This document shows, one piece after another, positions 1 to 64,000 of a DNA stretch of 64,000 nt (position 1 is its first letter; the number at the start of each line of letters is the position of its first letter). The stretch spans positions 29,660,001 to 29,724,000 of the forward strand of contig NC_053400.1 of NCBI RefSeq assembly GCF_016859285.1. Direction: 5' to 3'. This DNA comes from Xiphias gladius. Lineage: Eukaryota; Chordata; Actinopteri; Istiophoriformes; Xiphiidae. The notes below the pieces were generated by a model. The model was not told the origin of the DNA. It worked only from the letters and a program-made list of their open reading frames with translations, and ran no database searches. The position numbers and the translations under genes were made by a program.

Positions 1-620
1 CTGCTTGGAGATTGCAAAAAAAAAAGCACCTAAGGGACTCTCAGACTGAGAAACAAGATTCTCTGGTCTGATGAAACCAAGATTGAACTGTTTGGTCTCA
101 ATCCTAAGCATCATGTCTGGAGGAAACCAGGTACCGCTCATCACCTGCCTAATACCATCCCAACGGTGAACATGGTGGTAACAGCATCATCTGTGGGGGT
201 TGTTTTTCAGCCGCAGGGACAGGGAGACTGGTCAGGGTTGAGGGAAAGCGGAACGGAGCAAAATACAGAGATATCCTTAATCAAAACCTGGTGCAGAGCG
301 TTCAGGACCTCAGACTGGGCCGATGATTCACCTTCCAACAGGACAATGGCCCGGAACGCACAGACAAGACAACACAGGTGTAGTTTCCTCAACTCTGTGA
401 ATGTCCTAGAGTGGCCAAGCCAGAGCCCTGACTTGAACCCAATTAAACATCTCTGGAGAAACCGGAAAATGGCAGTCCAACGACAGCCTCCATCTAACCG
501 GAAAGAGTTTGAGAGGATCTGCAGAGAAGAATGGCAGGAAATCCCCAAACCCAAGAGGACTTGAGGCTGTAATCGCTTCCAAAGGTGCTTCAATTAAGAA
601 CAGAGTAAAGGGTCTGAATG
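1..620 (+). pseudogene. Tc1-like DNA transposon, decayed transposase (3' two thirds)
   Basis: Translated in shifting frames, this stretch gives the catalytic core of a Tc1/mariner transposase. The first DDE block reads WSDETKIELFG near 70-95, the second QQDNGPE near 337-357, and the third WPSQSPDLNPIKHLW near 412-455. A typical Tc1 C-terminal end follows, up to about 620. Several frame changes and in-frame stops (for example around 160-175, 330 and 380) separate the blocks, so no functional enzyme is encoded. The N-terminal DNA-binding part and left inverted repeat lie outside the window. Tc1 elements are abundant in teleosts, and this one is an inactive relic. I did not find a convincing right terminal inverted repeat. 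Confidence 0.93.
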
Positions 621-1049
621 CTTTCCGAATGCTCCATACATCACATTGTTATCTATCTGAAAAAATATTTTTTTTAAAAGACGGAAGCAGTTGTATTTGT
701 TCAGTGTATAATGAAAACCTTTGAGTTTTATAGGCAGCTGAGATGAAAAACTATGTGTGGGAGGATCATAACAAATAAGATCTCAAAAAAAGATTTTTGA
801 CTGACTCAAAGTCAAAGACTCAAACTAAGAACTAAAGGTAAACTCCATCCTTGTGCTTCTCTCTGTCATTGTTAAAAAAACTCTGATATATACAGTAAAA
901 CACAGTACTTGTGAACTGATATGCCATGAGATGCCAAAATGAGTTACTAGAAAATGTGCTCAGTAGAGTGCAGGCGTCCGCAAAGGCCAGTTTCAAACAA
1001 CATACACCAGACTTCAGAGGATAAAATTCAAATTCATAGTAAATGATCC

Positions 1050-1190
1050 GGACCTGTACCAAAATTGAATGGGTTCTTCCCTGGTCCATGGTCCATCCCT
1101 CCACCAAGTTCGGTGCAAATCGGCTCAGTAGTATTTGCCTAATCCTGCTGACAAATAAGCAAACTAACTAACTAACAAACAGACTCGGGT
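1050..1190 (+). repeat. LINE 3'-end-like repeat with AACT/AAAC-type tail
   Basis: The stretch contains the words 'ccaccaagttcggtgcaaat' and 'tcctgctgacaaataagcaa', followed by a short run of AACTA units. I recognise this from the 3' ends of teleost non-LTR retrotransposon copies, where the same phrase runs into a simple tail. No coding part is attached. The family name is not certain from sequence alone. Confidence 0.6.
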
Positions 1191-3560
1191 GATCAACTTT
1201 GGTATCTGACACTGAAAACAGTTCCTACACTCTCATTTTAGTTCTTTTTCTGCATCTGGGAAAGTCAGAACTTTCCTCCTTTATGCATAACTAAAAGGGT
1301 ATCTTGTCAAAACGCAAGTCGGTTTCAAATAGATTCAATTCTCTATCGTCTTGGTCCACGAAGCTAAATCAGTGGAAATGCATCAGAGAGGGTTTTCATC
1401 GCCTCGGACAAAGTCAGATCCAGGTGTACAAAACTGGACCTTTGTGGGTTTCTCATTACCTATATTGAGGCATAATTGGACTTTACTTCGATGTCATTTT
1501 TCTGATGCTGCACTTATATTAATGCGGTAACAGTTAAAAAACTAAGAGGCCTTTATAGTCTCTACTACAAACACTAGATACATTTGATATATTTTCTGTT
1601 ATCAGCATTTTATTCACGCTTTGATGAATTATGAATTTTAATTCCTTGAAATCTCCTGAGCAGAAAAATTAAAAATAAATGCAAGGGAAAAGGGGAGGGA
1701 TACCCTGTGTTGCTGTAAATGAAAGCCTCAGCAGATCTGCACAATCAAATCAATGTCAACCACATGCTGCTTCCACAGCGTATTCCCTCATTGCAACGTT
1801 TTTCATACATGGACAATATAAATAAACGGCATGTCTTATTTAGCCCTATTCGGAACCATAGAACAGTAATACTCAGCGTCTATGCCAAGGGTTTCCAGCC
1901 CACAAATGACTTCTGGGTGGTAAATCAACACAGTTTGAAGCACATTTGACAGCTTGACAGCCTCCATTACTTCTATTTTCTATGCAAAATGCAAAGTTGG
2001 AAATAGTTTGGATCATGCTTGTGTCTGTCCATTTTTCTAAAGGATTCCATCAAGCACGAATGTTGTGTGATTAACTGAATCTCGACGCATATTAATAACG
2101 TCTTTGTCGGGACTAATTTCAGTTCTTGAATACAGAAACAGACAGACAGACATTTACTTTCAACTATTATTCAGACAGACAAATGAGCCGACAACAGCTG
2201 AAATACTTGATCAAAATACGCCAAGCTGGGCCCGCACTCGCTTTGGTCTTCTAAATGCAAAAAACAGCCGGATGGATTTGAACTTGCAATCATTCTTAAC
2301 AAAGAGCTCTCGCATGATGAGCAAAAAGCACAGTGCGCATCACTTTTTATCATCTTCACAGAGCATCAAATAGTCCTCACATATCTGCTTGAGATGGGAT
2401 AGAAATGAGAAAAGAATATTGAAAATTTAAAACAACTTTATGCTTCATTCAGTCTTTTGGGAGGAAGAATGTTCCTTTCACTGACTTATTTAGACATCCT
2501 GTCTTTAAATTCTGTCAAACAAATTGAAGGACACAGATGGGAAAGCTATGTAAACGTGTTTAACAAATTATGGGAAGAGATGGCTTGAGTTGATTCCTTT
2601 TCATCCCACATTTTAGTCCGTAGTCAGTTCTCTGTCGAAAACCGATTTGGCCTCTATATTTCTTTCTCTCTGTGAGACATTTCTTTTCCATCTTCCTTCC
2701 TTTCTATCGTCTTCCATCAGCCTGTTGGGACTGTTGGATCGGCTGCTGTGGTAGCACATGTCCCAGACTGCTTTCTGGGACAAACTTCAAGAAGCCGGGT
2801 AAAAAAGCCTGGAAAAAAGACGGAAGGGAAAATATGGTGGAGGGGGAGAGAGAGAAGGAGAGAGAGGATCCTCCAGCACTACGGAGCCTCTTCAATTATT
2901 CAAATGGCCACTGTCCCTCTACACTTGTTCTCTCTGCTTGATTTGAATATTAAAATGGTCGCCCCCAAAGAGGCAGATATCCAGAGGATGAAGCCCACGC
3001 AGAGAGCAAAGGCTGAGGGTGCTTGACTTCCCCGCATCCCCGCCACAGCAGTCAATGAACGAGAGACTATCTGTGCAACTGACGGCAGGACTTTGAAGAG
3101 GGGAAGTATTCCTGTCACGTTTGGCCTAAATTCCATTAGAGACAGGCTGAGGGACTGCATTACTAACATCGAGTAGAGCTTGTAGTGTATGTATCTCAAC
3201 AGACAGGAGATGCCACCTCCTCTCAGAAGTGCACAGCGACATGGTAACAGAGGTCCCGATCCTCTCTTTGGGGGGGGGATCAGCCCGGTCGCCATAGTCT
3301 GATGAGATTTTTGTGACACGATCGGGAACTTTGAAGATTATGAGAGATTTATGATCCTCCTGACACGCAGCACGGATCGGACTTCACTTGCCTTAAATAA
3401 ATTGCTTGGATTTAAGCAATTAATGTTAGATTTTGCTCGTACTTGTTAAAAAATAAATAAAAAAATAAATAAATCTTTGAATAGACTCCAAAAAAATCCT
3501 GTCATGAGGTGGAATGAATTGAACCCAGGTAATCAGGCTGCAGATGAGGGGTGACTGTAG
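1191..3560. other. Intergenic, no recognised gene
   Basis: No open frame here has recognisable protein motifs. The longest frame (minus strand, 2900-3319, 139 codons) overlaps a purine-rich stretch near 2815-2870 and has no flanking splice pattern I trust. The moderate GC and low simple-repeat content around 2690-3320 would be compatible with conserved non-coding DNA, but that needs alignment to other fish. Confidence 0.5.
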
Positions 3561-3566
3561 TTCAGG

Positions 3567-3995
3567 GCAGTGGTGGAAGAAGTATTCAGATCTTTCACTT
3601 TATTACAAGTAACCATATTACAATGGTAAACTACCCTGTAGTACTACATTTAAAATCCTAAGAAAATTGAAGCAAAATGTATTATCAAGTGTAAAAGTAG
3701 TCATTATGCAGCAGCGTGGCCCCTTGTCAGTGTTATATTATTAAATAACAATCTAAACGATTGGGTTATTATTACTGGTGGATTACTGTGTAAGCAGCAT
3801 TTTCATGTTGTTGCAAGTGGAGGTGAGGCTACTATTTACTTTTTTTATTTTTTTTTAACATTTTACATGCCGCCGGGTATTGATCTACAGCAATACATCA
3901 TGTTTTATGAAAATTTGATTGTTTTTTTTCTGTAAAACCAGAATCCAGTAAAGTAACTAGTAACTATATCTGTAACTTAGTTACATTCCACTACT
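3567..3995. repeat. Teleost dispersed AT-rich repeat ('tggtggaagaagtattcag' family)
   Basis: It opens with 'cagtggtggaagaagtattc' and continues through accumulations of 'aagta', 'aaagtagt' and 'cttgtcagtgttatatta'. It closes near 3985 with 'ttccactact', roughly the reverse complement of its opening words. The same opening recurs at 43,196, and the 'ccttgtcagtgttata' part recurs at 35,690. The inverted ends suggest a non-autonomous DNA element, but its class is an inference. Confidence 0.7.
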
Positions 3996-4000
3996 AGGGC

Positions 4001-4067
4001 ACGTTCAGTGGTTCGATCCCTGCCTCTTCCTTACTATATATCCTGTAGGTGACCTTGAGCAAGACAC
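4001..4067 (+). repeat. SINE fragment with tRNA B-box-like sequence
   Basis: The stretch has 'gttcgatccctgcc', which resembles a tRNA B box, followed by 'tgaccttgagcaagacac', a phrase common in teleost tRNA-derived SINEs. No A box is seen upstream, since the piece abuts the preceding repeat. It is a 5'-truncated fragment. Confidence 0.55.
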
Positions 4068-7000
4068 GTGTGTATGTATGGAACAAAACAAGACGTTTTG
4101 GTCGAAAGGATTTGCCACATGAATGTGAAAAGAGGAAACTCACCTCGTTTTTTGCTCCTCCTTTTTAGTCACTGAAAATACAATGTTCACCAGACTTTTT
4201 GTATAAAATGTATGGGGATTGCGAAGACCATATCATATGATTCACATCATTTTATACTCATCAAACCATTCAGTCTCCCCTTGTGTCCTGTATACAAGCA
4301 TCTGTATTCAATGTCTCTTCACTCATTTATTCAGGGTTTTCCCTTAATTTGCTAGCGTACAAGAGCGAGGACATTTTACTGCTCTGATTTGTTACTAACT
4401 CAATGGAAAGTCCCCCCCCCCCAAGAGAGCCCCCGAGGCATATTAGTTTACTTTGTATTTTTATTTTTATTTCATTTTATTTTGTTAGTATTCAGCGATC
4501 ACGGTGAGCAGCGTAGGAGGAGGAACCTTAATGGACCGTGTTTCCTCTCGTTACAGCAGCTCCAGATAATTGAAGTGGCATTTCTGTGTATGCATATTAC
4601 ACTAAAGCCCCTTTGTGGATTAAAGAAAAAAAATAACTGAGCTGGTGAAATGGCTGCGAAGGCTGTAAGTGTTTCCACTCTGAGGTGAATGGAAAGGTGC
4701 CAGTTTCAGATGCTCCTTCTTGGAGCAACAACACCGCTCCCCCGTTTCAACGTGAAACCAAACAATCCTGGGAAAGATGTTCTTTTAAAAATAAACATCA
4801 CAAACCTTTTTGTTTTTCACTAGTATCAAAATAAGGTTGTGTGGCATTAGTATGCAGTCAGTCAGCATGCATGATAACTCTATACGTCTCTATACATCAC
4901 TCTAAGTCTTAAAACGTAGCTACTATATCTTTTCCTTGTGTGGCTTATAAAGGCTCCAAAATTATCTGTATGTAGGTCAAAGAGAATCATTTGTTTGGTC
5001 ACAAAAGCCTAATGTTACTGATGTGGAAAGAAACAGCTGATAATTTATTATATGCACTGAATTCATTGGATGCAAAGACGAGTGGAAACCAGACTGGAAA
5101 AAAAAAAATACAGTATCTGGAGATCAAGACTGAACAGCTTCAGTCTCTTTGTTAGTTCTTTTTCGAGCACATATGTTCTTTAAATTAATGATGTCGGCAG
5201 TAAGATGTAATTCAAAGGCAAGATTTTTCACCAAACTGTAGACGTTAGTATGTCAAATAAATGCAGCGATATCTGAGGCAACAGTCAGACTGTTAAGTCT
5301 TTCTGGCGGGTTCTTTCGCAAGGAGCTACAGGCCAATTAAACAAACTCCTTTGATTTTTTTGTGACACTTTTGCAAAAAGGAGCGTATAAAAGAAACATG
5401 TGAGAGTTAAAAAAATAATAATATTTTAGTCTTTCTGATGGGTTCTACACCGGATTATTTTAGGAGCAAACAGTGAACAATGAATGCAAAGCTCCGGACT
5501 TCTGTGCCAACGCCAATATGAACACGTTGGCATGTGGTCAAATAGGCCCTGTGTTCCCATTGCTGTTGAACACCGCTTCTATCAGGAACCTTGTTTCTCC
5601 AGGAAACATTATTTTGATTAATTACACCAGGTCCCCGTCGAATTTGAATGACCTCCAAAAGGGTGTACCTAGTCCCGGTCCCGTGACTTCCCGTATGGGC
5701 CCAGATTTCTGTAAAGCATGATAATGAGACTTATTAGCATAAACATGAGCGAGGCCTCTGAAACGGGTTGGGGTGTCACATCTTTTATCTGCAACTTTCG
5801 TGACAGTTTTGCTATCTCACATGAACCCGCAGCACGGCTCAGAACGACTAAACGCATGAAGACGGTGATTAATTCAAGTGCTTTAGGCACCGAGGAGGGC
5901 ACAGGCACAGCAGTTAAGGGGAAATTTAGCGTTTCCTGTTATTTTGACACGAACGCTGTGGCGTGTCACAGCAAAGCAAACCAGAGCCCGCCGGGCTATG
6001 ACGCCTCCCTGTGCGTTCGGCGCGTGCAGCGCCGAGAAACGACAGAATCTGCTCGTTGCATGCGCGCTTTTCGCGCGTGACCTGCAGGGCGCGCACCTGA
6101 GTCCTAAAAGCATTGAACGTATTTACACTGAGAATCGCTCCTGAGAGTGTGATGCCCCCCTCCCACTCGGTCTGGGGCTCCGTAGGCTTGTGTGCGGCTC
6201 GTGTTGCAGTCAGGGTGGCAGAGGTGTGTCCAGAAGGAGGATGAGCTGGACCTGAAACAGCTCCTCCTGATTGCTAGCTAGAGGGCTGGATAGGCCAGCT
6301 CTCTCTTTCCTCCCAAGCAGCAAGCAGTATTTTGGGTTCGGTTGCACGTTCAGGTTTTTGTTAGTTTTAATTCTACTTTATCATTTGCGTACACTACACT
6401 GTCAAACACTCGTGCAGTCCCCTCGCCGCTGATACAGTGGACCTGCATATCTTCCAGTAAATGTGTGTATTGTTTAGTTAGTTAAATAAATTGGTTTCGC
6501 TTTAATGCTTGATTATCTGTGTGGCCTCCCTTGTTTTGTCTCGAATTTGAGCTGGTTCGTGACTAGAGTTAAAATGATCAGTAATGAAAAAGAATAGCAG
6601 CTGAGAAATGAATTCCTTTGATACTGTTTAGACAGATGAGATCTGAAGATATTTGAAGATATGTACAGTATATAAGATATTAGATTGCTTGGTCTATTTT
6701 TTTATTTCAATTCTGGGTTTAGAAAATCTTAATATCACCCAAGTGTAAAGAGAAAATTGCTCCTCTCCACGTTCACCAGAGGCAGATGTACATGTGCATC
6801 TATCACTTTGAAAGTCAAGCAGCAGGTTCGGATACTGGTGGCGCTCTCGCGGCGGCAGTTCAATGTTCTTCTTAATCACAATGGACAGAGGGTGTCATAA
6901 AGGACCGAAGCAGTGACCTTCCATTTGTAGGATTGCCTCTTACAAGCCAAGCCAGTCTTCTGCAACATTGATCTCTCGGTACTCATGTGCTGAATTTTGA

Positions 7001-10000
7001 ATCCTACCCGTCAGCAGAAATCGTTCTGAATGCCAGACGCATTTATATTCAGGATCGCTGTTTAGAGACAAAGAAATTCAAAAATGGGAGTAGCGAGCAC
7101 TCCTAAGTTGTCTTGACGGTCGAATTGTCACCTTAACTAGACCATTTTCTCCACTCTGAAATCCTATGAAATGGTCGAGGGGACGGCAGATATGATCAGG
7201 GGGTTGTATTAATCAGTACACAGGATCTGATGCTACAGTCTTTTGCGCCCTAATCCAGACTGAGCAGCCACACTGGAGCCCAGTTCAGGTGTCAGAAGAA
7301 GGACCTACTCGACTGCAAATGCTGACCGGGGCGTAAATCTAGGTGACAATCAGACAGGCAGCACAATTCATTATCTAACCAACTAATCTAACTGCCCCAT
7401 TCACCAGCCAACTCATTTAATTAATAGCAGCCTTGTCTCCTGGGTTATCAGATATGCAGTCCTTATTGCTGATGTTATGTTACTATCAATGCTACTACGC
7501 TCAATTCATCAGCGATACTCGATTCCTTCTAAATCGGGTGTTTCTCTGTCGGCAGGTAGGTGAGGTTTGTGGAATGACTAAAGACCACCTGGAGGCCTCT
7601 TCACAAATCAATACCAACCTCGTGGTCGACGTTATCTCCTAAGGAGGGGAGTTAAGATTGATTGTCGTTAAGCACTTTACAGGATGGAAAGAGGATGAGG
7701 ACGGATCATAAAACGCCCACGCACCACCTACCCATCCCTCTCAGCTGCAGCAGAGTGCAGCCAATCGATGGGAGCAGGATCAGCAGAAAATAAATAAATA
7801 AATAAAAAACAGTAAATAAATAAATATCTAAATAAGCACAGAAGCAATAGTTTAAAAAAAGAGTAGCTGCACAAGAAATTGATCGAATCTGTGGCAAGAA
7901 AATGACAGAGTATAATTTTAAGAATCGCTGTAAGCACAAAAAAACAAACAAACAAACAAAAAAAACACTTGTTTTAAATGCAGTCCTGTTCATTTTAACG
8001 TATTTGTCATTGTTGTGAATTTTTGTAACCAGCGGAGTCTACGTCGTGCGAGACAAACAGGTTAGAAACCCCGGATCGCTTTAGAGCAAACCTCCGTGTG
8101 TCCCTGACCTGAAAAGCGAAAAAAGGCAGATCTTCAGATTAAATAAGCGTGGCTCTCCAGCTTCAAACTAATAAAGGCAAAGTGGGCGCATTAGCTTAAC
8201 TCACTTAGGAGGTTAAAAAAAACATGCATAATGGATTATTAGAAAGCATGGGAGGGATTATGATATATTAAAGATAGGAGATGGAGAGGGAAGAGTAAGT
8301 GTAGTGTACACACATTAACTCTGTGGACCTAAGCAGTCAGAAAACATACAGCTATATAATACTGAAAATGTGCACATCCACAACTAAAAGAACATTATGC
8401 TTTCATAGCTTTCATTGCATCCTTTCATGCCTCAGTTGTTACGCGGATGAAATTATTCACATCGGTAAATAAGGGTTTTGGTTTTTTTTTTTTATATAAG
8501 CGCATGCAGCGCGCTTTGCAAAAGTGCTTGGAGAATCAACATCGCACAACTGCACCACCTGACATTCCTTATTCACGTCACAGCACATTACACTTGCCTC
8601 ACATCCCCAGTAAATATTCTCTCCGTCGAGATGCTAAGAGGCGCAAAATCAGCAGCCAAAACCCACTGACAGCGGATTTAATATGAATGGGTTTGGGGCT
8701 GTAGAGGTCTCATCTAAGTCGCAATCTCAATCTAACATTGAAATGTGGTCTTGGAAGTGAGCAAACAGGGTCTTGATTCAGTCTTGCTCACGGCTGCGCT
8801 TCAGTATTTTATTTACGCACAGATTCTGCTTATCTATTCCGTGGCACTTATATATTCCTTCAACAATGGCTATGTCCTTTTTACATTTGTACTTATTATA
8901 TGAAGACAGTGGTTCACCATCTAATTAGCTCACTTGAGTGATACTGATCCACCACCATATCACAGCCTGCAAATGCGGATTTTTGAACAGTTCTACCAAA
9001 GAGCGACTCTCTCTTTCAGTTAAACGTCCCCAGACAATTTTTCACAATAAAAAGAAACAGTTAATTAGGTTAGGAATACAATCATTTAAAATATAATAGT
9101 GCTAAACTGCACCAGTTAAATCCTGTGGTGATGAAAAAGTCTCACTGATAGGGCAGTAAAGCACAGCTTTTCTTCTGGGTGGTAGGATACTCTTTGATTA
9201 AATAAGTTATTTTTGCTTCGGTGTTTAATCCCTCAAACCACATGTGCTGAAAATACAGAGATGTATGTTGCAGCTGTTTTGCCTCCCCTGGTGACGATTT
9301 GCATGTTTCCATTAAGGACTGCTTTGCCATTTGAGAGAAAATTCTTTACCCCCCGATGAAACCCTCTCAAAAATTCCCTGGTTAAAATGCATTGTCACAC
9401 GCTGTACTTTTATATGGATTGTATATTGTATGTATTTCCACAAAGCAGTTTAATTTGTTTGCCTATGAGAAAAATGTGAGAGCAGGAAGATGCTGCCCTT
9501 TATTGATTGTTGCACGGTTTGTTCTTGATCTGAAGCAACACATCGCCATGGTTTCCCGTCCAAAGTACCAGTGAAATGTGCATGAGATGCATCGCGAGGG
9601 GGCAGGCTTATGACTCCTGCGATAAATTTAGTTCCTCTCAGAGTTTTAGCCTTTTCAAAGTATCACAAAATTAACTTTGGATCATCGAGGTTTAGCAGTA
9701 GTGTCACACTTTTGCACATAAAGGGAATCGCAGAAATTATTACATGGCCTAGCAACTGTTGTGGTAATTTTTTATTAAAGAGGCTTAAATAGTGTCTGGT
9801 TTTTTTTCATGTTAAATTAATTAATGCATTTTTAAATTTTCTTATGTTAAGTAGTTCAAGAAGTGACGCGTTCATGCACATGCACAGTGTACATGTCCAG
9901 TGACTAAACGTCACTCTGCACCTCTTGTCGGCGTTACCTGCAGATATCAGTTTATCTTATCTGTGAAATCTGGTAGTTTCAGGAAAAAAATGAGGAGAAA

Positions 10001-13000
10001 AGCAAACATATTAAATATGAAACAGGCTTCGACAGGTGTGCCATCTTAGGAGCTGAAAAAATAGCTTAGTAATGCACGTTTTTCTGAAAGCAACTCGGAA
10101 CAAGTAAAAAGGGAAAGCACTGTATCTCATGGAAGACCCACAACAGCTGTCAGCTTTACAAAAAGTAGTTAAGGTTAGTTAAAAAGCAGGGAACGATTCA
10201 CAACTTTTTTTTTCACAAGTCTGTCTGAGTTTGACAGTGCTGAGGACAGGGAAGTAAATTAGCTTAGAAATTCTACAAAGAAGCGAAATACAGGTGACTG
10301 TTACCACCTTTCTCATTCAAACAAAACTCTAAACACCTGTCCAAAGTGGATTAAACAGTATTACACTCAGTCTGGTTTACTTCCAAATCTCATTTCATGA
10401 CAAATTACAGTCAAATGGCCGTGATGCAGATCTCACTGTGACTCACTATTTTGAACTCTTTTACTCTCACGCTGGAAGGAACATTTTAATGTGCTCGTAC
10501 ATGTTATTCCCTCTTAATGGCGCCGGCTCTCCGAGACGGTTGCATCCGATTGCATTTAAACACCAGCGTTAAGATTGGAGCGCCGAAGAATGGAGCAGAG
10601 CGTGCCCTGCATCTGTCGGCGTTGGTTCACACCACTGGTCGGGATAAGGACACACTCTGGGATCCGCCAGAGCCTGAAGCTGCTCGCTGGTAATGCTGTA
10701 GGTCTCTGTGGGCAAGGAGAGACGGAGGATGCCGTCCAGCCGCGCCCAGGAGATAGGCCGAAGGGAGGATGACAGATGACAGATGAGGTGCCGTCATGGT
10801 TTCCTAAAAGCTCAGTAAGACCTGTCTTCTGGCGGCACATCTAAATTATTACCTCGGCTTCACCGGCGTTTGTAGCGCTCAGCCCGGTCTTGCAAGGCTG
10901 CAGACCTTTAGGTTTTTGCTCATTCACCTTCCTTAGATAATTAGATTTATGTATACATGTTGCTGTTTAAATAAACACAAGGCTGGTTTCCAGAGGCTGT
11001 GATAACAGTAACGATAGTAGTACATTTGAAAAATTCATTACGAGTGTAAAATAACTGGTAGTGATGTTTATTCAATACGCTAACGTCAAAGCAGAGGCGG
11101 TCAGTTCCCCCATCAGGAAGCCAGATGCTTTATGCAGCTTCCTCTTCGCCAGAGAGTGCAAAGAAATCTCAGATCTGAAAGTCATCAATTTTTTATTCCC
11201 ACTCCGACTGCCGTGGAATACATAAGCGCGTGTGTTGCGGGAGTCAACAGTCACTTGCCGAGTTCCATGGCAAACCTGGACGTTGCATGTGAAGAATTAG
11301 TGTGAAACAACTGTACCTCCAAGTGTGTTTACATGTTCCTGGAACAGCTGGTCTCAAGCGACCGCGCCTGTAATGAAATACTTGACACAAACAAGCCCTA
11401 ATGAAGAATCCGGCTGCACACTCATTAATTCAAGAGTTAAAAAAAAACCCTGCGTGGAGTGTGATTTGCTCCCTCGCGGGCAGCCTGTCTCGCTGCGAGC
11501 CTGGATAGTGAGGGCCCTGTCCCTCCTGTTCGACTGTGGCCCTAGAAAGCGTAACTGGCAGGGAGGCTCACCGAAATGTGAACTAGACACATGTTTCTGC
11601 CAGACAGCGTGGGCCAGTGCTGAGTGGTTGCTTACGCATGCCAAGCTGGTGTAGGGGAAAGTGGGACAAACAATGCAGTCCAAAATACAACGAGGTGCAC
11701 GTTTTGGCTTTGAGCGGAAATTACACAAAATATAAGATTTGCATATATTTGCAGATGAAATAGCAACAAGAAGTCGTTGATTTACTGTGGCGAGTGCAGC
11801 TTCTCTGCAGCTCCGTGGCACATTTGTGGTTTTGCAAGCCGCAATTTCAAAGCACATTGCAAAACTGCAAATGTCAGACATAATCTCTCTGTGATGGTGC
11901 TTTGATTGAGCATTGTGAACCTTCAGGTAAAACTGTCTTTCACACACAGCCCTCAAACACGGAGAAGATGCGATAGTTCACTCTCTATGCCGCGAAATAT
12001 TATGTAACCGATGGGGCGTAAATCTGTGAAAACTCCAACGTCTAAGAAAAAAGAGCCTTTAATTCCTTTTTAGTAAAGGGATAATAAACCTCGCTCCCAC
12101 ACCCCTTTGTACTGGATCTCTTGCTCTTGACTCGCTGTGTTCTGTCATCTCTATTGTGAAAATGTTCAATAATGACCAACCCTGAGGTTCAGACACGCTA
12201 ATGGAGACACCGACCTTAAAAAGTCCCTTTTGTTTTCCCTGTTCATTATTAAAGGGACACTCCTTCATTTTTGTCCAGAATTCCAGTTCGTGATGCCGCA
12301 CACGAGGAAAATCCATAATATGGCTGCAGTGAAAGATGATTTTCATTATTGATATATAATTCTGTATTTACTATCATCAAAGGAGGAGGATATCTGTGAA
12401 TTAAAGGCTTCCCCTTGTGTTCTCAGTATTTTTTTTAATTCATTTTAATTGCTCAACTAAGCTAAAATACTCAGTGGTAAAATAAATCCCAGCAATATTA
12501 ATTGCATCAATTAGCAGCAACAAGGCACCAGCAGAGGGCATCAAAAAATCATCATCTTCCCAGGCAACCATTTGTAGGGCAGAGCTACATTTGAACAAGA
12601 ACCCAGAGGATGCAGACGGGACCAACCTGTGGGACACCCACAGGCTTGTGGGACCTAACTGTGAGAGTAAAGCTTGGCCAAAACGCCGCTGTCATGTCGT
12701 GCTGCGGAGCAGTAGTGAAGCCGTCTGCTTGCTCAAACCCAAAAGTAGCAGCTGTGCACAAACTGGACCGTACTGGCTGTCACAACATCCCTAACTTCAG
12801 AGGCAACCACAGTTTGCTTTCTGTAAACTGTTTGAGTTGTTCAATCGCTCACGCCGCAGCTCTTTCCTGTGATTGCATGCTAAGATAAACCATTTTACCT
12901 TTGAGGTTCAAAGTAAAGTCTAATGTAATAACGTAGTCATCCGGTCAAAAAAACCTCCATTCCTCAGATGTCAGATAAACAAGGTTCTAGTTTGATTATA

Positions 13001-13600
13001 AAATATGTGTAAAACAATGTATTATCCAACATCTACTTGGCTCGCAGTTAATTTAATCCAGATGTGGAAGTAACTAGATTAGAAGCAAGTCTGCCAGGTC
13101 TCCACTGGATGTATCCAATCACATTATGTATGAAATACACTGCAGGAATACGAAACATTTCCACCGTGATAGCTGAGATGTGCAGCGGCAGCTGCATAGG
13201 CACTCTGTCTTGCGGCTGCTTCCTGAAGCAGGGATGTGTGCCAAAGAGGAACTAAGTCCCTTGCAAATCCATTCACTGGAATGGTTGTCATCCCCCCAAT
13301 CCATTCAAATTTGATTTGGCAAAAAGTAGTTTGCGTGACAGAACCTTGAACTCCAGTTGGGGGAGTTGACGAGGGGGAGGTGAATGACGCGCATACCCTG
13401 GAAGCTAAATGAGTCAGGAGGAGGATTCCCGGTGCTCATACAATTCACTTGGTTAATAAATAGAATACCTCATTCTGAAATGACACTTAAATGACACCAA
13501 ATAGATACCCGAGATACCCTGTGTCTGCTATCTATGTAAATTGATTACAGGGACCAAATATATCAAAACATAGACCCACCCACACACGGATGTTCTGTTA
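4068..13600. other. Long intergenic stretch without recognised genes
   Basis: I see no protein motif, tRNA or convincing exon in these 9.5 kb. Short open frames (up to 200 codons on the minus strand at 11,354-11,956) carry no family signature. Notable contents are a CpG-dense patch at about 5,940-6,135 (listed separately) and short simple runs such as 'aataaataaataaa' near 7,790. A moderately GC-rich segment lies at about 10,500-10,800. In human the neighbour on this side of APIP is EHF, but no ETS-domain or pointed-domain exon is visible here. Confidence 0.5.
5940..6135. promoter_or_regulatory. Isolated CpG-dense patch
   Basis: About 200 bp are packed with CpG dinucleotides ('gttcggcgcgtgcagcgccg', 'gcatgcgcgcttttcgcgcg') in an otherwise AT-rich, CpG-poor setting. 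The 'gcatgcgcgc' word resembles an NRF1 site. There is no adjacent recognised gene on either strand within the window. It could be an orphan promoter (a gene whose exons I cannot recognise, or a non-coding RNA), a regulatory element, or chance. Confidence 0.35.
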
Positions 13601-14003
13601 GGTACATAAGTATTTGGACAGTGACAGCGTTTTCGTAATTTCGCCTCTGTGCACCACCACAATGGATCTGAAACGAAGCCATCAAGGTGTGTTTGAAGTG
13701 TAGACTTTCAGTTTTAATTCAAGGGGTGTAACAAAAACAACACCTTAACCGTTGAGGAGCCATTTTTAGACATAGTCTCTCATTTTCAGCGGCTCAAAGG
13801 TAATTGGACAGTTGACTGACAGGGTGGGTGCTTCAGGTGTGGCCTGTTCCCCCAGACAGTCCGTGGGTTCCGGACTTCAGGCAGCCGTCTACTGCAAAGT
13901 ATTAAAAATAATCCTCATATTTATAATTATGTTGGCTTTTCCAATTACTTTTGAGCCTCTGAAAGTGAGCGACTACGTATAAAAATGGCTCCTCAACGGT
14001 TAA
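13601..14003. mobile_element. Non-autonomous MITE-like element with 63-bp internal inverted arms
   Basis: The element opens with 'tacataagtatttggacagt', a start I associate with a family of short teleost DNA transposons. Positions 13,745-13,807 and 13,941-14,003 are near-perfect inverted repeats. The left arm begins 'ttaaccgttgaggagccatt' and the right arm ends 'aatggctcctcaacggttaa'. The outer terminal repeat matching the opening is missing on the right, so this copy is truncated or rearranged. No transposase frame is present. Confidence 0.7.
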
Positions 14004-17000
14004 TGCGATATTTCTGTTAACATTCATTTTGTGTGAAGGCCATGAGCACGCATGGTCAGGGGGAGGTTTTACATTGCTTTTGAATAGTTGTTTCTGAATA
14101 TTAAAATATATAAACCTGGTATCATCTGCACCATTGGCTCTCATATTATCAACTGATATAATCTGATCTACTGTTGCAGTATGTAATGAGTTTTCTTTAC
14201 TGTAGTTGTGTGCAAGGAGAAGTCAGAACACATGGAATCAGCTATTTTATATTTGGCTACATACTGAATGCAAATGTAGTGTTGTTGCTGTGCTGAATAA
14301 TTTTTGTTCTTGGTGCCCGATGATCCACATTGTAAAGTAAATAACCTTAGTTTAGAAGAGTGTTACTATCATTATTATTATTATAATTATTAGCATCAGC
14401 AGTAGTAATAATTTTAAATAAATATACCATTTGTAGTATCTACACCAAATGTTTTTTGAGGTTAATTATTCGTAACATATTGTCATTGTTTTAAAAAAGC
14501 ACTCGCCTTAAAGTGCGTACAGTTCGGTTTCAAGCCGGTTTGTAGTTAGAGTAGCTAATTAAAATGGACTCAATTCAGGACAAATAAAGGACTTAAATTT
14601 TGCACGTATCACATTTTCAAACTAATACCATGTAAAATATCAGCAGGGCGCATTTGTGACTGCAGTCCTGACTGCACTTGCGTGGAACATTAAGGATTTG
14701 AGAGGACACATTACATGAATTTATGATTGTAATCCACTTGACCTTTGTCAGGTTAGACATATATTCATATAACTTTGCCTGTCAGGGCTCTTGATAAAGT
14801 GACTGATGTGGACCTATACAGTCTCTTGGCCTGTCTGACTTATATTTAACATCAGTTAATTTAATCCGGGTTTTTACCTTACATTAACATTTTATGAGAT
14901 TAACTACTTTCTGTTCTGAGCTGCTCCTGTGGGACAGTCTCTGGTTCAGCTGCTATAGGCATCATTATTTAGTGGCATTTCTTTGCACAAATGCGTATTG
15001 CAGACCTAGATTCAGGGTGAAATTCATCGCCTGTTCTGGAGTCTGCACGATCAACATTATTTATGACTTTGGTTCGTCTAGGGCCTGATTGTCACTTGGA
15101 AATTTGGATTTTAGAGGAATTATTATCAATGAATGATAAATCTCTCTCATAATCTCTGTCACATGTCCTCTCTCTTTTTTCTTCTGTATGTTTGGTTCCT
15201 TTTCTGATTTGCTATGAAATAAAGGAGATATATCTCACATGCAATTAAAATAAAAGGCAGCTATGGCTGCACATTAGCTCATAAAAAGGTAATATAAATT
15301 CTGTATTTTTACTGATGATCCTTCTTGTCCAGTCCATCTGTTTGAGGATCTGTTCAGGACCCTGGGGAAAAAGTCCGCAGCTGAGGAGAAAACCAAAGCT
15401 AAAGTCAAACCTGCGTTCTGAAAGCCAAAGTTATAATGAACCCCCCATGTTTGAAGTCAGACATGTGGGGATCTCCTCAAAGAATACTAAACTCAACCGA
15501 TAAATTAGTCATACGTAGGTAGAAACTGTTTGTTGATCATCACACCAATTTTAATGAAGCTTTTTTTTTTGGAGTTTTTGTCCAAGTATATTATATCAAA
15601 AAGTTAAAAATAGTTGTCCGTTGATGATACATTTATGACGAGAATCCACATCTGACATCCACTTGCACTGTACAACCTGATAAACCTGGTCGTCTCCAAA
15701 GTGTCTATTATGTCTAACTGGGATATTTAAAAGCCCTCTTAATTTCAATGAACATAAAATGTCGATAATTGTTTCTTTGCGGTGTTCAGTATGCTAGAGT
15801 ACTAGTAATCTGTAATCATATATTCTATATAACGAATGCATAAAGTTACCGTTCCCATTATACGTTTTACAATTGCTTCTACCCCACTGAAATGTCGGGA
15901 GTTCAGTAAGATAAAATATTACAGCATACTTTATACTGTAAAACACACCATATGAAAATTTGTTGTGAACCCACCTTTCCCGAAACACTAACACTCTAGT
16001 GCATGACAAAATATCCCCAAAACAACTGAATTTCCATTAAATTTGCTGTGGACAATAATGATCCCCAGAGGAAGAATCGGAATATTTTGTTGCTCCCAGA
16101 TTGTTATTCTTGCAAATATATCAACTCTGCATGCTACATTTCTCATAACCTAATTGTAGATTGCATGGTAGATTGCCATGAAATTTGCTGAGGACACTTA
16201 TGATCTCAAGTGGATAAACTCTTTTGATTTTAATGGTACATCGCATTTCCTCTAGATTAAAAAAAAAAAAAAAAAAAAGCCTGCAAAGGGATTTATTGGC
16301 AAATTCACTGACTTAAAATCCCTAAATAGTTGAAGTTTGAATCACAAGAGAAGGAGAATTAATGCACGACCATCTCTCGGTGAATGGTTCCTTTCACTTG
16401 AGCCTGAAACACAACACATACTATGGACGTTGCCGATTTAACATTTTAGAGTTTAACTGGCATTCGTTATTGGCTTACGCTAGCGTGCTTTTATTTTCAT
16501 AAACGTAGACTGCTGCTCTCTTATTCTGACACAATCATTCAGTAATATAGAAGAACAATGAAAACACTTTAATTGAAATTTACTAAAAATACGTTTATTT
16601 ATCACTCAGGGTTAGAGTTAGTGTTACCACTTAAGAGAGTAACTACTTGCTCTTTTCTTTCTGTTGCAGCTCCTCTGAGGACCACAGCGATATTATTTCT
16701 CAGGCATTGCTTGTTTTGGCACATCATCTGCTAAAATATGGTAACTGATACAAACACAGAGGAATAAAGGATATCATTATACCTAAAAAAATAACCCACA
16801 GGATTTTTAATTTATTATGGCTTTGAAATTACTGTCAGAATAAACCTACGTTGACTGCAGATTCAGCAGAATTTAAGAAGCATCAAGCAAGAAACTAGAT
16901 GTGTGGTCTCTAAATCAAGAACTTTGTGTATACTTTAATAGATGAATGCGTGAATACGAAGAGTTCTAGAAAGCATGAGAAACATATATACGACTTAGAA

Positions 17001-18123
17001 TACAACCTATTAACTATCCAGGTTGTGAATGAAAACAGAGGACTTTTTAAGCTTTGTGTTCTGTACAAGAACTGTACAAAGAAAGGTGTATCTCAAAAAG
17101 AAAAGGAACTCATTATGGTGTTATTAAAGGAGGTGTATGTCATATTTTGCAGTTGAAAAAAAGAAACTAGACACTCAAGGTTGTTTTTGACTGCTTGACT
17201 TGAAACTGTATATATCTACAGTTTGGAGAAAAATAATTGTATTTGGGGTTTCAAACAGGTTTTTCTAGGGAAGTGGATTGAGGTTCTTTTCATCTCTATC
17301 AGCAAAGTCAGAGCCGGCAAAGACAACAAAGTGAGGCCTGGGTGAAAGGATTAAGAGAAGAAGAGGCCCCAGAGCAAAGTGCTGCTGCTGGTCTGATAAT
17401 TTTTGCTGAGGAGGTTGATTCACATTGGAATTTGGCAGACATCAACCCAATACTGCTTGTAGAGGACATAAGTGAAAGTAAGCAGACAATTCATTTTTCT
17501 CGAACTGCAGCTAAAAACCTGTGGCAGCGCAAACTGTGGCAAGAACCCTTTTGTTTGTATAGCTAAAACTCAAATCAACTATAGACTATAGCTACTTAAC
17601 TTTATTTATATGGCTTACAAAGATTATTTGGCCAGCTATCTAGGTTAGATTATGTGGCATGCAGCTCTGTAAATAAAACCTGACAGAGAGGTGTAAGTCT
17701 CAATGCCAACCTGAACCAGCAGCAAGACTTTGCCTCAAGTCCTCTAATAGAAAATAATCCTCCTTAAAATCCTCTACTAAACCATTTTTTGATGGTGTGT
17801 GTATTAATTAGTAGAATCAGTAATTCATAAATGCTTGATCACTAGGTGATTTCTGAATTACAAGTAATGTTTCTTCAACACTAAACAGTGATGGTTTGTT
17901 AAGATCCATTGTGTAAATAATTATTGTCTTTTCTCTATATGATTTTTACATATACTATATGATTACTTCTATAGTATGGACAGCTGTGTAAATGGGTATA
18001 CATTAACTGTGGATATAGCTAGCTACCCACAAATCTAACTTACAATTTTACTCACAAATAAGTGCAGCCATCATTTTTGTCTGGACCGCAACAGTGAGGC
18101 TAACCTTACAAACACAAATGTCC
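14004..18123. other. Intergenic, no recognised gene
   Basis: The stretch is AT-rich, with (ATT)n-like sequence near 14,370-14,400 and a poly-A run at 16,259-16,278. At 16,027-16,240 there is a piece with 'ttgctgtggacaataatgat' and 'agattgccatgaaatttgct'. These words resemble the dispersed repeat at 50,840-51,331. No exon or RNA gene was recognised. Confidence 0.5.
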
Positions 18124-18248
18124 GTGACTGAGTGATGAAGTCACACCATTGGTCAGCTGAATGCCGCATGACTGAGTGATGAAGTCACACCATTGTTCAG
18201 CTGAATGCTGTGAGACTGAGTGATGAAGTTGCTCCATTGGTTTGCTGG
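18124..18248 (+). repeat. Tandem repeat, about 45 bp x 3
   Basis: Three head-to-tail units begin at about 18,124, 18,169 and 18,213, each carrying 'gactgagtgatgaagt' followed by '(t/g)c..ccattg.t..gctg'. Units 1 and 2 are nearly identical; unit 3 has diverged in its second half. The array directly precedes the dispersed element that starts near 18,265 and may be part of it. Confidence 0.85.
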
Positions 18249-18264
18249 CCGAGTGTCGAAGTTT

Positions 18265-19105
18265 CCCTATTGGCCATTGCTCTTTTAAAATTAATTGGCA
18301 TGAACAGTCTTTATTACATCATCAGGGCGACATTTTTCTTTTCCCCTTTAGTGATTTTTTTTCAAAAAAGCAACTAGCGACAAATCTAGGGACTTTCTGG
18401 ACAAATCTTAGCCACTTCCCGTAGAAGAGAGTCACCAGTATTGCCCCCCAAGCGCAAGGTCGGGTTTTCCCTCCGCAGGCAAACCTCTCTATGCGTTTCA
18501 CTCAATTGACCACTCAGCAGCTGCATAGAGGTGAATGAGCTTTTAACTTTCCCTCTGCGTGATCACTTTACAGGTATATATAGCCGAAATCACTGCAGCC
18601 ATTGTCTTTAACTTAAGTGTTTGCTGATTTGTCAGACGACATCGCAGTTATAAAATCAGGGTTTTAACAGTGCAGAGCAGCAGCTTGGAAATGGCATGAA
18701 AGTGACTGCTGGTTAACATGTAGTCTTAATGGGCCGCGTTTCAGTCACTATTTCATACCTGTTCTGTTGTCTGACAACAGAAACAGAACAACATGCAAAC
18801 AACAGCTTTATTGGGAATTTGGTTGAATTAGATTACTGTATTTATGAGCACAGAGAGTAGGAGGAAAGAAAAGAGATAAAGGGCTGAAACCAACTGACAC
18901 TATGCATAATGCAAATACGACCTGACGATATCATGAATATGCTATTTAGCTAATAGCATCATCTAGTGACAGTTAGCGATTTTTCGAGTAGGCTGTAGCT
19001 ACTTTCCAATGAAAGTTTTTCCACTTTTCACTTTACCTACGCCTCGTGACATTGACCATTGACCAGATGCGGTCCAGCCATATACTAGGTTACGACCTAG
19101 TTTTT
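18265..19105 (+). repeat. Dispersed repeat, copy A
   Basis: This segment of about 840 bp is homologous over its whole length to 22,413-23,100. Shared landmarks are 'cgacaaatcta..gacttt', 'agagagtc.ccagtatt', 'ctctctatgcgt.tca', 'atgtagtcttaatgggcc' and a shared end at 'ggtccagccatata.taggt'. Neither copy has a long open frame, so it is non-autonomous. I remember the motif family around 'gccaacttagcg' from other fish genomes but cannot assign a class. Confidence 0.85.
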
Positions 19106-20196
19106 CTTAAATAATTAGTAATAGGTAGTAATAGTACTATTATACTACTACATTACACCATATTTGATTTGACATTTCAAAGAGATTTCTAAAAGAAACT
19201 CACATAGAATACCATGGAGTCATTCATATAGCTTATTATTTATAACTGTTTTTTTTAAAAGTAAAGTTTGGGAACAGAAATTTGTTTTGTTTTTTTTTTG
19301 GGGGGGGGGAATGAGGGCTCACCTGTGTAAATTCGCAATGTGTCTGATAGTACTAGCAAACCCATTGAACTTAGCCATTTGATTCAGGACCAAAATATAA
19401 TATTCATAAAATAAAAAATAAAAATCATAATTATCCAAGTCAACCATTCCATTAGAGAACAGATGTGATGGACAACAAAAGCAGAGATATGCGCTAACAA
19501 AGTTAAGAGTGTAATATGTACTACTATTACTATGGGTTTGGTGTGTTGTTTATTATATACGTAAAAGAAGTAAAACACATAATGAAGTTACCTCCACCGT
19601 GCTGGGTTCATTTTTTTTTTTTTTTTTTTTTTGTGGTTGCTAGCAAGTAGATTTTGGCGTGAAGATAACTGACCATCATGAAATGACTGGGAAAACTACC
19701 AAAGTCAGTAAAGTTTTCCAAAAGAAGTAATGCTCTGAGCTGCTGATTTCCCTTTTAGTGTTCTATTGATGAGTAAATACAGTTTGAATGAAACCATGCA
19801 TAAAGGGACGTGTGTTTGTAAGTGGGTAGGCTTGATTGACATGAGTGTTGGTGAATCATGATACATGTCGTCGCAGTCAATCTGTTTGACTGATTGATAT
19901 AATATAACCCTTATAAAGAAAGAGCTCGCAAAAGAAAGTCCATATTGATTTGTAGACTGTTAAAAGGTCACCACATTCAAGTGCTTGAATAGTGTTTTAT
20001 TTATCTTGAAGGTTTTATTGTATAAGATGCATACTCATCATCTCAGTGAAGGCCAAAGAGAGAAAGAAAAGAAATTCATAAATCTAATTTTTTTAGGAGT
20101 CTAAAGTAGATTATACTGAACCCACTCATACGGGGAAAAAAAATACGTAAGGTGACAACTTACTATATTTGACAACCATCATTAGAACCTTATGTA

Positions 20197-20365
20197 TCCT
20201 GGTGACTCAGTGGGCTAAGGGAAATACAGTACCATGTAACTGCTATTTTCTGGTTTAAAATCCACAGCTTTATCATGTGCGGGCTCCTCCCTTTCCATAT
20301 TTTCCGTCACTCTCTCGTTAGAAACTATCTAATGATGGCAAAATGCCAAAAAAAAGATGATATAA
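20197..20365 (+). repeat. tRNA-derived SINE, diverged
   Basis: A tRNA-like A box ('tgactcagtgggctaagg', 20,203-20,220) is followed by a degraded B-box region ('ggtttaaaatccaca'). A pyrimidine-rich body follows ('gggctcctccctttccatat', 'ccgtcactctc'). The tail 'atctaatgatggcaaaatgc' runs into an A-rich end. This order is that of a common teleost SINE family. There is no transcription evidence. Confidence 0.65.
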
Positions 20366-21949
20366 TGGAGCGGTGTAAGAAAGTCAGAAAGCAAAAGTGG
20401 TCTTTTAAATGTCAGCCGTAACATACATTTGTGAGGTTCAAATGTTTTTTGTGTGTGGATGTGTGACTGCGTACTGAGTGGCTGACACACATAAGCTCAC
20501 CGTACTTGTGTCTGAACGTCAATGATATTAATTTATATTACCATTTGGCCTGTCATAAGGCTTTTACTGAAGCTAAAAATCATAAACACGTTTACACTTT
20601 AATCAATATCATAAAAAATATGGTGCAGCAATGAGTGTTCCTTTTTCTCCTGAGACATAGGTGCCAAACACGTTAATACAACTTGAATATAATTTATGGG
20701 TTGAGAGGCGCCACTACAGCACATGAACCGTTATATGTCCCTCAGCTGATTGAAAAGGCTGGGGAAAATAACATTTTCTGCAATGCTTATAATGAGATGC
20801 CCTGCGTAGCAACTGATAATGTGTTCCAAAAAGGAAAGCTAATGGCTGTTTTGATGAAGGAGAAGGGGATTAAAAACAGTAATGTGATTTCTTGCCTTTC
20901 CAGGCAACATACTATGTATACCATTTAAAATTTTATGAACAAACGTAATTATAATAAGCCTGTTGAGGGAGGTCCAAACATAAATGCAAACATGGAGCAA
21001 AAATATGAAACAAGGTATCTCAGAGCTTGTGTCATAGAAGGCCTAAAGGAGGCAAGTGTTTGCTCTAACTTGAGATTACAACACGGGATTCTGTGCATGG
21101 ATTCTACAATCACTACAGCTAGAAGTGTAATAATGAAAGAGAATACCAAGGGGCTCATTTTTTACATTGTTATGCAAGAAAAAGAGTTGGATTCCAATAT
21201 GGTTTTAAGGTAACATGATTCTTTTGCTGGTGACTTAGGTATGCTGAACGGGCATATTGTTACTGAAAGCATGCGTAGCCCAAACCACATATACTTTCCA
21301 CAGTTTCATTTAAAATTGGGTTTTTAAAGGGGTTTACATAAATGTTTCATTCATTTTGGATGATGTGAGTTCTACCTGTAGTGGTCAGTAGATTTTTTTT
21401 TTTTTTTTTGAGGGGTTAGTCCTGACAAACGAACTGCTCCATCTGTGTCTGTTCACTGCCTCCTAGGAGTTGGGATAAACCTAGGTCCGTTTTTTTCTTT
21501 GTTTTAATAAATTGGCATCAGTCTAAGACAGATCCTAGAAAACACTGGCAAGTGCAGTTAGAGAAAGTAACTTAAAGGTGCCCTGTTGAGTTTTCTTATA
21601 GACCAAAGTTCTGTTTACATTCAGTGTTACTCAGCAAAATATACTGTGTGCATTCTTGAGGTCTAATAAGGTTGCACACATTTCCTTCCTCGTAAAAACC
21701 TTTGCGAAGCAGATTTTTTTCGCATCTTGGCATGTTACCAACACCAGTTGATTTCTATGAAACCCCTGGCAGCTCTACCTATCCCGCCAATTATATGTGC
21801 ATGTGTGTCCTCATGCACGTGCTTGAGATACACAAAATGGAGACCCACTGAAAACAGCTCCATAGTGCTATTAAAATTCAAAAATTCAACAGGGAAGCTT
21901 TAATACCTCTAATTAAGTAATGACCTTAACACGACTTTTGTGGTATTGA

Positions 21950-22200
21950 GTTTTTCAATTTTATGCCACTTAAATATATTATATACTTAAATATATTTTC
22001 ACTCCACTACATTTCAAGGAGAAATATAATAAACAGTACAATGTGTACTGTATACATCAATGTGTATACAGTACACATTGATGTATGAGTAAAAATAATC
22101 CACTAATATAATGTTATTTGCTATAATAATATACATCACTCTAGGGAGTATTTCTCTACAGAAGAGGTACTTTTACTTTGGTGCATTAGGAACGTGTTGC
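21950..22200. repeat. AT-rich repeat with 17-bp perfect hairpin
   Basis: The stretch contains 'tttcactccactacatttca', typical of the AT-rich dispersed family at 3,567 and 43,192. Inside it, positions 22,039-22,055 and 22,064-22,080 are a perfect 17-bp inverted repeat ('caatgtgtactgtatac' and its complement) with an 8-nt loop. It is most likely a foldback feature of the repeat and not an RNA gene. Confidence 0.55.
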
Positions 22201-22412
22201 TTTTAAGACTTCTGTTCTTTTACTTAGGTAGGATTTTGAAGGCTTTCTAATACAGTCGTGTGATACTTCAAAGCAAGTGTTTTTACCTTTTTTTTTTGAC
22301 AGTTGTATCCCAACTGTCCAAGGATTATATTATGAAATGTCAGAAACCCCCTTCTTTTCTACTGAGGTATAAAAATGGCTATCTGGTCAGGGAAAATACT
22401 AGTACCTTTTTC

Positions 22413-23100
22413 CCCCATTGGTCGTTTTTCTTTCAAAATGAATTGACGCAAACAGTTTCTATTGCGTCATCAGGGTGTCGGTTACAGGCAGTGTTGCCAA
22501 CTTAGCGCCTTCATCAGTAGATTTACCGACTTTACAGACCCCTTTAGCTACTTATCTTCACAAAAGCACCAAGCGACAAATCTAACGACTTTCTGGACAA
22601 ACCTTAGCTACTTTCCACAGAAGAGAGTCGCCAGTATTCCCCGACAAGCGCGAAGTCGGGCTTTACCTCCGCAAGCACATCTCTCTATGCGTCTCATTCA
22701 ACTAACCGCCCGGCAGCTGACACAGATGTGAATGAGCTTCTAACTTTCACTTTACAGGTAAATATAGCCGAAACCACAGCACAGCCCTTGTCTTTAACTT
22801 ATGTGTGTGTTGAGTTTGTCAGACGACGTCGCGGTTGTAAAAAAAATCAGGATTTTAGCAGAGCAGAGCATCAGCTTGGAAGAGACTGCTGTTTAACATG
22901 TAGTCTTAATGGGCCACGCTTCAGACACTGTTTCATACTGTTCCGTTGTCTGCCAACAGAAACAGCAAAACGTATAAATGAGAAAATCTTTATTGGGAAT
23001 TCAGCTGTATTAAATGACTGTATATGTGAGCACAGAGAGTAGGTGAGAAGCAAAGGGCTGGTCCAGCCATATATTAGGTTTTTACCTAGTCTTGTTTTCC
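22413..23100 (+). repeat. Dispersed repeat, copy B
   Basis: Second copy of the element at 18,265-19,105, same orientation, about 4.1 kb downstream. It contains an additional 'gtgttgccaacttagcgcc' segment that is absent or deleted in copy A. It lacks about 150 bp near the 3' side that copy A has. The differences show two independently aged insertions or an old duplication; no long open frame is present. Confidence 0.85.
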
Positions 23101-24102
23101 CCTCATATTGGATTCCTAATGTGTCTGTTGCTGAACTTTGCTGGGTGACAGAGAATAAATATTAATATGAATGCATAATGGAATGAATGTTGGAATATAT
23201 AATTCACATTGTATCTGTTATGAACAGTTGAGTCCCTTTCAATGTTGGTACCAATGTTGGTCTGACTTTGACATTGCTGAATATTATTTTTTCTTCTTTT
23301 CTTACACATAGTACGTTAATTTTTGTAGATAAAAATCACTTAACAGCATCAACAAAACAACAGAAAAATCTGAGAACTAATTTTTTTCTGTTCAACAGTT
23401 GAGACAGAGACATTGTGACCTTCACAATGTAATTTTTATGATATGGGCTGGTGTTCAGTTTCTTTTGCAAATTAGTTTCCGAGAATTCCTCACTAATCAA
23501 AAGATAGGGAATCTTGGCAGTTTTAGTGCAGCATGAAAGAATTTATTTATTTTTTTTGTATATTTCTTGTTTTTCCAATTTTAAGGAAGCCTGCGGCATA
23601 TTTGACAGTTCTCTGTTTTCAGCGAATACAGGGGTGGAAGCAATGGGATTGTGGCGGCTGAGGGAGCTTGTTAAAAGAACAACAATTCTGGCTTTCATGA
23701 GAGAATGAGTATGCAGACTACTGAAGGCATGCTGTGTGAGGATCTACTGGCATTGTGCGATGTCTGCACCAAATGGACTTGCTTGCGCTGGAATGGTGTA
23801 GTGGGAATGAAAGGATGTCCATGGACACAGCAAGGGTCCTTTTATGCGATACACAACAAAACGAAGTCTTGTTTGACCAGATGGCCACAACCATTTGTAT
23901 TTATGCTGTTTACCACAAGTCAAAAATGGAATTTGTGTATTGTAAAATGGCAATTGGATTTCCAATTTGCCATTTTACAGACAACTAGTTGGCGACAACT
24001 TTCTACATTAAAACTTTAGTTTGGGATTTTTTACTGTTAGGGGAAAAACTTAAAAATAATTTTAAAAAAATTCTGTGACTCATGATTTACATTCCATCAG
24101 TT

Positions 24103-24108
24103 TTTATT
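24103..24108 (-). terminator. Candidate apip polyadenylation signal
   Basis: An AATAAA hexamer on the minus strand ('tttatt' on the plus strand) lies about 370 nt beyond the apip stop codon. It is the first canonical hexamer I see downstream, which gives a plausible short 3' untranslated region. Confidence 0.55.
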
Positions 24109-24474
24109 GATTAAAGCAGAGGCAGAGAATCACCATATAGATCAATTGAAATACCCACTATGTTCATGCCTGACGTGTTCCAATACCTTGCTCCCAGTGC
24201 CGTCAAACTTCAATAGGAAAGCATTTGAACCTGAGGACGCTGATTTGACAGCTGCTCAATTGTGAGCTGTCCCACAGTGCTTTGCAGCGTACTGCCAGGT
24301 GCTTCCGGATCACAGGCATTCAATCTCCTTCAATCCTGAATCTGCCCTTACCATCAAATTTCATTAAATTTGAAGCAGGCCAGCGTGAAAGGCAAATGAT
24401 TACAATCTGCTCTCCTGACTGAACTCCACTGACCTTTCTGCAACAAATGTCTCTTTAAAAAGCACAAGCAAATG

Positions 24475-27400
24475 TCAAACTATTCCTTCTTGTTCCACTG
24501 GGAGGGCTGAAGGGTCCAGTCCACACTGCTTCATCTGGACAGCGATGTCAAACAAGTAGTCGTAGCATTCGCACCTGCAAAATGAAGCAGTATTTTGAGC
24601 TTTGGAAGAGAAAAATACAATCTAAAGAATTTAAATCCGTTTTCTTTGTTACACATTCCCCCTACACAAATATATTGTTAGTCATAAACAGGATCAAAAA
24701 GGATAATATAGGGCTGGGAGGTAAATGCTCACATGGTCTTGGCTTTTTCCCATGACTCGCCCCAGACATAGACGCCATGTCGACGGACTAGGACTGCACA
24801 CGAATCTGGATATTCATCCATTGCCCGAGCCATCCGGTCCTTTAAATCCTTCTCCTCGGGTGTATTTTCAATAATGGGCACAACCAGACTTTCATCATAC
24901 CTGTGCGTATGCAGGGTACAAAAAGACAAATTACACCCAGGCTGAAAACTATCTGAGGCATTAACTTTAGCCATCAGAGTACTGTCAGATTTAGGCTCTA
25001 CATGCCTGCTCTCAAAGCTTGACTCCACCGTCTACTTTACAGTTCTTCCGATTGGGAGGCAATCAAATCAAAGCAATACAGTGACTGTTATTCAGGCTTA
25101 GTATTGAAACTGGGAAAGTAATTTATCACGCAAAAGAGAATTAGCTGCTATTAGGTGAAAAGAACAAGCAATTTGAAGTTGTCACCTCAGATCCTTTTCA
25201 CATTTTTTTTTTTTGGCCATTTTGTGGACTAAAATTAATCAGAAAAATGAATAATGTGAATAACTATTAGTTGCTGCCCTAATCCAGCAGGTTTCTGACT
25301 GGCTGCCTTATTCCCAGCTGTAAGCAGAAAAAAAGCACAACTACATTTCCTCATTTTATTCAGCTGCATCAATGGGTAACTAACTCACTGTCAAATCTGT
25401 AAAAACTTTAAAATGGTATTCCTATCTGACTTTCCAGTCAATTTGAAATTCTGAACTAAATCTCTTAAATGAAGACTGAGGAAATTTTAAATTATTTCAC
25501 ACAGAACCCGATTATAAGCACAAAAATAAAACTGAATAAAATGTATGAAACATCTTTGTAGGTAATCTGAAGAAAAAAAAAAAAATATCCAGCTACAATG
25601 CCTGTGTTGTACAGATTAACTTCTTAGAGACCCACATGTTTCAGCCTGTAATTTGCATCAGTTGTTGAGAAAATAAGACAAGACGGGGCACATTTATGTA
25701 CGAAGAGATGCCAAGAAAGAGCTGTTCATATAGTCCGGATTTATGTGTAAAGACCAACCGAGCATGATGAAATTGTACTCTTCTTATGGTTAACTACCGT
25801 GATTATGCTTTTCTTAACCCTGATGAAGGCCATAAGCCAACAATGTTGGTTTCCACAGCAAAGCTGGCAGCTGCAATACCAGGCATGCTGGACGTAAAAG
25901 GTGTTCCATGGCAGGTGTGCCACACATTAATTTTGGACAAACTGTTTGATCCTCTACCACTTTATTAAACATTTCTATTATGAAAGCCAAGATACCTCCA
26001 TAACAAAGACTATACAAAGCTCCACTTGACTGAGAAATGAAAATGCTAGGAACCTCTTTGGACTTCACTGATCCTTGCTGCTTGATTAATTACCGATAGT
26101 TGGTGCCTGAGGTGCCCTTACGAATCCCCTTGATCATCTCCTGGTGTGTTATCCTGAACTCTTTGCCAGGATACAGCAGTGTTGCCATGACAGCAGCCTT
26201 GGAGTGGGTGTGTATAACAGCCTGTGCCCCTGTATTTTAGCCAAGGACAAGCAGATTTTGATTTCTGAGTGTTGTCTACTGGTATTGTCTTTCTCTAAAG
26301 GACAACTGTAACAAGACAAAAGAAAGCATGTTGATTTTTAATTGCAATGCTTTTATTAAACAACTGTATCATATGAGTGTATCCTTGTCTTTTTCTATAT
26401 TAAAAAAAAAAATTAATTAAAAAAAAAAAATCAAAATTTTCCTGAAGTTTATGTAAAAGCAATATTTCAATGAACCACCGATTCCAAATGTAAAAACCTA
26501 TATTTTGTGGAAAATAATCTAACACTTTATTTGAGAGTAAATTAATCAAAAGAAAAATCGCATTTCATAAACCACGTGTATTGGAAAAGATGTGTTTCAA
26601 ATGTAGTTGTTGAATAAAATGAGGAACAGAAGGAAACTATTTGTAAACTCACTGATTTTACGATTTTGTTTCCATGGCTATTAACCGCATAATTTCTGAT
26701 GATAAAATGATGTTCCACCGTAAATGAACATAATCACAACAGTCGGGAACATGCATCCAGTTTTTCCATTTCCATTCAGCCTTTCAAACATCTGTATTTA
26801 TATAAAAAGTATTTTGTTTTTCTTTATGCTGTAGTGCACCATGAATTGGACTAGAAAGAGTACTTCAGTGATTAATTAAAAAGATAACTGGTAGTATTCG
26901 GATTACTGATCAGTTCTATCACTCACTGACTTCAAACGATGTTTAGTATGGGCGTTATGTGTATGATTGAACTAGTGACTCACCTCTCATAGTGTAGGCA
27001 TTCATAAAAAGCGGTGTACACTGGCTCTTCTTTAAGTTCTTCCAGGCAGGTGGACAGCTGATGTCCCTCTCCTCCACATCACAGACAAACATGTCTTCTG
27101 GCTGAGTAACACAAATATTGCAAAACAGAAACTTAACACGCTTATCCTTATCTGAATACTGCTAAATCAAATATGAGTCGTCATCTCTATTAAGAAGAAC
27201 AAAGTTTCACACTGTGGCTAGAACTCGCTCACCTGTATTCTCTCCTTCTGGACGCCTGATGGTGCGATGTAGATTTGCTCTCTATGAGTTACAAAACATA
27301 CAACGTGGTAGGTATTAATATCAAGGTAAAGCACAATAACAGTCGTTTTTGGAGGATTTAATCATGACGTAATGGAGAATTCTGCGAATCAAAGTTTTAC

Positions 27401-30342
27401 ATTTTGTGGCCATGGCCAAAAGACCTAATGGGGGAAAAAAAGCCTGAAATGAAAAGTAAAGAAATGGAGAATTGCAGTTTTAAACAGACATGAAGAATGA
27501 TTACATTTTTATTTTACTGTTGAGACAGTAAACATTTCCCTATAGAATGTAGGGGATAAAGCCATTGTACTTTTTTTTTTATCTAGCAACAAACATACCA
27601 GATAAAGGAGTAGCCTATTGATTTTGAGTGCAAGGTTTGGTGAGGCTGCCTCAGGCTCTGAGTCATTTCTGAGTCAAACAAAAGCAACTGTGGGAAAAAA
27701 AAAAAAAAGGCTTCTAAACTTAAAATTCAGACCCGCACGGACAAGAAAAAAAAAACAAAAACAAAAAAAAAAAAACACTTATTTGAATTTTTTGTGTAAA
27801 ATATCGGAAAACACTACTGTCTATTCGGTTTGCTTCACGTATTACCTATTTTCATCCACCTTCTTTTATCTAGACTAAGTGAATAAGTGTTAGAGCTCTA
27901 GATTCCTCAGCTGAACCATTAAAGCACCAATTTATAAAACAGTGTACAAGTAGCCACGTAGCCATGAGGATGATGTTGGGGTAACAGAATACTACTTAAA
28001 ATGTCGTTTTTTTTTTTTTGAATTAAACAAAAACCTGACAACTAGAAAATAGTAGTCCCTCTGTCAAACACAGCCATTTCGAGGAATGATCCCCTACATA
28101 TCTAATGTACTGCAGTTGAGCTTAGAACGGCTTATTTTATATTTGAATCTAAAAAGTATAATAATTTAACCAGATGAAAGGAAATGATCTCTTACTATGT
28201 TTTTCTATCTGAATAAAATCTCAGCTTACACGGAGCAGCAGTCAGTAAATCGGACTTGGTTTCATTTGAGGTTTCATCAAGTTCCCCTGTTGGTTCAAAT
28301 GAATGTCTGCCATTCCCCATTTCAAGCAGGGATTTGCTAATGGTTGGAGCTTTCTTTGTAGCTGCCGTCCAAAACAACACAGTTCAAAGATGTTTGTAAT
28401 AACCTGTCAAAGTCTTCAGTTTGAATTCTGTTTCACTGTGGCAAAATTTTGGCCTTTTATCTTCACCCTACATTTACACACATTGTCAAAACCGATTTAA
28501 CTGACCTCACATCTGCCTCACTGCAGTTTTGTCAGCATAAGGATTTTCTCATAAAAAAAAAACAAAAAAAAACTCCACAGCGAGCTTTCAAATGCATTTT
28601 AACATGACTGTCAAAGATTTGCAAATAGAAAAGTTAAATGAAGGTGTGTCAATATGTAATTCAGGTGGAATGAAAACCCCTTTAGAGGCCTTTAAGCCGG
28701 AATCTAAGCAGCCTTTAAGTCACGATTAAGTGATTAAGAGTATAAAAATTGTACTATTTCTGATCCTCCACAATGTTCTGCAAGAAATTAATCTACATAC
28801 AAACCCTCGTCTCAGACTGATCCCGCCGCCCGTCCCTGTCACCCATCCCAGCTGATAGAAAAGTCGACATAACTCAGGGATGAGTACTCGGGGATGCTCC
28901 TTCTCCTGTGACAGACGCAAAAACTGTCAACCCAATTATCACAGCGCAGGTTTAACGCTCTTTACATTAATCAATGTGAAAAACCTTTAAAACCACATGC
29001 TTCAATGTATGTGTGTTGTGACGTTAATGCTAATTTTTTGGGGGGTATTGGTGAACCAGTACCATGCCACTGTGACTGAAACGGGCAAACTGTTACTCAG
29101 TATAACCAGTGCATAGATTGCACTGCAAGTTTGGAGACACTAATTGTTTCTTATTGACAGCAAACCCCCTGAAAAGAACAAAACCGACAATAAATCCATC
29201 CTACTAACAAGTATTGCCTGGACAGCCAAAGCCTGATTATTCCTCTGTGCCATAGAGCTCCATTGTTGTCCAGAAACTATTAAAAACGCATCAGTGAGCC
29301 ACACTGTTACACTGAGTTACCTGTTCCTTAATTATCATGAATACACACACTGTAGTTTACTTTGAGTCAGTTCCGCCTACACCATCCTCCCGCCTTAAAT
29401 GTTTGCTAAAAAACCACAGTACCTACTATTTAAGGAAATGACTAAACCTTGAGAAAAAAAAAAATGTATATTCAACCTATTATTGCATACATGATTACAG
29501 CTACTGAAAAACGAGTTAAAAGCTTCCTAAAACCCCATAAAATATACTTTTTAGTTTCTCACTTTAGCAGACTTTTCTACAGCATGGCTTCTCAAGGTCC
29601 GGACCGAACGGCAAGTGAATCCGGACCCAGCCCATACCTCGTGCTACTCAATACATTATGAGGTGTAACATTTTCTATTTTGAAATAAATCTTCCACCGA
29701 TCAATAGATTGTTAGTGATGTCGAATATACGGTGTAGCACAGGTTTATTCACAGCATTCACTGGTCCCAGATGAACGTGAGTTTAACGTCCCCATCTTTG
29801 ACATCGTTGACTGCTGGAGAGTGTTGTTTGTTGTTGCTGCCGAGTTCACGCATTAGAGAGAGAATTTGCTATCAGCCCCTAAATCACAGATACAGGATGT
29901 GTCTCGTCTTCTCTAGTACACATATTCTTACAACTAGGTTGAACGTAGTTGTAAGAATATGTCTAATTCAGAAATATATATCTACTAACTGTCTGAGCCG
30001 TGTCTGCCTCGGTTTCGTGCTGGCCCAATCACAAGAGATGTGATGTGTGTGATGTGCCAAAACAATGCTGACAGTTGAATTAATTGCAACAACCATATAT
30101 CGTATAGCAGCAGCCTGACCAATGCACATTTGGATCAGTGTCTCCCTCTGGCAATCACACCTTCTGCACCTAGGTTCAAACAACTGACTGCAGTCTAACA
30201 ATGGCATTTCTCCCACTGGGTTCGAATGTATTTTGACTATCTTGCACCAAGTGTTTATCTGTCATGTCATGCTTGCCTGTCTCTCTGTGACCTCTCGACC
30301 TGCATCTTGGAAGTCGTTGCTGGTGCCGCACAAGGATGACAT
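24475..30342 (-). CDS. apip: Methylthioribulose-1-phosphate dehydratase (APAF1-interacting protein)
   Basis: Complete gene of 7 coding exons, 245 residues (human is 242). Coding exons: 30342-30277, 28905-28805, 27281-27233, 27101-26984, 26229-26094, 24900-24733, 24574-24475. All phases join and the protein ends EQEGIV. The enzyme dehydrates methylthioribulose-1-phosphate in cytosolic methionine salvage; the mammalian protein also dampens APAF1/caspase-9 and caspase-1 cell death. It is a class II aldolase-fold zinc enzyme. Zinc ligands are visible as H118 and H120 (VIHTHSK) and H198 (RRHGVY), the catalytic acid as E142 (THQEM), and the substrate-loop Cys as C100 (KSQCTP), each offset by 3 from human. 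Exons 2-7 are unmistakable ([21 protein letters not shown]). Exon 1 is less certain: the ATG was chosen because it gives MSSLCGT and joins exon 2 in phase, but the join uses a GC donor (CAG|GCAAGC). A splice acceptor 3 nt before the ATG implies an upstream untranslated exon. Confidence 0.96.
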
Positions 30343-30345
30343 CTC
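30277..30345 (-). other. apip: apip first coding exon with GC splice donor
   Basis: On the minus strand 'tttttctcacag' is followed by GAG and the ATG at 30342, then 22 codons, then ACAG|GCAAGC. The GC donor has the strong flanks usual for GC-AG introns and preserves phase 0 into exon 2, which starts GAG-AAG-GAG. A GT alternative (GAG|GTCACA) would also be in phase 0 but is a poor donor. The peptide resembles the variable N-terminus of vertebrate APIP in length, not in strict sequence. Confidence 0.6.
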
Positions 30346-31019
30346 CTGTGAGAAAAACCGTTGAACACATTAAACAACAACTGACAATGCCAAGAGAACA
30401 TGTCTGGGAAATGGTTGCAATAACATTGATTTTGGTGTCATATGAGACAGGCTTAGTGCTGTTAAGTAACAATGAAAACAGCATTTTGTCAGTGTCTTAT
30501 TTCCTCACTTGATTTATTCCCACAAGGAATCAGAAACTGGTGAAATAAGACAAGGAAGAATTAGTGGACTGATTTACTGTCCTCAATATCTCCTCTCCTT
30601 CCTTCTCCTCCCACACGTTAGTTTGCGAGAAGTTGTGTTTTGTTTTGATGGGAGGGAAAATCGGCAACGCTGCTAAAGAAAAATCTCATATGTCACTTTT
30701 AATTTAAATCTCTATTTATGCCAACGATTGCACAACGTGTAAGGGGGAAAAAAAAGTGAAAAGATATATACCTTTATAATACAAGAAAATGAAAAAGTGT
30801 ACATCTTTGGAACTGCCTGTTAAATAGACAGTTCAAACAAGGAAACAACATTCTTTTGCATTTTGTTTGTGATTAGTGTGTCAGTTTAAACAGGATAGGT
30901 CTACTAAACTTTGGAAGTTTTAAAATGCACAAATACAAATAAACAAGCCACAACAGAGAGCCTTTCACATTCAAACAGTTTTCTGTGGGCTACCTGGATG
31001 AAGAGACGCTATTATTAAC

Positions 31020-31235
31020 TGTACATTATGGTTGAACAATTAATCGAAATATTATCAAAATCTCAATATGGCCAAGCGCAATATCCACATGACAGGAGCT
31101 GCAATTTTTTGATAAAAGGTGAAATGTGTCGCTAAATACCATTATAATGAAACGTTGAGGTGCTAAAGAGATTGCCCGGGCCTACATCCACTCCAGATCT
31201 AAGGGAACATGCTTGTTTGGTACAGACCCCAGCTA

Positions 31236-31310
<75 letters not shown>

Positions 31311-31460
31311 TCACATTATCATCATTTCTGTGATTTTTTGAGTGAAAATGAAACCAAAAATTTTACAATTCCCACTAAAATTTTCACTCATATTGCAATC
31401 ACAATATCTGTCAAAAATATCGCAATATGATTTTTTTTGCATATAGTTCAGCCCTACAGT
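31020..31460. repeat. Palindromic AT-rich repeat interrupted by (AATC)n microsatellite
   Basis: The outer parts are 'caattaatcgaaatattatc' and, at the other end, 'tgtcaaaaatatcgcaatat ... ttcagccctac'. This is a phrase pair I know from a common teleost repeat. At 31,236-31,309 there is an uninterrupted AATC/ATCA tract of about 18 units. The (AATC)n is a likely length polymorphism. Confidence 0.7.
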
Positions 31461-32944
31461 ACATTCAGTCTATATTTGTGATTGACTATCTGCAGTTTTA
31501 AGGGCTGGGTTGTGCTGCAGGAAGCTGTACAAATGGACACTTAGAGGGATCTTTCTAGCAGTGCTGACAGGTAAACAGTGTCAATTAGCTTTTGTGAACT
31601 TACAGTAAGCACTGACCGGTTTAGTTTAGGAGAATAAGCTTATGTTAAATATCTGCAGTATACATAGTTAGAATTCTGAATGTAAGGCTGAATGGAAGAC
31701 TACAGGAGTGATGAATTTTGCAGTGCAAAGCGTTACTGCAACTGATAATCGTCACTGTCCCTTTTGACCTCACAACACTACAAAGTGCTAAATTTCAGAA
31801 AATGACTGGAAGAAGAGACATAATATTAGTGTCCGTTTGTACCTATAAGTTATTTATTTAATTGGTAAAAAGTTTTAGATTTTCTGCCTTCATCTGCAGT
31901 AGTAACATTATACTATATACCTCAACTCTTCTATTTGGGATGAAAAATTCCTGTCGCAATGGAAAAAAACAGACAAAAAGCTAAATAATTGTCCTCTTAT
32001 GATTTTAATTTTAATATGACACGCTAAATGCATGTAACCATGTGTACTGTATTTCACTGCATGTTCTTTATTTGATTTGTTTTTATTTAGGCAAATTAAC
32101 CCTCCCATACTGACCAGCATTATTTTGATAATCAATTACTAGTTTAATTCAGTTTTTAACATTAATCGGTTCCAGTTTCTCCGTCGTGAGGACTTTCTGC
32201 ATTTCTCTGTTTCATATGATTTTAAACCAAAGATTTTTAGCTTTTTTTTTTAACCGTTGGATTGTCAGATTGTTCGTGTGACATTCGATTATGTTCTACT
32301 TTTCCTTTAATGTGTGTTTCCGTTTCCTGTGTCAACGGTTGAGCCATGTCCTGTCAACTGAGGCAGATGTTCTGTCTTTTGAGCCGAGGTTGTTTGAATG
32401 AACTTTACGAACTGATTCTGGCAAACAGATGCAGGCCTGAACTTGCTGATTATTGAACTGTTTGTCTAAACTTATGCAGTGCCTACGTGACCACAACTGT
32501 ATTTAAAGACAGGATTTTCCTATTGACAGCGTCCAGTCTCTGAAACCTCTGTGGTGGAGAGAGACTGCACCCTATTTGGCCAAATAGTACTGAAGAACTC
32601 GTCTCTGTCTTTGTTTTATGATCATTGCTGATTATTGCTGGTTGTACACTTTAATTCATTTAATATACTGTATTTAATTCTTAGAATCACAGTAGACTCA
32701 TTGTTGTCTTTACCTCCTCACCATAGAGGAAATGGTTTGCCTCTACAGCCAACATGTAGGCATTCACAATGAGTTTATTGTTTCAGGTTTAACCAAAAAA
32801 AAAAAAAAGTTAAGATTCAAGTTATTCAAGATTTTTGAACAAGATTGACTGGCAGGGTATCTTAAAACAAATGGACTATTGTGGACATTGAAATATAACC
32901 TATATCTTATGTCATTTGACTAGGGAAAAACATATGGATAGATG

Positions 32945-33310
32945 TTTTAGTTTAGGGCTGCTACTAATGATCATTTTCTTTATAAATTCATCTGCTGATT
33001 ATTTTGTCCATTAATCGTTTCATGTTTGAAATGTCACAAAATTGTCAAACAATGCCAATCACGACTTTGCAGAGCTGAAGGTGGATTTTTCAACTGTATT
33101 GTTTTGTTTTACCAAAAGTCCAAAACCCACAAAATATTCAGTTTACAATGATATATGACAAAGAAAAGTGGAAAGTCTCATTTGAGAGGCTGAAATCTGT
33201 AAATATTTGGCATTATTTCATTGTTTTCCCTTGAAAGTTGACTAAAACATTTAATGAATTATCTAAAAAATTCTGTTGATAAACTGATCAATTTATCCAC
33301 TAGTTTTTTT
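32945..33310. repeat. 'attaatcg' family dispersed repeat
   Basis: The words 'gctactaatgatcattttct', 'tcatctgctgattattttgt' and 'ccattaatcgtttcatgttt', and later 'aaaattctgttgataaactg', belong to an AT-rich repeat family also present at about 34,190-34,440 and 34,560-34,690 and, as a short piece, at 25,215-25,290. No coding content. Confidence 0.65.
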
Positions 33311-34189
33311 CAGCTCTTTTTTTAGTTAGCTAAGTTACAGTACTCATGTCATACTCCAGCTTCACTTTGTGCCTCATGTATTCCATGCCAAAGCTGTCTT
33401 ATCATCTGAGCCTGTTTGAGTCTAAAATAAAAAATAATCATAAGCTGAGGCTCTAAAAAAAAAAATAGTGAAAAAGAAAAGAATTATATGAAACGTAACA
33501 GTATGATATGGCATATTTAAAGTCACTTTCATCATTCACTTCTGGATGGAAAAGTTTATATTCCACCTCAAATATCGACAGATGTATTGCCTACAGATCA
33601 AGATGACTACAGCCGATGAGCACTGCTCTAAGGAGAAGCCACTTTTTACTTTTTGGTCATGACTTGTTATTGGTGTTTTAGCACGTTGTGTTTTACACAG
33701 ATGAGGCCTGTTAAACTCTGCTGTAGCTGCTCTGAAAATACCATACACGCCAGAGCACATATGTGGAATCAAGTGGCACTCGAGACTGAATTATGCACAT
33801 TTAAATTTCAACAAAAGACCGCATTACGTCCTTTTTTTTCATTAGGTGGATCTATTTCAAGTTATGTTGTTGTCAGTGAGATCATCTGATGTAGTTTGAA
33901 GGTTGGGTTGGAATGAAAACTTTACATTTTATAACAAACTTGCACAGAACAACTGACATCTTTGATTAGACATAAGAAACTCCATTCAATTCAATAAATA
34001 GGCTCAATGTTGCAAACATGTCACTTAAAACTAAAGCATAAAAACTTTTATCGTTTGTTTATCTTGCTCCTTTATAGACAATTGCCATATGTTACATGTG
34101 GCAAACACGCTCACAATGGAAGAAATTGCTTTAGATTTAACCCTAGAAAAGAAGCTAAAATTACAGAAATTAACTTTTTTTGATGGGCA

Positions 34190-34690
34190 AAGCGGCAACG
34201 ATTAATTGTTTAGTCTATCAAAAGAAAATTCATCTGCAACTATTTTGACAGTCGATTAATCGTTTACGTCATTTCTCAAGCAAAAATGCCAAACTTTTGA
34301 TGGGTCCTGGTTCTCAAATGTGAGAACTCACTACTTTTTTGGTCTTACATAATAATGCATTGAACATCTTTGGGTTTTGGCCCATTAGTCAGACAAAAAA
34401 AAGACATTTGATAATGTCACCGTGTGTTCTAAGAATTTTTAAAAACATCTTATTGTATTTATTTATTTACTGTACTCTATTTTTCTTTTTAATGTCATTA
34501 TCCTTTCATACGACGTGACTGTAATTTCCATGTACAATCTTTAATACTTGGGCTGTGACAGAAATTCCTATTAATTAATTATTTTTTGGGAAAAATTTTT
34601 TTTTTTTTTCATTGTTTTATGATGTTATAATTAGCTGATTAACAGGCGAATTAATCGATGATGAAAATAGTCGTTATTTTCACCCTTACT
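34190..34690. repeat. Two further 'attaatcg' family repeat copies
   Basis: The first copy begins 'gcggcaacgattaattgttt' and includes 'gacagtcgattaatcgttta'. The second, at about 34,560-34,690, includes 'gcgaattaatcgatgatgaa' and 'aatagtcgttattttcaccc' in the opposite sense. They flank about 120 bp of ordinary AT-rich DNA. Confidence 0.6.
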
Positions 34691-34899
34691 GGGCAGTCTT
34701 ACAAAAAAGTTGACCCAATTGAAATATATCCAATATAGAAATATAACCTATAAAGCTTACGTCGTTGACTGCGGCAGAATATATGGTTAAAATGTTTTAT
34801 TTAGTCACACCCCGAAGTCATTTTAAATTTGAGCAGTGAGCACTCATTAAGTTGCTGTTGTCTCAGTCTTGTAGCATAAAAAGTCTGCGCTGTTCCCTC

Positions 34900-35420
34900 A
34901 TAAAAAGTCAGAAAACGCGAGTTAAGTTCTGTGCAGCTAGCCGGTGCTAACCTTGTCTCCGCTCTAACAGCAGTTGGACTAACTCTGAAAACAGGTTAGT
35001 TTAGCTCGCAAGCTTGTTGTGTTGCGGCACGACTGAGGTAGTTTCACACCTGCTCGTAAGAGCAATAAAATATGAATGGAGGACATAACTACTTACCTTA
35101 TTTAAGTTGTGAAATCAGTCTGCTGTTAAAACTAAGATGCGAAAAACAGCTAACGCTGCTGCTAGCCCTGCGTCATCACCGTGCGACACACACAAACAGA
35201 CCACAGGATCGTCGTGGAGAAGTCTGTCCCCCTTTCAGATGGCGTCTCCCGTGGGTTCGTGGTTGAGGTTAGGTCACGATAAGGCGAGGTAGAAATGACT
35301 GGTTGGGGTCAGAGAAGGCATCCGGGAAGACGACTGGTCGGGGTTAGACGTAAGGTTAGGCTCAGGCTCAGGTTAAGGTAAAGGGAAACACGTATTGACG
35401 AGGAAGCAGAACCCGACACT
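34900..35420 (-). promoter_or_regulatory. CpG-dense patch; candidate apip promoter and untranslated first exon
   Basis: CpG density rises sharply here. On the minus strand a 'gacgccatctg' word (YY1-like) near 35,235 and a 'tgacgca' CRE-like word near 35,170 precede a splice donor AAATAAG|GTAAGTAG with last exon base 35,097. The next credible acceptor downstream on that strand is the one just before the apip ATG (30,345). Joining them would give a 4.75-kb first intron. Other donor-like words exist on both strands (for example plus-strand 'aaaacag|gttagt' near 34,995), so a bidirectional promoter is possible. This is an inference with no transcript support. Confidence 0.4.
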
Positions 35421-35559
35421 ACACCGGGGCTGAAACGTGTCTCTTAACCTGTCTCTATTCTAGGCTATGTGTCGCTCCTGTCCTTACTACACATATCATG
35501 CGGGCATGCCATCTGTAGTCCGGGTATTGAGAGGTATTGCGATCATTTACTTAGGTCAA

Positions 35560-35990
35560 AGGAGCAAAAACCATACTATAAAAATCCTCAACTCCTCCAT
35601 TCAGATGTTCACTCAAGCAAAAGTCCAGAAGTAATGGAAACAAAATGTATTTAAGTATTAAAAGTGAAGTCCTCATAATGCAAAATGGTCCTTGTCAGTG
35701 TTATACTGTATATTAGAAGGCCTATGCATTAAAATGTTAGTACTTAAATGTAGTTGGTCGAGGTGGAGCTTTTAACTGCTTTATATACTTTTGTATATAA
35801 AGCAGTTCATTTGTGTTGCCTACTTGTGTATTTGAAAACATAACAATTTGCTCAGTTTCATAATATGAGGTTTTGTATATAAAATCTTAATCTGAAAAGT
35901 AAACATTAACGGTAACTATAGTTATTAAAATGTAGTGCAGTACTGATGTAGCATGAAATGCAGATTTGCAAGTAAAGTAGTAGTACCTTC
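35560..35990. repeat. AT-rich dispersed repeat with 15-bp hairpin
   Basis: It shares 'ccttgtcagtgttatactgt' and 'gtcctcataatgcaaaatgg' type words with the repeat at 3,567. Positions 35,774-35,788 and 35,793-35,807 form a perfect 15-bp inverted repeat around a 4-nt loop. The family also accounts for 'gtagtacctt' near 35,980. Confidence 0.55.
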
Positions 35991-36015
35991 AAACTGTTGA
36001 GTAGCCTACAATTTG

Positions 36016-36052
<37 letters not shown>
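36016..36052. repeat. (TA)n(TG)n microsatellite
   Basis: An uninterrupted compound tract: about 9 TA units then about 9 TG units. Unstable sequence of this type is common in fish intergenic DNA. Confidence 0.95.
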
Positions 36053-37009
36053 ACAGTAAACGATTTAGGCACTAAGAGTAAAGTGAGAATGATTATATTT
36101 TTCAATAAAATCACTATTCGCTCTGAACACCCTTTGCCTTTAAAAGAGCACCAGTTCTCCAAGGTACATGTGCATACAGTTTTTCAAGGTACCTGGCAGG
36201 TATTACCCCTTATCCCCCACCGGATGCTAAACTGCATTTAATTGTACTGCTACTTACTGTGTGATAATAAATGATAATAATGTTAAATCCAATCCACTCC
36301 AGCCTCTTATCTTACTCTCCCATAGTATCCTCAGTGTTCCACATTTAGGCTCTGTTCAAAATGTATAATCCCAGTAATGCCATCAGATCTAACATCATAC
36401 ATTTTATCAACATTCTGCATCTCTTCATTGACTTGATAAATCCTCTTTCCGCTTTACGTCAGACTCTAGGTTGTACCTATCAACATTTCAAATAGAATAA
36501 ACTTTATAGTCAATAACGCCAATGATTTTTGGCCAAGTATGTTGTCACATTACTCTGGTTTTCAGTACCTCTCAATACGCTTATTCACGGACTGAAAATT
36601 TACGCAAATATAAAGCTAAACAAAGATACACAAGCATAAACCAATGGCTGTTATACAAAGGCAACAACTGGACAACAAACATCATACAGGACATATGCTT
36701 TTATGGTGTGCTCCATACACAGGGTTGTGGTACCAGTAGTGCAAGAGAGCATGGTTGGGCAAAGCATGCTGGAATAAACATTTACATGATTACTTCTTGA
36801 CCTGCATTGCTTTGCGTAATGTCTGCCTCTAAATAATGTAAATGACGGAGCCCCGTTTCCCCCCTTTTTTTCCCCCTAAATCCACCTTGATGTCGAGCTC
36901 ATACGGAAATCTAATATATAAACATGCTATAGGCTGTATGTGTGTAAACATATTTGTTTTGCATATATACTGTGCTATATGCAAAGTCAGTCATAAATGT
37001 ACAAGAGGT

Positions 37010-37297
37010 CTATTTCATAACAACTTCTGCATCTAGTCTGAACATGCTGTCTGTTAGCTTGAAGGATCCTAACCTGGTTAGGTCGACAATTGCTCCATAC
37101 AGCCACTCCTCACAGCTTGGCTTTGTTTCCTGTTGAGAAGACTCCAAGTCTGGGAAATGGTAATTCTGAATAACCCAGTGATTGTTCTTTAGAAGTTCCC
37201 ATTTTGGCCATTCTTTAGTCTTGCAGATATCCCTGAGGGTTTCCCTTTTCTCAGAGTGCTCGTCAGAGTAAGACTCAAGAGACACCAGATTCTCCAG
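37010..37297 (-). CDS. Candidate terminal coding exon, unidentified
   Basis: On the minus strand an acceptor-like 'ccacttgtgtag' is followed by an open frame of 95 codons in phase 0 ending in TAG. The peptide has balanced composition, without low complexity, and contains EWPKWELLKNNHW and LYGAIVDLTRLGSF. I do not recognise the family. No partner exon upstream on this strand is convincing. Open frames of this length also arise by chance in this window, so it may be non-coding or the remnant of a mobile element. Confidence 0.22.
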   Translation of the reverse strand: MENLVSLESYSDEHSEKRETLRDICKTKEWPKWELLKNNHWVIQNYHFPDLESSQQETKPSCEEWLYGAIVDLTRLGSFKLTDSMFRLDAEVVMK

Positions 37298-37515
37298 CTA
37301 CACAAGTGGCACAAACACAGGCTAAGTAATGAGTTGAAACAGGCCCACAGTCTTTAATGCTAACACTCTATTCATGATTACCTCTGTGGGCTGCTCTGTG
37401 CATACATTTGCTGATTTTAATGCTTACTGAAATGCAGTTCAGCTTGAATTGTATGGCTCCTTGCCAAAGCTCCATTACTGTTTTTTAACCAGGCCAGGGA
37501 CATGGCTCCAGGGAG

Positions 37516-37770
37516 GGCAGTGGTGGTCAGTCGGGTGGTTGAAGGATGAACCCTTATGACTTAAGTGATCTTCTGACTTTTCATGTAGCGCCAGCAGCAG
37601 GTCGAAAGTTCAGTAATCAAGTGAAATATTTCAAAATCTATTGAATGAATTGGCACAAAATTTCGCACAGATTGTGATGGTACTCAGACAATGAGGCTAA
37701 AGACTTTTGATGATCCCTGACTTTTCATCTAGGGCCATAATTACGTTAACATTTTCTGTTCAGAGTAAAA
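37516..37770. repeat. Dispersed repeat related to the one in slc1a2 intron 9
   Basis: It contains 'tgacttttcatgtagcgcca' and again 'ctgacttttcatctagggcc'. These are phrases typical of the repeat at 50,840-51,331 ('ctcaacttttcatctactac'). Both are diverged copies of a widespread teleost element of uncertain class. Confidence 0.55.
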
Positions 37771-40700
37771 TAGTGCGAGAACTAGTGTGCCATGAAATGT
37801 GGTAGAGACATAAATAATAAAAGAGAACAGAGTAAATGTGAATGCAATTATAACAGCTAGCATAAAAAAGACTACAAAGAACATTGAAAAAAAAAAAGAA
37901 CAAACTAATAATTAAGCATTTTATGTCAAAAATTAAAATGATATCCGACAGTCAAATCTTAGATTTATCTGAGTGGGAGCCTGGCAGATGCATTTTTGCA
38001 TTTGATCAACCAGGAAAAGAAGATTTGAACTTAATCAACCAGAAGAAGAGATTTTGGACTCAGAATTACTGTCATCTAAATCTAGATGTGGGTATTGTAT
38101 ATTTTCCAAAGTCCTTATGGAGTAAAAACATTGTTTCTCAGATTTTTTTTCGTAACTGAGAAATTATGCACAAATATAGTAGATATGTACAAAACACTGC
38201 AGACCACTTGGACCCAAAACTAGACCATTTTTACATTAATCAAGGTGAAACCATGACCAGATTTTCTAAAGAAATGTAATACATGTATGGCACAAAAGAC
38301 ATGAACTTGTTTGAGTTCCTTTGACAGTTAACACAGACTATCAAGTAGATGTATGAGCGATTTTGCAGTTTTTTAAAGTGGATACATTCGTGACCAATTT
38401 CTGACATGTTACATCGGCGTGAATAGGCCAATCCCGGGCATCATTCTTCCTTAAACCTTTGAGGCATAAATAACCTACAAATGAAAAGGAGAGGCACCTT
38501 TGAAACTGGGTGCCTGCCATGTTTTGTTTCACGTTTGTCCAGGGCAAGTTTTGTCAGTTATGTCATAAGCCGATGTAAAAAGATCCAGCCGAGTCATATT
38601 AGGGGAGGAGACATCTGTGTGTGGGTATTCTTCATTGCTTTAACAGTTAGCAACATTGAGGCACAAACATAGGCTATGCCCCAAAGTGGTTTCCAGCTAA
38701 GTAGATGGTGAATAGCTCAGCAAGTCCCCGACTGTGTTTCCTTGAGTGTGACAAAAATTTAGCAAACTCGTCATTCTATTTAAATTCAAGACACTAAACG
38801 GCATGTTCCACCTTTGTCAAACCGAATCGCTGGCTTGGGCCGCAAGAAAACCACATGTAGCCTACCAACAGCATGGTCAACCATGGTAAATGATAAACAT
38901 AGTTCACATGGCTGATCTCAAATTAAAAGACAATTACTTTGCCAGCCTTGCAACATTTATCATGATGAAGTCAAACCTTGGTTTTAATGATGGTTGCACA
39001 CTGTAATACATGTTCCCTCTTGCAGAACACCTCTGTGCAAATCTGCTTAAGCCACGCTACTTACCTCTGTTTGATTGTCAACCGAATCATTCAACGCAAT
39101 GCCTGCAATACCTCCACGGCAGTTAAACTGTTTTCCCTCCCTTTGCTGCCATGCAATCTGGGCCAAGCTGGGAGGCCATGCAGTCAGTGTCAGAGCAGAG
39201 TAAACACAAGTGCAGCTTATACAATTAGTAACAGTTTCAGTAGCCTTGACTTAGTGGAAGCAGTTTGCAAGCCACGACAATAATGTTATCTTCGATGGTA
39301 GCTCACCCCAATGAAAAGGCCAGAGAAGCAAAATCTAAGTAATTTTACAGCTACATACTATATGTACCAGTGTCCCGGTGTTGTTTTAATATGAAACTTA
39401 ATCTGTGTCCCAGAATTCAATTCACTGTGTAGCGAGTCACCACCTATTTAATTGGAAACTGATTACAGTCAAAAACCAGTGATTTTGGTTCCAGAAAAAA
39501 AAAAAAAAGGTGGCAGGGGAGAGGAACTTTACCTAGATTTGAAATTTTGGAAATTTTGGAAAGCCTTTATATGTGTGACTGATTTGAAGGATATACACTC
39601 ATGTTGTTTTTTTTATCAGTATTGGGGAGGACTTAGTATAAGTTCCTAAACATTACTTTATTTTTATTTTTTCACATCGCATTGATTTGGTTAAAACTGG
39701 ATGATAGTCAAGCAATAAATAATACAGCTTTTTTCCCCCCAGATCTTTATTGCAGGTGAAAGGCAGCGATGAGCACTGCTATTATATGTTATAATGAATG
39801 TGACACGGAAATGTGCAGACTGAGGTGGATATTTGTCCATGATAGAATAGAGGCGATAAAAGGCTATGGCTACGTTCTCTTGGTTATTCATAGTGGTAAT
39901 AGATGTGCGAGTTTAAGTGCACAGGTCAGTCAGCTCAGTTGCCTTGGGATTTTGGGGACGGTAACAATGGTGGCTGCCATGAAACATGAGATAACAGTGA
40001 GGAAGAGGGAGGAACGGAGGGCGTCTGTTGGCTGGTAATTGGCCTGCAAATGCCCAGCGGACCTGCCCTTGAAAGACCTTGTGTTCTGCTGCTTCGCTAA
40101 AGTTTATCCATTCATACATTGAATATACACGAATACAGAGAAAATACCATGTCATGTTTTAGATTTTGAAAATCTGGTGATACTAATTATTATCCTCTTA
40201 AAATTTTCCTCACGTGTAAGGCATTTGGCCAGCAGTGCTTGTTTTCAGACCATGTTTTGGGAATTCAGGCCATTTCACTTTTCAGGATTTAAATGCATTT
40301 GAATTTTCGAAGAAAAAAAACCTCACAACAGCCGGGCCCAAATGGTTTATATCAAGGCTAGCTTTTGAAAAATGCGCCACCAAAGCGAAATACTGCTCTG
40401 ATGCCAAATATCTCAAAATATAAAGCAACAGCTCAGTCATTACTGAATCCCCCTCATGTTAGTTAAAAGCCACTGAAGTTTGCAGGATGATGAAACTCGT
40501 AGCCAGTTAGCCCTCAGAGTTACCTCTCAGCCTTTTCCCCAGACTACTGATGTTATTCCACTGCACCAAAATCCTGACGACAATTTCCAGGAAAAAAAAT
40601 CAACCCGTTTTGTTATAACCCAGCTGATCAAAGGGCAATGTACTCTAAGGGATAATGATAATTTTAATATTTGGCCGTTAAATCGTTTTACTGAAAAATA

Positions 40701-42650
40701 TCTATCTTTTCATCAAAAATGACATTGACGTCACATTTGGCCTCATAGAATTTAACTTCTCCCACGGTATGATGTATAGACCCTCGTCTGTTACCCAGAC
40801 ATTCACAAGACAACCACACTGAGGATAATTTGATTTCTGAGTCACTAGCAGTGTCTAGCCGGTGCAAGCTGGCTGTTGCACGCTTTGTGGAGGCAAGATT
40901 CGTGTTTGAGCCTTCAGGTTAACCCTGTTACACATGTTAGCTAATATACTGCAAAATTTGAACCTTCACTAGGTGTGGAGTGCAAGTCTGGACAAGCGCT
41001 CACCCACACGCGCTGAGTAATCCATGACGAATGTCGCAAAGTCATGAACGTGCCAGGAAGCCTGAGGGTGAGCGCTGCAGTGACGCATCAATTTCCGTCA
41101 GATGCCAGTGTATCACAACAGTCACTATAAACAGCACACATCGCCTGCGGGAAGATGATACTGAGCCGTGTTTCTCTCCGGTTGAGTCTAAAATTGCGCA
41201 CTGTAATTTTGAAACGAGACAAAAAAGGAAGATTTTTGTTTTGTTCAAATCCCTGGCTGTTGGGAGAATAATAAAGAAGGACTAATGAGAAAGGGTGTGT
41301 TGTTTTATGTGTCTCCAAAGCGAGACATTGTTTCTGTTGTCTCTGACTGAGATCTTGAAATGTTTCCAAGGCATTTTCCGGATCGTTATCAAACAGATTT
41401 CCCATTTCCGTGAATGCCGTTTCACACAGTGTGAAGAGTTCTTTCACTTTTTTTTGTCCATAATTAAACTGCTGGTTGAACATCATTACCTAACATTGTG
41501 GTGATCATTGATGGTCTGTTGCATTTGTTTATCTGTTTTGTATGTTTCTGACCTGCCTTTCCTGATCTGCATACCTGTGATCTAAACGTTCTTTCCCACA
41601 AAGACAGGAGTGGTTAACTTTATTGATTATTTTCATCTCAGCACTTTTTAATTGTATGTCGGGACCAGGCAATGGCATTCTTGCGTTTAACTTTCTTTCA
41701 AATAAATCCACCCATCTGGGGTAAAATGCCAAAAATCGCCCATAAATCTCTCTTTGTGTGCATGGTATCAGCTCATGAGTACATTGGCAGGAAAGGAAAA
41801 AGTTTCCTGACCATGTCAGTCGCTCTTCAGGTCCTTTACACCTTTTTCTTTTGATTTGACATTCTTCGATAAGAAAATTGAAAAGAATATTCTTTTATAT
41901 AAACATTCTTGTACATTATTCCACTCCTTATATAATCTTATTATTACTAGTTTTCTGCTTGGTTTGTTTCTTGTTACTGCTCCTTTTTCCTCTTAGTCTG
42001 TTCTTATGTCCTTATGTATTTTCACCCTAGTACTGATTGTTGTGTCAGGTCAGATACATCTGTATATGTATTTATAAATATTCCCTCTAATATACACTTG
42101 CCAATAAAATCCAAAGATGCTTACAACATGTAGATTTTTTCTTGCCATGAACCAGTTACAGATTGGCCTATTAGACATCAAATGTTTTAATATAGTTACT
42201 TTAAGTTCAAACCCAACCGTACACCTTCCACTGTTTTTATTGGTTTAAGTTTGGTCCCTTACAAACATAAAGGGTCTAAATCTAAGAGAAAATGTTGAAG
42301 TAACACATACAAGAAATTTTTACTTTTTTCGGTGCTTCTTGTGATTCTTCTTGGTGCTTCTTCTTGTGTTTGTACTGGTTGTTTTTTGTTAATATGGCGC
42401 AGCCAAGCAAACATACGAGAGCGGTGAACAAAAGATTTACAGACTCCTCTGCTGTATTTGTTGTGTTCTATGTAACTGAAGAAAATTCCCAAGGAAATAG
42501 ATTTTTTTATATGTACATCTTTTTTGCCTGAAGAAGGGGGTGGGGGGGTGAGAAAGTGTGTAAGGAACAGGGTGTGTTCACAGGTGTGCCAGCCCTCTTT
42601 TGTATGTTTGTGTTTAGCCAGCAATTGTTGTAATGATGCAACACCCACCT
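37771..42650. other. Intergenic, no recognised gene
   Basis: No recognisable exon, in particular none of pdhx (no lipoyl-domain or catalytic-domain motif). A minus-strand frame spans about 41,540-41,900 and reads through Cys/Arg-rich and FERKLNARM-type sequence. Another covers 41,088-41,486. Neither matches a family I know, and both fall within the range expected by chance. Confidence 0.45.
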
Positions 42651-42659
42651 GCTGCTGCG

Positions 42660-42667
42660 TATAAAAG
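42660..42667 (+). promoter_or_regulatory. TATA box of the CD44-position gene
   Basis: TATAAAAG lies 106 nt upstream of the ATG at 42,773. Transcription would be expected to start about 25-30 nt downstream, near 42,690, giving an 80-nt leader. A TATA promoter without CpG density points to regulated, tissue-restricted expression. Confidence 0.7.
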
Positions 42668-42772
42668 GCAAAGGCATGATTCATCTGCTTCAAATCATCG
42701 GTTCAGTTTGCCAAATACTTCCGACTCACTAAAGATCAACTTCAGTCCCTGGCTACATCACCGCTTTCTGGT

Positions 42773-45700
42773 ATGAAGATGAAGAATCATCTTGTGGGGG
42801 TTATTCTTGGACTTCTTGCTGTTGTCCACCCAACACCTGTTAATAGTAAGTTAAAGTCATTTTTATTATTTTATCTGTTTTTACAGTGTAGCTCTTTTAA
42901 ACACTTAAACCAACACTTTCTTTTTTCTGTGTATCTGGTTGATTTTATTAGCCATGTGATTTTGTCTTTGAGAATTGAACTGTAAAATGAAGGTCAAATC
43001 CAGGTGGATATTGATGGTCAATGAAATTCTTTAGCAAAATGACATTCTTCTATATAAATTCTTCTATACAGACCTATGAAATTTCAATAATTCCCATGGG
43101 GTCCTTTTTCTTACCCCGTTAGTTAGCACTTTCCAATCCCTTTTTTGACTACTGAGATTTCCCAAAGCAACAGATTATAGCTTATTATGGTCAGTGGTGG
43201 AAGAAGTACTCAAATCATTTACCAAAGTAAATGTATCCATACCGTAATGTATTTTCATTTTACAAATAAAAGTCAAAAATTTAATATAAAACTTCAGTAA
43301 AAGTACAGAAATATTATCAGCAAAATGTAGTCATTCTCCAGAAGAGTTCTGAATATGAATTTCTATTCATTTTTTGATTATCCAAAAATCTTTGTTTTTT
43401 TTAAATACACAACATGCTTTGAAATATAAAAACCTAATCACTATTAAATTATGATCACACAGGCAGTTAAAAATAAATTTAAATGAGCAAAACACAATGA
43501 ATATTCCCATTCATAATATGATAATGTTAATTGCGTAGTTTGTCCTCTTGCTTCCTCCTCTTTTATGGCACAAAACCCTGTCAATGGCTTCCTTCCAACT
43601 AACTAAGAGAAAGAACAGTCATGGTTTAAACTCACTTTTGACGTAGTTCAAAAAGTTGCTCATAATAAAACTGTTGCTTTGATGAGGCTGCCTCTCTTTT
43701 GTTAATCAGTCATAGACAATTAGTCATCCAGGTTAACCATTACTGAATCTCACCACACCTCATCAAAGAATACCAAAACACAAGTTTATACAAGAATTTT
43801 GGGCGAAGCATGTAGTCTCTTTGTAATGAATCAGACAAAACTTGGTAACTTTCCTTTCCGCTCATGTCAGGGCTGGTAGGTAAACACTTGAGGTGATCTG
43901 TGGGTTTTTCCATTTCTCTTTGTCTTAGCCGTGACCCAGATCCCTACCAAAGCTGAGGATGAAGTTCTCAGAGAGGCCGTGACGGACGGGTTCCTCGTCA
44001 ATGACTTTCTTCTCCCTTCACTCTTATCTGAATCACCCAAAATAAAAACAACCGTTCAGCAGCTGTCCCCTGACTCCGAACCGGAGTCAGCTACAGGGGA
44101 GGCCCCGACGTCCGTGTTCTTCCAGAACACAGGTGACCCCTATGCAACCACAACTCAGAATGTTTCCCATGCTCAGAGCTCTTCCACAGTGTCGTCAAAG
44201 GACAGCGATGACACCAGTTCAGATTCATCTACCACCCAAAACCCTCAGTCTGGCTTTACCTCTTCATCAGAGCCAAAAGAAGCCCAGTCAAGCGTCACCC
44301 CAGATCACGTCTCGGTCTCTCAAACCTCTGACCCTGCCGTGTCCAGCTTTGACCTCCTGAGCACTCTGAGTTCCGATTTAGAGTCTGAAAATGTAGAGGT
44401 GCTAGGTCAGTACCCTGCTACGAGCTTTAGTGTGACCTCCAGCTCCAACACAGAAAGCAGCACTTCATCATTAACCTTCACGCCTTCTCGTATCAGCCAC
44501 AAGGCTCCACGACTGTTTGAAGAAAGTGATGCATCACAATTGACATCAACCGAAGGTAAGACAGAGGAGCTTTCAGTTTCAACTACTACTGAAAAGGCAA
44601 AACAAGTTGTTCAAGTATCCATCAATCCCATGCCTTAATGGCAAATATCCTATACTCCCAATAGTTATTCCTGCAATCACTATTATATTGTCTGTATGGT
44701 TTACCTATGAAGATTTTAAGCCTGTGTTGTTGTGTTCCTCCACAGAGACTAGCACTTCATCATCAACCTCCACGCCTGCTCTTATCAGCCACAAGGCTCC
44801 ACGACTGTTTGAGGAAACCGAGGGGTCAGGATCAACATCAACAGAAGGTCAGTCAGAGGAGCTTTCAGTGTCAACCACTACTGAAGGTGCAAAACAGGAA
44901 ACAAGTTGTTCAAGTATCCATTCACCGCAATCATTAATGGCACATATCAAATACCCCCAATAGTTATTCCTGCAATCACTATTATATTGTCTGTATGGTT
45001 TGCCTATGGAGATTTTAAGCCTGTGTTTGTTATGTCCCTCCACAGAAACTAGCACTTCATCATCAACCTCCACGCCTGCTCTTGTCAGATACAAGGCTCC
45101 ACGACTGTTTGAGGAAACCGAGGGGTCAGGATCAACATCAACAGAAGGTAAGTCAGAGGAGCTTTCACTGTCAACCACTACTGAAAGTGCAAAACAGCAA
45201 AACATGTTGTTCAAATATCCATTGACCCCATTAGTTAATGACAAATATACTCTACCCCCAATAGTTATTCCTGCAATCACTATTATATTTTCTTTATTTT
45301 TTTCCTATGAAGATTTTAAGCCTTTGTTGTTATGTCCCTCCACAGAAACTAGCACCTCATCATCAACATCCACGCCTGCTCTTATCAGCCACAAGGCTCC
45401 ACGACTGTTTGAGGAAACCGAGGGGTCAAGATCAACATCAACAGAAGGTAAGTCAGAGGAGCTTTCACTGTCAACCACTACTGAAAGTGCAAAACAGCAA
45501 AACATGTTGTTCAAGTATCCATTCACCGCAATCTTTAATGGCAAATATCCAATACCACCAATAGTTATTCCTGCAATCACTATTATATTGTCTGTATGGT
45601 TTGCCTATGACGATTTTAAGCCTGTGTTTGTTATGTCCCTCCACAGAAACCAGCACTTCATCATCAACCTCCATGCCTGCTCTTATCAGACACATAGCTC

Positions 45701-46401
45701 CACGAATATTCGTAGAAAATGCTGGAAAAGCTTTACGAGAAGGTAAGTCAGAGGAGCTTTCAGTGTCAACCACTACTGATAAGGCAAAACAGGAAAACAA
45801 GTTGTACAAGTATCCATTCCCCGCAATCATTAATGGCAAATATCCAATACTAGTTCCGCCTGCAATCACTATCATATTTTCTTTCCTTTCATTTTCCTTC
45901 AACCACAAAATGTAGAAGAAACTTTCAATCCTGAATCGCAGCCGAACAAAGGACACAGTACACCAGGTCAGTTCATAAAATTTTTTTAAAAATTAGCCAG
46001 CATGATTAAATTTTGACTAAGACAGTCCATCTTATTAACTCTTACTCTCCAATATCTCCAGGTTGGATCATCATCCTTGCTTTTGTTGTTGGTGTCGCGG
46101 CACTGGTAATGGTCTGCGTTGCCGTCGCTACCAGAAAAAAGTGAGACTTAAAAACTGGGAAAAAAGAACAATAATTCTGACTATAACTTTTCTGAGCACA
46201 GAATTAATTTCTTACTGTTACTTATTGTGCAGGTGGAATGGACCACAACAGGTATCCCAGGTAGAGACCAAAACTGTCTCCCCAGACCAGCAGAGGGAGC
46301 AAGAGATGGAAACATTCCTACACAATGACAAGCCCAAGGAGAACGGAAAGGCAGCAGAGTACACAGTCATCCCTCTGGATGAGTTTCCAGAGAACTATTG
46401 A
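42773..46401 (+). CDS. Mucin-like single-pass membrane protein, CD44-related by position and transmembrane exon
   Basis: Nine coding exons give 466 residues: 42773-42845, 43929-44555, 44746-44847, 45046-45147, 45346-45447, 45647-45742, 45916-45966, 46062-46140, 46233-46401. All junctions are GT-AG and in frame. Exon 1 encodes a signal peptide (MKMKNHLVGVILGLLAVV). Exons 2-7 encode a Ser/Thr/Pro-rich ectodomain with at least one N-glycosylation sequon (NVS), likely heavily O-glycosylated. Exon 8 encodes the membrane span, GWIIILAFVVGVAALVMV, then CVAVATRKK; residue for residue this resembles the human CD44 span (EWLIILA...VCIAV..RR). Exon 9 encodes a 55-residue acidic tail ending DEFPENY, without the basic ERM-binding cluster of CD44. 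Exons 2-7 begin and end in phase 1, as CD44 variant exons do. The neighbour slc1a2, tail to tail, is CD44's neighbour in human. No Link domain is encoded, so hyaluronan binding is not expected. It could be a degenerate CD44 paralogue or an unrelated sialomucin. Confidence 0.85.
43192..43380. repeat. AT-rich dispersed repeat in intron 1
   Basis: It begins 'gtcagtggtggaagaagtac' and continues with 'taaaagtcaaaa', 'cagtaaaagtacagaaatat' and 'cagcaaaatgtagtcatt'. It is the same family as the repeat at 3,567. It occupies part of the only intron in which Link-domain exons could have hidden. Confidence 0.75.
44459..45890 (+). repeat. Tandem array of about 300-bp exon-plus-intron units
   Basis: The last about 97 nt of exon 2 and the whole of exons 3-6 are copies of one another, and so are the introns that follow them. 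Homologous points ('agcac.tcatca') lie at 44,459, 44,751, 45,051, 45,351 and 45,652, a period of 292-301 bp. Each exon copy encodes TSTSSSTSTPALI then HKAPRLFEETEGS then TSTEG. The introns share 'ctttcactgtcaaccactac', 'ccaatagttattcctgcaat' and 'gattttaagcct'. Units 3-5 differ by only a few percent, while the first and last are more diverged, as expected of unequal crossover or gene conversion. Exons 3-6 are 102, 102, 102 and 96 nt and phase 1-1, so each can be skipped without frameshift. Confidence 0.95.
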
Positions 46402-49398
46402 TCACACTGAGGTTCAGAGACAGACCCTCTGGAGGCTTGATACTCATCACAGAAACACAAGACTGTGTTTGGAGCAGATGAGTTTGATCAGAGGAACGTA
46501 ACTGCCAGGGCTGTTGAGCAAAACGTTTCTGTGGACTGTCACAGCTCTGAGCCCATTCTGAACAAGACTCATGGTCCGTTTTTTTACCTGCTGACTTTCA
46601 AAAACTCTTACCACACCTTCACTTTGCAGGTACTGCAATACTTTGGTTTATGTATTTATTTCCGTATCAGCTCTGTCATTAACTGGAAAATACAAACTGG
46701 TTGGGTGAGATGCACAAATGCCATTTATGTGTTTTATTTCCTGGTTTGTCATTGTAAATAATGAATAAGTTTTTTTTTGTTTTTTTTTAACTCGGACCCA
46801 AGAAAAGTTCAGTCCAGTCTTTTTTTCAGTGTCTTTGTTTTAATATAATTTAGATCTGGTTGTAATGATGTTATTGACGACTGTGCTGTGGATTGTAACT
46901 TATATTAAGCCACTCTATTCCCAACATTCAAGATGGAAGCTCTGAGTATTGAACAGTGCTCAGCCCACTAACTCATTAGCTTCTCTTGACAACCTACACA
47001 GCACTTCAGCTGTTGTAAAATGCATTTATTGAATGTTCATATGCTGTATCACATCCGCACTTCTGTGATAAATAAACACAGCGGCAGCTCATCAATAAAC
47101 ATTTATTTGTTTCCATTAATTTTTACAGACAAGTATTAAAACATTTACACATTTTCAGTCCAGTTGTCTGACAAATATTTTTGTGATCTTTTATAGTTTA
47201 TGTAGTATAAGCGCATTCAATCCTGCATGCAATTAGTCAGTCATAGTCAAAAGAAGTTCTGCAATACAATGAAGGTCAGACACAAGAAAAATGTTGAATA
47301 CATTCTTGGACCAAAATGTGCATAGAATCAAAAAGGAAGATAGAAAATATACCCTAAGTGTTATTATCTAAAGATTGTACCAATTCACATGTTCATAGGA
47401 AACACTTACCACACTAGGCCAGATGACTCAGAACATATTCTTATTCAGCTCAAAGACCAATAACAAATGAAATTGATGGAAAAATGATGTAACGAAATAA
47501 TACATAATGGGTTTCGACATAAATCATGGTAGGCTAATAATTCCTGAGGAAGACTCTCTTCCATTTTAGAGGAAGGTGGTGCTTGAGCCAAACACTGGAT
47601 GCCTTGCTGAGGTCCTACAACATGCAGACATACTGTAGCTGCCGACACCAATATTCTCACACACACAAAAACCTGTCTCAGTGTGCTCATAACCCTTCAA
47701 TAACCAAATCTGCAATGAATCAATAACAACATAAACTCATTAAAACAAGTGAAAAATATTGGACTCTCTTCCCTGACAACCATTTGGCGCTCAGTAGTGT
47801 CTCTTAAAAACAGATAAATTGAATGTATTGTTTGTAAATAAATCACCCTAAGTTCACAACCTACTGAGACACCTAGTGGCCCATTAAATGAAAATGATCA
47901 ATGTACTAACATTGTTACATACATATATAGCTATAGTCTTTATAGAAACTTTTAGCATAGCAAAAAACAATTCTGATAGATGACAAAAATGTCAAATTCT
48001 ATACATTTGATTTATACACTTTATCTAAAGAGAGTATATACACAAAGTGCAAGGAGGCACTTTAAATATGAACACATAAGCTGTCGCTTATATGAAAAGA
48101 GAAATAACTAAATTAGTTTTCACCTAGTTTTGAACAGAGTTGTTACACGGACTTAAACTCAAAACATGTACATATTCAGCTAACATCCAATGACCTTGTT
48201 GTTACGGCTTCAGATTTACGTGAGTACTGGAGGCAGAATTTAGTGTGCACTTGCTAAACAGACGTGACCTTAGCTAATTAACTGTACGTGTAATCACAAG
48301 CTTGTTATTCCCATCTAAATCTGCTTTGTAAAAACTAAAATCTGCATACTCTAAGGAAAGTCTTGTGTGGAAGGCCCAGCCGTCCTCACTCAGAGTTAAA
48401 GTAAAGCTGGAAGGTGGAGCTGTTTCATTTCCTCTGCTAAAATGTGAGTCCGGATATTCTATTGAAATGAATAGTAGTAACTTTTGTCCAGAAAATCATA
48501 CTGACTGCACTCTGCAGTTGACATCTTCAAGGCAAGGTTGTCATATAGCAAAGAAATAAACAGTTTGAAATAAAACACAGAGCAATGCACTGGCCCGCTG
48601 AGAGTTTGAGAGACATCACCCCCTTTTCTTTCCTTGTTAATCTTCCTCTCTTTCTCTCAGAAAACACGCATGAACATACAGGCATACTTTTTGACTAGAA
48701 ACAGAAAACGCAGTGCTTCACTCATGAAGAACATATATACAAAAAAATAATAAATAAATAAATAACTGGGAGGGCACCCTTCGCGTCATCTACTGTCTGC
48801 TTTGCGGCTCTCTGCAACATATCCTGTGCTGTTTGTTACTGCATTTAGAGGCCACAACCTCTCCTCTTATGGTCTAAGTCCTAAGCTCTTGCTTCTAAGG
48901 CTTGACCATGTGTGCGACACCCGGGTGTAATCCCATAAATCAAACAGTCAAAGGTAACGCAGTATTTAACCATCTTGCACTTACATCATAACGCCACATG
49001 GAGCACTGTTTCATTCCATTCGTGCTCTGTTTTCTTAAAGCTTGTAGCATCACCAAGTAAGGCCCTGAGTGTGGTCAACTGAGTGTTTTATTCTTCTGAG
49101 CAAAGTGCATGATATGCACCAGTTCATCGCAGTTTGTGTCCAGTTAGTGCAAATGCGAGACCGAATATAAGTTGATGAGTCGTCTGTAGTTTGCTCCAGT
49201 AGACGAAAAAAAAAAAAAAAAAAAGACTGGCCGACTGTTTGTTCTTGCAGTAGGCTACAGTTGACTCTGCTAATGTTCACTTTTTTTTCTTCATTTTGTA
49301 TGTGATTTTTTTTTGGTTTGATGTTTTTTATGGTTGTGTCGGCAGAAAGTAAGAGTTGGTGGAACTCAGGGTAAGGCGCAGCAGCATCTGAATCTGCT
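46402..49398. other. 3' region between two convergent genes
   Basis: The stretch holds the 3' untranslated region of the CD44-position gene, with AATAAA at 47,071-47,076 and 47,094-47,099. From the other side comes the 3' untranslated region of slc1a2: a minus-strand AATAAA at 49,087-49,092, about 310 nt past the stop, and another at 47,102-47,107. If slc1a2 uses the distal signal, the two transcripts would end within a few bases of each other. No further coding sequence was recognised. Confidence 0.55.
47071..47099 (+). terminator. Polyadenylation signals of the CD44-position gene
   Basis: Two AATAAA hexamers, 23 nt apart, lie about 670 nt beyond the stop codon at 46,401. No earlier canonical hexamer is apparent. 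Confidence 0.6.
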
Positions 49399-58142
<8,744 letters not shown>

Positions 58143-61100
58143 CTGAAAGTAGTGAAGAAGAGAGACAAAAAGGGCCGTTAATTACTGATGGGGTTTTAAT
58201 GAATTTTGTTACGACATCTTTTTTTGGGTTTTACATCACTGAGCAGCATGTTTGCTTTAGCTATTAAAAAAACATCCTTACTTGCAACTAAGAGAACACA
58301 CAAACATGGCTGAAGGAGGTTCGAAAACGGAGGTGGGGGGTACACTATGATTGAGAGTGCAGCTGGAGCTATACTTTCCATTGGAAGGATTCCATTATTA
58401 CTGAGTATGAAACAAATGGTAAGCTTTATGCAAAGCTGCCTGGTGCTTAAACAACCTTCATAATTCACAGATGTAAATCGGTAGGCCGTAGGTGGATGGA
58501 GGCCACAAAGACAGCATTCTGCCCACCAGTGACCTGGGTTTATTTCCCAGCGGTGGCACTTCCAGCTCGGCTGTGCTTTCCGGCATACATAATTGCCGAT
58601 GTTTACTGTTAGGAGGCCAGTGAGGGATCATGTTTTTGTCACTGTGACATTAACTTCTAGTGGTTGGTCAGGGCGCCGGCACAGGTAATGGTGGGATCTA
58701 TTTGAATAGACAGATCGCCAGCTGTTACTCATATCCTCCCCTCCGCTACTGCTGCTACTGCTTCTGCCGAATGTCCACGCGCGTTAATTTATGATAATTT
58801 GAGATATTCTGGTTTATGTGCAGAAACAAAGATGTGAGCATGGAAACCTCGATGCAAAGTTGAATAAGGAGATGCATGATGGGGACATTTTGAAAAGTTA
58901 TATACCGAACATGCACGTATGTGTGTTATGTGGTCAGTGATTTGGCCTTCAGTTTTGAACACATAATGTGTTATAAAGGTGTCTCCAGAACTTGGGAATT
59001 TTTGTCACGTGTAGATACTGGATGTTAATGGCAGATCGCCATCTCATCCATTCCAGTAGGCACCTCTTCATCTTTCTAGCGTCATTTCACTGTAGCAACA
59101 AGTGTCTCAGGTTTGTTGTGGTCTGGCGTAAAGCCTCTTTGACTTAAAGATCAGCTCTCCCCTGTGCAGCCTTTAAATCCTCTGTAGAGCACAGACGTGC
59201 ACAGTTATGTAACAGTGATTGTCCGTGTCATTTGGACACTCTTGACCTTCATGACTTGAACACCTGGAATATTAATGCTGGTAGCGAACACAACAGAAAG
59301 GTTGTGGATTCAGAGAAAAGTTTCCTCCGGAAAAGAATACTTTGCTTCAGAGAACAATTCCCAGCCGAAAGTGGGGACGACGCTTTAATTTTGAGTGGTA
59401 TGGAGATATAACTAATCTCTTCTCTCCGCATTCGGTAACATGTTTGATAATTCAATGTTTGAATTACCATCTGAACAAGACATGCACGGGGGACAGGGTA
59501 AATATATGGTGAGGGCAGAACAACTGCCAAGTCAATCACGCCTGTCTGATACACTGTGCCCCGGCATTAATGACACTTAAGCCTTTTAAAGAGGATATAA
59601 TTAGTACCTCCAGCACACAAGTGATTGAGTTATGTAACACAAAAGGGGCTTCCCAGGAAAAGTCAAGGTGTCACCTCCACCTGCATGCCGACTGTTATGC
59701 AGGGGATTACTCATTTAAATACCAAACTTCGGTGTTCAGACCAAATTTCTCTTCGTTTTTCCACGGCTGGGTACAACAGAGGCACTGAAACAAATCAGTT
59801 TGAGACCAAAAAATCCCCAGGAGAAAGCAATATTAGTTATGTAGGCAGTTTAGTTTCAAACCAAAAGGAGATGTCTGAAAAAGGTAATGGTTGTCTTTCC
59901 CAGTGCAAGCTGGTAATTTCATACCAAATCCATTAAAAGCTGCAAAAGATATATATATATATGTCTATATACAAGATGTCTGGTCGTGGGGCTGATGCAA
60001 AAGGGTCAAAGGCCAGAACAGGATGGAGTGTGTGCACCGTGTTTAAGGAGCAACGACAAAAAAAAATAAAAATACTTTATCTACGAACGCAGGATTTGGT
60101 CTACCCTTACATCAGTTATGGTCTGGCCATAATGTACAACAGCTATTATTGCATCACTGTTGCATCATCCAGGTTTCAAGGTAAAGCTGCACAGGAGCAG
60201 CTGAACATTGTTCGGATGGGACCTCTTCAAGGTCACGTTTTTAAGAGTGTGCCATAAATTGCGACCGCACCACTATTGCGCTACTCGCAGGGCTTACCTG
60301 TTGTTTTGTAAATTGCTTGGGATTGAAATTAGACTTGTGGAGAGCTACTACGCAGCCAGCGGAACAGGTGAAAAAATGAACAGAGTCATGACTCGTGCAT
60401 TGGTAAATCCAGTCAGAACTTCCAAAAAGTCTTCTGCTCCTCCAGTCCTTTAGAAATCTGCAGATCACTTCTTTCTGAGTGTTCAGGGTATATCCACGAT
60501 CACAGATGCCTGCTCATTCAGCTGCAGGGAAGCGTGCAAGGGTAAACTGATCAACCTGGAGGTGTGACAGGAGTCTCCCAGACGGGAAGGGCGGAGCCAA
60601 CCCGCTAAGATTAGAGGGGGAGTGAAAATCCTTTTCGCTTTCTTATTTATCTTTTTCTTTTGGTCTTTTCTTATTTATTCATTCATTTTGCTAAGTTTGG
60701 TCTTGTTTACTTCTCTGGTAAGGGCCAAAACGCGCAGGGTTTGCAGAGCTTTTATTTCGTACAGCCCTTTTTTTAAAAAGTTGCCAGGAGTATTGAAACA
60801 CCTCGACTTTACACCGAGAAGCACAGGTGATAATGATCAGTGGTGGCGGCCCATTATTCATTTCTAACACACAGCGGTGTCATTATGAGATTTCTGGTGC
60901 CACCAAGGGTGGGTGCCGCACACTGCCATTGCTGAGAAATTTTATGAATTCAGTGACACGTACGGGGAGAAAATGTAGCCTTAAGAGCAAGATCATCCTG
61001 AAGAGAAAGAGAACCGGTTTTCCCAGTCATTAATTTGTGGCCTGTTTCTTATATCCACCTCGTGGGGAATAGAAAATAGCTGACAGCTAATATTTGCGCA

Positions 61101-63060
61101 ATCCGTAAATGAACGACATCTTCGAAACCTGACCTGGGTTTGTGCCCACTAAGTGATTTATTTTTAACCTTAAATGGGTTGCAGTTAGATTTATCTGCAT
61201 GCTTCATTATTATGTGAACCAGTTACGAGACAGGTGCAAATTCAGGGGTTGATGTGAGGCTTTCAGTGAATGTTAAGCCCGAAGTTCACTTTAGGCAATA
61301 ACTTCCAAATTAAGTAGCCAGAAGCCTAGAGGAGAACAAATTTAGCGGAATAAAAGTTGATTATGAGCGTGAAATGGGAAAACTGATTGCAGATGTTTCC
61401 TCGACATTAATTATGGCTTATATTATAAGAAATTGAGTATCTGATTTTATTTGCTTCTTATTTCTTACTGGTTTTAAGCCACAGCTTAAACCAACATTGG
61501 ATTACTTGAGAGGACTTGAGGATTTGGATCAAGGCAAACAAAAAGCAAATCAAGGTAAATATAAACTTTTCATGGTTTTTATAAATTGTACATGGTTTTT
61601 TTTTGGTTTTCCCTAATAATATATGAATGTTTGTTGTTCTCCTCTCCCTGCACAACTTCTTGTTACTCTTTCCCAGTCATGCGGCAGAAACTTAGCAGAG
61701 CCAAGTTCAGGAACGATTTTTAGGCCTTGATTTGAGGTACTTGCAGGGCCGCAGCTTTTTAGTGCTCTCTAGTCACTGATTCGCCTCAGTGCAAACATAT
61801 ATTCTCTTCCTGGAAGTGACCGTTGCTTCTTTTGGTCTCTCAGACATGGCCATTGCACACGCAGTCGTTTTCGATGGGGTTGCCATGGAGGCATTTATTC
61901 TTCAATGTTATGTCGGGGTGACCGACTTTATGTGGGCAAGATGATTACCACGCTGTCTAGGATGCCGCCGGAGCCATTGGAACATTCTGACAGTCGTCAT
62001 GCACCTATTTGATCTTTTATTACAGGTCAGACATGATGCTTTGCAGACTCTTTACGGTGGCATGTGACTGCTTTATCTGTTGACTTGGGAATCAAGTAAT
62101 TGGTTGGCCAGAATAAAAGGTGAACTGAATGCCTGCTGTCCGACTGCACATTGAGCGACTATTAAAAGACCATGTATCTGCTGTGGGGAAATAGGACCAT
62201 TATCCCCGCAGTTTGAAGAGTTACTGGGTATCGGTTTGTTGAATAGGTGACACTTTATATCCGTAAAGTGTGTGTGAAGATTCCCATTACTGAGCTGCTC
62301 TCAGAGCTTCAACTGGCAGAGGAGAGACAATCTAACCGCACATGGCAAAGCATTTGTCCACGCAATTCCACACCCTGCTCCGCCTTTTCTCCCCTCAGCA
62401 CCAAGCCAGCCTCATGCTCCAACACCTGACAACACACACCACGCTTAGACAGCAGGTGTCTATAATTAACTAATCTGTCCTGAGCCATGCCTAATCCAGC
62501 ACACATACACATTGAGATGGATCAGACACACTCACAAAACAAGTCTACAGCTGTGATATCTTGGAACACACTTCCACAAATCATAAAACGAAGGTCTCGT
62601 CCTTTGGGTGCCGTGATTACACGATGATATTGAAAGTTGATTACTTTGCGGTAATAAAATAATTTAGAAGTTTAGTTGGTAAACCGAAAAAATTTCAGCA
62701 ATGTTGATCTGTGATTCGAGGTGTGAGATTTTCTGTGCGAACCTTTCCCTCATGCTTGAGGCGGCAATGTCTGACTACAAAGTCCCAAACACTACAAATC
62801 CTGCCCGTGAGTTTGACTATGGAGCCCAAAAACTGACAAAATACAGTAAAAGGTTATCAGACAAGTAAAAAAATCCAACCAAAGCCAAAACGAAAAACAA
62901 CAGCAACAAAAAAAACAAAACTATCATTGTTGGTTTTAATTTAAGTGATTAAATGGAAGTGTAAAAAAATACATAGTTTTATACTTTTCCTTTAATATCC
63001 AATAACTTGGTACAAAAAGCTTTTCTTTTCCTTACCGCTAAGGTAAAGGAAATGATACAT
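58143..63060. other. slc1a2 intron 1 / upstream DNA, no recognised exon
   Basis: I searched the minus strand for a short exon encoding the EAAT2 N-terminus and ending with two bases of a split codon, and found none. In mammals this first intron is very long, so exon 1 is probably beyond 64,000. No protein motif was recognised. Segments such as 61,780-62,130 and 62,330-62,500 are low in repeats and could be conserved regulatory DNA, which I cannot test here. Confidence 0.5.
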
Positions 63061-63063
63061 ACA

Positions 63064-63064
63064 G

Positions 63065-63099
<35 letters not shown>
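63064..63099. repeat. (TA)n microsatellite
   Basis: About 17 TA units with two C interruptions. Confidence 0.93.
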
Positions 63100-63412
63100 T
63101 GTATGTAAATATCATTCATGAATTCATGAATTCAGCCGACCTTTGTTCCTGGCTGGTAGCACCACTACTCAAACCTTTCTCCTTGACCTGATATCAACCT
63201 ACAGCCATGCATTTAAAGATGGGCATGAACAGACCAACGCCCAAGACCAACGTGCAACATGCATGTCTAATTGGTTTTGTGTTTTTACTCTAGTTTGTCC
63301 TGTTGGACAGGACAAAACAGGACATGCATAATATGTATAAAGATGGAGATCAACAAAATGTAACACCAGGATCGGCTGTTGTTGTCACTGTCATTGTTAG
63401 TAAATTGCAAAA

Positions 63413-63446
63413 TTGTGGGCTAGAAAATTTAATTTCTAGCCCACAA
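63413..63446. repeat. 14-bp perfect inverted repeat
   Basis: Positions 63,413-63,426 ('ttgtgggctagaaa') and 63,433-63,446 are complementary around a 6-nt AT loop. With 36% or lower GC around it, this may be a foldback trace of an old insertion. No RNA-gene context was seen. Confidence 0.7.
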
Positions 63447-64000
63447 AATTTGTGAGTCGGCACTTAAGAAAAAAAAGACAAAATACATATGGAGTAAGAC
63501 GTCGAGTGACAAAATAAAACACTTTAAAAAACAATACAACCTTAAAATTCAATGGCCCTACAGAAAGTTGACCACACTCCTTTTGTTGAGTCTCTTAGAG
63601 GTTTTAGTGAAACACGTTGGTTGTTTTCGGGGACATAGTTTGCAGATTATTAGTGGTAGCAAAAATCGCAGTTCTATTAAAGGATCGGTTCACATTCAAG
63701 TGAATCTTAACAACGATACACGCATGCCCATATGTACAATGACAGGATTTTTGGTTGCTGTAAATGTTCTCGCTCCCCATACTAGAGATTCCCTCTCGTG
63801 ATTTTGATGGGGGATAAAATCCACAGTCCTTGTTCTGTCTACAAATGCTTTATAAAGTTTAGTCAAACTTAATAGGAGGCTTCAGCAGTCTGGGTTAGAC
63901 AAAACAAGTGGGTATATTCCGGGCTAATGGTCTTTTTAGTGTGAAATTCCCTCTTTGTGCTTACAACGGCAGTGTTTCCTTGCCGAATTGCAGCGGGGGG

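Follow-up and report, generated by a model that had tools for sequence, protein, structure and literature searches.

A mucin-type membrane protein gene without Link exons, tail to tail with slc1a2, as a probable CD44 descendant

A nine-exon gene for a predicted mucin-like membrane protein

The window analysed here is a stretch of 64,000 nucleotides (C1:29660001-29724000) from a genome of 690.8 Mb in 1298 contigs, to which contig C8, used for comparison below, also belongs. Nine exons on its plus strand, spanning 42773-46401, were rebuilt from the sequence into an open frame of 466 codons, with GT-AG borders at 8/8 introns and phase 1-1 symmetry of exons 2-7. This gene, hereafter the C1 gene, and its neighbours comprise the following features.

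24732-24938, minus strand: apip exon, left neighbour, matching methylthioribulose-1-phosphate dehydratase (4m6r, E 1.2e-31)
42660-42667, plus strand: TATA box, 113 nt 5′ of the ATG, by direct reading
42773-42845 (73 nt), plus strand: exon 1, signal peptide MKMKNHLVGVILGLLAVVHPTPVN, read by eye without a predictor
42846-43928 (1,083 bp, without N), plus strand: intron 1, the site of the Link exons in CD44, with no Link remnant detected
43929-44555 (627 nt), plus strand: exon 2, Ser/Thr-rich ectodomain, 36% S+T, one N-glycosylation sequon
44746-44847 (102 nt), plus strand: exon 3, 34-residue Ser/Thr-rich repeat
45046-45147 (102 nt), plus strand: exon 4, repeat, DNA 96% identical to exon 3
45346-45447 (102 nt), plus strand: exon 5, repeat
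45647-45742 (96 nt), plus strand: exon 6, diverged repeat
45916-45966 (51 nt), plus strand: exon 7, membrane-proximal stem
46062-46140 (79 nt), plus strand: exon 8, membrane span, with Cys403, the sole cysteine of the protein
46233-46401 (169 nt with stop), plus strand: exon 9, cytoplasmic tail and stop, homologous in its distal part to the tail of the C8 CD44
47071-47099, plus strand: two AATAAA polyadenylation signals, at 47071 and 47094
53912-54154, minus strand: slc1a2 exon, tail-to-tail neighbour, from the genome search, SDF family (Pfam)
55298-55537, minus strand: slc1a2 exon, from the genome search

With a signal peptide (by reading), a 361-residue ectodomain in which 134 residues are S or T and which carries one sequon, a single span, one cysteine and a cytoplasmic tail, the product is predicted to be a mucin-like type I membrane protein. 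A Pfam scan of it returned two families at E≤1, both under the cut-off. The exon rebuild reproduced the anatomy given in a first-pass annotation of this DNA, namely a signal peptide exon, Ser/Thr-rich exons, a 79-nt span exon and phase-1 symmetric exons, together with the 1,083 bp reported for intron 1. Elsewhere in the window, the long frame at 34-564 (plus strand) encodes what we take to be a Tc1-type transposase.

Exons 3-5 repeat in tandem at 94-96% identity within a unit of ~300 bp that takes in the intron, and diverged copies of the same repeat form exon 6 and the 3′ end of exon 2. The copies differ at 4-6 of 102 sites among exons 3-5 and at 11-24 of 197-198 sites among introns 3-5 (counts without a significance test), and purifying selection on these exons was not seen in three pairwise comparisons, where 8/12 codon differences were non-synonymous. 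Intron 4 (45148-45345), whose 198 nt are a multiple of three, is open in the frame of the gene, and its retention would therefore add 66 residues, a hydrophobic stretch among them.

A sister locus with a Link-bearing CD44 on C8

APIP lies on the strand opposite to the C1 gene and slc1a2 on the minus strand to its right, as in the tail-to-tail arrangement described earlier. A genome search with slc1a2 gave 26 matches: after the window exons came a second copy at C8:12426052-12428163 with 84-86% identity, then a further relative on C3 with 72-76% identity, and then more distant matches. A pair of Link exons (C8:12442237-12443130) stands ~14 kb from the C8 slc1a2 match, and the locus as a whole contains PDHX and, tail to tail with the second slc1a2, a CD44 whose Link domain is complete. 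The C8 CD44 was assembled from Link domain, stem, 79-nt span exon and tail; the model begins at the Link domain, and its first exon was not located. Its Link domain covers Pfam positions 1-92 of 92 (E 5.8e-24) and matches CD44 best among structures (1.7e-17, against 3.2e-16 for the best LYVE1), with five CD44 sequences ranking slightly under the best LYVE1. Because this margin is small, the Link domain alone parts CD44 from LYVE1 narrowly, and it is the CD44-type tail and the position that decide, on sequence, that the C8 gene is a CD44. The Link-bearing CD44 that the first-pass annotation had proposed to map in the same genome is hence present on C8, and the C1 gene is related to it, as detailed below.

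Beyond CD44 on C8 and on the same strand, two joined frames match 6h60, pyruvate dehydrogenase protein X, at 7.4e-47, the next family member reaching only 2.2e-27. With the pieces used, PDHX was not found in the window, and APIP had no convincing match in 47.5 kb of C8. An excerpt of a human deletion table gives the order EHF, APIP, PDHX, CD44, SLC1A2. The position of CD44, with APIP/PDHX on one side and SLC1A2 tail to tail on the other, is found here with APIP on C1 and PDHX on C8, so that the two loci appear to complement each other as halves of a single ancestral neighbourhood. LYVE1-like single-Link genes also occur one each at C1:20.0M and C8:27.0M, which fits C1 and C8 as chromosomal duplicates; the C1:20.0M copy best matches LYVE1 structures (9.3e-20, vs 3.3e-15 for CD44), and the C8:27.0M copy was assigned by Pfam only. 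LYVE1 is the other member of the CD44 receptor group, but these LYVE1-like genes differ from the C1 gene in having a Link domain and in lying elsewhere.

The C8 Link domain (C8:12437500-12447499, minus strand, local 5657-4728) has RH at both RY sites of CD44, where the tyrosines presumably follow the key arginines. Hyaluronan binding may therefore differ even in the copy that has a Link domain. Arg 41/45 are the residues named for the CD44 Link domain in excerpts of the literature.

The span and distal tail match those of the C8 CD44

Searched against all 690.8 Mb, the C8 CD44 tail found three places at E≤10: itself, window positions 46270-46389 in exon 9 (E 3.8e-4, 48% over 40 residues), the sole significant non-self match, and one place at E 0.5. 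The reverse search with the C1 span and tail gave, after itself, the C8 tail (5e-4), then the C8 span exon (0.84), and three more places at E 2.0-6.1. Over 32 aligned residues the two tails have a local score of 95, against 24.3±4.5 in shuffles (0/5000 as high), and their DNA is 72% identical over 105 bp (E 8e-11, two-sequence comparison). Across the 57 aligned codons of span and tail, pN was 0.23 and pS 0.74, with 0.20 and 0.65 for the 32 codons of the distal tail and 0.28 and 0.82 for the span; the ratio for span and tail is indicative at most, because synonymous sites are near saturation.

The C1 span is identical to that of the C8 CD44 at 13/27 residues and to that of human CD44 at 11/27, so the likeness to human CD44 pointed out in the first-pass annotation holds. 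None of 5000 shuffles reached the alignment score with either sequence, and among 20000 permutations of the 22-residue hydrophobic core the identity was reached in 0.04% for C8 and 0% for human. With the C8 gene as yardstick, the C1 gene has the exon structure of CD44, sharing its 79-nt span exon and phase-1 symmetric stem exons; the human CD44 span exon we also take to be 79 nt. Directly compared with the human tail, the C1 tail was not significantly similar (4595/5000 shuffles reach the score), and the C8 CD44 therefore serves as the bridge to human: its own tail scores 66 against the human CD44 tail (0/5000 shuffles). A PDB search with the C8 span and tail returned nothing at E≤1, and the 11 calcium ATPase sequences found with the C1 span and tail (E 0.42-0.85) were taken as chance matches.

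No similarity beyond composition was detected between the C1 ectodomain and the C8 stem, 1697/2000 shuffles scoring equally high, and a genome-wide search with the first 83 residues of exon 2 found itself plus one place at E 5.2. The ectodomain may derive from drifted stem exons or from new sequence, and homology to CD44 accordingly rests on the span, the tail, the intron phases and the position. For exons 8-9, the reciprocal tail matches, the shuffles and pN below pS together give good support to homology and long-term coding function, and span and cytoplasmic exons are both homologous to those of the C8 CD44.

The membrane-proximal part of the tail is missing

The membrane-proximal stretch reads CGKRQTLMIT in C8 and WNGPQQVSQV in C1, versus RRRCGQKKK in human CD44. 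At the site where the human tail has its FERM-binding clusters and, after them, the ankyrin motif, the C8 tail has a cysteine and CGKRQTLMITKDNG, and the C1 tail has WNGPQQVSQVETKTV. Published excerpts give RRRCGQKKK as the human membrane-proximal sequence and KKKLVIN as the FERM peptide; by reading, neither cluster is apparent in the C1 tail (TRKKWNGPQQVSQV). The distal elements REQEM...ENGK...YTVI are retained. Since the distal part is kept and the membrane-proximal FERM/ankyrin stretch is gone, the tail was cut back on its membrane side and not replaced. The earlier proposal of a replaced ERM-binding tail is therefore wrong in that form, the loss being confined to the membrane-proximal ERM/ankyrin stretch and the distal half being conserved (pN and pS above). 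The C-terminus is ENY in the C1 product, versus KIGV in human CD44.

At 46360-46371 in exon 9, the conserved distal tail reads YTVI in C1 and FTVI in C8. YxxPhi is a tyrosine sorting signal motif, and a gained signal of this type is possible in the C1 tail.

No Link remnant in intron 1 or the window

Genome-wide, Link exons gave at least 52 matches at E≤0.001, and among the matches listed none lies within 2.6 Mb of the C1 gene. Half-domain profiles were made from Link exons of the same genome, 15 for the first half and 14 for the second. They recovered CD44 and LYVE1-like exons that had been withheld from them (E 8.5e-8 to 1.7e-14), and the best of 3,419 frames in the window reached E 0.31. 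The Link domain, which exons 2-3 encode in CD44, was thus found neither in the C1 gene nor in intron 1 nor in the rest of the window, in keeping with the loss of Link exons first proposed from the sequence. A tblastn search with filters off matched window positions 33510-33620 to a LYVE1-like query (E 0.004, 24% of 37 residues), the remaining Link matches in the window being at E 0.31 or worse; this match was rejected as a Link remnant and taken as chance, because no window frame fell under E 0.31 with the Link profiles.

In the portions available of PMC9427754, PMC8139031, PMC12491826, PMC5462776, PMC514892, PMC10605500, PMC10249358, PMC11926218 and PMC9408430, no statement of a fish CD44 without a Link domain was met. 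A Fugu survey, in the part available, names a single CD44 and a single Lyve-1 among the proteins with a Link domain, their orthology being unclear there (PMC514892).

Discussion

The C1 gene is very probably a CD44 descendant that has lost its Link domain, descent and loss both being read in the sequence of one genome. The descent proposed in the first-pass annotation is borne out by the reciprocal tail matches, the span, the 79-nt exon and the duplicated synteny. Like CD44 on C8 and in mammals, the gene stands tail to tail beside slc1a2 and has phase-1 symmetric stem exons, the distal tail and the span cysteine; like the C8 CD44 it has a 79-nt span exon. Unlike CD44, it has no Link domain, no membrane-proximal FERM/ankyrin stretch and no second cysteine, and its Ser/Thr-rich ectodomain cannot be aligned with the C8 stem. 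A large duplication would have left two CD44 copies, on C1 and C8; this was presumably the teleost genome duplication. Gene content and duplicates suggest that the genome is that of a teleost. On this account the C8 copy retained the Link domain and, next to the membrane, a stretch resembling the FERM-binding one of mammalian CD44. The C1 copy would have lost both Link exons and the FERM/ankyrin stretch and retained the CD44 span and distal tail; in its Ser/Thr-rich ectodomain, a 34-residue repeat exon has been duplicated in tandem.

Two readings would deny the gene a conserved role or a CD44 origin. An unrelated mucin gene might have come to lie at the CD44 position by chance, with a span alike through composition, as the unalignable ectodomain and the non-significant match to the human tail would allow; but the reciprocal genome-wide match of the C1 and C8 tails led us to reject it, and with the same span exon length and phases and the duplicated synteny it becomes hardly credible. 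The gene might instead be a CD44 copy in decay, on its way to becoming a pseudogene and with an open frame that is just a leftover, in line with the loss of Link and FERM stretch and with the recently multiplied repeat exons that show no purifying selection. All 466/466 codons are open, however, splice sites are canonical, a TATA box and poly(A) signals are present, and pN is far under pS in span and tail, which makes decay very improbable.

A further alternative accepts the descent and concerns function: the C1 protein could be a natural dominant-negative or tuning partner, associating laterally with the C8 CD44 and limiting its hyaluronan binding and cytoskeletal anchoring. The conserved span (13/27, pN 0.28 vs pS 0.82) is consistent with this, as is the lowered cell aggregation reported in an excerpt on zebrafish when an ectodomain-less Cd44a is expressed together with the full protein. 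Conservation extends to the distal tail, however, suggesting a signalling or sorting role of its own, and we regard this alternative as unlikely.

For a Link-less CD44 descendant, we favour tentatively a mechanism of adhesion. The product would be displayed on the cell as a single-pass sialomucin with O-glycosylation and act by ectodomain contact between cells and by lateral association through the conserved span, neither gripping hyaluronan nor anchoring to ezrin/radixin/moesin. The mucin-type ectodomain would serve adhesion or spacing at the cell surface, and the distal tail signalling or sorting. Without a Link domain, the product is predicted not to bind hyaluronan in the CD44 manner, and without the FERM stretch, not to be anchored by ERM proteins in that manner. 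The leukocyte sialomucins CD43 and PSGL-1 likewise have a signal peptide, a long Ser/Thr-rich ectodomain and a single span, a likeness of the works-like kind only. According to an excerpt of a published table, the radixin FERM domain binds the CD43 and PSGL-1 tails; unlike these, the C1 tail has no evident radixin-FERM-binding motif.

Zebrafish Cd44a is possibly the orthologue of the C1 gene. Excerpts of fish studies report that Astyanax cd44a and slc1a2b have consecutive Ensembl numbers, that zebrafish CD44a (392 aa) branches outside CD44b and tetrapod CD44, and that the zebrafish Cd44a ectodomain makes transfected S2 cells aggregate by homophilic adhesion; they also describe no obvious overlap between the signal of a hyaluronan-binding protein and Cd44a cells, the authors asking for further studies. 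The adjacency, the branching and an adhesion without apparent involvement of hyaluronan all fit such orthology. Somewhat more doubtful than the adhesion mechanism is an extension to teleosts in general, which would share a CD44 without Link domain and FERM stretch, the cd44a class, that separated after the genome duplication. The adhesion, immune and pigment-signalling roles reported for zebrafish Cd44a would then belong to a mucin-type receptor for homophilic adhesion and not to a hyaluronan receptor.

The available parts of fish studies introduce cd44a as a hyaluronan receptor, and the present locus advises caution in assuming hyaluronan biology for every fish cd44 gene. The C1 copy would be a natural separation of the CD44 halves, keeping only the membrane and distal-tail half, and would show which cytoplasmic residues stay under selection when hyaluronan binding and ERM anchoring are absent. 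Membership of the CD44 family need not mean being a hyaluronan receptor, as one of the two copies here appears to have become a mucin-like surface protein.
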